Assembly: GCF_900102695.1 (NCBI RefSeq)
Contig: NZ_FMVW01000001.1
Coordinates: 806,001 to 870,000 of the forward strand
DNA length: 64,000 nt
Direction of reading: 5' to 3'
Source of the DNA: Afifella marina DSM 2698
GTDB taxonomy: Bacteria; Pseudomonadota; Alphaproteobacteria; Rhizobiales; Afifellaceae
Part shown: positions 1-64,000 of the stretch, piece by piece
Layout of the letters: each line of letters starts with the position of its first letter
How positions within the stretch are numbered: the stretch's first letter is position 1
Made by a program: the position numbers and the translations under genes
The notes under the pieces: model-generated
The model's input: only the letters and a program-made list of their open reading frames with translations
Told to the model about the DNA's origin: nothing
Databases searched by the model: none

Positions 1-2
1 AA

Positions 3-125
3 GATGTTCCAATGAGCGCCACTTTCCGTGGCGTCATCCCCTTTGTCGCCAGCGACATTTTGCGCATAATAATTTTAGTTGCCTTCCCTTCGATCACCCT
101 CGTTATGCTTCGAATTCTCTATTGA
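3..125 (+). CDS. TRAP transporter large permease, C-terminal fragment (cut by window edge)
   Basis: The reading frame is open from the left edge to a TGA at 123-125. It encodes about 40 residues, including the stretch FRGVIPFVASDILRIIILVA followed by more hydrophobic sequence. This matches the last membrane segment of DctM-type large permeases of TRAP (sodium-driven, periplasmic-binding-protein-dependent) transporters, where an RG-x-x-PF motif precedes a final hydrophobic helix. Only the C-terminus is visible, so the substrate and the start cannot be told. It lies 117 bases upstream of fadE in the same direction and appears to be a separate unit. The family assignment rests on this short tail alone. 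Confidence 0.6.
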   Translation, partial: DVPMSATFRGVIPFVASDILRIIILVAFPSITLVMLRILY

Positions 126-242
126 GACGAAAAACGACAACCATATGTGGGAGGGGGCGCCGCCGCGCGATCCCCGAATTCGCGGGGCTTGCAACCCGGT
201 CGGTCCGGCCGCGTTTGCACCGCATGCATTGAGGAGCAAGAC

Positions 243-2531
243 ATGTCTTTTCGCGCCCGTTTTATCACTCGCCCCCTCTTCGGCTGGGCGCGCAACATCC
301 TGCCGCCCATGTCGGAGACGGAGCGCGAAGCCATCGAGGCCGGCAATGTCTGGTGGGACGCCGAACTCTTCACCGGGACGCCGGACTGGGAGAGATTGCT
401 TGCGACGCCTCCCGCGACGCTGACGCCGGAAGAACAGGCCTTCCTGGATGGCCCGGTGGCCGAGCTCTGCGAGATGCTCGACGATTGGCACATCAACTGG
501 AAGCTCCATGATCTGCCGCAGGAGGCCTGGGACTTCATCCGCGAGAAGCGCTTCTTCGGCATGATCATCCCGAAGGAATATGGCGGTCTCGGCTTTTCCG
601 CCTTCGCTCATTCGGAGGTGATCCGCAAAGTTTCGACCGCGAGCGTGACGGGGGCGGTGTCCATCATGGTCCCGAATTCGCTCGGGCCGGGCGAGCTTTT
701 GATGCAGTTCGGCACCAAGGAGCAGCGCGATTACTGGCTCCCGCGCCTGGCGCGTGGCGAAGAGATTCCCTGCTTCGGCCTGACGAGCCCTGACGCCGGG
801 TCCGACGCTGCCGCCATGACCGATACCGGTGTCGTCACGCGGGGTATGCACAATGGCGAGGAGGTGCTCGGCATCCGCCTCAACTTCTCCAAGCGCTATA
901 TCACGCTGTCGCCGATCGCGACGGTGATCGGTCTCGCCTTCAAGATGAAGGATCCTGACCATCTCCTCGGCAGCAAGGAAGATCTCGGCATCACCGTCGC
1001 CCTCATTCCGGCCGACACGCCGGGCGTGACGCGCGGTGAGCGGCATATCCCGGCGATGACCTTCTTCCAGAACGGTCCGGTCCACGGCGAGGACGTCTTC
1101 GTACCTCTGTCTGCGATTATCGGCGGCGAGGAGCAGATCGGCAAAGGCTGGAAGATGCTGATGTCGGCGCTGGCCGCCGGGCGCGGCATCTCGCTTCCCT
1201 CGCTGTCGTCCGCCGCGGCCTCGTTTGCCGCGCGCACCACGGGCGCCTATTCCAGGATCCGCCATCAGTTCAATCTGCCCGTCGGCAAGTTCGAAGGCGT
1301 GCAGGAGCACCTCGCCCAGCTCGCCGGCACGGCCTATCAGCTCGACGCGGCGCGCCGCATGACCTGCGCCTCGCTCGACCAGGGCTACAAATCGGGCGTC
1401 ATCGCCGCCATCATGAAGGCCCATGCGACCTATCGGATGCGTGAATCCGTCAACGACGCTTATGACATCCATTCCGGCAAGGCGGTGATCGACGGACCGA
1501 AAAACTATCTCGGCAATCTCTATCGTGCCGTGCCGGTCGGCATCACGGTGGAGGGTGCGAACATCCTCACCCGCAATCTGATGATCTACGGCCAGGGCGC
1601 GATCCGCGCTCATCCCTTTATTTTGAAGGAGATGATGGCGCTGTCGGAAACCGACCGCGACAAGGGCATCAAGGAGTTCGACGAGGCCTTCTGGGGCCAT
1701 GTCGGCCATGCCATCAAGAACGCTTTCCGCGCGATGGGTCGCGGCTGGACGTTTGGCCGCTTCGCGCCGGCGCCGGAGGAGGCGGGCGATCTCGCCGTGC
1801 ATTATCGCCAGCTGTCGCGTTACTCGGCCGCCTTTGCTGTCGTGAGCGATCTGGCGCTCCTCACCCTCGGTGGCTCGCTGAAGCGCAAGGAGCGCCTGTC
1901 GGCCCGTCTTGGCGATATTCTGTCGGAGCTCTATCTCCTGTCGGCCACGTTGAAACGCTTCGAGGTCGACGGAAAACCCGCAGCCGACCGGCCGCTCGTC
2001 GATTATACCTTCGCGCGCGGCACCAAGGCGATCGGCACGGCCTTTGCCGAGCTTCTCGACAATCTGCCGTCGCGACCGGCGGCGTGGCTCGCAAAATTCA
2101 TGCTCTTCCCGTTCGGTGCCCGCCGCTCCGGCCCCTCCGACAAACTCGCCCAGACCTGTGCGGAAATCCTGCTCGAGCCCTCGGAGACGCGCGAGCGTCT
2201 GACCTCCGGCCTCTATCTCGGCGAGGGACAGCCGAACGCGGCGATCTCGCATCTGGAGCGGGCTTTCAAACTCGTCGTCGAAGTCGAGCCGCTGCGCCGC
2301 AAGCTGCGTGAGGCCAAGGTGAGAAACCCCGACGAAGCCGCAAAGAAGAGCCTCATCTCCGAGGAAGAAGCGAGCCGCCTCAAGGAAGCCGAGGCCGCGG
2401 CCGATCTGGTGATCGCCGTCGATGCCTTCCCCGGCGAGGCCTTTACCCACGGCAGCGCACTGCCGGACGAGCGCGACAATGCTCCGTCCAAAGCTGCCAA
2501 CAATGTTCACGACCTGAAACGGACCGCTTAA
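243..2531 (+). CDS. fadE: Acyl-CoA dehydrogenase (FadE type)
   Basis: This 762-residue flavoenzyme catalyses the first step of fatty-acid beta-oxidation, forming trans-2-enoyl-CoA. The length fits the long FadE class (E. coli FadE is about 814 residues) rather than the 380-residue acyl-CoA dehydrogenases. The central region carries typical acyl-CoA dehydrogenase sequence (IIPKEYGGLGFSA; CFGLTSPDAGSDAA; MKAHATYRMRESVNDAYDIH), and a long C-terminal extension follows. The ATG at 243 is preferred because GAGGAG lies 7 bases upstream (231-236); an in-frame upstream ATG at 147 lacks a good ribosome site. The stop overlaps the next start (TAATG), so translation is probably coupled to the thiolase. 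It is the first gene of the fad operon. Confidence 0.93.
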   Translation: MSFRARFITRPLFGWARNILPPMSETEREAIEAGNVWWDAELFTGTPDWERLLATPPATLTPEEQAFLDGPVAELCEMLDDWHINWKLHDLPQEAWDFIREKRFFGMIIPKEYGGLGFSAFAHSEVIRKVSTASVTGAVSIMVPNSLGPGELLMQFGTKEQRDYWLPRLARGEEIPCFGLTSPDAGSDAAAMTDTGVVTRGMHNGEEVLGIRLNFSKRYITLSPIATVIGLAFKMKDPDHLLGSKEDLGITVALIPADTPGVTRGERHIPAMTFFQNGPVHGEDVFVPLSAIIGGEEQIGKGWKMLMSALAAGRGISLPSLSSAAASFAARTTGAYSRIRHQFNLPVGKFEGVQEHLAQLAGTAYQLDAARRMTCASLDQGYKSGVIAAIMKAHATYRMRESVNDAYDIHSGKAVIDGPKNYLGNLYRAVPVGITVEGANILTRNLMIYGQGAIRAHPFILKEMMALSETDRDKGIKEFDEAFWGHVGHAIKNAFRAMGRGWTFGRFAPAPEEAGDLAVHYRQLSRYSAAFAVVSDLALLTLGGSLKRKERLSARLGDILSELYLLSATLKRFEVDGKPAADRPLVDYTFARGTKAIGTAFAELLDNLPSRPAAWLAKFMLFPFGARRSGPSDKLAQTCAEILLEPSETRERLTSGLYLGEGQPNAAISHLERAFKLVVEVEPLRRKLREAKVRNPDEAAKKSLISEEEASRLKEAEAAADLVIAVDAFPGEAFTHGSALPDERDNAPSKAANNVHDLKRTA

Positions 2532-3817
2532 TGACCCAGCCAGTTTATCTGGTGGACGGCGCCCGAACCCCGTTCATCAAAGCCCGGGGAAAGCCCGGGC
2601 CGTTCACGCCTGTCGACCTCGCCGTGCAGGCGGGGCGACCGCTTCTCATGCGCCAGCCTTTCTCGCCGAAGGAATTCGACGAGGTCATCCTGGGCTGCGT
2701 CAACGTCATTGCCGATGAGATGAACCCGGCGCGTGTCGCAGCCCTTCGTCTCGACATGGGTGACGAGATGCCGGCCTTCACCGTGCAGATCAATTGCGGC
2801 TCCGGCATGCAGTCGATCGATACGGCCTTCCGCTACATCCAGGACGGCACCCGCGACATGATCCTGGCCGGCGGCACGGAGGCGCTCAGCCATTCGCCGA
2901 TGATCTTGAAGCGCGATGCGGTGGAATGGCTGGGCGAGTTCAATTCCTCGAAGTCCATCTGGGACCGGCTCGGCAAGACGACGTCGTTCCGTCCGGGCGA
3001 TTTCAAGCCGCAGATCGGTCTGGAGCGCGGCCTCACCGACCCGATCACGGAACTCAATATGGGTCAGACCGCGGAAATCCTGGCTCAGATCTTCGACATC
3101 AGCCGCGAGCAGGCCGACGAATACGCGACGGAAAGCCATCATCGGCTCGCCCGGGCACAGAATGAAGGCTGGCTCGCCGACGAGGTGACGCCGGCCTTCG
3201 ATCGCGACGGCGTCGCCTACGATCACGACGACGGCGTGCGGCCCGACAGTTCGGTGGAAAAACTTGCCAAGCTGAAGCCCGCTTTCGAGCGGCCTTTCGG
3301 CAAGGTAACGCCCGGCAACGCCTCGCAAATCACCGATGGCGCCTGCTGGGTCATCCTCGCCTCCGAGAGGGCGGTCGAGAAATGGGGGCTGAAACCGATC
3401 GCGAAAATCGTCGATTCCGAATGGGGGGCCCTCGATCCCGCCATCATGGGGCTTGGGCCCGTCGTGTCGTCGACGCGGCTCATGCAGCGCCATGACATGG
3501 GTCTCGACAATGTCGATCTGTGGGAGCTGAACGAAGCTTTCGCCGCGCAGGTGCTCGGCTGTCTCGCCGCCTGGGAAGACGAAACCGTCTGCCGCGACGT
3601 TCTTGGTCTCGACCATCCGCTCGGGCGCATCGAACGCGACAAGCTCAACATCGACGGCGGCGCCATCAGCCTCGGCCATCCGGTCGGCACCAGCGGCAAC
3701 CGCATCGTGCTGCATCTCGCCAACGCCTTGAGGCGCACCGGCAAGAGCCGCGGAATTGCAACCGAATGCATCGGCGGCGGCCAGGGCGGCGCCATGCTCA
3801 TCGAACGCGTAATGTGA
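2531..3817 (+). CDS. fadI: Acetyl-CoA C-acyltransferase (thiolase, FadI/FadA type)
   Basis: This 428-residue thiolase carries out the last beta-oxidation step, releasing acetyl-CoA from 3-ketoacyl-CoA. The nucleophilic cysteine is in NCGSGMQS (Cys89). The C-terminal half carries the GHPVGTSGNRI histidine motif and, close to the end, the second catalytic cysteine in CIGGGQGGAM. The start ATG overlaps the fadE stop by one base. The stop is followed after 11 bases by the hydratase/dehydrogenase gene, so the three enzymes form a compact operon. I use fadI because it pairs with a fused FadJ-like protein, but fadA would be equally defensible from sequence alone. Confidence 0.93.
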   Translation: MTQPVYLVDGARTPFIKARGKPGPFTPVDLAVQAGRPLLMRQPFSPKEFDEVILGCVNVIADEMNPARVAALRLDMGDEMPAFTVQINCGSGMQSIDTAFRYIQDGTRDMILAGGTEALSHSPMILKRDAVEWLGEFNSSKSIWDRLGKTTSFRPGDFKPQIGLERGLTDPITELNMGQTAEILAQIFDISREQADEYATESHHRLARAQNEGWLADEVTPAFDRDGVAYDHDDGVRPDSSVEKLAKLKPAFERPFGKVTPGNASQITDGACWVILASERAVEKWGLKPIAKIVDSEWGALDPAIMGLGPVVSSTRLMQRHDMGLDNVDLWELNEAFAAQVLGCLAAWEDETVCRDVLGLDHPLGRIERDKLNIDGGAISLGHPVGTSGNRIVLHLANALRRTGKSRGIATECIGGGQGGAMLIERVM

Positions 3818-3828
3818 GGACGGAAGAC

Positions 3829-5946
3829 ATGGGACGCATGCTAAGCGCGCTGTCGCCGCGCCTTATGGAAACCGGGCCCGTCGATCTGAAGATGGCGCCC
3901 GCCGACAAAATGTGGAAGCGCGGCCGTGACGCCGACAATGTCGAATGGCTTCTCCTCGACATGCCGGGCCGCTCCGTCAATGTCGTCGACGAGGCGATGC
4001 TGACGGAACTCGACGCCATCCTGACGGAGCTTGAGGCCAATCCGCCGAAGGCGCTCGTCATCCGCTCGGCGAAGAAATCCGGCTTCATCGTCGGCGCCGA
4101 CATCAACATGTTCCGCAATCTGACGAAGGCGGAAGAGGTGGAGGCGGCGCTGCGCCGTGCCCACAAAGTCGTCGATCGGCTCGCCGAGGTGTCTTATCCG
4201 ACCGTCGCCGTCATTCATGGCAATTGCCTGGGAGGCGGGCTTGAGATCGCGCTCGCCTGCGAGCGCCGCGTCGCGGTCGGCGAGGCGAAGCTCGGCTTCC
4301 CGGAGGTCATGCTCGGCCTGCATCCGGGCCTTGGCGGCACCTTCCGCTCCACCGAACTCATCGACCCGACCGAGGCGATGACCATGATGTTGACCGGCCG
4401 CAACAAATCGGCCCGCTCGGCAAAGCGTCTGGGTCTCGTCGATCTCGCCACGGAAGAACGCCATGTGGCGGCTGCCGTTGCCGCGGTCGCCAGGGGCGAG
4501 CTTCATTCCGCCGCCCATGAGGGGCTGAAGGACAAGGCCTTGAGCAGCGGCCCGGGGCGTCGTTTTGCCTCCAACCGCATGCGGTCGAAGGTCGAAGAGC
4601 GGCTGCGCAAGGAGCATTATCCGGCGCCCTACGCGCTCATCGATCTGTGGGAGACGTCCGGCGGCGACGTCGACAATATGCGCGAAGGCGAGATCAAATC
4701 CTTTGCCGATCTTCTCGTTACGGATACGGCGCAAAGCCTCATCCGCGTCTTCTTCCTGCGCGAGAAGATGAAGGGTCTCGCCCCCAAGAAGAGCGATATC
4801 GGCCATGTGCACGTGGTTGGTGCCGGCACGATGGGCGGCGAGATCGCGGCCTGGTCGGCGCGCAGCGGCATGCGTGCGACGCTCGCCGATCTTGCCATCA
4901 AGCCGATCGCCAAGGCGATGAAGCCGGCGTGGAAGATGATGGAAAAGACGCTCAAAGACAGCGTCAAAGCGCGCGATGCCTGGGACCGGCTCATCCCCGA
5001 CCCGAACGGATATGGGCTCAAAGGTGCCGACCTCGTCATCGAGGCGGTGCCGGAGAAGCTCGATCTGAAGAAGAAGATCTATGCGGGTCTCGAAGAGGGT
5101 ATGAAGCCTGGTGCGATCATCGCCACCAACACCTCGTCGATCCCGCTCGAGGATTTGCGGGCGGACCTGAAAGATCCCTCCCGGTTCGTCGGCATCCACT
5201 TCTTCAACCCGGTGTCGAAGATGCAGCTCGTCGAGGTGGTGAAACACGACCGCCTGTCGGACGAGACGCTTTCGGCCGCGATGTCCTACGTCACCTCGAT
5301 CGACCGCCTGCCGGCGCCGGTGAAATCCTCGCCGGGCTTCCTCGTCAATCGGGCTCTGACGCCGTATCTCCTGGAGGCCATGCTCTTGCTCGACGAAGGC
5401 GTCGACAAGGAGGTGATCGACGAGGCCGCGAAGGATTTCGGCATGCCGATGGGCCCTGTGGAGCTCATGGACAATATCGGCCTCGATGTCGGGCTCGCCG
5501 TTGCCGACGAGTTGCGCAATCGCCTGCCTGTGCCGATTCCCGAAGCGCCCCAATGGCTGAAGGACAAGGTCGAAAAGGGCGAGCTCGGCCGCAAAACCGG
5601 CAAGGGGCTCTATTCCTACGACAAGGACGGAAAGCCGCAGCGAGGCAAGAAGCACGAGGCCATCCCGCCGGCGGATCTTAAGGATCGCCTGGTCCTGCCG
5701 ATCCTCAACACCTGTGCGGCATGTCTGCGTGAGAACGTCGTGGAGGACGAGGATGTTCTTGACGGCGCCATGATTTTCGGTACGGGCTTTGCTCCTTTCA
5801 GGGGCGGACCGCTCCATTACGCCCGCGCTCGTGGCGTGGACGATGTTGTGGCGGCGCTCGACAAGCTGGCCGAAAAATATGGCGATCGCTTCAAGCCGGA
5901 CGACGGCTGGACAAAACTCCGACAGGAACAGCGTGCGGCCGCCTGA
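3829..5946 (+). CDS. fadJ: Fused enoyl-CoA hydratase / 3-hydroxyacyl-CoA dehydrogenase (FadJ/FadB type)
   Basis: This 705-residue protein is the alpha subunit of the beta-oxidation complex and carries two activities. Residues about 30-230 form a crotonase domain (FIVGADINMFR; GNCLGGGLEIALACERR). From about residue 325 a Rossmann NAD-binding motif, VVGAGTMGGEIA, begins the dehydrogenase, which also has GIHFFNPVSKMQLVEVV with the family histidine and a C-terminal 3HCDH domain ending in GFAPFRGGPLHYA. The ATG at 3829 is chosen because GAGGACGGAAG lies just before it; longer in-frame extensions run into the thiolase gene. It works with the preceding thiolase, and the next gene starts within its last codons. 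Confidence 0.93.
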   Translation: MGRMLSALSPRLMETGPVDLKMAPADKMWKRGRDADNVEWLLLDMPGRSVNVVDEAMLTELDAILTELEANPPKALVIRSAKKSGFIVGADINMFRNLTKAEEVEAALRRAHKVVDRLAEVSYPTVAVIHGNCLGGGLEIALACERRVAVGEAKLGFPEVMLGLHPGLGGTFRSTELIDPTEAMTMMLTGRNKSARSAKRLGLVDLATEERHVAAAVAAVARGELHSAAHEGLKDKALSSGPGRRFASNRMRSKVEERLRKEHYPAPYALIDLWETSGGDVDNMREGEIKSFADLLVTDTAQSLIRVFFLREKMKGLAPKKSDIGHVHVVGAGTMGGEIAAWSARSGMRATLADLAIKPIAKAMKPAWKMMEKTLKDSVKARDAWDRLIPDPNGYGLKGADLVIEAVPEKLDLKKKIYAGLEEGMKPGAIIATNTSSIPLEDLRADLKDPSRFVGIHFFNPVSKMQLVEVVKHDRLSDETLSAAMSYVTSIDRLPAPVKSSPGFLVNRALTPYLLEAMLLLDEGVDKEVIDEAAKDFGMPMGPVELMDNIGLDVGLAVADELRNRLPVPIPEAPQWLKDKVEKGELGRKTGKGLYSYDKDGKPQRGKKHEAIPPADLKDRLVLPILNTCAACLRENVVEDEDVLDGAMIFGTGFAPFRGGPLHYARARGVDDVVAALDKLAEKYGDRFKPDDGWTKLRQEQRAAA

Positions 5947-7792
5947 GGTTTCCTCGGACGCAGACGCCCTCGCCGACAGGGTTATCGAGCATGTAGGCCG
6001 CGACATCGTTCTCGGCCTGCCGCTCGGTCTCGGTAAGGCGAACCATTTTGCCAATGCGCTGTACAGGCGGGCCGAAGCCGATCGCTCGATCCGCCTGAGG
6101 ATTTTCACCGCTTTGACGCTGCAGCCGCCTTCCGGCTCCTCGGAGATCGAAAAGCGGTTCATGGGCCCGCTCGCCGAGCGGCTCTATGCCGGCGTTCCGC
6201 GCCTTGTTTATGCGCGGCCGATGCGGGCGGGCACTCTGCCGCCCAATATCGAGGTCAACGAGTTCTTCTTTCTCGCCGGCAAGTACCTGTCGAGCCCGCA
6301 CGCCCAGCAGACATACATCTCCGCCAACTACACTCACGCCGTCGGCTATCTTTTGGAGCGCGGCGTCAACGTCGTTGGCCAGATGGTGGCGCGCGAAGGC
6401 GAGGGGGAGAGCGCCCGTTACAGCATCTCCGGCAATACGGATGTGACGCTCGACATTCTGCCGACGATCCGGGCGCGGCGGGCCGCCGGCGAAAGGCTCG
6501 CTCTGGTTGGCGAGGTGAACAACGAGCTCCCCTTCATGCCGGGCGCGGCCGAATTGGCGCCGGAAGAGTTCGATTTTATCCTCGAAAGCGGGGATTATCC
6601 GCTTTTCGTCACACCGAAACCGCCCGTTTCGCTCGCCGATTATGCCATCGGCCTGCATGCGGCGAGCCTGGTGCCCGATGGCGGGACGCTGCAGATCGGC
6701 ATTGGCTCGATCGGCGATGCGCTCACCCATGCGCTCATACTGCGCCATCGCGAGCCGGAGGTTTTCCGCGCCGCGCTCGAGGCGCTTGGTCCGACGCCTG
6801 CGGGACGCGAGCGCCATTGCGACCCGTTTCGCGAAGGCCTCTATGCCGCCTCGGAAATGTTCGTCGACGGTTTTCTCGATCTCTTCGAGGCCGGCATCCT
6901 GAAGCGGCCGGCCGAGGATGGCGCCGTCCTGCATGCCGGATTCTTTCTCGGACCACAGAGTTTTTACGACCGCTTGAAGGCCCTGCCGGAGGCGGAGCGG
7001 GCGAAGCTCTCCATGCGCGAGATCTCCTTCGTCAACGATCTCTATGGCGGTGAAGAGCAGAAGCGCCGCGACCGCCGTGACGCGCGCTTCGTCAACAATG
7101 CGATGATGGCGACGCTTCTCGGTGCCGTCGTTTCCGACCAGCTGGAGGATGGCCGTGTCGTCTCGGGTGTCGGCGGCCAGTACAATTTCGTCGCCCAGGC
7201 TTTCGCGCTCAAAGGCGCGCGCTCCATCATGGCGCTTCGGGCCTCGCGCATGGCCAAGGGCGCGCCGCGTTCGAACATCGTCTGGACCTACGGCCATGCC
7301 ACCGTGCCGCGGCATCTGAAGGACGTCGTCATCACGGAATATGGGATCGCGGAACTGAAAGGCCGCAGCGACCGCGACACGGTTGCCGCCATGCTGGCGA
7401 TCACCGACAGCCGTTTTCAGGACGGGCTCGTGAAGCGTGCCCGCAAGGCCGGCAAGATCGAGCGCGATTTCCGGATTTCTTCCGCGGAGAACACGCCGCA
7501 GCGCATTGTTTCGGCTCTCTCGCCTTTCCGCCAAGCCGGGCATCTGCCGCGCTTCCCGCTCGGCACCGATTTCACCGAGGCCGAACAAACTCTGCTGCCA
7601 GCCTTGTCGCTTCTGAAGCGGCAGCAGGGGGCCTGGCTCGAGCTCGCCCGTACCTTCCGGGAGGGGTGGAGAGCCGGTGAGACGAGCCCTGCCGAAAAGG
7701 CGGCTCTCGATCGCATGGGGCTCGCCAGACCGAAAAGCCTCAAGGAGACGGTGCTCGCCGCCCTCGTTCTGGGCGCGCTAAGGCGCGACTGA
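5933..7792 (+). CDS. Acetyl-CoA hydrolase/transferase family protein
   Basis: This 619-residue protein is of the acetyl-CoA hydrolase / CoA-transferase family. Supporting sequence includes LQIGIGSIGDALTHAL, SGVGGQYNFVAQAFAL and the C-terminal ITEYGIAELKGRSDRD, which resembles the region holding the catalytic glutamate of the AcetylCoA_hyd_C domain. Family members cleave acyl-CoA or move CoA between carboxylic acids. The GTG at 5933, with AGGA 5 bases upstream, overlaps the end of fadJ by 14 bases, so it is translationally coupled to the beta-oxidation operon. A role in recycling CoA or disposing of acetyl-CoA is an inference. The protein is longer than the roughly 430-500 residues common in the family, mainly through a mid-protein insertion and a C-terminal extension. 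Confidence 0.8.
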   Translation: MRPPEVSSDADALADRVIEHVGRDIVLGLPLGLGKANHFANALYRRAEADRSIRLRIFTALTLQPPSGSSEIEKRFMGPLAERLYAGVPRLVYARPMRAGTLPPNIEVNEFFFLAGKYLSSPHAQQTYISANYTHAVGYLLERGVNVVGQMVAREGEGESARYSISGNTDVTLDILPTIRARRAAGERLALVGEVNNELPFMPGAAELAPEEFDFILESGDYPLFVTPKPPVSLADYAIGLHAASLVPDGGTLQIGIGSIGDALTHALILRHREPEVFRAALEALGPTPAGRERHCDPFREGLYAASEMFVDGFLDLFEAGILKRPAEDGAVLHAGFFLGPQSFYDRLKALPEAERAKLSMREISFVNDLYGGEEQKRRDRRDARFVNNAMMATLLGAVVSDQLEDGRVVSGVGGQYNFVAQAFALKGARSIMALRASRMAKGAPRSNIVWTYGHATVPRHLKDVVITEYGIAELKGRSDRDTVAAMLAITDSRFQDGLVKRARKAGKIERDFRISSAENTPQRIVSALSPFRQAGHLPRFPLGTDFTEAEQTLLPALSLLKRQQGAWLELARTFREGWRAGETSPAEKAALDRMGLARPKSLKETVLAALVLGALRRD

Positions 7793-7839
7793 TCTTGTGC
7801 AGGCCGCATCGGAGCTCGACTTCTTGCGCGCATGCGGGA

Positions 7840-8706
7840 ATGCTCCACGAAATGGGTGCTCCAGCCTCACATTACGTCGACACCGATGAGCATGCCGCAG
7901 CGCCTGCGCGCCTCCAGCGCGTCGAGGCAGAGGCGCGGATTGCCTTCAAGCGCGCGGGCGGTTCGACCCGTCTTGACCGTTTGTTCCACCAGGGATCGGT
8001 GAAGTGGCGCCTGCCGAAGGTGCCCGCGGGCATGCCGCCCGAAGCGGTCGTCATCAACACCGCTGGCGGTCTGACCGGCGGCGACCGTTTCGCCATTTCG
8101 GTGACGATGGGCGAGGGGACGACGGCGGTTCTAATGACGCCCGCTTGCGAGCGGCTTTACCGCACGGAGAGCGGGGTTGCCGAAATCGACGTACATGTCG
8201 ATCTCGCGCCCGGCGCCACTCTCTACTGGCTGCCGCAGGAGACGATCGCGTTTCAGGGCGCGGCCTGTCACCGGCGTATCACGGCCGAGCTCGGCGAAGG
8301 CGCCCGGCTTCTGGCGCTGGAATCGACGCTTCTTGGGCGCCGCGCCATGGGCGAAAGAGTGACGCGGGCCGATCTGCGGGAAAGCTGGCGGGCGCGCCGC
8401 GCGGGACGTCTCGTGCATGCCGACGAACTGGCGTTGCGCGGCGACGTCGCGGAGCTCGGCGGCGCACGTGCCACCTTGGCGGGCGGCAGCGCTTTTGCGA
8501 GCCTTCTCCTCGTGGCGGACGATTGCGAGCGGATGGTGAAGCCGTTGCGAGCAGCACTCGGGCCCGGAGGCGGGGCGAGCGCCTTCAATGGCAAAATACT
8601 TGCTAGACTGGTAGCAGAAGACGGCCTTGCGCTGCGACGCCGCCTTGTGCCCGCACTCAGAATTCTCTTGGCGGATTGTCCGCTGCCCAAAATCTGGACG
8701 CTTTGA
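7840..8706 (+). CDS. ureD: Urease accessory protein UreD
   Basis: This 288-residue nickel-chaperone scaffold helps load nickel into apo-urease together with UreF and UreG. Diagnostic sequence includes the N-terminal [14 protein letters not shown], the [14 protein letters not shown] motif, [20 protein letters not shown] and a C-terminal LPKIW. It lies 9 bases before ureA. The start is uncertain. I give the ATG at 7840; an ATG at 7852 and a TTG at 7795 are possible, and none has a well-spaced ribosome site. Conserved sequence starts around residue 25, so the core is unaffected. Confidence 0.9.
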
Positions 8707-8715
8707 GACAGGACC

Positions 8716-9018
8716 ATGCAGCTCACCCCGCGCGAAAAGGACAAACTGCTTGTTGCCATGGCGGCCGAAGTCGCCCGAAAGCGGCTTCAACGGGGCGTCA
8801 AGCTCAACCATCCGGAGGTGATCGCCCTCATCACGGACTTCGTGGTCGAAGGTGCGCGCGACGGACGCGCCGTCGCCGATCTGATGGAGGCGGGCGCCCA
8901 TGTCGTCACCCGCGACCAGGTGATGGAAGGCGTGGCGGAGATGATCCACGATGTGCAGGTGGAGGCGACGTTCCCGGATGGGACCAAGCTCGTCACGGTC
9001 CACCAGCCGGTTCGCTGA
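8716..9018 (+). CDS. ureA: Urease gamma subunit UreA
   Basis: The 100 residues match the usual length of a separate gamma subunit. It starts [13 protein letters not shown] and ends with [15 protein letters not shown], both typical of the family. Urease hydrolyses urea to ammonia and carbamate in the cytoplasm; the gamma subunit is structural in the trimer of UreABC. The gene sits between ureD and ureB in the standard order. Confidence 0.97.
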
Positions 9019-9065
9019 ACACGAGGCCGAACGAGGCTTTCGGCGAGAAGAGAGGTAATGGTGCC

Positions 9066-9371
9066 ATGATCCCTGGAGAGGTCATTCCGGCTGCGGGCGA
9101 CATCGTTCTCAACGAAGGGTGCGAGACCGTCAGCCTTGAGGTCGCCAATACGGGCGACCGCCCCATTCAGGTGGGATCGCACTACCATTTCTATGAAACG
9201 AACGAAGCTCTGGTATTCGACCGCGAGAAAGCCCGCGGCATGCGCCTTGATATCGCGGCCGGCACGGCCGTGCGTTTCGAGCCGGGCCAGAGGCGCGAGG
9301 TGACGCTCGTGCCGCTTCGTGGCGCCCGCAAAGTCTACGGCTTCACTCAGAAAGTTATGGGTTCGCTGTAA
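9066..9371 (+). CDS. ureB: Urease beta subunit UreB
   Basis: This 101-residue structural subunit has the family N-terminus [18 protein letters not shown] and the motif [15 protein letters not shown]. The ATG at 9066 follows GAGGT (9052-9056) at good spacing. In most genomes ureC follows within a few bases. Here a strong hairpin terminator lies 68 bases after the stop, and about 2 kb of unrelated genes separate ureB from ureC. Confidence 0.96.
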
Positions 9372-9438
9372 GCGCGATCGGACATTCGGCCGGCGAGGTG
9401 GTGCGGCCGACAATCGCCGGATCTAATTCCATGAAAGA

Positions 9439-9470
9439 GGGCGCGGTCGCTCAGACGGCCGCGCCCTTTT
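9439..9470 (+). terminator. Rho-independent terminator after ureDAB
   Basis: GGGCGCGG at 9439-9446 pairs with CCGCGCCC at 9459-9466. Three further pairs (one G-T) extend the stem to 11 bp with a six-base loop, and TTTT follows at 9467-9470. On the other strand it also faces the end of the exported-protein gene at 9480-9938, so it may serve both directions. Confidence 0.8.
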
Positions 9471-9479
9471 GTGCTCCCG

Positions 9480-9938
9480 TCAGCTGCGCACGAAAAGCAG
9501 GAGGTCGCCCGAGGGCATCATCTGCGCGGCCACCACTTTCGTGACATCGAGCCCGCCTTCGCGAAGCCGCGGGCCGAGCTGCTGGTGATGCGAGAGCGTG
9601 TCGCGCAACTCCGTCACCTTGTCCTGGTTTTCGGCCACGGCCTGATCGACGCGTGCGGCCGCGTCCGCGCCGGCACGTTCGTCGATGGTCACGACGCCGA
9701 CCTGCTTGATGTCGGTGTCGGAGATGGCATCGGCAGCGTTGCCGGAATCGGCGACCGAAGCGACGACGCTGTCGACGGTAATCGGCGTGCGCCCCTGTTC
9801 TCCCGGCGCTGCCGGCTGAGCGGCCTGCGCCTGATCGGGTTTGGCCGCGGGCGTGCCTGCGTCTTGCGCAAAGGCGGCGGGCGCCAGAAGCGGGAGGGCG
9901 AAAGCGGCCGCAGCTGCTGTTGAAACGATCTTTCGCAT
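9480..9938 (-). CDS. Small exported protein of unknown function
   Basis: This 152-residue protein has a clear signal peptide (MRKIVSTAAAAAFALPLLAP then AAFA before Gln25), followed by a low-complexity Ala/Pro/Gln linker to about residue 50. A folded part of about 100 residues follows. It contains ITVDSVVASVADSGNAADAI and a coiled-coil-like stretch, and ends in MMPSGDLLLFVRS. I do not recognise the family. It is probably periplasmic. It stands alone on the minus strand inside the urease region and diverges from the LprI-like gene. No link to urease is visible. Confidence 0.75.
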   Translation of the reverse strand: MRKIVSTAAAAAFALPLLAPAAFAQDAGTPAAKPDQAQAAQPAAPGEQGRTPITVDSVVASVADSGNAADAISDTDIKQVGVVTIDERAGADAAARVDQAVAENQDKVTELRDTLSHHQQLGPRLREGGLDVTKVVAAQMMPSGDLLLFVRS

Positions 9939-10131
9939 CGGTCTTTCCTCTTCATCAGAGTTGGGACAGGCCCACCATGCGGCGGGCGCGTCGGAAGCTC
10001 AGCCAGTCTGCGTTTCGAGGGGCCGAAAATGTGATCATTCAGGGACCATTTCGCGGTGGCTGCGGCTGTGCCATCTTGTCTTTCATGATGTTTCGAAGCC
10101 GTGGAAGCGCGGCATGTGGAGAGATTATGTG

Positions 10132-10539
10132 ATGGCGCGATCGAAGACGTTCCTGGCCGCCCTTGTCGTCCTTCTGACTCTGCCGGCCGCGGGCGCGGCA
10201 CGGGCGGCCGAGTGCGCCGATCCGCAGACGCAGACCGACATGAATGCCTGTGCAGCACAGAAATTCGAAGCGGCCGACGCCGCTCTCAACGAGGCGTGGC
10301 CGAAGGTTCTGGAGTATTACCGCGCGCTCGATGCCGAGCTTTCGGATGACCTGAAGGGCGCGGAAGCAGCGCTCCTTGAAGCACAACGCACCTGGATCGT
10401 CTTCCGCGATGCGCATTGTGCCTCTGTCGGCTTTGCCGCCCGCGGCGGCACCATGGAGCCGCTTCTTGTGACGTCGTGCAAAGCCGATCTGACACGCGAG
10501 CGGACGGATCAGCTTCTGGCGCTTTTGGGCGACAAATAG
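10132..10539 (+). CDS. LprI/DUF1311-like exported protein
   Basis: This 135-residue protein has a signal peptide (cleavage after ARA, about residue 25) and then AECADPQTQTDMNACAAQKF. That pattern, with two early cysteines, belongs to the DUF1311 / lysozyme-inhibitor LprI N-terminal family. The mature part also has LEAQRTWIVFRDAHC and a final conserved cysteine, suggesting periplasmic disulfides. The ATG at 10132 follows GGAGAG at about 8 bases. Family members are small periplasmic proteins, some of which inhibit lysozyme; the function here is not shown. Confidence 0.75.
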   Translation: MARSKTFLAALVVLLTLPAAGAARAAECADPQTQTDMNACAAQKFEAADAALNEAWPKVLEYYRALDAELSDDLKGAEAALLEAQRTWIVFRDAHCASVGFAARGGTMEPLLVTSCKADLTRERTDQLLALLGDK

Positions 10540-10637
10540 ACGGCAAGTCGGCGAAAGTGAAAGCGGTCGGCAGATGTGCGAAAGACTGGGCGCCGTGCTA
10601 TAAGTCGAACTGTTTTCACAATGTCGGGAAGGCGGCC

Positions 10638-10973
10638 ATGAGACACTATGAAGGGAAAGTCGGCTCCAAAGGCCAGGTAACGATTCCCGTCGCTGTTCGT
10701 GAGCATTTTTCGCTGAAAGCCGGCGATATCGTCGACTTCTACATTGATGAGGAACAAGGCAGCGTGGAGATCGTCGCTCGCAACAAGCCGATTAGTGAGC
10801 TGTTCGGTCTCCTCGACAATCGCATCGGTCGCGTCAAAGAGTTCGTGCCGGAGCACGCGGACGAGTTCATTGCTGGCCATCTCGCACAAGAGGATGAGAG
10901 GGTTCTGCGTGAATGGAACGAGTGGCGTGATTTTCAGGCATGGCGGAGGGCCAAACGGGATGCCGCGGCATGA
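10638..10973 (+). CDS. AbrB/MazE-type antitoxin of a VapBC pair
   Basis: This 111-residue protein opens with a SpoVT/AbrB swapped-hairpin DNA-binding domain (KVGSKGQVTIPVAVREHFSL, then KAGDIVDFYIDEE). A C-terminal half of about 60 residues, rich in acidic and aromatic residues, would wrap the toxin. The stop overlaps the next start as ATGA, the usual arrangement for antitoxin then toxin. TATAAG at 10599-10604 may be the -10 box of its promoter; no convincing -35 is seen. Antitoxins of this type usually bind their own promoter when bound to the toxin. Confidence 0.85.
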   Translation: MRHYEGKVGSKGQVTIPVAVREHFSLKAGDIVDFYIDEEQGSVEIVARNKPISELFGLLDNRIGRVKEFVPEHADEFIAGHLAQEDERVLREWNEWRDFQAWRRAKRDAAA

Positions 10974-11365
10974 TCGGCCTGGACACCAATGTCCTGATCC
11001 GTGTCTTCATCGACGACAATTCTGATCAAGTCTCTGCAGCACGTCGTCTGGTTGAGAGCGCATCGAGCGAGGGGCTTTTCGTATCGGACATCGTGCTCGT
11101 GGAACTGGTTTGGACCCTGACGAGCCGCTTCAAAGCCTCGAAAGACGCCATCCTTGATGTTCTCGACCGTATTCTGGATGGCTCTCCCTTCGTTCTGGAA
11201 AGCCGACAGGACGTCCGCCGCGCAACCCAACTTTTTGCTGCTGGGCGGGCCGATTTTCCCGATTGCATGATCGCGCTGCGTGGTATTCGTTTCGGCGCTG
11301 CAGCAACTTTTTCCTTCGACCGACGAGCGGTCGAAGCCTCTCTGTTTCTGCCTGTGCCTGTCTGA
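10970..11365 (+). CDS. vapC: PIN-domain toxin (VapC-type RNase)
   Basis: This 131-residue protein is a PIN-domain ribonuclease. Acidic residues in the expected places are the N-terminal [11 protein letters not shown] aspartate, VELVWTL glutamate, ADFPDCMIA aspartate and FSFDRRAV aspartate. The ATG at 10970 overlaps the antitoxin stop. VapC toxins cut tRNA or rRNA when the antitoxin is lost. The gene ends only 7 bases before ureC, so transcripts from the toxin-antitoxin promoter would run into ureC. Confidence 0.88.
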
Positions 11366-11372
11366 GGTCACC

Positions 11373-13085
<1,713 letters not shown>

Positions 13086-13107
13086 TCGCTTTCGAAGGCG
13101 CGCCCCG

Positions 13108-13632
13108 ATGGCCGTGATCTGTCGCCAAGCCGATCCTGATTTTGATCGTTGGGACGAACTGCACCGCCTCTTGATGGATTGCTTCGCCTATATGGCGGCG
13201 CGGATCGATCCGGCGTCCTCGCTCCTGCGCATGGGGCCGGCGGAGCTTGCTGAAAAGGCCGGGAGCGAGACGCTTCTTCTTGCCGAGGAGGAGCGGCGCA
13301 TCGTCGGCTGCGCTTTTCTCAAGCTCGAGCCGGATTGCCTTTATATCGGTAAGGTCGCGGTCGATCCGGCCTTTCGCGGCGCGGGGTTGGCGCGACAGCT
13401 TTTTGCGCTCGCTGAAGAGCGGGCGCGGGCGAACGGCCGCTCCCTCCTCAAGCTGCAGACGCGCGTCGAACTCACCGAAAACCACGCCGCCTTCGCCCGG
13501 CTGGGCTTCGTCAAGGTCGGGGAGACGGCCCATGCCGGCTATGACCGCCCGACCAGCATCACCATGACGAAACCCGTCGCTTCTCCGCGACACGATTTTG
13601 CCTTGTCGGTGGCCCTTCCCGAAGAGGCCTGA
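13108..13632 (+). CDS. GNAT-family N-acetyltransferase
   Basis: This 174-residue protein has a GNAT fold signature, KVAVDPAFRGAGLARQLFALA, in which the R-G-x-G-L-A segment binds the pyrophosphate of acetyl-CoA. ENHAAFARLGFVKVGE follows, typical of the family end. The acceptor is unknown. It lies 22 bases after ureC and in the same direction, so it is probably co-transcribed, but no urease role is known for this family. Confidence 0.82.
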   Translation: MAVICRQADPDFDRWDELHRLLMDCFAYMAARIDPASSLLRMGPAELAEKAGSETLLLAEEERRIVGCAFLKLEPDCLYIGKVAVDPAFRGAGLARQLFALAEERARANGRSLLKLQTRVELTENHAAFARLGFVKVGETAHAGYDRPTSITMTKPVASPRHDFALSVALPEEA

Positions 13633-13695
13633 TTTCCTTCCGCAGCGCTGTTTTTTTCTCTAGGGTTTTATCCGGAACGCCCTGAGAGCTTTGCG

Positions 13696-14304
13696 ATGAT
13701 CGCCTGGAGTCTTTTCATTCCCGCCTGCTTTGCCGTGAATTGCGCGCCCGGTCCCAACAACATGCTGGCCTTCGCCAATGCTGCGAAGGTCGGGCCGCTC
13801 TACGCTCTTCTGGGTGGTCTCGGCCGTATGCCGGCTTTCGCTATTTTGATCGGCGTCACCGTCGCAGGCCTTGGCGCGATCCTGTCGGCCGCCGCCGAAG
13901 CGTTCGTCGTCATCAAGCTCCTGGGCGCCGCCTATCTCATCTATGTCGGCGTCAGGATCCTGCGCCATGCGCGTCATCTGGCACGGGTCGATCCGTCCGC
14001 AGTCAGTTTGAAGACGTTGATGCGCCGCGACTTCACCATTGCCATCACCAACCCGAAGGCGATCGCGGTCTTCACCGCCTTTTTCCCGCAGTTTATCGAT
14101 CCGGCCTTTCCGGCCTGGTCGCAGCTTGCGCGGCTCGGCGGCGCCTTTCTCGTCATGGAGATCGTGGCCGTCGCGCTTTATGTGGCCGCTGGTGCGCTCC
14201 TCAAAGGCTTGCTGCGCTCGGAGCGCATCTTCGTGTGGCTCAATCGTTTCGTCGGCTCGGCGCTGATCGTCTCGGGTGGTTCAATGGCGGTGTCGAGCCG
14301 ATGA
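13696..14304 (+). CDS. LysE/RhtB-family amino-acid exporter
   Basis: This 202-residue membrane protein has about six hydrophobic segments. The N-terminal CAPGPNNMLAFANAAKVGP matches the conserved pore region of LysE/RhtB exporters, and ITNPKAIAVFTAFFPQFID is a second family hallmark. It would export an amino acid or similar metabolite across the inner membrane. The last codons overlap the ureE start (ATGA), so it is co-translated with urease accessory genes. Confidence 0.87.
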   Translation: MIAWSLFIPACFAVNCAPGPNNMLAFANAAKVGPLYALLGGLGRMPAFAILIGVTVAGLGAILSAAAEAFVVIKLLGAAYLIYVGVRILRHARHLARVDPSAVSLKTLMRRDFTIAITNPKAIAVFTAFFPQFIDPAFPAWSQLARLGGAFLVMEIVAVALYVAAGALLKGLLRSERIFVWLNRFVGSALIVSGGSMAVSSR

Positions 14305-14825
14305 ACAGCGAGCAGATGTCCGGCAGCCCGCAAACTTGGCCGCGCGCCACGGCCGTCGAAGAGGCAGGTCCACGCTTGGAAGGCATGACCGAAACCGTCT
14401 GTCTCACCTCTGATGAGCGTCACCGTCGCCGTCTGGTGATGACGACGGAAACCGGGCTGACCTTTCTGCTCGACCTTCCCGAAGCGCGGCTCCTGCGCGA
14501 GGGCGACCGGCTGGTTCTCGAAGATGGACGCCGCATCGACGTGCGGGCAAAGCCTGAACCGCTTCTGGAGGTGCGGGCGCCTGATCGCGGCACGCTTTTG
14601 CGGCTCGCCTGGCATCTCGGCAATCGCCACACGCCGGCTGCTCTTGAGGAAGAGCGTCTTCTCATTCGCCGCGATCACGTGCTCGCCGAGATGATCCGCA
14701 GGCTCGGCGGAGAAACCTTCGAAGTGGAGGAGGCTTTCGATCCGGAAGGTGGCGCTTATGGTGATCCGCACAATCACGGCCATGGTCATGGCAACGAGCC
14801 GCCCCATTCTCATGGGCCAGGATGA
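14301..14825 (+). CDS. ureE: Urease accessory nickel chaperone UreE
   Basis: This 174-residue metallochaperone delivers nickel to the UreDFG complex. Residues about 35-150 match the UreE fold (LARLPEARLL-type core and RLAWHLGNRHTPAALEEE, with the conserved metal-binding histidine region). The C-terminus is a histidine-rich tail (DPHNHGHGHGNEPPHSHGPG) that binds nickel. It starts inside the last codons of the LysE-like gene. Confidence 0.93.
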   Translation: MNSEQMSGSPQTWPRATAVEEAGPRLEGMTETVCLTSDERHRRRLVMTTETGLTFLLDLPEARLLREGDRLVLEDGRRIDVRAKPEPLLEVRAPDRGTLLRLAWHLGNRHTPAALEEERLLIRRDHVLAEMIRRLGGETFEVEEAFDPEGGAYGDPHNHGHGHGNEPPHSHGPG

Positions 14826-14847
14826 ACAGTACGGACCCCGAGGCAGA

Positions 14848-15129
14848 ATGGCTTTCTTCGACCCTAGGAACAACACGAAGAGCGAGCGTCACCGCACTCT
14901 CTACGCGCTCTACGAAGTCGCCTTCACGACTGTGGATGTGAGCGCAGCCCTGCTTTTCATCGTCGGCTCCTGGCTTTTCTTCTACCCAGAATTGGAAACG
15001 CCGGCGATCTGGTGCTTTCTCATCGGGTCCATCTGTTTTGCCATGAAGCCGACGATTCGCATCGTTCGCGAGCTCCACTATCTGGCGCTTGGAGATTTTG
15101 ACGATGTCGACAAGGCGGCGCATGGCTGA
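14848..15129 (+). CDS. YrhK-like small membrane protein
   Basis: This 93-residue protein has a cytoplasmic head (HRTLYALYEVAFTTVDVSAA) and two hydrophobic segments around residues 28-47 and 54-70. The sequence pattern resembles the YrhK domain family, whose function is unknown. An ATG at 14812 is also in frame; 14848 is preferred because GAGG precedes it and because it lies after ureE ends. It overlaps the start of ureF by 26 bases, so it belongs to the urease accessory transcript. Confidence 0.65.
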   Translation: MAFFDPRNNTKSERHRTLYALYEVAFTTVDVSAALLFIVGSWLFFYPELETPAIWCFLIGSICFAMKPTIRIVRELHYLALGDFDDVDKAAHG

Positions 15130-15796
15130 GGGCGCGAGCGAGGTCGAAAGCGGCAGCGAAAATGCGGCCGCTGCTCTGGTGACGCTCCAGTATTGGCTGT
15201 CTCCTGCATTCCCGGTCGGGGCGTTCGCCTATTCGCATGGGCTCGAGCGGGCTGTCGCCGCCGGCTGGGTGCATGACCGCGAAAGCCTGAAGGCATGGCT
15301 CGACGCTCTTTTGCTCTGCGGCTCGTTTCGCGCAGACGCCGTTCTCTTCGCAGCAGCCTTCCGCGCCCGAAAGGCAGGCAACGCGGCCGAGCTTTCCCAG
15401 ATAGCCGAGCTTGCCGAGGCGCTGGCGCCTTCGCAGGAGAGGCATCTCGAAACCATGGCGCAGGGGCGTGCCTTCGCCGAGGCGACGGGCGGCGCAGCAA
15501 GGCCCTGGCCGGTCGCGATCGGGGCGGAAGCGGCCGATCTTGACATTGGACTTCTGACCGCCGTTGCGAGCTTCCTGCAGGCTGCCATCGTCAATCTCTG
15601 TTCGGCGGCGCAAAGGAGCGTTCCGATCGGCCAGACGGATGCGCTGGCGGTTGTCATGGGGCTGCATGGGGACGCTGTTCAAACTGCCGCCTGGGCCGCC
15701 GCCGCAGATCTGGCCGAGCTTGGCAGCGCCACGTTTTTCTCCGATATCGCTTCGATGCAGCACGAGGTGCAGGAGACGAGGTTGTTCCGCTCATGA
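15104..15796 (+). CDS. ureF: Urease accessory protein UreF
   Basis: This 230-residue protein activates UreG GTPase in the urease maturation complex. Typical sequence includes [24 protein letters not shown] near the N-terminus and [18 protein letters not shown]. The ATG at 15104 has GGAGA 8 bases upstream; a second ATG at 15122 is possible. The stop overlaps the ureG start (ATGA). Confidence 0.93.
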
Positions 15797-16443
15797 CGAT
15801 GACCGCCGAGCCCGCTCCTGCGATGCAGCGTTCGCCGCACGGCCCCCTTCGCGTCGGCATCGGCGGGCCGGTGGGCTCCGGCAAGACGACGCTTGCCGAA
15901 AAGCTCTGCAAGGCGATGCGCGAGCGCCATTCGCTCGCCGTCGTCACCAACGACATCTATACGAAGGAAGACGCGCTCATCCTCAACCGGCTGCAGGCCT
16001 TGCCGGAAGACCGGATCGTCGGGGTCGAGACAGGCGGTTGCCCGCATACGGCGATCCGCGAGGATGCATCCATCAACCTTGCCGCGATCGCCGACCTCAA
16101 CGCCCGCCACCCGGATCTTGATCTCGTCTTCATCGAATCGGGCGGCGACAATCTTGCGGCGACTTTCTCGCCCGATCTCGCCGATTTGACGCTGTACGTG
16201 ATCAGCGTCGCGGAAGGCGAAAAGATCCCGCGCAAGGGCGGACCCGCCATCACCCGTTCCGATCTTCTGATCATCAACAAGACCGATCTCGCACCCTATG
16301 TTGGCGCCGACCTCGATGTGATGGCCCGCGATGCGGAGCGGGTGCGCGAGGGAAGACCGTTCGTCTTCACCGATCTCTCCCGCAATGAAGGCGTCGACCG
16401 GATCGTCGACTTCCTGGCAAAGACCGGCGGGCTGCCCGCCTGA
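15793..16443 (+). CDS. ureG: Urease accessory GTPase UreG
   Basis: This 216-residue SIMIBI-class GTPase powers nickel insertion into urease. The P-loop GGPVGSGKT is at residues 24-32, followed by [12 protein letters not shown], the metal-binding CPH in [17 protein letters not shown], and the NKTD guanine-specificity motif. It ends the urease region and converges with cbbR, leaving 7 bases between the stop codons. Confidence 0.97.
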
Positions 16444-16450
16444 GGTCTTG

Positions 16451-17401
16451 TCACTCGCCGCTTGCCTCTTCGTAGAGTTTTGGAAAATGCGGCAGGAATT
16501 GCGTGCCGGCATGCACGACGAATTGCAGGAAGGCGCGGGCGCCCGGAGAGACGGATTTGTCGCCGCGGCGCACGACGAACCATTGTCTGCGGATCGGCAA
16601 TCCTTCCATATCGAGTGCGACGAGACGGCCGGCGGCGATCTCCACGGCGACGGTGTGCGCGGACAGGAAGGCGATCCCGAGCCCGGCTATAACGGCCTGC
16701 TTGATCGTCTCGTTGCTGCCGAACTCCACGAAATGGATGGAGGGATCGGCAAGAAGATCCCCGAGATAGATTTCCATCGACGTGCGGGTGCCTGAGCCAG
16801 GCTCGCGCACGAGCAGGGTCTCGCCGGAAAGCTCGTTGCGGCTGAGATCGATCTGACCCGCCAACCGGTGGGCGGGCGAGGCGATCATGATGAGGGGATG
16901 GTCGCCAAACACCGCCGCCTCCACCGGCACGGTCTTGGGCGGACGGCCCATGATGGCGCAATCGACATCGAAATCTGTGAGCGCCTGCACCACCTCTTGG
17001 CGATTGCCGACGGTCAGCCGCACATCGATCATCGGATGCTCGTGCTTGAAGCCGACGACGAGGGCCGGTGCGTAGTATTTCGCCGTCGAGACGACCCCCA
17101 CATGCACGGCGCCGGTGCCCAGACCCTTGACCTCGTTGATGGTGTCGGAGAGCCGGAAAATCGAACGCTCCACCTCGGCCGCCGTGTTGCGCACCGCCTC
17201 GCCAGCGTCAGTCAGTCGCATGCCATGCGCGGTGCGGTCGAAAAGCGGCAGACCCAGCGCGGATTCGATCTGTTTCAGCGTCAACGTGACGGCCGGACCC
17301 GTCAGTCCCAAGGCCTTGGCGGCACTCGCGATTGTTCCGTGTCGTGCAATTTCTGTGACGGCGCGCAGCTGCCGGAGGGTGAGCCAGTCCATGTCGCTCA
17401 T
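16451..17401 (-). CDS. cbbR: LysR-type regulator of the Calvin cycle operon, CbbR
   Basis: This 316-residue LysR-family regulator has an N-terminal helix-turn-helix (about residues 7-66, TLRQLRAVTEIARHGTIASA and onward) and a LysR substrate-binding domain. CbbR activates carbon-fixation genes in response to metabolites such as RuBP or ATP/NADPH. The identity follows from its position, divergent from cbbF with 114 bases between the start codons. The start at 17401 has AGGA just upstream. The first TTA-N7-TAA element covers this start codon, which would allow self-repression. Confidence 0.92.
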   Translation of the reverse strand: MSDMDWLTLRQLRAVTEIARHGTIASAAKALGLTGPAVTLTLKQIESALGLPLFDRTAHGMRLTDAGEAVRNTAAEVERSIFRLSDTINEVKGLGTGAVHVGVVSTAKYYAPALVVGFKHEHPMIDVRLTVGNRQEVVQALTDFDVDCAIMGRPPKTVPVEAAVFGDHPLIMIASPAHRLAGQIDLSRNELSGETLLVREPGSGTRTSMEIYLGDLLADPSIHFVEFGSNETIKQAVIAGLGIAFLSAHTVAVEIAAGRLVALDMEGLPIRRQWFVVRRGDKSVSPGARAFLQFVVHAGTQFLPHFPKLYEEASGE

Positions 17402-17444
17402 TAGAATTCCTAACTGTGCGCCTTACAAGAATTAAATTTACTTA
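17401..17444. promoter_or_regulatory. Three candidate CbbR binding sites
   Basis: Three copies of the LysR/CbbR consensus T-N11-A in the form TTA-N7-T(A/T)A are visible: 17401-17413 (TTA..TAA, also a TTAG/CTAA inverted repeat), 17423-17435 (TTA..TAA) and 17432-17444 (TTA..TTA). The first two starts are 22 bases apart, about two helical turns. This fits the multi-site operators known between cbbR and cbb genes. Confidence 0.6.
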
Positions 17445-17446
17445 GT

Positions 17447-17458
17447 CACCCCAGGGTG
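17447..17458. promoter_or_regulatory. Inverted repeat CACCC-CA-GGGTG upstream of cbbF
   Basis: A perfect 5-bp-arm inverted repeat with a two-base centre lies about 60 bases before the cbbF start, just downstream of the CbbR-like sites. It could be a second operator near the cbbF transcription start. No regulator can be named from the sequence. Confidence 0.35.
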
Positions 17459-17515
17459 TATCTCACACCCAATCAAGACCGACAGGGAAACCTCGGTCAG
17501 GGGGGAGGGCAGCAT

Positions 17516-18568
17516 ATGGCCGGCCTGAGCACGCTCGAGGCATTTCTCAGAGCATATAGCAGCACAGAAGATCCGCAGCGTCTCGCGGTGGTGGAAACGA
17601 TCCGGGCTCTCGCCCGCGCCTCACGACAGATTCGTGATGTCGTGTCCCAGGGACAGCTCGGTGGCGACATTGGCGCCGCACGCGGTTCCACCAATGCCGA
17701 TGGCGACCGTCAGCGCTTTCTGGATGTGCGTGCCGATGAGATCGTCCTCGCCGAGATGCGGGAAGCCCCCGTTGCCGCCTATGCGTCGGAAGAGATCGGC
17801 TCGCCGATACTTCTCAATCCCGAAGGCGTTCTCGCCGTCGCCACCGATCCGCTCGACGGCTCCTCCAACATCGACACGAACGTCTCGATCGGCACGATCT
17901 TTTCCATCCTGCCGCATGCGCCGAATGCGGCCGATGGTGTCGGCACGGATTTCGCACAGCCAGGACGCAATCAGCTCGCCGCGGGTTTCTTCATCTACGG
18001 CCCGCAGCTCGCCATGGTGCTGACGGTGGGCGAGGGCACGCATGTCTTCGTCTATTCGCACCGCATCGGCGGCTATCAGCAGATTCTCGACGGGGTGCTG
18101 ATTTCTCCCAACACCAATGAGTTCGCCATCAACATGTCGAACTACCGGCATTGGGACGAAGCCGTGCGCATCTATATCGACGACTGCCTGCAGGGCTCGG
18201 CAGGCCCGCGCGCTCGCGATTTCAACATGCGTTGGATCGCCTCGCTTGTGGCCGACACCTATCGGATCATCGCGCGCGGCGGCGTGTTTCTTTATCCGCG
18301 CGACAATCGCCGCGGCTACGGCGAGGGAAGGTTGAGGCTCGTCTACGAGGCCAATCCGATCGCCATGTTGATCGAGCAGGCCGGTGGCCTCGCCACCGAT
18401 GGCGGCTTTCCGATTCTCGATCAGATCCCGGCGAGCCTGCACCAGCGTACGCCTTTCATCTTCGGTTCGAAGAAGGAAGTGGAGCGCATCCTTCGTTACC
18501 ACGAGGCGCCGAGCCTGATCGGCGAACGCGCGCCCTTGTTTACCCATCGCGGCCTGTTTCGCGTCTGA
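17516..18568 (+). CDS. cbbF: Class I fructose-1,6-bisphosphatase (Calvin cycle)
   Basis: This 350-residue enzyme dephosphorylates fructose-1,6-bisphosphate (and in autotrophs often sedoheptulose bisphosphate). The metal-binding motif DPLDGSSNID is present, followed by NMRWIASLVADTYRI and GRLRLVYEANPIAMLIEQAG, all class I signatures. The ATG at 17516 has a strong GGGGGAGGG ribosome site. It is the first gene of the cbb operon, 9 bases before cbbP. Confidence 0.95.
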   Translation: MAGLSTLEAFLRAYSSTEDPQRLAVVETIRALARASRQIRDVVSQGQLGGDIGAARGSTNADGDRQRFLDVRADEIVLAEMREAPVAAYASEEIGSPILLNPEGVLAVATDPLDGSSNIDTNVSIGTIFSILPHAPNAADGVGTDFAQPGRNQLAAGFFIYGPQLAMVLTVGEGTHVFVYSHRIGGYQQILDGVLISPNTNEFAINMSNYRHWDEAVRIYIDDCLQGSAGPRARDFNMRWIASLVADTYRIIARGGVFLYPRDNRRGYGEGRLRLVYEANPIAMLIEQAGGLATDGGFPILDQIPASLHQRTPFIFGSKKEVERILRYHEAPSLIGERAPLFTHRGLFRV

Positions 18569-18577
18569 GGCCAGGAT

Positions 18578-19453
18578 ATGTCAGCTAAGCACCCAATCAT
18601 TTCAGTCACAGGTTCGTCCGGCGCAGGCACCACCTCCGTGCGCCGGACCTTCGAGCAGATTTTCCGTCGGGAAGGGGTCGACGCCGTTTTCATCGAAGGC
18701 GACGCCTATCACCGCTACAATCGCGTGGAGATGCGCGAAGAGACGGAGCGCCACAAGGCGGAGGGCGACTATTCCTTCAGCCATTTCAGCCCGGAGGCGA
18801 ACCTCCTCGGCGAGCTGGAGGCGATGTTCGAAGAATACGGACGCAAGGGCACCGGCAAGACCCGTCATTACGTCCACGATGACGACGAGGCCAAATGCTA
18901 CGGCTGCCCGCCGGGCGAGTTCACCGATTGGGAGCCGTTCCCGGCCGAGTCCGACCTTCTCTTCTATGAGGGTCTGCACGGCGCCGTCGTCACCGACGAC
19001 TGCAACATCGCCCAGTATCCGGATCTGAAGATCGGTGTCGTGCCGGTCATCAATCTGGAGTGGATTCAGAAGATCCACCGCGATCGTTCCACGCGCGGCT
19101 ATACGACGGAAGCGGTCACCGACACGATCCTGCGCCGTATGCCGGATTACGTGCATTACATCTGCCCGCAATTCACCGAGACGACGATCAATTTTCAGCG
19201 CGTGCCGATCGTCGACACCTCCAACCCCTTCGTGGCACGGTGGATTCCGACAGCAGACGAATCCATGGTGGTGATCCGCTTTGCGGATCCGCGTGGCATC
19301 GATTTTTCGTATTTGCTGTCGATGATCCACGATAGCTTCATGTCGCGGGCGAACTCGATCGTGGTCCCTGGAGGCAAGCTCGATATCGCCATGCAGCTGA
19401 TTTTGACGCCGCTGATCTTGCAGCTCATCGAGCGAAAGCGCCGCGTCTCCTAA
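18578..19453 (+). CDS. cbbP: Phosphoribulokinase
   Basis: This 291-residue enzyme makes ribulose-1,5-bisphosphate from ribulose-5-phosphate and ATP, one of two reactions unique to the Calvin cycle. The P-loop GSSGAGTTS starts at residue 12. IEGDAYHRYNRVEMRE, YSFSHFSPEANLL, and DLLFYEGLHGAV fit the bacterial octameric class. It sits between cbbF and cbbT. Confidence 0.96.
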   Translation: MSAKHPIISVTGSSGAGTTSVRRTFEQIFRREGVDAVFIEGDAYHRYNRVEMREETERHKAEGDYSFSHFSPEANLLGELEAMFEEYGRKGTGKTRHYVHDDDEAKCYGCPPGEFTDWEPFPAESDLLFYEGLHGAVVTDDCNIAQYPDLKIGVVPVINLEWIQKIHRDRSTRGYTTEAVTDTILRRMPDYVHYICPQFTETTINFQRVPIVDTSNPFVARWIPTADESMVVIRFADPRGIDFSYLLSMIHDSFMSRANSIVVPGGKLDIAMQLILTPLILQLIERKRRVS

Positions 19454-19468
19454 ACGAAAGGTTTCTTG

Positions 19469-21510
19469 ATGGCCCCTTTGCAGACGACCGTACTGGCCGC
19501 TTCGACGAACGCTGAGGCCGCTGATCTCAAGCCGATGGCGAACGCCATTCGCGCGCTCTCCATGGATGCGGTGGAGAAGGCGAAATCGGGACATCCGGGC
19601 ATGCCCATGGGCATGGCCGATGTGGCGACCGTCCTCTTCAGCAAGTTCATGCGTTTCGATCCGCAGGACGCTGCCTGGCCGGACCGCGACCGCTTCGTGC
19701 TGTCGACCGGCCACGGCTCGATGCTTCTGTACTCGCTGCTGTATCTGACGGGATATCCGGAAGCGACGATCGACCAGCTGCGGAATTTCCGCCAGCTCGG
19801 CGCACGCACGGCCGGCCATCCGGAATACGGCCATCTGGCGGGTGTCGAAGTGACGACCGGTCCGCTCGGTCAGGGGCTTGGTGCCTCGGTCGGCATGGCG
19901 ATCGCCGAACGGCTGATGGCGGCGCGCTTCGGTGAGGAGATCGTCGACCATTACACCTACGCGATCGCCGGTGACGGCTGCCTCATGGAAGGTGTGAGCC
20001 ACGAAGCGATCGATCTCGCCGGCCATCTGAAGCTGAGGAAGCTGATCGTCCTCTTCGACGACAATCAGATTTCCATCGACGGGCCGACATCGCTTGCGAC
20101 CTCCGTCGACCAGCTGAAGCGTTTTGAGGCGGCCGGCTGGTCGGTGCGCCGCGTCGACGGTCACGACATGGCGGCGGTCGAGGCTGCGATCGAGGCCGAG
20201 CGCCAGACCGATCGTCCTTCGCTGATCGCCTGCCGCACGATCATCGGCTGGGGCGCTCCCAACAAGCAGGGCACCCATGGCGTGCACGGTTCGCCGCTCG
20301 GGGCCGAAGAGGTCGCTGCCGTCCGCGAGGAGCTTGGCTGGACGCATGAGCCTTTCGTCATCCCAGAAGAGGTTCTGAAGGATTGGCGCGAGACCGGCAA
20401 GCGCGGGACCGCGCTGCATGACGATTGGAAGAAGCGTCTGGCGGAGGCTCCGAAAGAGCGTCGCGACGCCTTCCACGCCGCGCTCGAGCTCGACTTTACG
20501 GGCAGTGAATTGCGCGACGCGATCGAGAGCATCAAGCAGCGCTTCTCCTCCGAGAAGCCGAAGCTCGCCACGCGGCAATCCTCGCAGAAGGTTTTGGAAG
20601 AGCTCGTGCCGCTGTTGCCGTCATTGATCGGCGGTTCGGCCGATCTCACCGGCTCCAACGGCACGCGTGTCGCGGCGCAGCAGCCGGTCACGCCCGACGA
20701 TTTCAGCGGCAATTACATGCATTACGGCGTCCGCGAGCACGGCATGGCGGCCGCGATGAACGGCATGTCGCTGCATGGCGGCTTCGTTCCCTTCGGCGGC
20801 ACCTTCCTGGTCTTTGCCGATTATTCGCGCCCGGCGATCCGTCTTGCGGCGCTGATGGGCGTGCGCGTCATCCACGTGATGACCCACGATTCCATCGGCC
20901 TCGGCGAGGATGGCCCGACGCACCAGCCGGTCGAGCATCTGGAATCCCTGCGTGCCATGCCGAACCTCAACGTCTTCCGTCCCGCCGATGCGGTGGAAGC
21001 GGCGGAAGCCTGGCAGTGCGCCATCGAAAACGCTTCGGGTCCTTCGGTTCTGTGCCTGACGCGCCAGGGCCTGCCGACGCTGCGCACCGAGCACGTGTCT
21101 GAGAACCTGTCGGCGAAGGGGGCCTATGTGCTCCGCGAACCGGAGGGCGACCGCGACGTGACCCTGATCGCCACCGGCTCGGAAGTGCCGATCGCGGTCG
21201 AAGCGGCGGAGAAGCTTGCAGCCGACGGCATCGCCGCAGCCGTCGTCTCTGCCCCGTGCTTCGACATCTTCAAGACCCAGGACCGAGCCTATCAGACCAA
21301 GGTTCTGGGCACGGCGCCACGGATCGGTGTCGAAGCTGCGGTGCGCGATGGCTGGGATCGCTGGCTCGGCCCGGACGGCATCTTCATCGGCATGCAGGGC
21401 TTTGGGGCGAGCGGGCCCTATCAAGAGCTCTACGAGCATTTCGGTATCACCCCGGACGCCATCGTCGATGCGGCCCGGACCTTCATCAACCTTGGCAAGG
21501 AGAGCGAATA

Positions 21511-21511
<1 letters not shown>
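19469..21511 (+). CDS. cbbT: Transketolase
   Basis: This 680-residue thiamine-diphosphate enzyme moves two-carbon units in Calvin-cycle regeneration. It has the N-terminal substrate region [20 protein letters not shown], the ThDP motif [18 protein letters not shown] with a downstream DDNQISIDG, and the pyrimidine-domain [14 protein letters not shown]. The ATG at 19469 follows AAAGG; a TTG three bases upstream is also open. The stop TAA overlaps the cbbA start. Confidence 0.96.
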
Positions 21512-24086
<2,575 letters not shown>

Positions 24087-24119
24087 AGCCCGAACCGAGA
24101 CTATTTGGAGAACGCATCC

Positions 24120-24536
24120 ATGCGCATTACCCAAGGCACCTTTTCGTTTCTGCCCGATTTAACGGACGAGCAGATCACCAAGCAGGTGCAGTACTGCATC
24201 GACAATGGCTGGGCGGTGAACATCGAGTTCACCGACGACCCGCATCCGCGCAACACCTATTGGGACATGTGGGGCCACCCGATGTTCGATATCGAGGATG
24301 CGGCGGGCGTGATGATGGAGCTCAACGATTGCCGTAAGGTCTATGGCGACCGTTACATCCGCCTATCGGCCTTCGATTCCTCGCACGGCTGGGAATCGGT
24401 GAAGATCTCTTTCATCGTCAATCGGCCTGCGGAAGAGCCGGGCTTCAGCCTGGAGCGGCAGGAGTGTGCCGGTCGCATGACCCGCTACACGACCCGGGGC
24501 TACGCGTCCGACAAGCCGGAAGGCGCGCGGTACTAA
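24120..24536 (+). CDS. cbbS: RuBisCO small subunit
   Basis: This 138-residue subunit begins [19 protein letters not shown] and contains [18 protein letters not shown], both typical of red-type small subunits. Its length includes the C-terminal hairpin extension that completes the central pore in form IC enzymes. TTGGAG precedes the ATG. It lies 33 bases after cbbL. Confidence 0.97.
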
Positions 24537-24609
24537 AGCGACCCTATTCGAATAACTGGCGTCGCGCCTCGGGCGCGGCGCCGATCAGAGTTTGTGAGCG
24601 GATGCTGCG

Positions 24610-25569
24610 ATGAACGACCAGGTCAAAACCGAGAATGCCAATCCCGCCGAGGCGGAAACTGCTGCGCCGGTCACCTCGGTGGATCTGCAGCGCGAATTCG
24701 AGGAATCGGGCGTCGGCGACGTCCTGCGTGAACTCGATGAGACCCTGGTCGGCCTTGCGCCTGTCAAAAAGCGCATTCGCGAAACCGCAGCGCTCCTCCT
24801 GGTGGAGCGCGCCCGCAAGCAGCTCGGCCTCGCCTATGAGGCGCCGACCTTGCATATGAGCTTCACCGGCAATCCGGGTACCGGCAAGACGACCGTCGCG
24901 CTCAAAATGGCGAGCCTCCTTCACAGGCTCGGCTATATCCGCAAGGGTCATCTCGTCTCCGTCACGCGCGACGACCTCGTCGGCCAGTATATCGGCCACA
25001 CCGCGCCGAAGACGAAGGAAGTGTTGAAGAAGGCGATGGGCGGCGTCCTCTTCATCGACGAGGCCTATTACCTCTACCGCCCGGAAAACGAGCGCGATTA
25101 CGGTCAGGAATCGATCGAAATCCTTCTCCAGGTGATGGAAAATCAGCGCGAGGATCTGGTCGTCATTCTGGCCGGCTACGCCGACAAGATGGATAAGTTC
25201 TTCGAGAGCAATCCGGGCTTTCGCTCGCGCATCGCGCACCACATCGATTTTCCAGATTACAACAACGAGGAGCTCCTCAGGATCGCCGAGATGATGCTGA
25301 ACGAGCAGAACTACGAATTGTCGCCCGATGCGCGCGAGACGCTCATCCGCTACATCGACCGCCGCCGTCAGCAGCCGCACTTCGCCAATGCCCGCTCGGT
25401 CAGAAACGCCCTCGACCGCGCGCGTCTGCGCCAGGCGAACCGTCTCTTCGAGGCGGGGACCGGCCCGGTGACGGTGGAGGATCTGAAGATGATTTCCCCC
25501 GAGGACATCAATGTCAGCCGGGTGTTTTCCATTCCCACGGACAGTGAACGCGCCGAAGAACGGGCGTGA
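24610..25569 (+). CDS. cbbX: Red-type RuBisCO activase CbbX
   Basis: This 319-residue AAA+ ATPase removes inhibitory sugar phosphates from red-type RuBisCO by pulling on the large-subunit C-terminus. The Walker A motif [11 protein letters not shown] and the Walker [14 protein letters not shown] are clear, followed by the arginine-finger region [17 protein letters not shown]. An N-terminal extension of about 25 residues, rich in Ala and Glu, is likely disordered. It follows cbbS by 73 bases and runs into cbbE. Confidence 0.96.
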
Positions 25570-25604
25570 GCGAAATAGCCCGCGCGGGCACAGGGAGAGC
25601 CGCC

Positions 25605-26288
25605 ATGAACGATATCTTGATTGCCCCGTCGATCCTTTCCGCCGATTTCGCCAGGCTCGGCGAGGAAGTGGCCGCCGTCGACCGCGCCGGCGCCGACTGG
25701 ATCCATCTCGACGTGATGGACGGGCATTTCGTGCCCAACATCACCTTCGGTCCGCCCATCATCAAGGCGCTGCGCGGCTCCTCGCAAAAAGTCTTCGACT
25801 GTCATTTGATGATCGAGCCGGCCGACCCGTTCCTGGAGGCTTTCGCCGCCGCCGGCTGCGATTACATCACCGTGCATCAGGAGGCGGGACCGCATCTCGA
25901 CCGCTCGCTGCAGGCGATCCGCGGGCTCGGCAAGAAGGCCGGCGTCTCTCTCAATCCCTCGACGCCGGAAACGACGCTCGAATACGTGCTCGACCGGCTC
26001 GACCTCATCCTTCTGATGAGTGTCAATCCCGGCTTCGGCGGTCAGGCTTTCATTCCCGCGATCATCGAGAAGACGCGCCGCGTGAAGGAAATGATCGGCG
26101 ACCGCGACATCCGCATCGAGATTGATGGCGGCGTCTCTCCGGAGACCGCGCCGGCGCTCGCCGCGGCCGGGGCCGATGTGCTTGTTGCGGGCTCCGCGGT
26201 CTTTAAAGGCGGCAGCGAAGAAACATATCGTCAGAACATCACTGCCATTCGCACGGCAGCGGAGGGGGCGCTGAAGGCGGCCGCCTGA
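25605..26288 (+). CDS. cbbE: Ribulose-phosphate 3-epimerase
   Basis: This 227-residue TIM-barrel enzyme interconverts ribulose-5-phosphate and xylulose-5-phosphate. It has [32 protein letters not shown] (metal histidine and aspartate), [10 protein letters not shown] and [12 protein letters not shown]. The ATG at 25605 has GGGAGAG 6 bases upstream; a GTG at 25566 overlapping the cbbX stop is also open but has no good ribosome site. Confidence 0.95.
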
Positions 26289-26309
26289 GACGCAGACAAG
26301 GAGAGCTTC

Positions 26310-26861
26310 ATGGCTGCAACCGCCGCGATTTGCGATTTCGGCTGGAAGGCGAAGGATTTCACCCTCAAGGGCACTGACGGCAAAACCTATTCGCTCGCCG
26401 ATTGCGCGGGTGAGAACGGCACGCTCGTCGCCTTCATCTGCAATCACTGCCCCTATGTGAAGGCCGTGATCGACCGTTTCGTGCGCGACGCCAGGGAGCT
26501 TGAGGCCTACGGCATCAAGACGATCGCCATCTGCTCCAACGATGCAGAGGCCTATCCCGACGATTCCTTTGAGAACATGCAGGCATTCGCCGAAGAGCAC
26601 GGCTTTTTCTTTCCCTATCTGCATGACGAAGATCAGTCGGTGGCGCGCGCCTGGGAGGCCGTCTGCACGCCGGATTTCTTCGGCTTCAACAAGGACCTGG
26701 AGCTGCAGTTTCGCGGCCGGCTCGACGCATCCCGGAAAGAGGCGGTGTCGGATGCGCCGCGCGAGCTTTTCGAGGCGATGAAAAAGGTCGCTCAAACCGG
26801 CGAAGGGCCGAGGGAACAGATCCCCTCGATGGGCTGCTCCATCAAATGGAAGGCCGCCTGA
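26310..26861 (+). CDS. Thioredoxin-fold (AhpC/TSA-like) protein in the cbb operon
   Basis: This 183-residue protein has a redoxin/thioredoxin-like fold. It starts with the GWKAKDFTLKGTDGKTYSL strand pattern and has a cysteine pair in ICNHCPYVKA (Cys44 and Cys47). No signal peptide is seen, so it is cytoplasmic. It begins 21 bases after cbbE, and its stop overlaps the cbbZ start by one base, so it is a genuine operon member. Similar proteins of unknown role are widespread in alphaproteobacteria. A role in redox control of Calvin enzymes or peroxide defence is an inference. Confidence 0.82.
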   Translation: MAATAAICDFGWKAKDFTLKGTDGKTYSLADCAGENGTLVAFICNHCPYVKAVIDRFVRDARELEAYGIKTIAICSNDAEAYPDDSFENMQAFAEEHGFFFPYLHDEDQSVARAWEAVCTPDFFGFNKDLELQFRGRLDASRKEAVSDAPRELFEAMKKVAQTGEGPREQIPSMGCSIKWKAA

Positions 26862-27544
26862 TGGCCTCGTCCTGGCCGAAGGCCATCATCTTCGATCTCG
26901 ACGGCACGCTCGTCGATTCCGTTCCCGATCTGACCGATGCCTTGAACGATCTCCTCGTCGAGGAGGGGCTCCCCGCCGTCAGCGAAGACAATGTCCGCAA
27001 GATGGTGGGCGACGGCGTCGAAAAGCTCGTCGAGCGCGGTTTTGAGGCGCGCGGGCGCACACTCGACAAAATCGAGCTCGAGAGCCTGGTCGCGCGTTTC
27101 CTGGCGCTTTACGAGCCGCGAGCAACCGAGAAGACGGTGCTTTTCCCGACCGCCGTGGAAACATTGGCGGGCCTTGAAGAAAGCGGCATCGCGCTCGCCG
27201 TCGTCACCAACAAGCCCGGCGAGGCGACGCGTCTCATCCTGGAAGGTCTCGGCGTTGCCGAACGTTTCGGCGCCGTCATCGGCGGCGACAGCGGTTTGCC
27301 GAAGAAGCCGGAGCCCGCTGTCCTTCTGGCGGCGCTGCAGCAGCTTGGGATCAGCACCGACGACGCGCTGATGGTCGGCGACAGCCCGGCCGATGTGGGG
27401 GCCGCGCGGGCGGCCGGCCTGCCGGTCCTCGTCATGAGCTATGGTTACACCAAGCTGCCGCCGGAAGAGCTCGGGGCCGACCAGGTGATCGATTCCCTCT
27501 CCGAGATCGTCGAAGCCATCCGCATGATGCGCGCCGCAGCCTGA
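26861..27544 (+). CDS. cbbZ: Phosphoglycolate phosphatase
   Basis: This 227-residue HAD-family phosphatase removes phosphate from 2-phosphoglycolate made by RuBisCO oxygenation. The HAD motifs are FDLDGTLVDS, VVTNKPGEATR, KPEPAVLLAAL and MVGDSPADVGAARAAG. The ATG at 26861 overlaps the preceding stop. It is the last gene of the cbb operon. Confidence 0.92.
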   Translation: MASSWPKAIIFDLDGTLVDSVPDLTDALNDLLVEEGLPAVSEDNVRKMVGDGVEKLVERGFEARGRTLDKIELESLVARFLALYEPRATEKTVLFPTAVETLAGLEESGIALAVVTNKPGEATRLILEGLGVAERFGAVIGGDSGLPKKPEPAVLLAALQQLGISTDDALMVGDSPADVGAARAAGLPVLVMSYGYTKLPPEELGADQVIDSLSEIVEAIRMMRAAA

Positions 27545-27645
27545 GGGCGGGCGTATCTCGGCGAGGGTTGCCGCCGAAGGGAAGGGCGAAACCCGCCGCG
27601 TGACCGGCGCTGCCCCTGGCGCGACAACGGCTTTCCGCTATAAGG

Positions 27646-27660
27646 TGAAAATCGTTCTCA
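27646..27660. promoter_or_regulatory. Fur-like box before the monooxygenase gene
   Basis: The sequence TGAAAATCGTTCTCA forms an imperfect 7-1-7 inverted repeat that matches the Fur consensus TGATAAT-n-ATTATCA at 11 of 14 positions. It lies directly after a -10-like TATAAG (27639-27644), where an iron repressor would block transcription. In rhizobia a related regulator (Irr or Mur) could use such a site instead. Confidence 0.5.
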
Positions 27661-27711
27661 TCTTTTGGCCGAGCCCGATCGGCCGAACCAATCCCATAGG
27701 AGCAGCGAAAA

Positions 27712-28023
27712 ATGTACATCGCCATGAACCGCTTCAAGGTGAAGCCGGAATCGGCCGAGGATTTTGCCGAAGTCTGGCGCAGCCGCGATTCGCAGCTTTC
27801 CAAGGTGCCGGGTTTCGTCGAGTTCCATCTCCTCAAGGGGCCGGAGCGGGAAGATCACGTGCTCTATGCCTCGCACACGGTCTGGCGCTCCTACGAAGAT
27901 TTCGAGAACTGGACGAAGTCTGAGCATTTCCGCAATGCCCATGCGGGCGCCGGCGAGCGCAAGCCTCTCTATATCGAGCATCCGCAGTTCGAAGGTTTCG
28001 AGGTCGTCCAAGACGTTCGCTGA
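27712..28023 (+). CDS. Antibiotic-biosynthesis-monooxygenase fold protein, heme-oxygenase-like
   Basis: This 103-residue protein has a ferredoxin-like ABM fold. MNRFKVKPESAEDFAEVWR and GFVEFHLLKGPEREDH, then TVWRSYEDFENWTKSEHFRN, resemble IsdG/HmoA-type heme-degrading monooxygenases, where Asn, Trp and His are catalytic. An Asn, two Trp and a nearby His (HFRNAH) are all present. With the Fur-like box upstream, the likely role is release of iron from heme. An uncharacterised quinol monooxygenase of the same fold is the alternative. Confidence 0.75.
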   Translation: MYIAMNRFKVKPESAEDFAEVWRSRDSQLSKVPGFVEFHLLKGPEREDHVLYASHTVWRSYEDFENWTKSEHFRNAHAGAGERKPLYIEHPQFEGFEVVQDVR

Positions 28024-28096
28024 TTGCCGCAGCCGGTGGGCGCGCCGCCCGGGCTCTGCTATGTCCTGAAAGGACAGGCAAGACGGGGGACGCAGC

Positions 28097-28834
28097 GTGA
28101 CGACACGACCGCTCGCTCAGAAGACGATCGGTGTTCTGGGCGGTTCCAGCAACATCGCCACCGGCCATTACTACCGCTTTCTCAATGAGATCGTGAATGC
28201 ACGTCTCGGCGGTTGGGACATCGCCGAGACGGTGATCGTCGGCATGAATTTCGGCAATATCGAAGCCTTTCTGCATGCCGACGATTGGACCTCGCTGGAG
28301 GCCTATATGGCGAAGAAGGTGGATGCGCTGATTGCCGCAGGCGCCGATGTGATCGTCGGCGTCTCCAACACTCTGCATAAGCCGATGGAGGCGATCCTTG
28401 CTTCCCGCGACATCGATTATATCCACATCGTCGATCCGACGGGCGAGGCGATCCGCAAGGCAGGGCTGAAACGCGTTGCTCTCTTCGGCACCAAGCCGAT
28501 CATGGAAATGGATTACGCCCGCTGCCGCTATGAGGAAAAATTCGGGCTGGAGATCGTCGTCCCGAGCGCGGCCGAGCGCGCTGAGATCGATCGCATCATC
28601 TTCGACGAACTCGTCAAGGATGAAATCCGTTCGCAATCGAAAGCCCGTTATCTGGAGATTGCCGAAAGGCTGGCCCGCGAAGAGGGGGCAGAGGGCCTGA
28701 TCCTCGGCTGCACGGAGATCTTTCTTTTGATCGACCAGAAGGATCGCCCGGACTTTCCCATGTTCAATACGACGCGGCTGCATTGCGAAGCGGCCGTGGA
28801 CTATGCGCTGGCAAACGCGCTAGAGGCGCAGTGA
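28097..28834 (+). CDS. Aspartate/glutamate racemase family protein (YgeA/RacX-like)
   Basis: This 245-residue protein starts with IGVLGGSSNIATGHYYRFLNE and has the second catalytic cysteine in GLILGCTEI. The first active-site position, in GVSNTLHKP, is serine rather than cysteine; broad-specificity racemases such as YgeA have threonine there. The GTG start follows a GGGGGA ribosome site. It probably racemises an amino acid, but the substrate is unknown. It stands between the iron-regulated gene and menF without overlap. Confidence 0.82.
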   Translation: MTTRPLAQKTIGVLGGSSNIATGHYYRFLNEIVNARLGGWDIAETVIVGMNFGNIEAFLHADDWTSLEAYMAKKVDALIAAGADVIVGVSNTLHKPMEAILASRDIDYIHIVDPTGEAIRKAGLKRVALFGTKPIMEMDYARCRYEEKFGLEIVVPSAAERAEIDRIIFDELVKDEIRSQSKARYLEIAERLAREEGAEGLILGCTEIFLLIDQKDRPDFPMFNTTRLHCEAAVDYALANALEAQ

Positions 28835-28958
28835 ACGGGAGAGCCTGGAAAAGGAGCATGGCGCTGCAGGTCGATCGGCTGGGCCGCAAGGCCCCGGCAA
28901 GGCGGCGCGTCTTTTCTGCGTCTCCACAAGAGCCCGAAGGCCCGCGTAAGCATCTCTC

Positions 28959-30284
28959 ATGAACGCTAATAACAACGGCATACCCGGTTTCCTGGAAAGG
29001 GCGATCGCTGCTTCGGGCGAGACGCTGGCGACGCTTGCGCCGGGCGAAGTCATAAGCCTCGCGATCGATCTGCCGGGCAGCACACTTGCGCGCTGTCAGG
29101 GCTTTTCGGGCGATTGTCGGTGGGTGTCTCCTCCGACGGGCCGTGCCTTCTATGCTGCCGGAAAAGCCGTCGAAGGCTCGCGTGACGCGCTCGACCGCCT
29201 GTTGTCTCAAGCAGGCGTCTGGCGCCGCATCGGTGGTGCTTTCGCATTGCCGCTGGCTTTTTTCACCCTGCCGCCAGCCACGGCGAAGCAGGACCTTTCC
29301 TTCTTTGTGCCGCGCGTCCTCTTTCGCCGCGAGGGTGACGCCTGGAGCGTGATCTTGTCCGCGGGCCATGATGGGCGCTCCCCGCAGGAGATCGCCGGCG
29401 ACTGGCTGACGCTCGCCGACAGCATTCTCTCGCCGGCCGGCCTGGGTGGCGAGGCTCGCATCGAAGGCTCAGAGGCCACGCCGGATGAGACGACCTGGAA
29501 GGCGCGTGTCGCCGAAACCAGCGCCGCGATTCGCCACGGCCGCTTCGACAAGGCGGTCCTTGCCCGCCGTCTGGCCCTACGGCTTGCAGAACCGGTCGAC
29601 CCCAATCGTCTCGTCGACCGCCTCGCTGCTTACAATGCGGGATCGAACATCTTCTCGCTGCCCCACGGCGGCGGTCATGTCGTCGCCGCGAGCCCGGAAC
29701 GCCTGGCCGTGAAGAAAGGCCGGGACATCTTGAGCGACGGGCTCGCCGGCACGGCCCGCAATGCCGGTGCGGCACCGGTCGATGACGCCGCCGAATCGGC
29801 CCTCTTTGCCTCGGCCAAGGAGCGCAGCGAGCATGCCATCGTCGTCGATGCGATCGCAGCCGACCTCGAGGATTTCTGCGAGACGCTTGAGCGACCGTCG
29901 GCTCCGGGCTTTATGCATCTGTCGCGCGTCACGCATCTGTGGACGCCCTTGTCCGGGCGGCTGAAGCCGGGTGTCGGACTTCTCGACGTGGCGGAACGGC
30001 TTCACCCGACCCCGGCCGTTTCGGGATTTCCCCGCGAAACGGCACTTGCCTGGCTGAACGAGCTGGGCGAGGAGCGCGACGGCCTCTATTCAGGTGTTGC
30101 CGGTTGGATCGACGCGGACGGAGACGGAGAGGCGGCCGTCGTTTTGCGCACGGCTTTCTTTGCCGGGCGCGAGGCAAGCCTGTGGGCCGGTGCCGGCATC
30201 ATGGCGCAGTCGGACCCGGCGGCCGAATGGATGGAGACGGAAATGAAGCTTGCCACCATGTTGGATCTCTTCGCAGACAAATGA
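28959..30284 (+). CDS. menF: Isochorismate synthase
   Basis: This 441-residue chorismate-using enzyme makes isochorismate, the first step of menaquinone synthesis. The catalytic domain is in the C-terminal half: FDKAVLARR with the general-base lysine, VVAASPERL, LAGTARN, ERSEHAIVVDAI, HPTPAVSGFP and GLYSGVAGW. An entC-type role in siderophore synthesis is excluded by context, because menD starts inside its stop codon (ATGA). About 120 bases upstream hold no gene. Confidence 0.93.
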   Translation: MNANNNGIPGFLERAIAASGETLATLAPGEVISLAIDLPGSTLARCQGFSGDCRWVSPPTGRAFYAAGKAVEGSRDALDRLLSQAGVWRRIGGAFALPLAFFTLPPATAKQDLSFFVPRVLFRREGDAWSVILSAGHDGRSPQEIAGDWLTLADSILSPAGLGGEARIEGSEATPDETTWKARVAETSAAIRHGRFDKAVLARRLALRLAEPVDPNRLVDRLAAYNAGSNIFSLPHGGGHVVAASPERLAVKKGRDILSDGLAGTARNAGAAPVDDAAESALFASAKERSEHAIVVDAIAADLEDFCETLERPSAPGFMHLSRVTHLWTPLSGRLKPGVGLLDVAERLHPTPAVSGFPRETALAWLNELGEERDGLYSGVAGWIDADGDGEAAVVLRTAFFAGREASLWAGAGIMAQSDPAAEWMETEMKLATMLDLFADK

Positions 30285-31975
30285 ACGGACCCGCCGAACA
30301 GACGTTTCACTGGGCTGCGGCCCTTGCATCCGGGCTTGCTGCAGCCGGCGTGCGCCGGCTTGTTGCCTCTCCGGGCTCACGCTCGACGCCGCTGACGCTT
30401 GCCGCCTTGCGTCATCCCGAAATCGGTGTGCGCATGGTGGTTGATGAGCGTTCGGCCGCCTTCTTCGCGCTCGGTCTCGCCAAGGCCTCCGGCGAGCCGG
30501 TGGCGCTTGCGGCAACATCCGGTTCGGCGATCGCCAATTGGCTGCCGGCTGTCGTCGAGGCCGATATGGCCCGCGTGCCACTCATCCTTCTTTCCTCCGA
30601 TCGTCCGCCCGAGCTGCAGGATTGCGGTGCCAATCAGACGATGGACCAGGCGGGGCTCTTCAGCACCCATGTGCGCAAGTTCTTCCAGCTGCCGCCGGCT
30701 GAGGCCGAGACGGGCTGGCTCGCGAATTTCGCCGCGAGGATGGTGGCGGCGAGCCGTGGCCCGCTTCCGGGCCCGGTTCACATCAACGTGCCGTTGCGCG
30801 AGCCGCTCGTCCCGTCAGCCTCGATCGCTGTGGACGAAACGGCCGGAGCGCCGATCCCGCTGACGCTTCCGACACATTTGCAGCCGACGGGCGAAACCCT
30901 CAATCGCATCTCCGGCATCATCGGCAAAGGGCGCGGGGCCATCGTCTGCGGCAGCGAAGCGCTGAGCGACGCCGCGCGCCGTGCGATTCTCGACCTGGCG
31001 AGACGGCTCGACGTGCCGGTTTTCGCCGACGTTCTCTCCGGTCTGCGCTTCGGCACGCAGGAGCCGGAAATCCTTGCCCATCCCGATCAGGTGGCGCGTT
31101 CCGCGCCGACGCCCGATTGGATCCTGCGGTTCGGCGGCACGCCCGTCTCCAAAGCCGTCTCCACCTGGATGGAGAAAGCGCATACGAAACCGCAGATCGT
31201 CGTCTCCGAAACGCCGCGGCTTGCGGACCCGGCAGGGACGGCGAGCCATGTCGTCACCGCCGATGTGGCGCTCGTCTGTGCGGGGCTCGATGCGCCCGCC
31301 GGGCCGCCGGAATGGCGTGCTGACATCGTTGCCCTCGACAGCGAGGCCATGCGGGCGGCGGATGCCGTGTGCGACGGCGACCGCGTTTTCGAGGGCGCGC
31401 TGATGCGCCGGCTCGTGCGTGCTGTGCCGCCGTCGACCGCGATTTTCCTCGGCAATTCGCTCGCCGTGCGGGCCGCCGATTGGCTCGCTGGCCGCAGCGC
31501 ATCGAAGCTGCGGGTTTACGGAAATCGCGGCGTCAGCGGCATCGATGGCAATCTGTCGACGGCCTTCGGCATTTCCGCCATCTCCGAAAACTGCGTCGCG
31601 GTCGTCGGCGATCTCGCCTTCCTGCACGATCTCGGGGCGCTCGCGCTCGGCCGCGATCTGCCGCTCGCGATCCTGCTTCTCGACAATGGCGGCGGCGGCA
31701 TCTTCGATCATCTGGCGCAGGCGGATCTGCCGGAATTCGAGACCGGCTGGCTGACGCCGCAATCGCTCGACCATGTGGCGGCAGCGCGCGCTTTCGGCCT
31801 CGCCGCACAGGATGTCGACGGCCTCGACGAGGCGATGGCGGCCGTCAATGCGGCGCTCGATCGGCCCGGGACGACGGTGATCCGCGCGACCATCGGGCGC
31901 GAGAAGAGCCTCGCCCGTTTCAAGACTTTCTTCGCCGCCGCTGCGGCGCCCGTGACCCAAGGACAAACGCGATGA
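30281..31975 (+). CDS. menD: SEPHCHC synthase MenD
   Basis: This 564-residue thiamine-diphosphate enzyme joins 2-oxoglutarate to isochorismate. It has [16 protein letters not shown] and [16 protein letters not shown] (ThDP glutamate) at the N-terminus, and [17 protein letters not shown] plus [11 protein letters not shown] and [13 protein letters not shown] in the C-terminal ThDP-binding domain. Both ends overlap their neighbours as ATGA (menF upstream, menB downstream), indicating tight translational coupling. Confidence 0.95.
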
Positions 31976-32808
31976 GTGACGCAAAGATCGCCTGGCAGAC
32001 GGTGCCGGGGCAGGATTTCACCGACATCCTTTTCGACAAGGCGGACGGGATCGCCAAGATCACCATCAACCGTCCGCATGTGCGCAACGCCTTCCGGCCG
32101 GAGACGCTGGAAGAGATCATGACGGCGCTGCATCTTGCGCGTCTCGACCAGGAAGTCGGCGTCATCATCCTGTGCGGCGCCGGGCCGGATGCCTTCTGCG
32201 CCGGCGGCGACCAAAAAATCCGCGGCGACGATGGCGGCTACAAGGACCAGGCGGGCGTTCACCATCTCAATGCTCTCGACCTGCAGCGCATGATCCGCAC
32301 CTTGCCGAAGCCTGTTGTGGCGATGGTGGCGGGCTATGCGATCGGCGGCGGCAATGTCCTGCAGCTCGTCTGCGACCTGACGATCGCGGCCGACAACGCC
32401 CGTTTCGGCCAGACCGGCCCGCGCGTTGGTTCCTTCGATGCAGGCCTCGGCGCCGGGCTGATGGCGCGCACGGTGGGGCTGAAGAAGGCCAAGGAAATCT
32501 GGTTCCTCTGCCGCCAGTACGATGCGCAACAGGCGCTCGAGATGGGCATGGTCAACACCGTCGTGCCGCTCGACCGGCTGGAGGAGGAGACCGTTTCGTG
32601 GTGCCGAGAAATGCTGCGCCTGTCGCCGACCGCGCTGCGTGTCCTGAAGGCCGGCTTCAACGCCGACACCGACGGGCTGTCGGGTGTGCAGGAGCTTGCC
32701 GGCAATGCGACCGCGCTCTTCTACATGACCGATGAAGGCCAGGAAGGCCGCAACGCCTTCAACGAAAAGCGCGCGCCTGATTTCTCGCGCTTTCCGCCGC
32801 GTCCCTGA
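31972..32808 (+). CDS. menB: 1,4-dihydroxy-2-naphthoyl-CoA synthase MenB
   Basis: This 278-residue crotonase closes the second ring of the naphthoquinone. [49 protein letters not shown] and the long family tail [20 protein letters not shown] are clear. The Gly in [10 protein letters not shown] places it in the bicarbonate-dependent class, like the E. coli enzyme. The tyrosine-containing segment that follows in E. coli is replaced here by GLGAGLMAR. It overlaps menD and is 45 bases before menC. Confidence 0.95.
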
Positions 32809-32853
32809 GGCGGCCCGATCACCCCGTGTGAGCATTCCGCCGGACGTGTCCGA

Positions 32854-33945
32854 ATGCGCATCGATGAGGCCAGCTCACGCCCTTATGCGCTGAGGCTCGC
32901 CCGGCCCTGGGTGGCGGCCAGCGCCACCATGACGACGCGGTATGGCCGCCTCGTCGCGCTTGCCTCGGACGGGATCGTCGGTTTCGGCGATTGTGCGCCG
33001 CTGCCGAGTTCCGGCGAGAAAGGCCATGCCGAGACCTTTCGCGCGCTCGACGAGGCTTTGCGCGCGCTTGCGGGCGAAGAGCTTGAGCCGCTCTCCGGCG
33101 GCCTTGGCGAAAGGATTGCTCAGCCGCAGGTGCGCTGGGCCGTTGAGACGGCGCTCCTCGATCTTCAGGCAAAGCAGAATGGCCTGCCTTTGCACCGGCT
33201 TTTGCGCCAGAATTCGGTCTCTGAGGTGCCTGTGAACGCCGCTCTCGGCCGCCTTGATGCAGGCTGCGTTGACCGCGCACAGAAGGCCGCCCAGGCGGGC
33301 TTTGCCGTCGCCAAGATCAAGGTCGGCGTCGATCCAGTGGAGCGCGAGCTCGAAGCTTTGAAAGAGCTGGTCGGAGCGAGCGGGGACGTGCTGTCCTTCC
33401 GTTTCGATGCCAACCGCGCTTGGGCTCCGGCTGAGGCGCACCGCTTCCTGCACGCGCTGGTGAAGATGGATGGCCTGCGCGTCGATGGCGTCGAGGAGCC
33501 GCTCGCCGGGCCGACGCCGCATGCGCTCGCATTCCTGCAGGCCGAGTTGCCGTTCCCACTCGCCGCCGATGAATCTGTCCCCGTCCTGGGGGCGGATGCT
33601 CTCCTTGAGGCGCGCGCCGTTCGGCGCCTCGTCGTCAAGCCGGCGCGGATCGGCGGCATGGACGCGACGCTTGATCTCGCCCGCCGCGCGCAACAGGCCG
33701 GTGTAGAACTCGTTCTGACCTCCGTCGTCGATTCCGCCATCGGCGTCATGGCGGCAGCCCATCTTGCGGCAGCTCTGCCGACGGGACAGGGCCTCGCACA
33801 CGGTCTCGGCACGCTCGCCTGGCTTGCCGAAGACGTGGCTGCGCCGCCGCCGATCGAGATGGGCGTAATCCGCCTAGCGGAGCGTCCGGGCCTCGGCCTT
33901 ACTCCATTCGACCACCTGCCCGGCGGCGATCTGTTTCAGGGTTGA
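32854..33945 (+). CDS. menC: o-Succinylbenzoate synthase MenC
   Basis: This 363-residue enolase-superfamily enzyme dehydrates SHCHC to o-succinylbenzoate. The KxK pair is in AKIKVGV, metal ligands are in FDANRAW, VEEPLAG and AADESVP, and the second catalytic lysine is in LVVKPARIGG. It is the last gene of menFDBC. Its last 72 bases overlap menE on the other strand. Confidence 0.9.
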   Translation: MRIDEASSRPYALRLARPWVAASATMTTRYGRLVALASDGIVGFGDCAPLPSSGEKGHAETFRALDEALRALAGEELEPLSGGLGERIAQPQVRWAVETALLDLQAKQNGLPLHRLLRQNSVSEVPVNAALGRLDAGCVDRAQKAAQAGFAVAKIKVGVDPVERELEALKELVGASGDVLSFRFDANRAWAPAEAHRFLHALVKMDGLRVDGVEEPLAGPTPHALAFLQAELPFPLAADESVPVLGADALLEARAVRRLVVKPARIGGMDATLDLARRAQQAGVELVLTSVVDSAIGVMAAAHLAAALPTGQGLAHGLGTLAWLAEDVAAPPPIEMGVIRLAERPGLGLTPFDHLPGGDLFQG

Positions 33946-35250
33946 ACGGTCCGGCTTGCCGCTCGCAAGCAGCGGCATTGCCTCGACCCGCACGACCGCG
34001 CGCGGGCGAAGCGCGCCTTCGATATGATCGCGGCACCAGGCAAGCAGCGCCGCTTCGTCGCTCGTGCCGTCATAGATCGCGGTGACGATCTCGCCCCAGA
34101 TCGGGTCCGGCCGCCCGGTGACGGCAACGGTCGCAACGTCGGGCGCCTTGGCGAGCAGCACCTCCACACTTTGCGGCATGATCTTCTTGCCGCCGGTGAC
34201 GATGACGTCGTCGGCGCGCCCGAGGATGGTGATTGCCCCCGTTTCGTCGATCTCGGCAAGGTCGGCCGTGGTGAACCAGCCGTCCGAAAGCCCGTCGCCA
34301 GGGGCAAGTGTCCGATTGGCATAACCCGCCATGACATTCGGCCCGCGCACCTTGAGCCGGCCAGACGGATCGAGCGCCACTTCGGTTTCGCCGAGCGGCT
34401 TTCCGACTAAGCCGGCGCGCCATGGGCGCGGCAAAGCGGGGAGGGTGGCAAGCTGCGAGGCCGTCTCGCTCATGCCGTAGGTGGGTTGGATCGGCCAGCT
34501 GCGAGCGGCCGCCCGTTCAGCGAGTTCCGGCGAAAGCGCCGCCCCGCCGATCAACACATGGCGCAGGCTTTCGGGCGCGTCTTCTCCGTCGGCATCGAGA
34601 AGGCGGGAAAGCATCGCCGGCACCAATGAGAGATGCGTGACCGGCCGTGTGCGCAAAGCGGCGAGGAGGGTGGCAGCCTCGAACTTCTCGGCAATCAGCG
34701 CCTCCGCGCCAGCGAGCGCGGTGCGCACCAGGATGGAAAACCCGCCGATATGAAAGAGCGGCAGGCAGGCAAGCCACATGTCGCCGGCCCGAAGCGGCGC
34801 CACCGTCGCGCCTGCGTGCGCGGCGGCCTCAAGATTGGCGCCTGACAGCATCACCGCTTTTGGCCGGCCCGTACTGCCGGAGGTGGCGACGAGAAGTGCG
34901 ATGCCGCAAGGCGGCGTCCAACGGGCGGACGGCAAGCGTGCCTCGGTCTGAGCCGACGATGGAAAGGCGTCTGCGGGCAGACAGTCCATGCCTTCGACCG
35001 GCCGCTCGCCGACGACAAGCCCGGCCCCCGATTGGGCGATGAGATCGGCGACGACCGCCTGCGGAAGGGCTGGATCGATCGGAAAGAGTGGCGCCGGCAG
35101 ATGCGGGGCGGCGAAGGCAAGCCGCGCCAGGATCTCCGCCGAGGCGGTCCGCGCCACGATCGGCCGGCCCGGCTTGGCGCCCGCCTCTCTCAAGAGACGG
35201 GCATCGCCCGGCGTAAAGGCCGCAAGCTCTGAAGCGAAGAAAAAGGACAT
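33874..35250 (-). CDS. menE: o-Succinylbenzoate-CoA ligase MenE
   Basis: This 458-residue adenylate-forming enzyme activates o-succinylbenzoate. The nucleotide-binding loop ATSGSTGRPKAVMLS, PTYGMSETASQLATLP, DGWFTTADLAEID and GRADDVIVTGGKKI followed by SGKPDRSTLKQ are all typical. It is on the opposite strand to the other men genes, tail to tail with menC and sharing 72 bases with it, so it needs its own promoter. No MenH, MenI or MenA is in the window. Confidence 0.9.
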   Translation of the reverse strand: MSFFFASELAAFTPGDARLLREAGAKPGRPIVARTASAEILARLAFAAPHLPAPLFPIDPALPQAVVADLIAQSGAGLVVGERPVEGMDCLPADAFPSSAQTEARLPSARWTPPCGIALLVATSGSTGRPKAVMLSGANLEAAAHAGATVAPLRAGDMWLACLPLFHIGGFSILVRTALAGAEALIAEKFEAATLLAALRTRPVTHLSLVPAMLSRLLDADGEDAPESLRHVLIGGAALSPELAERAAARSWPIQPTYGMSETASQLATLPALPRPWRAGLVGKPLGETEVALDPSGRLKVRGPNVMAGYANRTLAPGDGLSDGWFTTADLAEIDETGAITILGRADDVIVTGGKKIMPQSVEVLLAKAPDVATVAVTGRPDPIWGEIVTAIYDGTSDEAALLAWCRDHIEGALRPRAVVRVEAMPLLASGKPDRSTLKQIAAGQVVEWSKAEARTLR

Positions 35251-35447
35251 GGCCCCTTATGGCAGCAATCGCGACGCCGGAAGAAGAGGTTCCGCCGATA
35301 CGCACTGACGCATCGCAGCGCTCCGCCCGCCGCCGCCTCTATCGCGAGATCGCGGTTACACAGGCAGCTCATCTTTCCGTCTTTCGTTCGTCATCTGCTC
35401 GCGCCTAAGATCAAGTTTCGTCGATGCCGTCAGGGAGGGGCGCGAGC

Positions 35448-37601
35448 ATGGGCCCGGTTTGGGAGAGTGGAAGTGAAAACGCGGTTTCTTCTGCGGTAAC
35501 ATCTGCAGAGACCGACCTTTCACAGGGCGCTGTTGATGTCCTGGGCGATGTCGTTCTTCTCAATCGTGCGATCTACGGGGGAGCGGATGCTCTTCCGGAT
35601 GAATATCTCGCCGATTACAGCGCCGGCCGCGATCCCGATGACGTCGGCTTGCGGTCGGACCTCAATGTCTATGACCGCTACGACCTTTATCTGGCGCAGT
35701 TCGGCTTCAAGACGCTTTCCTCGTCAGAACTCGGCTTCGAGGCCGGTGATATCGGCGCCAGCGAAACGAGCGACGGCTACGACCAGAACTACACCTATGC
35801 CGGCGACCTCTATCGCAACAATTACCGTGTCGATGAGGATGGCGATGAGAGCGTCTTCACGCCGGCGGGGGCGGTTGCACTCGCAGCGATCAAAGAAAAC
35901 GATGCCGGCAACACGCTCTATCTGACATTTCGCGGCACCGACGCGGACGGCATCTTCGCCGACGGAGAGGCCGGCACCGGCATCGGCCAGGCGCGCTACT
36001 ACGAGCAGCTGCGGGCTTTCATCGATCAGGCGCTGGAATATGTCGAGGACTCGGCCAACGACGTGACCAAGGTCGTGGTCTCGGGCCACAGCCTGGGCGG
36101 CACCGTGGCGGACCTCTTCACCATCTACGACGGGGCGCGCTTTGCGGCCGTCGACGGTGTGGAGCTTGAAGTCGTGGCGCTCGCCGCAGCCGGCGTCGAT
36201 CCGATCGCGCTCACCTTGATGAGCGATTACGACACGTCGATCGTCGATATCGACGGGGTCTCGGTCTCGTTCAATACGCCGGATTGGTATTCGCAGCTCG
36301 ACCATTCGGAAGATATCGTGCGCAATCCGGGCGCCTACGATGCGGTCGAGCATCTGTTCCAGGATCCAACCCAGGCGCCGATCACTGCAGCGGCGGTGGC
36401 TACCCTTGGCGATCAGATCCACTTTGAGGACAACCGCGTCCAGTTCGATGCGCCCCTGATCGACCAGTATGCGATCTCGAAATCCTTCGATACGAACTTT
36501 CTCGCCGAGCATTATGCGAGTTTCTATGAGCTCGTCGAAGGCGAGTTTGCGCTTGTTGCCGGCGTGGCGCCGACGCTCGATTACGACCGCTACATCACCT
36601 TGAATGGCACCAACGAGCGCCTCGAGGGCGTCTCCGACGACAATCAGGTGAACGGCTGGAACGTGCCGATCGACGACGAAGGCAATTACGCCTCTGCCAC
36701 CGACGATATCTTCATCATGGGGCTCGATGGCAGCGACACGATCACGACCGGCAGCGGTGACGATTTTCTCACCGGAGGCGCCGGTGACGATCGGCTCAAC
36801 GCAGGCGCAGGCGACGATGTCGTCATGGGCGACGTGCCGGGATCGTCGGGCCGCGATATCATCGCCTCGGGTGCCGGCGACGACACGGTCTATGGCGGTG
36901 GTTCGGACGACGATATGAACGGCGGAGACGGCCTCGATCTCGTCTTCGGCGGCAGCGGCGATGACACCATGACGGGCGGCACCGGCGCGGACACGCTCTA
37001 TGGCGGCACCGGCAGTGATCTCGTCTATGGCGGAACCGCAAATGACCAGCTTGGCGGCGGCGACGGGGATGACACGCTCTGGAGTGGGAGCGGCGCCGAC
37101 GCCCTTTTTGGCGGCAGCGGGGCCGACGACATCGGCGGTGGTTCTGGCGTGGATCTCGCCTTCGGCGGCCTTGGCGACGACATCGTCTATGGCGGTGATG
37201 GCGCCGATCAAATCTGGTTGGGGGCGGGCGCGGACACGGGCTATGGCGGCGCCGGCAACGACGTCATCGGTGCGCGCGAGGGCAACGACCGTCTCGACGG
37301 TGGCGACGGCGCCGACACGCTTTATGCGGGAGCCGGCGCCGACACGCTCATCGGCGGTGATGGTGCCGATCTCCTGTATGGGGGCTCAGGCGGCGACGTC
37401 TTCGTTTTCGCAGCAGGCAGCGGTGCCGATATCGTCGTCGACTTCCATCAGGATCAGGGCGACACAATCGATCTTGAGGGCCAGACGGCGACCGCCTCGG
37501 AAAATGACGACGGCGATCTCGTCCTCGCCTTGTCGGGTGGCGGCAGCGTCGTCTTTGTCGGACAGACGATGGAGACGTTCGACCTCGATCTCTACGTCTG
37601 A
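35448..37601 (+). CDS. RTX-repeat lipase (class 3 lipase fold with C-terminal calcium-binding repeats)
   Basis: This protein has 717 residues. The N-terminal half (about 30-320) carries the nucleophile elbow SGHSLGG with Ser215, preceded by TLYLTFRGTDA, both hallmarks of class 3 lipases. Residues about 420-650 are glycine/aspartate nonapeptide repeats (GGxGxDxUx; e.g. GGSGDDTMTGGTGADTLYGG), which bind calcium. The C-terminal acidic tail ends in FDLDLYV, a type 1 secretion signal pattern. There is no signal peptide. Export by a type 1 system is expected, but no such genes are adjacent. The start at 35448 has GGGAGGGG upstream; an ATG at 35424 is also open. Confidence 0.85.
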   Translation: MGPVWESGSENAVSSAVTSAETDLSQGAVDVLGDVVLLNRAIYGGADALPDEYLADYSAGRDPDDVGLRSDLNVYDRYDLYLAQFGFKTLSSSELGFEAGDIGASETSDGYDQNYTYAGDLYRNNYRVDEDGDESVFTPAGAVALAAIKENDAGNTLYLTFRGTDADGIFADGEAGTGIGQARYYEQLRAFIDQALEYVEDSANDVTKVVVSGHSLGGTVADLFTIYDGARFAAVDGVELEVVALAAAGVDPIALTLMSDYDTSIVDIDGVSVSFNTPDWYSQLDHSEDIVRNPGAYDAVEHLFQDPTQAPITAAAVATLGDQIHFEDNRVQFDAPLIDQYAISKSFDTNFLAEHYASFYELVEGEFALVAGVAPTLDYDRYITLNGTNERLEGVSDDNQVNGWNVPIDDEGNYASATDDIFIMGLDGSDTITTGSGDDFLTGGAGDDRLNAGAGDDVVMGDVPGSSGRDIIASGAGDDTVYGGGSDDDMNGGDGLDLVFGGSGDDTMTGGTGADTLYGGTGSDLVYGGTANDQLGGGDGDDTLWSGSGADALFGGSGADDIGGGSGVDLAFGGLGDDIVYGGDGADQIWLGAGADTGYGGAGNDVIGAREGNDRLDGGDGADTLYAGAGADTLIGGDGADLLYGGSGGDVFVFAAGSGADIVVDFHQDQGDTIDLEGQTATASENDDGDLVLALSGGGSVVFVGQTMETFDLDLYV

Positions 37602-37625
37602 GCTCTGCGCCGGTTCAATAAAGTT

Positions 37626-37655
37626 GGGCCGCGCGGCGACATTCCAGCGCGGCCC
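37626..37655 (-). terminator. Hairpin between the convergent RTX and ABC genes
   Basis: GGGCCGCG (37626-37633) pairs with CGCGGCCC (37648-37655), an 8-bp perfect stem. On the minus strand it is followed by AACTTTATTG, a weak T-rich tail; on the plus strand no T run follows. It probably ends the minus-strand ABC transporter transcript. Confidence 0.45.
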
Positions 37656-37702
37656 ATGCGTCTCGTGTCGGGCGAACCATGCCGCGGCATGGCCGCCTCC
37701 CG

Positions 37703-38590
37703 TCATCCCCCCTCGGAGCGGACATCCAGCGCGTCGCGCAGCCCGTCTCCGATGAAGTTGAAGCCGGTCACGGCGAGCGTGATCGCAATGCCTGGAACGA
37801 TGGCGAGCCAGGGCGCCGTTTCCAGATATTGCTGTGCGCCGTTCAGCATGTTGCCCCAGCTCGGCAGCGGCGGCTGGATGCCATAACCGAGAAAGCTGAC
37901 ATAGGCTTCTGTCAGGATCGCGCGAGCCACGGTCAGGGTCGCCGCAACGATGATCGGCCCCATGGCATTCGGCAGCACCTCGCGGAACATCATGTGGCTG
38001 CCGCTGAGGCCAAGCATCTTGCCCGCCAGGACAAATTCGCGTTCCCGGAGAGAGCGCACTTCGGCCTCGACGATGCGCGAGACTTCCATCCAGCTGGTGA
38101 GTGCGATGATCACCGTGATCACCGCGGGACTGGGTTTGAGGACCGCAGCCAGGGCGAGCACGAGGAAGATCGAGGGGAACGCCAGGAAGGCGTCGACGAG
38201 GCGCATGAGCACGGAACCGATCCACCCACCGCGATAGCCGGCAACCACGCCGACGAGAGCGCCGACGAAGGTGGACAGAAGCATCGCAAACAGCCCGACC
38301 AGAAGGGAGATTCGTCCGGCCTCCAGCAGACGCGCGGCAAGATCGCGCCCGAGGGGGTCGGTCCCGAGATAATGGTCGCCGCTGAACGGCGGGGAAAAGC
38401 GCGCGCGGATGTCGATCTGCAGCGAATCGTGCGGCAGCAGCCAAGGCCCAAAGATGCAGGCCAGCGCGAGCGCCACGATGATCACCGCGCCCACCAGCGC
38501 CAGCTTGTGCTGCATGAAGCGCCTGGCGGTCCGGCTTCGCCACCACCGTTCGCGTCGGCGAGAATGAGGGGTGGCCGAGAGTGCGGTCAT
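37703..38590 (-). CDS. Peptide/opine-type ABC transporter permease (DppC/OppC family)
   Basis: This 295-residue inner-membrane permease has about six hydrophobic segments. Family features are the N-terminal FMQHKLALVGAVIIV, the LGTDPLGRDLAARL motif, and the EAA loop AGKMLGLSGSHMMFREVLPN, which contacts the ATPase. The ATG at 38590 has a GGAGAG ribosome site; a TTG at 38614 is open but less likely. It is the last gene of the minus-strand transporter operon. Confidence 0.92.
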   Translation of the reverse strand: MTALSATPHSRRRERWWRSRTARRFMQHKLALVGAVIIVALALACIFGPWLLPHDSLQIDIRARFSPPFSGDHYLGTDPLGRDLAARLLEAGRISLLVGLFAMLLSTFVGALVGVVAGYRGGWIGSVLMRLVDAFLAFPSIFLVLALAAVLKPSPAVITVIIALTSWMEVSRIVEAEVRSLREREFVLAGKMLGLSGSHMMFREVLPNAMGPIIVAATLTVARAILTEAYVSFLGYGIQPPLPSWGNMLNGAQQYLETAPWLAIVPGIAITLAVTGFNFIGDGLRDALDVRSEGG

Positions 38591-38606
38591 GTCGCTCTCC
38601 TTTGGG

Positions 38607-39557
38607 TCAGGCAAGACGGATGCGTGGGTCGACCATCGACACGACGATATCGGCGATGAGATTGCCGAGCAGCGTCAGGATGGCCGAAAGCATCAGCAGC
38701 CCCATCACGACCGGATAGTCGCTGTAGCTCAGGCTATCGAGGAACAGCCGTCCCATTCCGGGCCAGGTGAAGACGGTCTCCGTCACCAGTGCGCCGCTCA
38801 GAAGCTGCGGCAGCTGCATGCCGGCGAGCGTGATCATCGGCAGCAGGGCGTTGCCGACGACATGCTTCATCAGCACGCGTTTTTCGCGGACGCCCTTGGC
38901 GCGGGCAGTCTTGACGAAGTCCTGATGGATGACGTCGAGCGTCGCCGTGCGCATGTAGCGGCTCCACACGGCGACATGCACGAGCGACAGGACGAGACTG
39001 GGCAGGATCAGATGATGCAGATAGCCCAGAACCGTTTCATCGCCGATCGTGTACATATTCCCGGCGGGAAACCAGCCGAGCTTCAAGGCGAAAATGTAGA
39101 TAGAGACCAGTCCGAACCAGAAGGTCGGGATCGACAGCGCGACCATGGCGCCGACGGTGGCCGTATAGTCGAAGAGCGAATATCGATGGGTCGCCCCGCG
39201 GATCCCGATCCAGGTGCCGATGGCGATGGAAATGGCCATAGACGACCCCATCAGGATGAAGGTCGCGAATATATGGCGCCCGATCACTTCGGTCACCGGC
39301 GCGCCGTCACGGTAGGAGGTGCCCCAATCGCCGTGGAGCATCCGCCAGGCCCAGTCCAGATACTGGATCGGAAGCGGTCGGTTCAGTCCCATCTGCTCTT
39401 TGAGACGCTCCAGATCGGCAGCGGTCATGCCCGGATCAAGCGCGTATTGCGACAGCGGTCCCCCCGGAATGAGGTTGAGGATCGTGAACCCGATGATCGA
39501 CACGATGATAAGGAGAATAAAGCTTTGCCATAGGCGATTGAGCAGAAATGGGAGCAT
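38607..39557 (-). CDS. Peptide/opine-type ABC transporter permease (DppB/OppB family)
   Basis: This 316-residue permease opens with a membrane segment (LLNRLWQSFILLIIVSIIGF) and has the DppB signature RPLPIQYLDWAWRMLHGDWG. The EAA loop is VKTARAKGVREKRVLMKHVV, followed by TETVFTWPGMGRLFLDSL. It pairs with the DppC-like gene 16 bases downstream. The substrate cannot be inferred from the permease. Confidence 0.92.
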   Translation of the reverse strand: MLPFLLNRLWQSFILLIIVSIIGFTILNLIPGGPLSQYALDPGMTAADLERLKEQMGLNRPLPIQYLDWAWRMLHGDWGTSYRDGAPVTEVIGRHIFATFILMGSSMAISIAIGTWIGIRGATHRYSLFDYTATVGAMVALSIPTFWFGLVSIYIFALKLGWFPAGNMYTIGDETVLGYLHHLILPSLVLSLVHVAVWSRYMRTATLDVIHQDFVKTARAKGVREKRVLMKHVVGNALLPMITLAGMQLPQLLSGALVTETVFTWPGMGRLFLDSLSYSDYPVVMGLLMLSAILTLLGNLIADIVVSMVDPRIRLA

Positions 39558-39628
39558 TCAGCGGTCTCGGAGATGCGACGTGGGCGTGAAGCCCGCCGCC
39601 GCAGAGGCGGCGACGGGCGCCAGAGAGG

Positions 39629-41287
39629 TTAGCTGACCCAATACCAGCTGGCGGCGTTCCAGGATTCCGTTCGGGTGTTGCCGTTGGGCTCGAAGCCTTC
39701 GATCTCGGATTTGCGCCCGTGAATGTAGTTCTCTGCAAAGAGCGGCAGGTATGGCAACTCGTGACGGACGATCTGTTGCACCTCGTCGTAGATGGCCTTG
39801 CGTTCAGCCGGGTCGAAGATGCGCGTGCCCTTTTCCAGAAGCTCGTCGATGCGGGCGTTCTTGATCTGCCAGTTGTTCGAGCCAGAGCCGCCCTGCGCGG
39901 TGATCGCTTTAGAATGGAAGCGGTTGGTGACGTCCGGGTCCGAGCCGATCAGAAAGGTGATGCCGACAACCGCTGTATCGAAGCGCGACTGCATCCAGAA
40001 ATCGCCCCACATGACCGCAGCCGGCATGTTTTCGATCGTCATCTCCACGCCGACCTGTTGCAGCATCTGCTGGACGAATTGCTGCATCTGCTCGCGCAGA
40101 TGGTTGCCGGACGTGGTGGAGTTCTTGAAGGAAAGCCGCACGCCGTCCTTTTCGCGGATACCGCCCGCGCCGCGTTTCCAGCCGGCCTCGTCGAGAAGCG
40201 CATTGGCTTTGTCGGGCGAGTATTCGTGCAGCGGCAGGTCAGCATAATAATAGTAGGAGCTGCGCGGTACGTAGTTTTCAACCGAGCTCGGCACGCCGTA
40301 ATAGATCGCGTCGATGATCGCTTGCTTGTCGATGGCCGCGTAAAGGGCCTCGCGCACCGCGAGTTCCTTGAACTGGGGACGCTCCAGGTTGAGCGCGATC
40401 GTTTCAATCGATGGCGCCGGCTGCAGCATCAAGGTCCGGTCGGGAAGGGTTTTGGCTTCCTCGTAATTGTCGGGCGTGATGTACATCCGGCCGAGCAGAT
40501 CGATGTCGCCGCTGCGGAACTGGGTGAAGTGAACAGTGATGTCGGGGATGTACTTGAAGACCAGCTGTTCGAGGTAGGGGCCTTCGCCGTGATAGTCGGC
40601 ATTGGCGACCAGCTCGACGCGGTCACCGGCGAGACGGCGGTCCCATTTGAACGCACCGGTGCCGATCGGGCTCTGATTGAAGGGAGCGCTGTTGGGATCC
40701 TCGACGCCTTCGAAGGCATGCTTGGGAATGATGAAGGTTTCTGTCAGGAAGGACAGGTAGGGGGAGAACGGCTCTTCCATCCTCCACGTCAGTTCCGTCG
40801 GAGAGACCACGGTGATGTCTCGCACAAACGCGTGTCCGGCCGTTCGCCAGGCGCGGAAATCGGGATTTACGATCAGCTCGAGCGTGAATTTCACGTCTTC
40901 TGCCGTAAACGGCTTGCCGTCGTGCCATTTCACGTCGTCGCGCAGCTTGACGCGCCACTCGGTGCCATCCTCGGAAATGCCGCCGTTGGCTTGGGTGGGG
41001 ACCTCGGTTGCGAGGTTGGGCACGACCTCACCTTCCGGCGTAAAGCGGAACAAGGCGTCGAAGAGCGAGAAGTGAACGCCGTCATCGACTTCGATTTTGA
41101 CCATCAACGGGTTGAAGACGGTGGGTTCCTGCACGAGGCCCACGATCACCCGGCCCTCCGGTGCGCCCTCGGTCTGCGCAAAGGCCGGCTTGCCGAGCAG
41201 GTTGGGTGCCATCAGCGTGGCGCCGGCGGCGCCCACAAGCCCGAGCGCCCCGCGCCGCGTCAAAGTGATACTCGTCTTCTTGGTCAT
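39629..41287 (-). CDS. Periplasmic substrate-binding protein, family 5 (peptide/opine type)
   Basis: This 552-residue binding protein opens with a twin-arginine signal (TLTRRGALGLVGAAGATLMA, cleavage about residue 38). It then shows the family 5 pattern: GLVQEPTVFNPLM, WRVKLRDDVKWHDGKPFTAE and later KFTLELIVNPDFRAW. The start at 41287 has GAGGG 8 bases upstream, with a GTG at 41293 as an alternative. It delivers substrate to the two permeases downstream. Family 5 proteins bind peptides, opines, nickel or sugars, so the ligand is open. Confidence 0.9.
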   Translation of the reverse strand: MTKKTSITLTRRGALGLVGAAGATLMAPNLLGKPAFAQTEGAPEGRVIVGLVQEPTVFNPLMVKIEVDDGVHFSLFDALFRFTPEGEVVPNLATEVPTQANGGISEDGTEWRVKLRDDVKWHDGKPFTAEDVKFTLELIVNPDFRAWRTAGHAFVRDITVVSPTELTWRMEEPFSPYLSFLTETFIIPKHAFEGVEDPNSAPFNQSPIGTGAFKWDRRLAGDRVELVANADYHGEGPYLEQLVFKYIPDITVHFTQFRSGDIDLLGRMYITPDNYEEAKTLPDRTLMLQPAPSIETIALNLERPQFKELAVREALYAAIDKQAIIDAIYYGVPSSVENYVPRSSYYYYADLPLHEYSPDKANALLDEAGWKRGAGGIREKDGVRLSFKNSTTSGNHLREQMQQFVQQMLQQVGVEMTIENMPAAVMWGDFWMQSRFDTAVVGITFLIGSDPDVTNRFHSKAITAQGGSGSNNWQIKNARIDELLEKGTRIFDPAERKAIYDEVQQIVRHELPYLPLFAENYIHGRKSEIEGFEPNGNTRTESWNAASWYWVS

Positions 41288-41331
41288 CGACACTTCCCTC
41301 TTGAAATGAACGGGTTGGTGGGTTGGCGGCT

Positions 41332-42975
41332 TCAGGCGGCCGCCTTTTCCCCTGGAATTGCTGCCACCAGTTCTCGCGTGTAGTCGCTCTGGGGATTGAG
41401 AAAGATCTGCGAGGGCGGCCCCATCTCGACGATGCGGCCCTTCTGCATCACGGCAATTTCGTCACTGATCTGCGAGGCGACGCGCAGGTCGTGGGTGATG
41501 AACACCATCGAAACGCCGGTTTCCCGCTGGATCCGGTCGAGCAGCTCGAGGATCTGTGCCTGGATGGACACATCCAGTGCCGAGACCGATTCATCTGCAA
41601 CGAGGAGGCGTGGTTTGAACATCAGTGCCCGGGCGATGCCGACACGCTGACGCTGGCCCCCGGAGAATTCGTGCGGGTAGCGATCGAAAGCACCAGGATC
41701 GAGGCCGACCTCGGTGAGCAAGGCGAGCGCCTCGGCCTTTGCTTTTGAAAACGACATGCCATGCGCGCACGGACCGACGGTCAGGATCTGGCCGATGGTC
41801 GAGCGCGGGTTGAGGGAGGCGAACGGATCCTGAAAGATCATCTGGATCCGCGGACGAAGCGGGCGGAACTCGGCCTCGGACATCGGGGCAATATCCGTGC
41901 CCTCGAAGAAAATCTCACCGCCGTCGCTTTCGATCAGCTTGACCAGAAGGCGACCCATCGAAGACTTGCCCGAACCGCTTTCTCCCACGACGCCAAGCGT
42001 GCGACCCGGCAGCAGGTCGAAGCTCGCGCCCTGAACCGCTTTGACGACGCGCTCGGTGCCGAACATCCGACTGCCGCTGCGATAGGTCTTGACGAGGTTG
42101 CGAACTCTCAGAATGGGCGTGTCGCTGCGGGCGACATGAGGCGTGCGGTCCTGGCCGATAATGTGAGGAACCGCTGCGATCAGGTGCTTGGTGTAGGGAT
42201 GGAAGGGCGTCTTGAGGACCGTGTCCGCATCGCCCTGTTCGACAATCTTGCCTTTTTCCATCACCACGACGTTGTCAGCGATCTCGGCCACCACGCCGAA
42301 ATCGTGGGTGATGAACACGACGCTCATATTTTTGCGGTGCTGGATGTCTTTGATAAGCGTCAGGATTTGCGCCTGAGTGGTGACATCCAGGGCGGTGGTC
42401 GGTTCGTCGGCGATCAGGATGCCGGGCTCGAGCGCGAGCGCCATGGCGATCATCACGCGTTGCCGCTGGCCGCCGGACAGCCGGAACGGGTATTGCCGGT
42501 ACATCGTCGTAGGCTCAGGGAGCCCGACCTCTTTCAGAAGCTCGACAGCGCGGGATTTGCGTTCGGCCTTGGTGCCGACCCCGTGCGCGGACATGACTTC
42601 GACGATCTGATCGCCGACCGTCATCAGAGGATTGAGCGCCGAGAGTGGGTCCTGGAAGATCATGGAAACCTTCCGCCCGCGCATGTCGCGAAGCGCCGCG
42701 GGATTCATGGACTGAATCTCCGTGGTGCCCACGTAAATGCTGCCTTCACTGATGCGAATACTGAAGGGAAGGAGCCCCATGATGGCGTTCGCGGTGATCG
42801 ACTTTCCCGATCCCGATTCCCCGATGATGCAGAGAATCTTGCCCGGCACGAGATCAAACGAGATCTGTGAGACAGCGTGGGAGCGCTCCATCCCCTCGGG
42901 GAGGTTCAATGTCAGGTTTCTGACCGAAAGCGCGGCGTCCTGGCCGAGCGGGCGCGGGTTAGGCTCGATTGTCAC
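41332..42975 (-). CDS. Fused double ATPase of the peptide/opine ABC transporter (DppD-DppF fusion)
   Basis: This 547-residue protein contains two complete ABC ATPase domains. Each has its own Walker A (GESGSGKSITA and GESGSGKSSMG), Q-loop FQDP, signature (LSGGQRQRV and FSGGQRQRV) and Walker B (LIADEPTTALDV and LVADESVSALDV). The second half lacks the Glu-Pro-Thr of the first (EPTTALD becomes ESVSALD), which is common in DppF-type halves. The GTG at 42975 has an AGGAGG site 8 bases upstream and is preferred over an upstream ATG at 43032. It is the first gene of the operon. Confidence 0.92.
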   Translation of the reverse strand: MTIEPNPRPLGQDAALSVRNLTLNLPEGMERSHAVSQISFDLVPGKILCIIGESGSGKSITANAIMGLLPFSIRISEGSIYVGTTEIQSMNPAALRDMRGRKVSMIFQDPLSALNPLMTVGDQIVEVMSAHGVGTKAERKSRAVELLKEVGLPEPTTMYRQYPFRLSGGQRQRVMIAMALALEPGILIADEPTTALDVTTQAQILTLIKDIQHRKNMSVVFITHDFGVVAEIADNVVVMEKGKIVEQGDADTVLKTPFHPYTKHLIAAVPHIIGQDRTPHVARSDTPILRVRNLVKTYRSGSRMFGTERVVKAVQGASFDLLPGRTLGVVGESGSGKSSMGRLLVKLIESDGGEIFFEGTDIAPMSEAEFRPLRPRIQMIFQDPFASLNPRSTIGQILTVGPCAHGMSFSKAKAEALALLTEVGLDPGAFDRYPHEFSGGQRQRVGIARALMFKPRLLVADESVSALDVSIQAQILELLDRIQRETGVSMVFITHDLRVASQISDEIAVMQKGRIVEMGPPSQIFLNPQSDYTRELVAAIPGEKAAA

Positions 42976-43267
42976 GAAACGCTCCTCCTGCCATGCTTGA
43001 CGCAGGGGAGCATATATTGAAATTAGCTGCAAGAATTTTGATGGTGGGCTACTATCGACAGGGTCATTTACTCGTGATTTTTATGCGCAAGTCATGGATT
43101 TATAAAGAGAAAATAGGTTGCGGCTAATTTTCAGGCGCCGGTAGAAATGAGGCATTTCCGATTGAAATTTCAAAATTTTGCGTGCACTGTGCAAGTTGCG
43201 AGGACGCCGTCAGACATTGCTGAATCCGGCCTTCTGCTGACACACGCTTGCCGGAAGGGAGCCGTCT
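42976..43267. other. AT-rich divergent intergenic region
   Basis: This 292-base gap separates the minus-strand ABC operon from the plus-strand regulator. It is distinctly AT-rich compared with its surroundings (CATATATTGAAATTA near 43014; TTTATAAAGAGAAAATAG near 43098), so it must hold both promoters. Clear inverted repeats are at 43162-43173 and, less perfect, at about 43178-43194. I see no gene. Confidence 0.6.
43162..43173. promoter_or_regulatory. Perfect palindrome TTGAAATTTCAA, candidate operator
   Basis: This 12-base perfect palindrome lies about 95 bases before the XRE-cupin regulator start, inside the divergent promoter region. A second imperfect inverted repeat (TTGC...GCAA) begins at about 43178. 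XRE-cupin regulators bind palindromes near their own promoter, so it is the natural candidate site. Confidence 0.4.
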
Positions 43268-43873
43268 ATGGATCAGAAGTCCGGCTTTAGCGCCGAGCAT
43301 TCCGAAGAACATGTTGGGGCCACTCTGCGCCTGTTGCGCAAGCAGAAGGGAATGTCTCTGAAGGCGCTCGCCGAGGCGTCGGGCGTTTCCGTGGGCATGA
43401 TCAGCCAGGTCGAACGCGGTCTCGCCAATCCCTCGGTGCGTTTGCTCACATCTTTGCGGCGGGCGCTGAACGTCTCGTTTCAGGAGCTCTTCGCCAAGCC
43501 TGCATCCGAGACGGAGCACGAAGGCGATGCCGACTTTGTCAGGCGCGCTGACAATCGCCCGGTCATAGATCTCGGGGATTTGCAGAAGGAATTGCTGACC
43601 CCGACGGATAAGCCACACCTGCAGCTGATGATCATTCACATCGATGCGGGTGCTGAATCGGGTGGATGGGCGCTCAGTTATCCTGCCGAAAAGGGCGGTC
43701 TCGTCCTCGCCGGAGAGGTTATCTTAAGTGTCGACGGCAGGAACGTCGCTCTCTCGCAGGGCGATAGTTTCGCCTTCGACGGGATGCGTCCTCACAGCTT
43801 GAGCAATGTGAGCTCCGAGCCGGCTTCAGTGCTCTGGATTATCGGCGCGGTTCAGTTCGATCGCCATTTGTAA
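43268..43873 (+). CDS. XRE-family regulator with cupin domain (PuuR-like)
   Basis: This 201-residue protein has an N-terminal helix-turn-helix (about residues 17-72, LRLLRKQKGMSLKALAEASG then VSVGMISQVERG). A C-terminal cupin barrel follows (about 110-195), including GWALSYPAEKGGLVLAGEVI. The layout is that of PuuR and related regulators, where the cupin senses a small amine or amino acid. It is divergent from the ABC operon and 23 bases before an FAD oxidase, so it likely controls both according to the transported substrate. Confidence 0.9.
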   Translation: MDQKSGFSAEHSEEHVGATLRLLRKQKGMSLKALAEASGVSVGMISQVERGLANPSVRLLTSLRRALNVSFQELFAKPASETEHEGDADFVRRADNRPVIDLGDLQKELLTPTDKPHLQLMIIHIDAGAESGGWALSYPAEKGGLVLAGEVILSVDGRNVALSQGDSFAFDGMRPHSLSNVSSEPASVLWIIGAVQFDRHL

Positions 43874-43896
43874 AACCATCCTTCAGAGATAGGCCA

Positions 43897-45201
43897 ATGT
43901 CGAAAACTGCTCAAATTCAGAACAGCCCTTATTGGTGGGTCGCCGCTCCTGTGCGGCCGCTGCCGGTGCAGCCCCTTCCGCAAAAGACCGACGTTCTGAT
44001 CGTCGGGGCCGGCTTTGCGGGGCTGACCGCCTCGGTGATCCTCGCCCGTGCAGGCCGGTCTGTCGTCGTCGTGGACAAGATGATGCCGGGCGAAGGCGCC
44101 TCCTCGCGCAACGGGGGCATCACGAGCGGCAATATTCGGCCGAGCTTCGACGAGCTCTCTCGCCGCTTTGGCGAAGACCGCGCGCTTGCCATCGAGGCCG
44201 AAGGCAAGACGGCCCGGAAATTTCTCTACGACTTCATTCGCACCGAAAAGCTCGATTGCGATTTTCAGCCGGTGGGCAAGTTTGGTGGCGCCATCGGAAG
44301 GGAGCAATATGAAGCCGGTGCGCGCACGGCAGAGACGCTGCACAAGCGGCTGGGAATAGAAACCTTCGCCGTGCCGCAGGCCGAGCAATCCCGCTATATC
44401 GGCAGTGATTTCTATCGCGGCGGCCATGTGCGCATGGACATCGGCGGGGTGCACCCGGCGAAGCTCGCCGCAGAGATTTTGCGCCTCGCACTGGAGGCCG
44501 GTGCCGCCGTGCACTCCGGGACCGAGGTGAAGGGCGTTCGTCGCGACGGCGCCGAATTCTCCGTCGAGACCTCAGCGGGCACCGTCTCGGCCCGCCAGGT
44601 TCTCGTCTGCACCAACGGCTACACCGATGGCTCCGATCCCTGGTTGCGGCGTCGTCTGATCCCGGTTCGTAGCCGGATCATCGTGACAGATCCGCTGCCC
44701 ACGGAGGTGATGGACCGGTTGATGCCGAGCCGGATGATGTACAGCGAAGGCCTGATCCTCGGGAATTATTTCCGTCCGACGCCGGACGGCACGCGCATCC
44801 TTCTGGGCGGGCGCGACGCCTCGAGCGGTACCGACGAAGCTGGGCCGACGGAGAAGATCCGCCAGGGCTTGCTGCGGATCTTCCCCGAGCTGAAGACCGT
44901 GGGCCTCAGTCACAGCTGGTATGGCCATGTCGCCATGAACTGGGATATGGTTCCCCGCGTTTTCGAGCGCGAAGGCGTGACCTATGCCACCGGCTTTTGT
45001 GGCTCTGGCGTCGTTTGGGCGCCCTGGCTTGGAACCCGCGCGGCGCACAAGCTGCTGGGAGACGATCAGGCCCGCAGCGCCTTCGAGTTCCGTCCCCCGG
45101 CGGCGATACCCTTCTACAACGGCAAACCTTATTTCCTTCCCGCGCTCATCCAAGGCTATCGTCTGCGCGACCGGCTGTCCCTGGCGCGTGCCACGCGCTG
45201 A
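43897..45201 (+). CDS. FAD-dependent amine oxidoreductase (PuuB/DAO family)
   Basis: This 434-residue protein has an FAD-binding Rossmann motif, VLIVGAGFAGLTASVILARAG, and GEGASSRNGGITSGNIRPSF, which matches the flavin-contact region of gamma-glutamylputrescine oxidase and related D-amino-acid-oxidase-family enzymes. The second half contains RSRIIVTDPLP and WYGHVAMNWDMVPRV. It oxidises an amine or N-substituted amino acid. With the importer and the PuuR-like regulator, it probably degrades the imported compound (opine, amine or amino-acid derivative). Confidence 0.88.
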   Translation: MSKTAQIQNSPYWWVAAPVRPLPVQPLPQKTDVLIVGAGFAGLTASVILARAGRSVVVVDKMMPGEGASSRNGGITSGNIRPSFDELSRRFGEDRALAIEAEGKTARKFLYDFIRTEKLDCDFQPVGKFGGAIGREQYEAGARTAETLHKRLGIETFAVPQAEQSRYIGSDFYRGGHVRMDIGGVHPAKLAAEILRLALEAGAAVHSGTEVKGVRRDGAEFSVETSAGTVSARQVLVCTNGYTDGSDPWLRRRLIPVRSRIIVTDPLPTEVMDRLMPSRMMYSEGLILGNYFRPTPDGTRILLGGRDASSGTDEAGPTEKIRQGLLRIFPELKTVGLSHSWYGHVAMNWDMVPRVFEREGVTYATGFCGSGVVWAPWLGTRAAHKLLGDDQARSAFEFRPPAAIPFYNGKPYFLPALIQGYRLRDRLSLARATR

Positions 45202-45474
45202 GAAGGGACGGGGGTTCTCCCCGCGCTCTGCAAGCTGGCCTTTGTGCCGCTCGCGGACGCGCACATCTTGGACCGGGCCGTTGCAGAGCGGCCCGGCCAT
45301 CTGGCCGCTTCCCGTGCTCAATCAGGGCTTAGCATTGAAAAGAGCCAGGAAATCGTTTCATTCTGCTCCAGGGACGGACAATCACATAGGCGAGGTGGCG
45401 ATCTCGCAGATCGCTAGATAGGGCTTTCGGCTCCTGTCCGTTCGATGCCGACAGTGTTCTGTGTTGGAAATTAA
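45202..45474. other. Intergenic region with two hairpins
   Basis: This 273-base gap between the oxidase and dusA shows no convincing gene. It holds two perfect inverted repeats, an 8-bp stem at 45273-45296 and a 7-bp stem with a three-base loop at 45398-45414 (GCGATCT-CGC-AGATCGC). The first may end the oxidase transcript. The second lies about 60 bases before the dusA start and could sit in its leader. Confidence 0.5.
45273..45296 (+). terminator. Terminator-like hairpin after the oxidase
   Basis: CCGGGCCG (45273-45280) pairs perfectly with CGGCCCGG (45289-45296) across an 8-base loop. No T run follows, so it is not a canonical intrinsic terminator; it could be Rho-assisted or a processing site. 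Confidence 0.35.
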
Positions 45475-46473
45475 GTGACTGACTATCTGCACAAATTTGC
45501 AGTTGCCCCGATGATCGACTGGACCGATCGGCACTGCCGCTATTTCCATCGCGGGCTGACGCGGCGGGCGCTTCTCTATACCGAGATGCTGACGGCCGAT
45601 GCCCTCATTCATGGCGATCGCGATCGGCTGCTCGGTTTCGATGCTGAAGAACATCCCGTCGCTCTGCAGCTTGGCGGCAGTGACGCGGCGAAGCTTGCCG
45701 AGGCTGCCCGCATCGGGACCGATTTCGGCTATGACGAGATCAATCTCAATGTCGGATGCCCGTCCGACCGCGTGCAATCGGGCACGTTCGGCGCCTGTTT
45801 GATGCGCGAGCCGGAGGTCGTCGGACGCGGCGTCGCCGCGATGAAGGCGGCCGTCGATCTGCCGGTCACCGTGAAATGCCGTTTGGGTGTCGACGATCAG
45901 GATATCGAGACGGCGCTCGATGCGCTCGCCGATCAGGCCTTTGCGGCGGGAGCCGATGTGCTCTGGGTGCATGCGCGCAAGGCCTGGCTTCAGGGCCTGT
46001 CGCCGAAGGAAAATCGCGACGTGCCGCCGCTCGATTACGACCGCGTCTATCGGCTGAAGATGCGCTGGCCGGATCGTTTCATCGGCATCAATGGCGGCAT
46101 CACGGATCTTGCGGCGGCAAAGGCGCATCTGGAGAAGGTCGACGGCGTCATGCTCGGCCGTGCCGCCTATCAGGATCCGGGCCTTCTCGCCGGCGTCGAT
46201 CGCGAGATTTATGGGGTTGATGCGTCCGCCCCCGACCTCATCGCCGCGGCCCGGCGGATGTGCGCCTATGCCGAGGCGCATTGCGCCGCGGGCGGGCGCA
46301 TGGCGGCGGTGACGAAGCCGATGATCGGCCTCTTTCACGGGCGGCCGGGCGCGCGCATCTGGCGGCGCATCCTGACCGTCGAAGGCGTGAAGGCGGGCGC
46401 CGGGCCGGAGGTCATTGAGAACGCTCTCGCAGGCCTTGCGGAAGCCGGCGGGCTTGAAAGTCTCGCCGCCTGA
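45475..46473 (+). CDS. dusA: tRNA-dihydrouridine(20/20a) synthase DusA
   Basis: This 332-residue flavoenzyme reduces uridine in the tRNA D-loop. It has the N-terminal VAPMIDWTDRHCRYF, YTEMLTADALIHG, PVALQLGG, the catalytic Cys95 in LNVGCPSDRVQSG, CRLGVDD, and VWVHARKAWLQGLSPKENR, which is characteristic of DusA. The start is GTG at 45475, with GGA 6 bases upstream. It converges with the protease gene 42 bases away. Confidence 0.93.
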   Translation: MTDYLHKFAVAPMIDWTDRHCRYFHRGLTRRALLYTEMLTADALIHGDRDRLLGFDAEEHPVALQLGGSDAAKLAEAARIGTDFGYDEINLNVGCPSDRVQSGTFGACLMREPEVVGRGVAAMKAAVDLPVTVKCRLGVDDQDIETALDALADQAFAAGADVLWVHARKAWLQGLSPKENRDVPPLDYDRVYRLKMRWPDRFIGINGGITDLAAAKAHLEKVDGVMLGRAAYQDPGLLAGVDREIYGVDASAPDLIAAARRMCAYAEAHCAAGGRMAAVTKPMIGLFHGRPGARIWRRILTVEGVKAGAGPEVIENALAGLAEAGGLESLAA

Positions 46474-46497
46474 GCGCGAAACCCGAGCGGAGCCCGA

Positions 46498-46533
46498 TCA
46501 GCTCTGAGGCGTGATTCAGCTCTGCGGTGTGAT
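46498..46533. repeat. 18-bp tandem duplication at the end of the protease gene
   Basis: Two adjacent 18-base copies (46498-46515 and 46516-46533) match at 16 of 18 positions. Read on the minus strand, the inner copy encodes the last five residues ITPQS and the stop of the protease gene; the outer copy repeats ITPQS plus a stop in the same frame, beyond the stop codon. Confidence 0.85.
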
Positions 46534-47166
46534 GATGAGCTCGCCGTTCTCCACCCGCCATGAGGCAAAGCGGTTGAGCACGTTCATGCCGAGAAGGTTG
46601 GAGAAGAGCTGGCCCTCCTGCGCCACGCCGGCCGGAACGTTGTTCAAGGTGAGGGGGCCGATCTTGAGCGTATGGATTTCGGCGCGCGCCTGCAGCGTGA
46701 TGCCGTTCGCCGTCTCCACCATCCGGTCGAAACGCAGGGCCGTCACGTCGATGCCCGCCCGTGCGGCGTCCTCATAGGTCAGGACGAGGCTCGAAGCGCC
46801 TGTATCGACCAGGAAGTCGAGCTCATGACCGTCGACATCGGCGGTCAGCTTGAAATGCCCGTTGGAGCTGCGGCCGACATTGAGCACCTGTCGCCCGCTG
46901 TTGTCGACGCTCACCGTCATGCGGCCGGGGGCCAGAACGTCGATCACAGGTCCGGCAAAGCGCGTCAAAGGCTCGCGATAGGCATAGACGACGACCAGCC
47001 CGACGACGAGGGCGACCCAGATGAGGGCGTGTTTCGCGGCCGTGCCGAGGCGTCCACGATAGGCGGTGAGGCCGCCGAAGACGAGGATCAGGACGCCAAG
47101 AAGATAGACGACGCGAGGCCACTCCGCGTCGCCGGAACCGAAGATGATAAGCGATTGGTCGAGCAT
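46516..47166 (-). CDS. Retropepsin-like membrane-anchored aspartic protease
   Basis: This 216-residue protein has two N-terminal hydrophobic segments (VVYLLGVLILVFGGL; ALIWVALVVGLVVVYAY), then a retropepsin fold with the catalytic motif FLVDTGASSLVLT. GLMNVL-like sequence near the end (NLLGMNVLNRFASWRVE) forms the second half of the fold. This fits the clan AA protease family with a bacterial N-terminal membrane anchor, of unknown substrate. The ATG at 47166 is preferred, as conserved sequence starts there. It follows cobS, whose end overlaps the possible longer N-terminus. Confidence 0.82.
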   Translation of the reverse strand: MLDQSLIIFGSGDAEWPRVVYLLGVLILVFGGLTAYRGRLGTAAKHALIWVALVVGLVVVYAYREPLTRFAGPVIDVLAPGRMTVSVDNSGRQVLNVGRSSNGHFKLTADVDGHELDFLVDTGASSLVLTYEDAARAGIDVTALRFDRMVETANGITLQARAEIHTLKIGPLTLNNVPAGVAQEGQLFSNLLGMNVLNRFASWRVENGELIITPQS

Positions 47167-47185
47167 GGGCCCCCAAATGGGGATC

Positions 47186-47971
47186 TCATGCCCCGAGTGC
47201 CAGAGTTGCGAACAGGATTGTGGCCGCAATCTGTTCCGAGGCGCCGATTGTGTCGCCGGTATGCCCGCCGATCAGCCGCCGCGCCATGCCGCTGAAGGTG
47301 AAGACGCCGAGTGTCGCCAGAATGATGGCGAGGATGCCGGTGAACGGGAACATGACGATGAGAATGAGGATTGCGGGCACGCTCAGGAGAACCGCGAAGC
47401 CGAGATCTTTGGTCTTCGGCCAGCCTGCCCAGCTGGCGACGCCGTCTGTTCGAGCCGGCGGAAGGCTCGTCCAATGGGTGTAGGCGAGGGCGCGCGAAAG
47501 GGCGGCGACGCAGATGATGGAAAAGGCGCCGACGCCGACGCTCTGCGAGATTTCGCCGAGTGCGACCACCTTGATGATCACGGTGAAGAGGAGGGCGAGG
47601 AGCGCGTATGTGCCGATGCGGCTGTCATGCATGATCTCAAGCCGCTGTTCGCGCGTCTTGCCACCGCCAAAACCATCGGCCGTGTCGCCGAGCCCGTCTT
47701 CGTGCAGCCCGCCGGTGATCAGTGCCATTGAGCCGAGCGCGACTGCGGCCGCGAGCACCGTCGATCCGCCGAAGGAGATGATGAGCGATAAGACGACCGC
47801 CGGGGTGAGCGCGATCAGCATCCCCGCGAGCGGCAGGCAGGCGGCGGAGACCGAAAGCGGGCGTTCTTCGCTCGGCTCGGGCTTGGCGCGAATCGGCAGG
47901 CGGGACAGGAAGGCGAGGCAGGCGCGAAGGTCCTGCGGCAGGCGGGTGAAATGTTGGGCGAGCGAGCTCAT
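47186..47971 (-). CDS. cobS: Adenosylcobinamide-GDP ribazoletransferase (cobalamin synthase)
   Basis: This 261-residue integral membrane enzyme joins alpha-ribazole to adenosylcobinamide-GDP, a last step of B12 assembly. GGLHEDGLGDTADGFGGG is the metal-binding family signature, followed by IMHDSRIGTYALLAL; the remainder is hydrophobic with about six membrane segments. It is divergent from cobT, with 147 bases between starts, so the two can share a promoter region. Confidence 0.95.
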   Translation of the reverse strand: MSSLAQHFTRLPQDLRACLAFLSRLPIRAKPEPSEERPLSVSAACLPLAGMLIALTPAVVLSLIISFGGSTVLAAAVALGSMALITGGLHEDGLGDTADGFGGGKTREQRLEIMHDSRIGTYALLALLFTVIIKVVALGEISQSVGVGAFSIICVAALSRALAYTHWTSLPPARTDGVASWAGWPKTKDLGFAVLLSVPAILILIVMFPFTGILAIILATLGVFTFSGMARRLIGGHTGDTIGASEQIAATILFATLALGA

Positions 47972-48118
47972 GCGAGCCTCCGGCAGGATAAAACCTGGCT
48001 ACCATTAGGCCTGCGAGGGGGGCGTTGAAACAGGGCGGGCTGACGCATTGCACTCCTTTGATCGTCGCTTTAAGCGGCTGTAAAGTGGACCTTTCCTCCC
48101 CAATGGCTCCTAAAAGAA

Positions 48119-49183
48119 GTGAGAATTCCATTGTCCATCCGTGATGCCGGCACACGTGCTGCGCCGTTCGACGATTTTCGTGACCTTGTGAAAAACCTTC
48201 CGGCTCCGGATGCCGAGGCGCTCGCAGCCGCCCGCGCCCGCCAGGGACGTTTGACGAAGCCTCCGGGAAGCCTGGGCCGTCTGGAGCAGATCGCCATCTG
48301 GCTCGCCGGCTGGCAGGGGCAGGAAAAGCCGGTCATCGAGCGCCCGATGGTTGCCGTTTTCGCCGGCAATCACGGGGTGACGGCACGCGGTGTTGCGCCC
48401 TATCCGGCCGATGTCACGCAGCAGATGGTGGCGAATTTCCGCGCCGGCGGGGCCTCAATCAACCAGCTTTGCAACTCCTTCAATGTCGGCCTCAAGGTCT
48501 TCGAGCTCGCACTCGAACTTCCGACGGGCGATATCGCCGAGAAGGATGCGCTGAGTGAACGCGACTGCGCGGCCACCATCGCCTACGGCATGGAGGCGAT
48601 CGAGGGCATCGACCTTCTCTGCCTCGGCGAGATGGGCGTCGGCAACACGACCGTCGCTTCGGCGTTGTTCTGCGCGCTCTTCGGCGGCGAACCCGAGGAA
48701 TGGGTGGGCTACGGCTCCGGCTCGACGGGCGCGGTCCTGGAGGCCAAGATCGAGGCGGTGAGGCTCGCCTGCGAGAGAGTGAAGGGCGAAACCGATCCGC
48801 TCGTCATTCTGAAACGCGTCGGCGGCCGCGAGCTCGCCGCCATGGTGGGCGCCGTTCTGGCCGCCCGCATGCAGCGGATTCCGGTGGTGGTCGACGGCTT
48901 CGTCACGAGCGCCGCGGTTGCCGTGGTCCACAAGATGGCGCCGGGTGCCACAGATCACTGCATCTTCGCGCATCGCTCGGCGGAGAAGGCGCATCGCCAG
49001 GCCGTGGAAGCGATGGGCGGCGCGCCGCTTCTCGATCTCGGCATGCGGCTCGGCGAGGGGACAGGTGCGGCGATTGCAGCCGCCATCGTCCGTGCCGCCG
49101 CCTTCACCCATTCCAATATGGCGACCTTCGACGAGGCCGGCGTGTCGGGCGAAGGCGTCAACGTCGATCGCGCTGGCGGCTGA
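48119..49183 (+). CDS. cobT: Nicotinate-nucleotide-dimethylbenzimidazole phosphoribosyltransferase
   Basis: This 354-residue enzyme makes alpha-ribazole-5'-phosphate, the lower ligand used by CobS. It has RQGRLTKPPGSLGRLEQIA, VFAGNHGVTARGVAPYP, GEMGVGNTTVASAL, PVVVDGFVTSAAVAV and the C-terminal GMRLGEGTGAA. The start is uncertain: GTG at 48119 is given, and TTG at 48131 is an alternative; neither has a strong ribosome site. Confidence 0.95.
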   Translation: MRIPLSIRDAGTRAAPFDDFRDLVKNLPAPDAEALAAARARQGRLTKPPGSLGRLEQIAIWLAGWQGQEKPVIERPMVAVFAGNHGVTARGVAPYPADVTQQMVANFRAGGASINQLCNSFNVGLKVFELALELPTGDIAEKDALSERDCAATIAYGMEAIEGIDLLCLGEMGVGNTTVASALFCALFGGEPEEWVGYGSGSTGAVLEAKIEAVRLACERVKGETDPLVILKRVGGRELAAMVGAVLAARMQRIPVVVDGFVTSAAVAVVHKMAPGATDHCIFAHRSAEKAHRQAVEAMGGAPLLDLGMRLGEGTGAAIAAAIVRAAAFTHSNMATFDEAGVSGEGVNVDRAGG

Positions 49184-49207
49184 GCTTCCTCGTCTGAGAT
49201 TTACGAG

Positions 49208-49237
49208 AGAGCATCGCCCCTCTGATGGCGATGCTCT
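49208..49237. terminator. Hairpin between convergent cobT and histidine kinase genes
   Basis: AGAGCATCGCC (49208-49218) pairs perfectly with GGCGATGCTCT (49227-49237), an 11-bp stem with an 8-base loop. A short TAT follows on the plus strand. The strength of the stem and the position between convergent genes suggest a bidirectional terminator despite the weak T tails. Confidence 0.65.
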
Positions 49238-49251
49238 TATGCCGTTTCCGT

Positions 49252-50811
49252 TCAGCTCGCCTTGCGCAGCTGCGCGGGTTTGCGCGCCCGCATCAACGCC
49301 CAGGTGCGGTTGTCGTCGGTGAAGGCCGAAACGACGCGCTTCGCCGGCAGGATGGCGATCGCTTCCGTACCGATGCCGACCTTGCTGCGCAGGACGAACT
49401 GGCCCCCGTGAAGATGAATGAGCGCCTGGACGATGGGGATGCCGAGGCCGGTCCCCTGTTCGGCGTTTTTGATGGAGATCGAGCTCTGGCCAAAGGCTGA
49501 GAGCACGATCGGCAGTTCGTCGGCGGGAATGCCCGGGCCGTTGTCGCGCACCGAGATATACTGGCCGCCGCCCTCTGTGCGGCCGACCTTGAGCGCGACC
49601 TCGCCACCGGCAGGCGTGAATTTGAGCGCATTGGCGAGAAGGTTGAGCGTCACCTGCCGGATCGCCTGCTCGTCGACGACGATCTTCGGCATGTGCTCCT
49701 CGAAAGCTTCCGACACCTTGATATTCTTCTGCCGCGCTTTGAGGTCAAGCAGCCCCTTGGCATCCTGTGCGATGCTGACGAGAGAGAGGAGCTCTTCACG
49801 CAATTCCCGCTTGCCCGCCTCGATGCGGGAGAGGTCGAGGATCTCGTTGATCAGCTTCAGGAGATGCTGGCCGGAATTGTAGATGTCGTTGAGATAGTCC
49901 TTGTAGGCATCGTTCTCGATCGGACCGAGCATCTCGTTGCGCATCACCTCGGAGAAACCGAGAATGGCGTTGAGCGGCGTTCTGAGCTCGTGGCTCATTG
50001 TCGCCAGAAATTGCGACTTCGCCATATTGGCCGCTTCGGCCCGTCGCCTGGCCTCATCGGAGACGGCTTTGCCCTGTTCGAGCTCGGCGAGAACGGCGTC
50101 CTTTTCCGCGCGCAGCACCAGGCTCTGCGCATATTGCTCGTTGAGCTGGCCGGTCAGGTAAAGAAGCATCGCTTCCGCGCCGAGGGCGCAAAAGGCCACC
50201 ATCATGTCGATGAGGCTGGGCGACACCATATGCGCCGCACCAAGGCCGATGGCGATCGGCAGCGTGCTGGCGACGGAGGCCGCAGGCAGGGGCGCCGCGA
50301 CGAGGGCGCTCAAGGACATAAAGACGATGACGGTCGCAAAGCGCACCACGTCGAGGCCGATCAAGGTTTCGGCCGGGGCCGCCATCGGAAACAGAAAAGG
50401 AAACACCGCCCAGCCGAGGCCGTAGAGCGCTTCCACCACGACGAAGCGGTTCTTCCAGTCGACCAGCGAGCGCTGATTGGGGGCAAGTGCCGCATAGCGG
50501 CGGCAGACGACGGTCGCTGCGAGATGCAGGGCGAGCACGCCCGCGCCCCACACGGCCGCCCATAAAGGGTTGCCGATAAAGCCCATCATCACGGCAAGGA
50601 CGAGGATGAGCGCAAGCACGATCGGCGAAAACGAGATGCGGTTCCTGGCGTATTGATCCGCCATCTCTTGTTCGAAGTGGAAAAGCGCGTCGCTCGGCCC
50701 GCTCTCCGTCGTGACATTGCGCACCAGCGCGCGGGTGATCATATTGCGGCGTGCGGCACGGGACTCGTCGGGCGAAGCCTGCAAAATCGTCGCCTGTGCC
50801 ACATCCACCAT
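49252..50811 (-). CDS. Membrane sensor histidine kinase (DivJ/PleC/PdhS-like)
   Basis: This 519-residue kinase has an N-terminal cytoplasmic stretch, five or six hydrophobic segments between about residues 62 and 220, a short coiled coil, and a catalytic core. The phosphorylated histidine is His274 in SHELRTPLNAILGFSEVM. The ATPase domain shows NLLANALKFTPAGG (N box), DNGPGIPADELP (G1) and GTGLGIPIVQALI (G2). The H-box sequence is that of the alphaproteobacterial cell-cycle kinases. There is no response regulator next to it. Confidence 0.88.
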   Translation of the reverse strand: MVDVAQATILQASPDESRAARRNMITRALVRNVTTESGPSDALFHFEQEMADQYARNRISFSPIVLALILVLAVMMGFIGNPLWAAVWGAGVLALHLAATVVCRRYAALAPNQRSLVDWKNRFVVVEALYGLGWAVFPFLFPMAAPAETLIGLDVVRFATVIVFMSLSALVAAPLPAASVASTLPIAIGLGAAHMVSPSLIDMMVAFCALGAEAMLLYLTGQLNEQYAQSLVLRAEKDAVLAELEQGKAVSDEARRRAEAANMAKSQFLATMSHELRTPLNAILGFSEVMRNEMLGPIENDAYKDYLNDIYNSGQHLLKLINEILDLSRIEAGKRELREELLSLVSIAQDAKGLLDLKARQKNIKVSEAFEEHMPKIVVDEQAIRQVTLNLLANALKFTPAGGEVALKVGRTEGGGQYISVRDNGPGIPADELPIVLSAFGQSSISIKNAEQGTGLGIPIVQALIHLHGGQFVLRSKVGIGTEAIAILPAKRVVSAFTDDNRTWALMRARKPAQLRKAS

Positions 50812-50934
50812 GGGTTCGTCCCCAACTCTTTTCCCGCTTTTTCGTAGTGGAGCGCGGTTAAGATCGGGCGAGCGAAGATGGTTAAGAGGCCGTAAGGCCG
50901 CGGTCCGGGCAGAAGGGCCGAGACGGAGGTGAGA

Positions 50935-51543
50935 GTGAAGTTATTCGATGGTGGACGTGCTCCGAACCCCCGCAGGGTACGGATTTTCCTGGCCGAAAAG
51001 GGCCTCGAAATACCTCTCGAGCCCGTCGATATTGGCAAGAAGGAGCATTATTCGCTCGATTTTCTTCGCCTCAATCCGATGCGCCGCCTGCCGGTGCTTG
51101 ATCTCGACGATGGCACTGCTCTTTCGGAAACGATGGCGATCTGCCGTTATTTGGAGGCTCTGCATCCCGAACCGGCGCTTTTCGGAAAGAGCGCTTTGGA
51201 GCAGGCGCAGGTGGAAATGTGGAACCGCCGCATCGAGCTCGATCTCTATACGCTCGTGGCCGGGATCTTCCGCCACTCACACCCCGCGATGTCGGAACTC
51301 GAAAGACAAGTGCCGGAATGGGCGGCAGCCTGCCGCGAGCGGCTGCCGGAGCTTTTGGCCTTCCTCGACCGTGAGATGCGAACGCGGGAGTTCATCGCGG
51401 GCGACAGCTTTTCCGTCGCCGACATTACCGCGCTCGTCACTTTCGACTTCATGAAGCCGGCAAGAGTGGACATTCCGGAAGATTTTGCCGCTCTGCGCGA
51501 CTGGCATGCGCGTCTCAAGGCCCGTCCAAGCGCGTCTGCCTGA
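50935..51543 (+). CDS. Glutathione S-transferase family protein
   Basis: This 202-residue protein has a thioredoxin-like N-terminal domain (KLFDGGRAPNPRRVRIFLAE, then LRLNPMRRLPVLDLDDGTAL with the cis-proline, and SETMAICRYLEALHPE) and an all-helical C-terminal domain (FIAGDSFSVADITALVTFDF). It conjugates or reduces substrates with glutathione; specificity is unknown. GTG at 50935 has GGAGG 5 bases upstream. Confidence 0.9.
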   Translation: MKLFDGGRAPNPRRVRIFLAEKGLEIPLEPVDIGKKEHYSLDFLRLNPMRRLPVLDLDDGTALSETMAICRYLEALHPEPALFGKSALEQAQVEMWNRRIELDLYTLVAGIFRHSHPAMSELERQVPEWAAACRERLPELLAFLDREMRTREFIAGDSFSVADITALVTFDFMKPARVDIPEDFAALRDWHARLKARPSASA

Positions 51544-51547
51544 TCGC

Positions 51548-52231
51548 GTGGCTGAAACGCCTTCCAAAGAGACGCCTGAAACAGCGGAGGCGCTTGCCGC
51601 GCGCATCCGCTTCTGCCGCATCTGTGTGGAGCGGCCGTTCGCGTCACCCCTGCCGCATGAGCCGAATCCGATCCTGAGGATTTCTTCCACCGCGCGCTTG
51701 TGCATCGCGAGCCAGGCGGCAGGCACGCTCGCGCATGCCACGACGACGCCGTTCAACGATCCCTCTGGCGAGCGCCTGCGTGCGTGGCTCGGCGTCACGC
51801 GCGAGGAATTCTACGACGTCTCGAAGATCGCCATCGTGCCGATGGGCTTCTGCTTTCCGGGTCAGGACGAGAAGGGCGGCGACCTGCCGCCGCGGCGCGA
51901 ATGTGCGCCCTCCTGGCGCGAAGAGGTTTTCAAGTCCATGCCGCAGCTGGAACTGGTGCTGGCGATCGGCCAATACGCCATTGCCTGGCATCTCGGCCCG
52001 CTCCGCCGCCGCACGCTGACGGAGACCGTCGCCGACTGGCGGGAGGTCCTCGAGCAATCCGGCCCGCCGCCGGTCCTACCGCTGCCGCACCCCTCCTGGC
52101 GCAACAACGCCTGGCTGAAGCGCCATCCGTTCTTTCAAAGCGAGGTCTTGCCGTTCTTGCAGGCGCGTGTGCGCCCGCTTCTAAAGCCGCAGAGCCGAGA
52201 GAAGGAGGGTGGAGAGACAGGCGGGGGTTGA
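51548..52231 (+). CDS. Uracil-DNA glycosylase family protein
   Basis: This 227-residue protein belongs to the uracil-DNA glycosylase superfamily. It has RIRFCRICVERPF with a cysteine pair, KIAIVPMGFCFPGQDEKGGD, LVLAIGQYAIAWHLG, and the C-terminal LPLPHPSWRNNAWLKRHPFF, where HPS is the uracil-binding motif. The family removes uracil or acts on a related lesion; the exact activity is not known for this branch. The start is uncertain: GTG at 51548 lies just after the transferase stop, while ATGs at 51485 and 51506 would overlap it. Confidence 0.8.
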   Translation: MAETPSKETPETAEALAARIRFCRICVERPFASPLPHEPNPILRISSTARLCIASQAAGTLAHATTTPFNDPSGERLRAWLGVTREEFYDVSKIAIVPMGFCFPGQDEKGGDLPPRRECAPSWREEVFKSMPQLELVLAIGQYAIAWHLGPLRRRTLTETVADWREVLEQSGPPPVLPLPHPSWRNNAWLKRHPFFQSEVLPFLQARVRPLLKPQSREKEGGETGGG

Positions 52232-52294
52232 CGCAGCGCTTGCCTCGTGCGCGCCAACAATGGTCTAACGGCGCAAAATTTGCCCGAGGCCTGA

Positions 52295-52783
52295 ATGGAC
52301 CGCATTGACCGCATGATCCTGTCTGTCCTGCAGGAGGATGTGACGCTTCCCGTTGCCGAGATCGCCCGGCGTGTCGGCCTGTCGACGACGCCGGCCTGGC
52401 GACGCATCCAGAAAATGGAGGAAGACGGCGTCATCAAGAAGCGGGTGGCGGTGCTCGATCCGAAATCGGTCAACGCGCATGTCACGGTCTTTGTCTTCGT
52501 GACCACCAATCAGCACAACGAGGACTGGCTTCTGCGCTTTGCCAAGATCATCTCGGATATGCCCGAAGTGGTGGAATTCTACCGGATGAGCGGGCAGGTC
52601 GATTACCTCATCAAGGTGGTCGTGCCGGACATCGCCGCCTATGACGCCTTCTACAAGCGCCTCGTCTCCAAGATCGACATCACCGACGTCTCCTCCGCCT
52701 TCGCCATGGAGAGGATCAAGGACACGACGGCCCTGCCGCTCAACTTCATGCAGCTCGACCCGCCGCAGAAGACGAAGGGGTAA
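52295..52783 (+). CDS. Lrp/AsnC-family transcriptional regulator
   Basis: This 162-residue protein has the N-terminal helix-turn-helix MDRIDRMILSVLQEDVTLPV followed by EIARRVGLSTTPAWRRIQKM, then a RAM ligand-binding domain (FVFVTTNQHNEDWLLRFAK; FYRMSGQVDYLIKVVV). It would sense an amino acid. Its 3' end overlaps the end of the radical SAM gene on the other strand by 38 bases. Confidence 0.92.
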   Translation: MDRIDRMILSVLQEDVTLPVAEIARRVGLSTTPAWRRIQKMEEDGVIKKRVAVLDPKSVNAHVTVFVFVTTNQHNEDWLLRFAKIISDMPEVVEFYRMSGQVDYLIKVVVPDIAAYDAFYKRLVSKIDITDVSSAFAMERIKDTTALPLNFMQLDPPQKTKG

Positions 52784-54779
52784 GAGGTCCGAGCGCCGGT
52801 TGTGAGACAGGCTCCGCTCGGTGCGTCAGCACGGGTGCGAGAGCCGGAAAGCTCTCCACGATCGTCTTGAGCGGCACATCCTGTGGCATGAACTCCAGGA
52901 CGAGCACGGCGTCGCGGTTCGTTTCGAGGATCGTCCCGGCATGCGTGTTCACGACGAAAAAGCGCAGCTCCGACCCTGTCTCCTTCTGCAGCGCGAACCA
53001 GGCGATGTCCCTCCGCCAGCGGGCATCTTCGTCGAGGCGGCTGTCGAGGTCGGCCAGCTTCGTGCGCAGGGCGTCACGCTCGTGTCGGGCGAGAAGGAGA
53101 AGAAGATGCTCCCTCGGAATCCAGCCGCCGTAGCGGTAGGCGCCTGTCTGTCGCTTCATCTCCGAAAAACGCTCGAGCATCCTGGTCGCGTCTGCTTGGG
53201 TGAGGCCGCTCTCCACCTCGTAATCGTAGTAGAGCTCGAGAATGCTATCGGTTTTCTCCACCACGCGGCTCACGCCGAAGGCCTCGGGTGATTTCGCGAT
53301 CGGGGCATTGTGTTCGAAGGAAAACGTCCCCGTCCCCTCCGAGTGGATGATGGCGGAGTTGTCGATGAGGAAGTGCGCCGTCTCCATGGCTTCGGCTTCC
53401 GTTTCCGTCGGGAAGCCGAAGAAGTTGAAAGTGTGGTTCCAAATGCCGGCGGCATCGGCGTCCGCGAGATTGGCGTGCATGACGGCGCGCGTGTTGTTCT
53501 TCCGCATATGCCGTTGCACGCGCTCGCTGGCGCTTTCCAGACCGATGTAGAGAGAGCGGAAGCCCGCCTCGTACATGTCGCGATAATGCTCGGCCCGGAA
53601 GAAGCGCTCGAACTTGTAAAGGCCGGTGAAGAAGTAAGTGCGTCTCGGCAATGCTGCCGGCAGCGTCTTGAAGAGTTTTGGCGGGATCGCCTCGTCATTG
53701 AGGGCGAAATGCGTCACGCCGTGACGGGCGTTGAGGCGCTCGACGTCGGCGGCGATGGCTTTCGGATCGCGCACCCGGTAGCGGTCTCCGTAGATCATGC
53801 CGTGGTAGCAGAAGGCACACTTGTCCCAGTAACATCCTCGGGCGGAGAGGAGCGGTAGCACGATGTCCGGCGAGAAATATCGGCGGAGATCGAGGTCGCC
53901 GAAATCGGGTGTCGGGATTTCCTCCATGGGAAGCTGCGGCGCGAGATCGGTCATGATGATCCGGCCGTTTTCGTAAAAGGCGATCCCGGGGGTGCGTTCA
54001 CCGCACGGATCGGTGGCCGACAGGAGACGATCGGCCGGAATTTCACCCTCGTAGCGCACCACGATATCGAAGAAGCGACCGAAGAGGGGTTGCAGGGCAT
54101 CCGCCCGGTCGAGCAGGCGCGAGAATACGCTGCCGCCAACGAGGATTGGGACGCCGGGGAAGCGCGCCTTCAAGGCGGCGCCGAGGGTGAGAGAGGGCAG
54201 GATCTGCTCGGTTCCGATCACCGAAATCCCGAAATAGCGCGGAACCTCGTCGATCTCTGCGATCTTCGAACGGACGAACGGCAGGAACGGATTGTCCTCC
54301 TCGCTCTCGCAGAAGGCGTCGACCGCGGCCGCGGAGCGGAGAACCCGCGCCGTCGACAGAGATGACGTGCCCACCTCCACCACCGGCTCGGCGACCGAGA
54401 ATGCGTAGAGGAGCCGCTTCAGCGCGGTGACGCTCTCATAGAAATCTTCCACGCGATCGAGGCAGGCGGGCGAGCGCAGGCGGTCGACCGCGGAGCGCTT
54501 TGTCTCGTAGTTGCTGAGGATGCCGAGGGCGAGATAGGCCGAGTTGCGGTAGATCTCGTTCTCTTCCGGCAGCTCGCGTATGTAGCGCATCAGCCGAGCC
54601 GAGGCCTTCGCCAGCCTGCGGCGGTCGATGAAATACTCGTAGAACTCGACGTTCCAGTCGGACTGCCGGACACGATGGCCATGGCTCTCGAGGTAGGCCT
54701 TGAGCGAAGGCGTCGAGAGAAAGGGCTGGAAGGGCGACCATTGCGGCGGGAAGATGAGGTGAAGGTCGGGTGCCGTCAT
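52746..54779 (-). CDS. Cobalamin-binding-type radical SAM enzyme, candidate peptide-modifying enzyme
   Basis: This 677-residue protein shows three parts. Residues about 1-290 contain a B12-binding-like Rossmann region (YFGISVIGTEQILPSLTLG, then VPILVGGSVFSRL); the classic DxHxxG is not seen. Residues about 300-540 form the radical SAM core. Its cluster motif is Cys316-X4-Cys321-X2-Cys324 (RGCYWDKCAFCYHG), one residue longer than canonical, followed by THFALNDEAI and SLYIGLESASERVQRHMRKN. Residues about 606-650 (FVVNTHAGTILETNRDAVLV then LEFMPQDVPLKTIVESFP) resemble a PqqD-like peptide-recognition domain. GGGAGG precedes the ATG. It follows the repeat-peptide gene by 81 bases in the same direction. 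The reaction is unknown; peptide methylation or crosslinking is inferred. Confidence 0.8.
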   Translation of the reverse strand: MTAPDLHLIFPPQWSPFQPFLSTPSLKAYLESHGHRVRQSDWNVEFYEYFIDRRRLAKASARLMRYIRELPEENEIYRNSAYLALGILSNYETKRSAVDRLRSPACLDRVEDFYESVTALKRLLYAFSVAEPVVEVGTSSLSTARVLRSAAAVDAFCESEEDNPFLPFVRSKIAEIDEVPRYFGISVIGTEQILPSLTLGAALKARFPGVPILVGGSVFSRLLDRADALQPLFGRFFDIVVRYEGEIPADRLLSATDPCGERTPGIAFYENGRIIMTDLAPQLPMEEIPTPDFGDLDLRRYFSPDIVLPLLSARGCYWDKCAFCYHGMIYGDRYRVRDPKAIAADVERLNARHGVTHFALNDEAIPPKLFKTLPAALPRRTYFFTGLYKFERFFRAEHYRDMYEAGFRSLYIGLESASERVQRHMRKNNTRAVMHANLADADAAGIWNHTFNFFGFPTETEAEAMETAHFLIDNSAIIHSEGTGTFSFEHNAPIAKSPEAFGVSRVVEKTDSILELYYDYEVESGLTQADATRMLERFSEMKRQTGAYRYGGWIPREHLLLLLARHERDALRTKLADLDSRLDEDARWRRDIAWFALQKETGSELRFFVVNTHAGTILETNRDAVLVLEFMPQDVPLKTIVESFPALAPVLTHRAEPVSQPALGPLTPSSSAAGRAA

Positions 54780-54860
54780 GGGCAGCCTCCCTGTGCCGGC
54801 GCGCCGTGCAGCACGCCGGTCCCTTTGCTGGCGAAACGAGGGGTGAAAGCCTGGCCGCGC

Positions 54861-55229
54861 CTATTCCGGCTTGGCAATGCCGCGGACGTTGCCGCCCTGG
54901 TTCTGGTTCTGATTGTCCATGACTTCGTCGCCCGGCGCGAGCAGAACAGAACGCAGGCTCTGCAAGGCTTGCGGCTTCATGGCAATGAGATCTTCCAGCT
55001 TTCCCTGGTTCTGATTCTGGTTGTCTTCGGCCGTCTCACCCATGCCGCGTCCGACGCCGATGCTGCGCAAAACTTCCGGCTTCATCTCCGCGAGAGCGGC
55101 CATGTCACCCTGGTTCTGGTTCTGGTTGTCGGCGAGCGCGAAATCATCAGGCAGGCCACCTTCGATTTGACGCATGAGTTCAGGGTGAAGCTTCTCTTTC
55201 AATTGGGTAATGAGTGCTGTCTTATCCAC
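54861..55229 (-). CDS. Three-repeat small protein, candidate multicore RiPP precursor
   Basis: This 122-residue protein has no signal peptide and no recognised family. It consists of three similar units of 35-36 residues. Each has a helical, leader-like part (KLHPELMRQI, EMKPEVLRSI, AMKPQALQSL) and ends in an identical octapeptide DNQNQNQG at residues 34-41, 69-76 and 105-112, with a short tail GNVRGIAKPE. The GTG start at 55229 has a strong GGGAGG site, and a sigma70-like promoter lies at 55288-55316. The radical SAM gene follows in the same operon. The pattern suggests a peptide with three modified cores; a structural or metal-binding repeat protein is the alternative. Confidence 0.75.
   Translation of the reverse strand: MDKTALITQLKEKLHPELMRQIEGGLPDDFALADNQNQNQGDMAALAEMKPEVLRSIGVGRGMGETAEDNQNQNQGKLEDLIAMKPQALQSLRSVLLAPGDEVMDNQNQNQGGNVRGIAKPE
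54894..55130 (-). repeat. Three near-identical 24-bp repeats coding for DNQNQNQG
   Basis: The copies lie at 55107-55130, 55002-55025 and 54894-54917. Outside the last glycine codon, the first two use identical codons for all seven residues; the third differs at a single base (AAT for AAC). Spacing is 105 and 108 bases. The intervening sequences are much more diverged. Confidence 0.95.
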
Positions 55230-55529
55230 GACACACCTCCCTCTCTCCTGAAATTCACAGAAGAACCTTCATTTCAGAAGCAGAAGTAGATTATCAACTT
55301 TAAAGGGAGGCTTCAATACGAAAAAGATGCTTCTAGCAGGCGAGATATTAGGAGGATTTTCTGAATAATGGAGAGAAAGAGTTGTGTGGGAGATCCAAAC
55401 ACTTGATCTGAAATGGGTAAAAGCCATAATGCGGCTGCGCTAAATGCAACCTTAGGGTGCTTTTGCGGCGGAAGAATGGTTAACGGACGGCAATCGCGCC
55501 GTCCGTACCGCTCTTGGCGAAACTCAGCC
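55230..55529. other. AT-rich intergenic region upstream of the repeat-peptide gene
   Basis: This is a 300-base gap between the repeat-peptide gene and the dehydrogenase gene on the same strand. Most of it (about 55250-55440) is clearly more AT-rich than the rest of the window. It holds the promoter described separately. No gene is seen in it. The part next to the dehydrogenase gene returns to normal composition. Confidence 0.7.
55288..55316 (-). promoter_or_regulatory. Sigma70-like promoter of the repeat-peptide gene
   Basis: On the minus strand, TTGAAG (55316-55311) and TAATCT (55293-55288) are separated by 17 bases, fitting TTGACA-N17-TATAAT at 4 of 6 and 3 of 6 positions; an overlapping GATAAT is also present. 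It would start transcription about 50 bases before the GTG start codon. Confidence 0.5.
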
Positions 55530-56402
55530 TCACTTGAAGCGCTGCAGCCTTTTCATCAGGCTAGACGTGTCCCAGCGCTTGCCGCCCATCGCCTGCACTT
55601 CGCCGTAGAACTGGTCGACGAGCGCTGTCACCGGCAGGAGCGCGCCGTTGGTCTTCGCCTCATCGAGGCAGATGGCGAGGTCTTTGCGCATCCAATCGAC
55701 CGCGAAACCGTGATCGTAATGATCCTCGGTCATGGTCTTCCAGCGGTTCTCCATCTGCCAGCTCTGTGCCGCGCCCTTGGAGATGACGTCGATCACCTTC
55801 TCGACGTCGAGGCCTGCCTTCTGCGCGAAATTGATGCCTTCGGAGAGGCCCTGGACGAGGCCCGCGATGCAGATCTGGTTGACCATCTTGGTGAGCTGGC
55901 CGGAACCGACCGGTCCCATTAATCCGACCATCTTGGCGTAACATTCGATGACCGGCCGGGCTTTTTCGAAGACCTTGGGCTCGCCGCCGACCATCACCGT
56001 CAGCTGACCCTTCTCTGCGCCGGCCTGGCCGCCGGAAACCGGCGCATCCAGGAAGCAGAAACGGTGTGCATGCGCCTCATGCGCAAGCTCGCGGGCGATT
56101 TCCGCGCTCGCCGTCGTGTTGTCGATGAAGATCGCCCCGGGCGCAATTCCCTTGAAAGCGCCGCCGCGTCCGAGCGTAACGGATCTGAGATCCTCGTCGT
56201 TGCCGACACAGCAGAAAACGAATTCTGCGCCCTCGGCCGCTCGCTCGGGCGTTGGAGCATGCCGACCACCGTGCTCAGCGACCCACTTTTCCGCTTTGTC
56301 CTGCGTGCGGTTGTAGACGGTCACCTTATGGCCTCGATGGGCGAGATGCCCGGCCATCGGGTATCCCATCACGCCGAGGCCGATGAATGCAACTTTCGCC
56401 AT
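55530..56402 (-). CDS. Beta-hydroxyacid dehydrogenase (GarR/MmsB family)
   Basis: This 290-residue NAD(P)-dependent dehydrogenase has the N-terminal Rossmann motif VAFIGLGVMGYPMAGHLAHRG, the substrate-binding FLDAPVSGGQAGAEKGQL, and the catalytic lysine in GSGQLTKMVNQICIAG. It would oxidise 3-hydroxyisobutyrate or reduce tartronate semialdehyde; sequence alone does not decide. It is divergent from the adenine deaminase gene. Confidence 0.9.
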   Translation of the reverse strand: MAKVAFIGLGVMGYPMAGHLAHRGHKVTVYNRTQDKAEKWVAEHGGRHAPTPERAAEGAEFVFCCVGNDEDLRSVTLGRGGAFKGIAPGAIFIDNTTASAEIARELAHEAHAHRFCFLDAPVSGGQAGAEKGQLTVMVGGEPKVFEKARPVIECYAKMVGLMGPVGSGQLTKMVNQICIAGLVQGLSEGINFAQKAGLDVEKVIDVISKGAAQSWQMENRWKTMTEDHYDHGFAVDWMRKDLAICLDEAKTNGALLPVTALVDQFYGEVQAMGGKRWDTSSLMKRLQRFK

Positions 56403-56582
56403 GTTCCGTTCCCTTTTGCTTTGCGCGGCGATTGCTCATGGTTCTAGACAATCAAGAAGGCCTTGTCAGGGGCAGAGCTTTTCCAACATGCCCTGGTCAG
56501 CGACGTATCCCAAGCCTTTGACCACATGTTTGGTCAGGTGTTTGCCCGGCTGTTGGCGTCACGCGGCCGTTTGGAGGTGAAA

Positions 56583-58379
56583 ATGACTGATCGTTTCCCG
56601 TCCTGGCAGAAGGTGGCACCCCGCCTCGTTGATGTGGCGGCCGGGCGCACGCCGGCCGATCTCGTCATCCGCGGTGGCCGCTGGGTGAACGTGCATTCCG
56701 GCGAGATCGTCGAAAACACCGATCTCGCCATCGCTGCGGGGCGCTTCGCCTATTGCGGGCCGGATGCCTCCCACACGATCGGCGAGGAGACCGAAGTGGT
56801 GGAGGCCAAGGGGCGCTATCTGGTGCCGGGCCTGTGCGATGCTCACATGCATGTCGAAAGCGGCATGGTGACGGTGACGGAATTCGTGCGGGCTGTCGTT
56901 CCGCACGGCACGACGTCGATGTTCGTCGATCCTCATGAGATCGCCAACGTGCTCGGTCTTAATGGCGTTCGTCTCATGCATGACGAAGCGCTGACGGCGC
57001 CGATCAACGTGTTTGTGCAAATGCCGAGCTGCGTGCCATCGGCACCGGGGCTCGAAACGGCCGGCGCCGAGCTCGGGCCGGAGGAGGTCGCCGAGGCGAT
57101 GTCGTGGCCGGGCATCATCGGCCTCGGCGAGGTGATGAACTTTCCGGGCGTCGCGGCCGGCAACGAGCGGATGCTGGGCGAGATCATCGCGTCGGTGTCG
57201 GCCGGCAAGACCGTTGGCGGCCATTACGCGTCCCCAGATCTCGGGGTGGACTTTCATGCCTATGCGGCGGGCGGCCCCGCCGACGACCATGAAGGTACGC
57301 GCGTCGAGGACGCGATTGCGCGCGTGCGCCAGGGCATGCGAGCGATGCTGCGGCTCGGCTCCGCCTGGTATGATGTCGCCGCCCAGATCAAGGCGGTCAC
57401 CGAAAAAGGGCTCGATCCGCGTTTTTTCATTCTGTGCACCGACGACTGTCATTCCGGCACGCTCGTCCATGACGGGCATATGAACCGCGTCGTGCGCCAC
57501 GCCATCGCCCAGGGACTGAAGCCGGTGACGGCGATCCAGATGGCGACGCTCAACACGGCAGAGCATTTCGGCCTGGAACGCGAGCTCGGCTCCATCGCAC
57601 CGGGGCGCCGCGCCGATCTCCTTCTCGTGTCGGACCTGCCATCACTCAAAATCGATGCCGTCTATGGCCGCGGCCGCCTGCTCGCCGAGAAGGGTGCGCT
57701 CGTCGCCGATATTCCGCTCTACGGCTATCCGGAAGAGGCGAAGAACACCGTCCGCCTGGGCCGCAAGCTGACGGCGGACGATTTCGCCGTGCCTGCGCCC
57801 AAGGGGAAGGACCGTGTCGGCGTTCGCGTCGTCGGCGTCATCGAGAATCAGGCGCCGACGAAGGCTCTCCAGCGAGAGCTCAGCGTCGTCGACGGGTTGG
57901 TTGAAGCCGATATCGCCAACGATGTCGCCCATCTCGCTCTGGTGGAACGCCATCGCGGCACAGGCGCCGTCCAGAATGCGTTCGTGGCAGGCTTCGGCTA
58001 TAACCGCCGCTGTGCCATCGCCTCCACCGTGGCCCATGACAGCCACCAGATGATCGTCGTGGGCACTGACCGCGCCGATATGGCGATGGCGGCGAACCGG
58101 CTCGGCGAAGTCGGCGGCGGTGTCGTGGTGATCTCCGAAGGCGAGGAACTGGCGCTCGTCGAGCTCAAGATTGCGGGCCTCCTTTCGGAGGAACGCGCCG
58201 AGGCCGTCGCCGCCAAGGCCGCACGCATGGGCGCTGCCATGCAAAGCTGCGGCTGCCGTCTCAACAACGCCTTCATGCAGCATTCGCTTCTGGCGCTCGT
58301 TGTCATCCCCGAGCTCAGGATCTCCGACAAAGGTCTGATCGACGTGACGAAGTTCGAGAAGACCGAGCTCTTCGTGTGA
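56583..58379 (+). CDS. ade: Adenine deaminase
   Basis: This 598-residue amidohydrolase converts adenine to hypoxanthine and ammonia. Metal-binding motifs include LCDAHMHVESGM and, later, DDCHSGTLVHDGHMN. The protein ends with the Ade C-terminal domain (ASTVAHDSHQMIVVGTDRAD; CGCRLNNAFMQHSLLALVVI). The ATG at 56583 has TTGGAGG upstream; a TTG-started extension to 56463 lacks one. Length fits the bacterial Ade class. Confidence 0.94.
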   Translation: MTDRFPSWQKVAPRLVDVAAGRTPADLVIRGGRWVNVHSGEIVENTDLAIAAGRFAYCGPDASHTIGEETEVVEAKGRYLVPGLCDAHMHVESGMVTVTEFVRAVVPHGTTSMFVDPHEIANVLGLNGVRLMHDEALTAPINVFVQMPSCVPSAPGLETAGAELGPEEVAEAMSWPGIIGLGEVMNFPGVAAGNERMLGEIIASVSAGKTVGGHYASPDLGVDFHAYAAGGPADDHEGTRVEDAIARVRQGMRAMLRLGSAWYDVAAQIKAVTEKGLDPRFFILCTDDCHSGTLVHDGHMNRVVRHAIAQGLKPVTAIQMATLNTAEHFGLERELGSIAPGRRADLLLVSDLPSLKIDAVYGRGRLLAEKGALVADIPLYGYPEEAKNTVRLGRKLTADDFAVPAPKGKDRVGVRVVGVIENQAPTKALQRELSVVDGLVEADIANDVAHLALVERHRGTGAVQNAFVAGFGYNRRCAIASTVAHDSHQMIVVGTDRADMAMAANRLGEVGGGVVVISEGEELALVELKIAGLLSEERAEAVAAKAARMGAAMQSCGCRLNNAFMQHSLLALVVIPELRISDKGLIDVTKFEKTELFV

Positions 58380-58390
58380 GCCTTTGAGGC

Positions 58391-59308
58391 TTATGCGCCG
58401 AGCTGTTCCGCCACCACCTGCTGGCCGGAGCTGTCCTGCGCCGGCTTGAGATGCCGCGTCAGCCGCCGTTCGGCCGCATCCCAGAGGCGCCGTAGCGCTT
58501 CCACGACGACGAGATAGAGCCCCGCGGCCCAGAGATAGACCTGGAAATCGAAGGAGCGGGAAAAGGCAAGCCGCGTCTCGCCCAGGAGATCATAGACGGT
58601 GATGACGGAAGCGATCGCGGAGCCCTTGATCATGAAGATGATCTCGTTGCCGAGCGGCCGTAAAGCCGTGATCAGCGCCTGCGGGGCGACGACCTTGATG
58701 AAAATGACGACGGGCGAGAGCCCGAGCGCGCGGGCGCCTTCCCACTGCCCGACGGAGATGCCGCGGATGGCCCCGGCATAAATCTCGGCCTGATAGGCGG
58801 CGGTGTTGAGCGTGAAGGTGAGGGCGGCGCAATTGAACGCATCGCGGAAAAACCACCACAAACCTGCCGCCTCGAACACCTCGCGAAACTGCCCGGCGCC
58901 GTAATAGACGAGGAAGGTCTGGGCAAGCAGCGGTGTTCCCCGAAAGAAATACACAAAGGCAAAAGCCAGCCCGCGCGTCCACCGGTTCTTCGAAAGCCGG
59001 CCCGCTGCGACGATGCCGGCCAGAACCGCACCGATCGCGACCGACAAGACGACGAGCTCTATTGTGACGAGGAGGCCGTCGAGGAGCTTTGGCCCGTAGC
59101 GCGTCAGAAGTGCTGGGTTCCAGGCGCTGATGAAGAAGACGACCAGCGCGATTGCGATCGCGGCCCACAGCGTCATCAAGACGATGCCGGCGATACGCGC
59201 CTTGCTCCAATGCCGGACGGACGCGGGCGGAGGCTCGGCCGGAAGAAGGCGGTCGGACACATAGGCTTGGTTGGCGGCCTGGTTGGCGCTCATCTCGCGC
59301 ATCGTCAT
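58391..59308 (-). CDS. Polar amino-acid ABC transporter permease (HisM type)
   Basis: This 305-residue permease has an N-terminal extension and about five hydrophobic segments. The family motif is FFRGTPLLAQTFLVYYG, and the EAA loop is GAIRGISVGQWEGARALGLS. It overlaps the HisQ-like gene by 4 bases and forms a heterodimer channel with it. It converges with ade, leaving 11 bases. Confidence 0.92.
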   Translation of the reverse strand: MTMREMSANQAANQAYVSDRLLPAEPPPASVRHWSKARIAGIVLMTLWAAIAIALVVFFISAWNPALLTRYGPKLLDGLLVTIELVVLSVAIGAVLAGIVAAGRLSKNRWTRGLAFAFVYFFRGTPLLAQTFLVYYGAGQFREVFEAAGLWWFFRDAFNCAALTFTLNTAAYQAEIYAGAIRGISVGQWEGARALGLSPVVIFIKVVAPQALITALRPLGNEIIFMIKGSAIASVITVYDLLGETRLAFSRSFDFQVYLWAAGLYLVVVEALRRLWDAAERRLTRHLKPAQDSSGQQVVAEQLGA

Positions 59309-60012
59309 TTCGTGGCCTCGCCGCGCCGCGACCAGCGGTCGATGCCGTTGATGCCGAAGGACGAAATGATGGACAGCACCAGATAGATCATGCAGGCGAC
59401 GAAATAGAAGAAGAACGGTTGTTTGGTCACGCCGACGGCGACGTTGGTGTTCCGGAGAAGATCGTTGAGGGCGATGACGGAGACGAGGCTCGTATCCTTG
59501 AGCAAGATCAGCCAGAGGTTCGAGAGGCCCGGCAAAGCGAGCCGAATGAGCTGTGGAAGGATGACGAGACGCATCGTCGTCGTCGGCCTCAGCCCGAGCG
59601 CATAGGCCCCCTCATACTGGCCCTTCTGAATGCCGCGAAAGGCGGACAAAAAGACCTCGCTCGCGAAGGACGCGAAGACGAGCGACAGCGCGATCACGCC
59701 AGCCGTGAAAGACGAGAACTCCACATAGGTGTCGAAGAGAAGCCGGAAGAGCTTCTGCAGCGCGATCTGTCCGCCATAATAGATGATGAACAGCGTCAGA
59801 AGCTCCGGCAGCCCGCGGAAGATCGTCGTGAAAATCGTGGCTGCCCGGATGAGGCCGGGGTCGTCGCTGTCCTTGGCGAGCGCAAGCAGGAAGCCGAGCA
59901 CGAGCCCGATCGGCAGCGTCGTCAGCGCCAGCGCGACCGTGACCGCAAGCCCGGCCGCAAGATCATCTCCCCAGCCGCCGCCTCCAAACGACAGGAGGTC
60001 CAAAAACTCCAT
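59305..60012 (-). CDS. Polar amino-acid ABC transporter permease (HisQ type)
   Basis: This 235-residue permease has FRGLPELLTLFIIYYGGQIA, the family's N-terminal signature, and the EAA loop AFRGIQKGQYEGAYALGLRP. It lies between the binding-protein gene and the HisM-like gene. No ATPase gene is adjacent, so the ATPase must be encoded elsewhere. Confidence 0.92.
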   Translation of the reverse strand: MEFLDLLSFGGGGWGDDLAAGLAVTVALALTTLPIGLVLGFLLALAKDSDDPGLIRAATIFTTIFRGLPELLTLFIIYYGGQIALQKLFRLLFDTYVEFSSFTAGVIALSLVFASFASEVFLSAFRGIQKGQYEGAYALGLRPTTTMRLVILPQLIRLALPGLSNLWLILLKDTSLVSVIALNDLLRNTNVAVGVTKQPFFFYFVACMIYLVLSIISSFGINGIDRWSRRGEATK

Positions 60013-60035
60013 CAGCCCGTCATCCCTGGCGCGGC

Positions 60036-60062
60036 AAAAAGATGGGGCTCAAGAGCCCCATC
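60036..60062 (-). terminator. Intrinsic terminator between binding-protein and permease genes
   Basis: On the minus strand GATGGGGCTC and GAGCCCCATC (60062-60053 and 60050-60041) form a perfect 10-bp stem with a two-base loop, followed at once by TTTTT (60040-60036). It lies 21 bases after the binding-protein stop and 29 before the permease start, so it should reduce transcription into the permeases. Confidence 0.88.
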
Positions 60063-60083
60063 CGATGCGTCATGCACGCCGAC

Positions 60084-60857
60084 TTATCCGCCATAGACGT
60101 CGAAGTCGAAGTACTTGTCGTTGATTTTCTTGTAGGTGCCGTTCTCGCGGATCGCCTTGATCGCGGCGTTGAGCTTCTCGCGCAACTCGTCGTCACCCTT
60201 GCGCACCGCGATGCCGATGCCCGGGCCGTAGATCTTCGGATCGCCCGGCAGCGTCGTCAGGATCTTGCAGCAGGAGCCGTCTTCGCTGTCGACCCACTCC
60301 GACAGAACGATGACGTCGTCGAGGGCTGCATCGAGACGTCCGCTCGACAGATCGAGCTTGTATTCGTCGGCCGACGGGTAGAGGCGGATGTCGGAATCCG
60401 GGAAGATCTGTTCCGCATATTGCGCGTGGGTCGTGGAGCTCTGGGCCCCGACGCTCCTGTCAGCCATCGATTCGGCGGTCGCTTCCGTGATGTCCGAATC
60501 TTTCGGCACAACAATCGCCTGCGGCGTGTCGTAATATTTGTCGGTGAAGTCGACCTTCTCCTTGCGCTCCTCCGTGATCGACATGGAGGCGACGATGGCG
60601 TCGTACTTGCCGGCGAGAAGGGCGGGAATGATGCCGTCCCAATCCTGCGAGATGAACTCGCACTTCACCTTCATTTCGTCGCAGAGCGCGTTGGCGATGT
60701 CGATATCGAAGCCGACGAGCTTACCGTCGGCCGTGATTTCGCTGAACGGGGGGTAGGCGCCCTCCGTGCCGATACGCAAGGTTTCCTGGGCCTGCGCCGC
60801 GCCGGTGGCCAAGACCGCGAGGACCGTTGCAGCCGCCAGTTTTTTGAACAAGCTCAT
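60084..60857 (-). CDS. Amino-acid ABC transporter periplasmic binding protein (HisJ/ArgT-like)
   Basis: This 257-residue protein has a signal peptide (LFKKLAAATVLAVLATGAAQ, cleavage before Gln-Glu about residue 24) and then the family 3 binding fold: LRIGTEGAYPPFSEI, GFDIDIANALCDEM, and later DAALDDVIVLSEW. The residue pattern fits lysine/arginine/ornithine or histidine binding. The ATG at 60857 has GGGAGA upstream. A strong terminator follows it, which should keep it more abundant than the permeases. Confidence 0.92.
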   Translation of the reverse strand: MSLFKKLAAATVLAVLATGAAQAQETLRIGTEGAYPPFSEITADGKLVGFDIDIANALCDEMKVKCEFISQDWDGIIPALLAGKYDAIVASMSITEERKEKVDFTDKYYDTPQAIVVPKDSDITEATAESMADRSVGAQSSTTHAQYAEQIFPDSDIRLYPSADEYKLDLSSGRLDAALDDVIVLSEWVDSEDGSCCKILTTLPGDPKIYGPGIGIAVRKGDDELREKLNAAIKAIRENGTYKKINDKYFDFDVYGG

Positions 60858-61053
60858 GCTGTCTCCCGAATTTCTTGTTGGATGCGGCCGCAGAAGGCCG
60901 CTGGACCTATAATCGGCCCAAACTTTGAGCCTGTGCAACTCTTTAGCAAGCGCCGTGCCTGCGGCAAGGGGACTTGGTCACAGGCAATGCAGGTTTGGCC
61001 GGTTCTGCGCCTTCCGGCATAGCCGCGAGACGGGCGAAGACGTGCAGACTGCC

Positions 61054-61569
61054 TCATTTGGCGGCATCAAGTGACAGCTGGCCGGCGATGAAATCGGCAA
61101 TTTTCGCAACGTCGTCGAGATGGAAGACCGGAAGCTCGACGTTCCTCACCGGATAATCCGCGGCGACGGCGAGGATCGAGGGATCGCTGTCGCTGAGCGC
61201 CTGGCCGGGGCGTCCATCGCGGCGGCGCACTTCGAGCTTCGGGTGAGGCGCTTTCTTGTAGCCTTCGATGAGAATGAGATCGCAGGGCGAAAGCCGCGAC
61301 ACCATCTCCTCGACAGACGGCTCCGCCTCGTCGCCGAGCTCGTGCATCAGGGCCCAGCGATGACCGGAGACGAGGAGCACCTCACGCGCCCCGGCCTCGC
61401 GGTGGCGAAACGAATCGGTTCCGGGTTGATCGATATCGAAGGCGTGATGGGCGTGCTTGATCGTGGAGACGACGAGGCCGCGCTCCGAGAACTCGCTGAC
61501 AAGGCGGGTGACGAGCGTCGTCTTGCCGGAATTCTTCCAGCCGGTGATGCCAAAGATCGGGGGTGCCAT
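61054..61569 (-). CDS. mobB: Molybdopterin-guanine dinucleotide biosynthesis protein MobB
   Basis: This 171-residue GTP-binding adapter has the P-loop GITGWKNSGKTTLVTRL and TIKHAHHAFDIDQPGTDSFR, then LILIEGYKKAPHPKLEV, all typical. It assists MobA in forming the guanine dinucleotide cofactor. It follows mobA by 11 bases on the same strand. Confidence 0.93.
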   Translation of the reverse strand: MAPPIFGITGWKNSGKTTLVTRLVSEFSERGLVVSTIKHAHHAFDIDQPGTDSFRHREAGAREVLLVSGHRWALMHELGDEAEPSVEEMVSRLSPCDLILIEGYKKAPHPKLEVRRRDGRPGQALSDSDPSILAVAADYPVRNVELPVFHLDDVAKIADFIAGQLSLDAAK

Positions 61570-61580
61570 CCGCGGGCGAG

Positions 61581-62258
61581 CTATTCGGCGGCCTGAGTTC
61601 GGTTGAGCGCCTCGAGCATCGCCTGTGCCTCGGCCGCGTCCTCTGGCGTGTTGACGTTGAAGAACGGGTCGATCTGGCGGCCGTCGGCTTCCAGATGGTC
61701 GAAGGGCACGTTGAGACGCACGTAATGGTCGGCGAAGTCGAGAACCTTGCTCGATTTCGCCTTCTTCAGCCATTCCTCGAGATCGTCGGCAAGCGCGATC
61801 GGCCACAATCCGAAGACGGGATGCACGCCGTTGAACGACGCTGCGACGGCGATCGTCGTCTCGTCGTGGCCGCAACCTTCGGACAGCCGCGTGACGAGAT
61901 CACCGGGAAAGAAGGGTGTGTCGACGGCTGCGCTCGCCATGAAACGCGCCTGCGGACAGAAGACCTGGCTCCAGCGCATCCCGGCGAGAATGCCTGCGAG
62001 CGGCCCTGGATTTCCGTCGATGCCGTCGGGAACGACGGGAAGAAGAAATTCGCTGAAGCGCGAGGCGTCGCCATTGGCGTTGATGACGAGTTCGTCGACC
62101 TGCGGACGCAGACCGTCCACCACGTAGGAGAGGAGCGGCCGGCCGGCGATTTCCACGAGCGGCTTGTCGTTGCCCATGCGACGGGACAGTCCGCCTGCGA
62201 GAATAACCCCCGTGATCGTGCGCGGGGCAGGACGATCTTGGTCGGTCGTCTCGCTCAC
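61581..62258 (-). CDS. mobA: Molybdenum cofactor guanylyltransferase MobA
   Basis: This 225-residue enzyme attaches GMP to molybdopterin. ILAGGLSRRMGNDKPLVEIA is the nucleotide-binding signature, and AVDTPFFPGDLVTRL and FFNVNTPEDAAEAQ follow at the family positions. The GTG start at 62258 is weakly supported. It heads a two-gene unit with mobB and is divergent from mrp. Confidence 0.93.
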   Translation of the reverse strand: MSETTDQDRPAPRTITGVILAGGLSRRMGNDKPLVEIAGRPLLSYVVDGLRPQVDELVINANGDASRFSEFLLPVVPDGIDGNPGPLAGILAGMRWSQVFCPQARFMASAAVDTPFFPGDLVTRLSEGCGHDETTIAVAASFNGVHPVFGLWPIALADDLEEWLKKAKSSKVLDFADHYVRLNVPFDHLEADGRQIDPFFNVNTPEDAAEAQAMLEALNRTQAAE

Positions 62259-62540
62259 GAAACCCCGCAGAAACGCTTCGGCTGCGGGATTTTCCGCGCC
62301 GGTATCCCGGTGATGAAGGAGCGTCGTCTCGGCAACGGGCTTTCGGCCATCGGTTCGTTTCCTCTTAACCTATATACCTGTCGTGGCCCGGCAGGTGAAG
62401 CCGCCAAACGGCGTCTTCCTCAGCCGATCGCAGCGTGTGGCATTTGAACTTCGGGCGAGGGGGCAATATGTCAACGGCAGGCCCGCCGGACGAAACCGCC
62501 GGCTTAAATGCACCACCGCTTAAGCGGTTGAAGGATGGCA
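62259..62540. other. Divergent mobA-mrp intergenic region
   Basis: This 282-base gap holds no convincing gene. Between 62350 and 62380 there is an AT-richer stretch (CTTAACCTATATACC), which may be a promoter for mrp. A 14-base palindrome lies near the mrp start, described separately. Confidence 0.5.
62515..62528. promoter_or_regulatory. Perfect 14-bp palindrome before mrp
   Basis: ACCGCTTAAGCGGT reads the same on both strands and lies 13 to 26 bases upstream of the mrp start, overlapping the expected leader. It has no loop, so a protein-binding operator is more likely than an RNA hairpin. Confidence 0.4.
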
Positions 62541-63752
62541 ATGCCCGAGACCACTCCCACGATTACGAAAGACGTCGTCTTCGATGCGCTCCGCCGCGTC
62601 AAAGGCCCCGACCTCGAAAGCGATATCGTCACTCAGAAACTCGTTTCCGATCCGATCATCTCGAATGGCAAGGTGATCGTGTCGATCACGGTGCCGGCGG
62701 AGGCCGCAGCACATCTGGAGCCTTTGCGCCAGGCGGCCGAAAAGGTCATCTCGGACCTGCCCGGGGTGGAGCGCGCCATGGTGGCCCTGACTGCGGAGCG
62801 ACGGCCGGGCCAGGGTATGGTGCAGAATGCGATGCCTCAGACGGCAGCTTCACGCAGTGCTCCGCCACGGCCGCAATCCGCCCCGCAGCAACCCGCCCAG
62901 CCGCAGCGTGCGCCGGGCCAGGCGCCGCAGCAGCCGCAAAAAGCGGGGGTTCCCGGCGTCAAGGCGATCATCGCCGTGGCGTCGGGCAAGGGCGGCGTCG
63001 GCAAATCCACGACCGCCGTCAATCTCGCTCTCGGCCTCAAGGCGAACGGGCTTCAGGTCGGCATCCTCGATGCCGACATTTACGGGCCCTCATTGCCGCG
63101 CCTTATGGGCATCAAGGGCAAGCCGGAATCAGTGTCGGAGCGCATCCTGAAACCGATGGAAGGCTATGGTCTCAAGGTGATGTCGATGGGCTTCCTCGTG
63201 GAGGAAGAGACCCCGATGATCTGGCGCGGGCCGATGGTCATGTCCGCCTTGACCCAGATGCTGCGTGAGGTCGCCTGGGGCGAACTCGACACGCTCGTCG
63301 TCGATATGCCTCCCGGAACCGGCGACGCGCAGCTCACGATGGCTCAGCAGGTGCCGCTCGCCGGTGCCGTCATCGTATCGACACCGCAGGATCTCGCCCT
63401 CATCGATGCCCGCAAGGGTCTCAACATGTTCAACAAGGTGAACGTGCCGGTGCTCGGCATCGTGGAGAACATGAGCTATTTCCTGTGCCCGCATTGCGGC
63501 GAGCGTTCCGACATTTTCGGACATGGCGGGGCCGAACACGAGGCGGAACGCATCGGCGTGCCCTTCCTCGGAGCCGTGCCCCTTCACATGGATATTCGCG
63601 AAACCTCAGATCAGGGCCGGCCGATCGTTGCCTCCGAACCGCAATCGGAGCATGCGCGCATCTATCGCCATATTGCCGATGCCGTCGTGAAGCGCCTCAA
63701 CGTGGAAAAAGCCGCGGGCGTCCGTCAGGCCCCGAGAGTGGTGGTGGAATAA
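62541..63752 (+). CDS. mrp: Mrp/ApbC iron-sulfur cluster carrier ATPase
   Basis: This 403-residue protein has an N-terminal MIP18-like domain (about 1-90), a Pro/Gln-rich linker (about 100-135), and a deviant P-loop ATPase domain. ASGKGGVGKSTTAVNLALGL is the P-loop, and the C-terminal SYFLCPHCGERSDIFGHGG holds the CxxC that binds the iron-sulfur cluster at the dimer interface. AAGGA precedes the ATG at 62541; an ATG two codons upstream is less well spaced. It converges with the MFS gene. Confidence 0.94.
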   Translation: MPETTPTITKDVVFDALRRVKGPDLESDIVTQKLVSDPIISNGKVIVSITVPAEAAAHLEPLRQAAEKVISDLPGVERAMVALTAERRPGQGMVQNAMPQTAASRSAPPRPQSAPQQPAQPQRAPGQAPQQPQKAGVPGVKAIIAVASGKGGVGKSTTAVNLALGLKANGLQVGILDADIYGPSLPRLMGIKGKPESVSERILKPMEGYGLKVMSMGFLVEEETPMIWRGPMVMSALTQMLREVAWGELDTLVVDMPPGTGDAQLTMAQQVPLAGAVIVSTPQDLALIDARKGLNMFNKVNVPVLGIVENMSYFLCPHCGERSDIFGHGGAEHEAERIGVPFLGAVPLHMDIRETSDQGRPIVASEPQSEHARIYRHIADAVVKRLNVEKAAGVRQAPRVVVE

Positions 63753-63755
63753 AAG

Positions 63756-64000
63756 CTAGCGAACGATCCGAAACAGGATCACGGAGAAGGCGAAAGCCGC
63801 GACCGCGCCCGTCAGCATGACGGCCGAGAGGGGCAGGGCCGACATGCCGCCGGCGAGCACGGCTCCTGCGATCGCCGAAGAGATCGCGCCCGAACCGATC
63901 TGCGTCGCGCCCTGGAGCCCGGCGGCCGTGCCGGCGATTTCCGGGCGCACGCTGATGGCGCCGGCAATCGTGCTCGGCAGGACGAGGCCGTTGGAAATGC
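63756..64000 (-). CDS. MFS drug-resistance-type transporter, C-terminal part (cut by window edge)
   Basis: The frame is open from the right edge to a TAG at 63756-63758. The visible 81 residues contain ISNGLVLPSTIAGAISVRPE then IAGTAAGLQGATQIGSGAIS, and two hydrophobic segments. This matches the last helices of Bcr/CflA-type multidrug or sulfonamide transporters. Substrate and full length cannot be judged. Confidence 0.8.
   Translation of the reverse strand, partial: ISNGLVLPSTIAGAISVRPEIAGTAAGLQGATQIGSGAISSAIAGAVLAGGMSALPLSAVMLTGAVAAFAFSVILFRIVR

Follow-up and report, generated by a model that had tools for sequence, protein, structure and literature searches.

Within the 64,000-nt stretch of DNA analysed here (the window), a precursor-like repeat peptide gene (positions 54861 to 55229, minus strand) lies upstream of a gene for a cobalamin-type radical SAM enzyme (52746 to 54779, minus strand), with 81 bp between the two ORFs. 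The peptide gene encodes 122 residues from a GTG start; the assignment draws on the ORF itself and on three homologues that share three cores and, in the alignment, keep the MDK start. A ribosome-binding site, AGGGAGG (55236 to 55242, minus strand), can be read from the sequence 6 nt 5′ of the start codon. The peptide contains three copies of the octapeptide DNQNQNQG, spaced 35 and 36 residues apart, each forming a module in which a leader-like “L..MKPE.L.SI” segment is followed by the core. All on the minus strand, the first module comprises, by alignment, a leader segment (residues 1 to 33, ending in LKEKLHPELMRQIEGGLPDDFALA; 55131 to 55229) and core 1 (residues 34 to 41; 55107 to 55130); the second, a leader-like segment that includes LAEMKPEVLRSIG (residues 42 to 68; 55026 to 55106) and core 2 (residues 69 to 76; 55002 to 55025); and the third, a leader-like segment that runs from KLEDLIAMKPQALQSLR to GDEVM (residues 77 to 104; 54918 to 55001) and core 3 (residues 105 to 112; 54894 to 54917).

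A 21-nt degenerate core motif occurred three times in the window versus 0.00 times in 100 shuffles, and a 20-nt NQNQNQG pattern was found nowhere in the 3.96-Mb genome beyond the peptide gene. The spacers of the peptide share a repeated pattern (LKEKLHPELMRQI, LAEMKPEVLRSI, and LIAMKPQALQSL), after which come a linker, acidic in most cases, and the core, an arrangement that looks like recognition segments duplicated along with the cores. Searches of the peptide against Pfam, NCBIfam, and solved structures gave no family or structure match. AlphaFold predicted, with low confidence, short helices in the spacer segments and, for most positions of the cores, uncertain coil, as would be expected for a flexible precursor. 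A possible double-glycine export site (GG, residues 24 and 25) was considered and rejected, the GG not being conserved among the homologues.

The downstream gene encodes a 677-residue enzyme, identified from its ORF, its profile matches, and orthologues 59 to 67% identical to it. Its radical SAM core (residues 313 to 471; 53367 to 53843, minus strand) matched Radical_SAM PF04055 with 57.5 bits, above the curated cut-off, and includes a [4Fe-4S] ligand motif, C-X4-C-X2-C (CYWDKCAFC, residues 316 to 324; 53808 to 53834, minus strand), which is invariant in the family and contains the cluster cysteines C316, C321, and C324. A probable B12-binding Rossmann region (residues 177 to 251; 54027 to 54251, minus strand) matched PF02310 with an E value of 5.6e-5, below the cut-off of 32.1 bits (23.4 bits in the window enzyme, 23.4 to 27.2 bits in the window family); two homologues that are distant but share its layout exceed that cut-off, with 33.4 and 39.5 bits. 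In NCBIfam, the best match was TIGR03975 (88.9 bits versus a curated 281.85) and the second best ApyD (NF050148; 75.5 bits versus a curated 750), scores so far below the curated cut-offs that the enzyme is a member of neither family. The MCR-Gln methylase profile TIGR04014 gave 47 bits against a cut-off of 360 bits. Judged by these profile comparisons, the enzyme is closest to the B12-radical-SAM RiPP C-methyltransferases. Its sequence matches among solved structures include OxsB, TsrM, TokK, and CysS, each of them a cobalamin radical SAM enzyme. No SPASM family was among the profile matches of the enzyme, the N terminus being probably of the B12 type and the C terminus probably PqqD-like instead. 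The AlphaFold model of the enzyme, built from four sequences, had a mean pLDDT of 45, too poor for judging folds.

These scores bear on the type of reaction to be expected. That the peptide is a substrate for chemistry other than methylation (a crosslink, epimerization, or an Asn/Gln side-chain or backbone rearrangement) would fit with an enzyme scoring far under all curated C-methyltransferase cut-offs and with the existence of non-methylating cobalamin-radical-SAM relatives, BchE and OxsB, whose scores are similar to those of some methylases. The two best curated families are nevertheless methyltransferases, as are the TsrM, TokK, CysS, and MCR-Gln methylase matches, and we regard such other chemistry as rather unlikely, if still to be reckoned with.

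PqqD is the prototype RiPP recognition element. Over its last ~75 residues, the enzyme resembles PqqD in the strand-strand-helix part, the third helix being absent, with the PqqD/RRE-like segment placed by hhalign to the PqqD profile at residues 605 to 643 (52851 to 52967, minus strand). This alignment was weak (score 23.9, probability 49%); in 200 column shuffles the mean was 9.9 and the maximum 15.0, none of the 200 equalling the score of the enzyme C terminus against PqqD. In sliding windows along the enzyme, the top PqqD scores were those that included the C-terminal segment, and an enzyme homologue from Rhizobium phaseoli scored 30.7 (76% probability) in the same place. A Pfam search of the enzyme returned no PqqD match. 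The enzyme C terminus is probably a divergent, C-terminally shortened recognition domain.

The genes flanking the pair in the window include no RiPP helpers; they encode an AsnC/Lrp regulator, UDG-family, GST-family, and 3-hydroxyisobutyrate dehydrogenase-like proteins, an adenine deaminase, and ABC permeases. The 3′ end of the enzyme gene overlaps that of the AsnC/Lrp-family regulator gene (52295 to 52783, plus strand) convergently, from 52746 to 52783. A CobT-type DBI phosphoribosyltransferase (PF02277) is encoded at 48119 to 49183, at a distance of 3.6 kb from the gene for the enzyme, which suggests that cobalamin is made or assembled by the host.

A pattern scan of ~85,000 species-level genomes for two DNQNQNQ/DNQNQ copies 70 to 100 bases apart found three other loci, all alphaproteobacterial: one in Ruegeria arenilitoris HKCCC1153, one in a Reyranella MAG, and one in a RIFCSP MAG that belongs to the family of the Reyranella MAG. 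Each encodes a peptide of 125 to 130 residues with three DNQNQNQG cores and, directly downstream, an orthologous enzyme, 66 to 67% identical to that of the window in the two Reyranella-family loci and 59% identical in Ruegeria. Peptide and enzyme are thus adjacent in 4/4 loci, window included. The two Reyranella-family loci have neighbours in common, the other contexts being unrelated. Because the flanks of the Ruegeria, Reyranella-family, and window loci are unrelated to one another, the data show that the peptide-enzyme pair is itself the conserved unit. In R. arenilitoris (NZ_WQHX01000001.1, ~271.1 to 273.1 kb; L084:8132-10090), the enzyme gene has an in-frame TGA (VAP*KFYF) and the three-core peptide is intact, the TGA being due to recent inactivation or else to an error in sequencing. 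Strong hairpins were seen between the genes of two homologous loci (L077:1704-1824 and L078:1085-1198; z of −3.2 and −3.3); a conserved intergenic hairpin was rejected, as it is absent in the window (z of −0.3) and in Reyranella (z of +0.9).

At the protein level, all 12 cores of the four loci are the same, although synonymous codon variants occur at all eight positions, a uniformity partly due to the scan itself for the two adjacent core copies of which it required parts; the third copy of each locus, free of that requirement, is likewise unchanged. Between the window and Ruegeria peptides, the 24/24 core residues are the same with 9 synonymous core codon changes, versus 48/98 residues outside the cores, where 51 codons differ nonsynonymously. 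Over the comparisons of the window with each homologue, the cores are 24/24 identical in every pair and the remainder matches at 48 to 64 of 98 residues (49 to 65%). At the codon level, these comparisons show purifying selection acting on the cores.

To assess linkage, enzyme and peptide queries were both run against matched sets of 54 Ruegeria-genus and 75 Reyranella-family genomes. Of these 129 genomes, 3 had both genes, 126 neither, and 0 one alone. As the genomes had been picked by the peptide, the presence of the enzyme in 3/3 peptide carriers versus 0/126 noncarriers is an independent result; the chance that three enzyme carriers match the three peptide carriers is ~1 in 350,000 (1 in C(129,3)). 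No peptide homologue was found in 60 relatives, nor any close relative of the enzyme among 397 genomes from the order and 385 from the class, the window genome excepted, and a wider family search of 395 genomes added no further enzyme. Being both rare and scattered, the system would seem to have spread by horizontal transfer, as its distribution suggests.

The same counts bear on the notion that the peptide might be an Asn/Gln repeat protein, structural or aggregating in nature, with the enzyme an unrelated gene adjacent to it by chance. NQ repeats are widespread as low-complexity sequence, and the single DNQNQNQ occurrences in viruses are of this kind; but linkage in 4/4 loci with differing surroundings, the matched presence and absence of the two genes, and a conservation that extends to the non-core modules all speak against chance adjacency, which the co-occurrence has already largely refuted and which we consider very improbable. 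An earlier note on this DNA had described a 122-residue three-repeat gene with the DNQNQNQG octapeptide 81 bases before a cobalamin-type radical SAM gene, and ORFs, residues, and gap are as it said. It had read the two genes as a candidate RiPP-type pair, a reading that gains support from the adjacency, the genome counts, and an enzyme nearest, by sequence, to the RiPP C-methyltransferases and with a probable divergent recognition domain. Two of the things that the note held would speak against that reading, homologues of the repeat protein without the enzyme and a known structural role for the repeat family, were looked for: none of the 129 matched genomes had one gene alone, all four peptide-bearing genomes have the enzyme immediately after it, and no structural family matches the peptide. 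The absence of protease, transporter, and tailoring genes that it had remarked on holds in the separate genomic settings as well.

Farther afield, distant enzyme homologues in the phylum (28 to 36% identical) had no comparable repeat peptide alongside, and plasmids yielded only enzymes 22 to 29% identical and no peptide. Scans of viral contigs found no relative of the enzyme; the 51 DNQNQNQ-bearing viral stretches were rejected, all being low-complexity or out of context. Some B12-radical SAM relatives of ~860 to 930 residues carry long TPR-like N-terminal extensions (L015:6439-9234, L016:1819-4479, L018:560-3295, L019:1046-3727, and L020:7363-9939). The R. phaseoli plasmid pRphaR744c (L021:5992-8403) encodes a B12-radical SAM enzyme of 28% identity whose PqqD-like C terminus is clearer; its gene adjoins one for an S8 peptidase and an unannotated ORF of 88 aa that contains Cys, a set that may be a further peptide system. 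On a Desulfocapsa sulfexigens plasmid (L022:1415-7677), a distant B12-radical SAM homologue is clustered with genes whose annotations read glutathione synthase, C45 family peptidase, and gamma-glutamyl-GABA hydrolase. About 1.2 kb downstream of a distant enzyme homologue is an ORF with a 28-residue tandem repeat (FGDGVA..AAFVGADPVRERFARPAW; L012:5477-5983); it is open in several frames and has the look of a GC-rich DNA repeat.

Since the peptide is always paired with the enzyme in four scattered alphaproteobacteria, it is very probably a multi-site substrate of its neighbour. We consider it probable that this gene pair constitutes a minimal RiPP-type system with several cores, in which the enzyme modifies the peptide cores, most likely by C-methylation. 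Each module would supply its own helical recognition segment of the L..MKPE.L.SI type ahead of a DNQNQNQG core that is the same in all three; the enzyme would dock the peptide, probably via its PqqD/RRE-like C-terminal segment, and act core by core, most likely through cobalamin-dependent C-methylation at unactivated Gln and/or Asn carbons. Precedents for the separate steps are the B12-radical-SAM enzyme MgmA, which methylates a Gln of methyl-coenzyme M reductase (PMC11796369), the B12-radical-SAM C-methylation of RiPP cores in polytheonamide (PMC11285071), and ApyD, an RRE-carrying B12-radical-SAM enzyme of a RiPP pathway that methylates Tyr (PMC10635010).

The product could be an intact modified intracellular protein, or it could be trimmed and exported by general host proteins. 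Over the four loci, no protease, exporter, signal sequence, or second tailoring enzyme is conserved; the modified protein may therefore stay intact in the cell. Taken further, the modified 122-aa protein would be the final product, a protein with NQ-rich strands that serves binding or assembly inside the cell and not a precursor of small peptides: nothing for cleavage or transport is conserved with it, pairing is conceivable between its three identical polar NQ strands, and the modules between the cores are conserved too. Against this, divergence is free in the spacers and the C-terminal tail and not in the cores, and the module layout resembles tandem recognition-core precursors; we hold a final product of this kind to be possible but the less expected outcome. 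A similarly tentative standing is given to the most specific form of the RiPP-type proposal, in which every core comes with a recognition segment of its own and one B12-radical SAM enzyme works iteratively along the alternating Asn-Gln strand, C-methylating it, to give a modified repeat protein that stays in the cell and not a secreted peptide.

One peptide plus one enzyme is the smallest possible RiPP-like set, and three identical test sites are built into each substrate molecule. The core lacks the residues that known radical SAM RiPP enzymes usually act on, save for the rare precedent of Gln methylation. The pair would offer a compact and directly testable way into new C-H chemistry on peptides and into recognition segments that are repeated with their cores.

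Cyanobactins and multicore graspetides also have several identical cores, sometimes with recognition segments between them, but employ proteases/cyclases or ATP-grasp ligases and not a B12-radical SAM enzyme. A literature search on the motif and on multicore radical SAM systems of minimal size brought up no match. The earlier note had likened the pair to the cyclophane peptides and proteusins. The first likeness falls away with the lack of any SPASM-type family match and the second with that of a nitrile-hydratase-like leader, the peptides tested having no Pfam or NCBIfam match. The missing SPASM match likewise sets the enzyme apart from the SPASM/twitch-type maturases of triceptides, sactipeptides, and ranthipeptides. 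Polytheonamide, a proteusin, does share an Asn-rich core and, through PoyB/PoyC, B12-radical SAM C-methylation of RiPP cores, but its single long core is served by many extra enzymes (PMC11285071). The apy pathway is similar in that ApyD, a B12-radical SAM enzyme, acts on a RiPP precursor and carries a recognition domain, as the enzyme here probably does (PMC10635010; NF050148), whereas apy clusters have an MNIO, a P450, and a methyltransferase for a Tyr-containing core, as opposed to one enzyme and three Asn/Gln cores here. With TIGR03975 (rSAM_ocin_1, RiPP maturation radical SAM C-methyltransferase), the alignment spans both the B12 and radical SAM regions, but the partners differ. MgmA (TIGR04014) is comparable in its B12-radical SAM methylation of Gln within a peptide chain, its target in contrast being one Gln in a large enzyme (PMC11796369). 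The earlier note could assign the Asn-Gln core to no named class; the system is very probably a new, rare, minimal RiPP-type variant, and at curated cut-offs it falls outside the named families tested.
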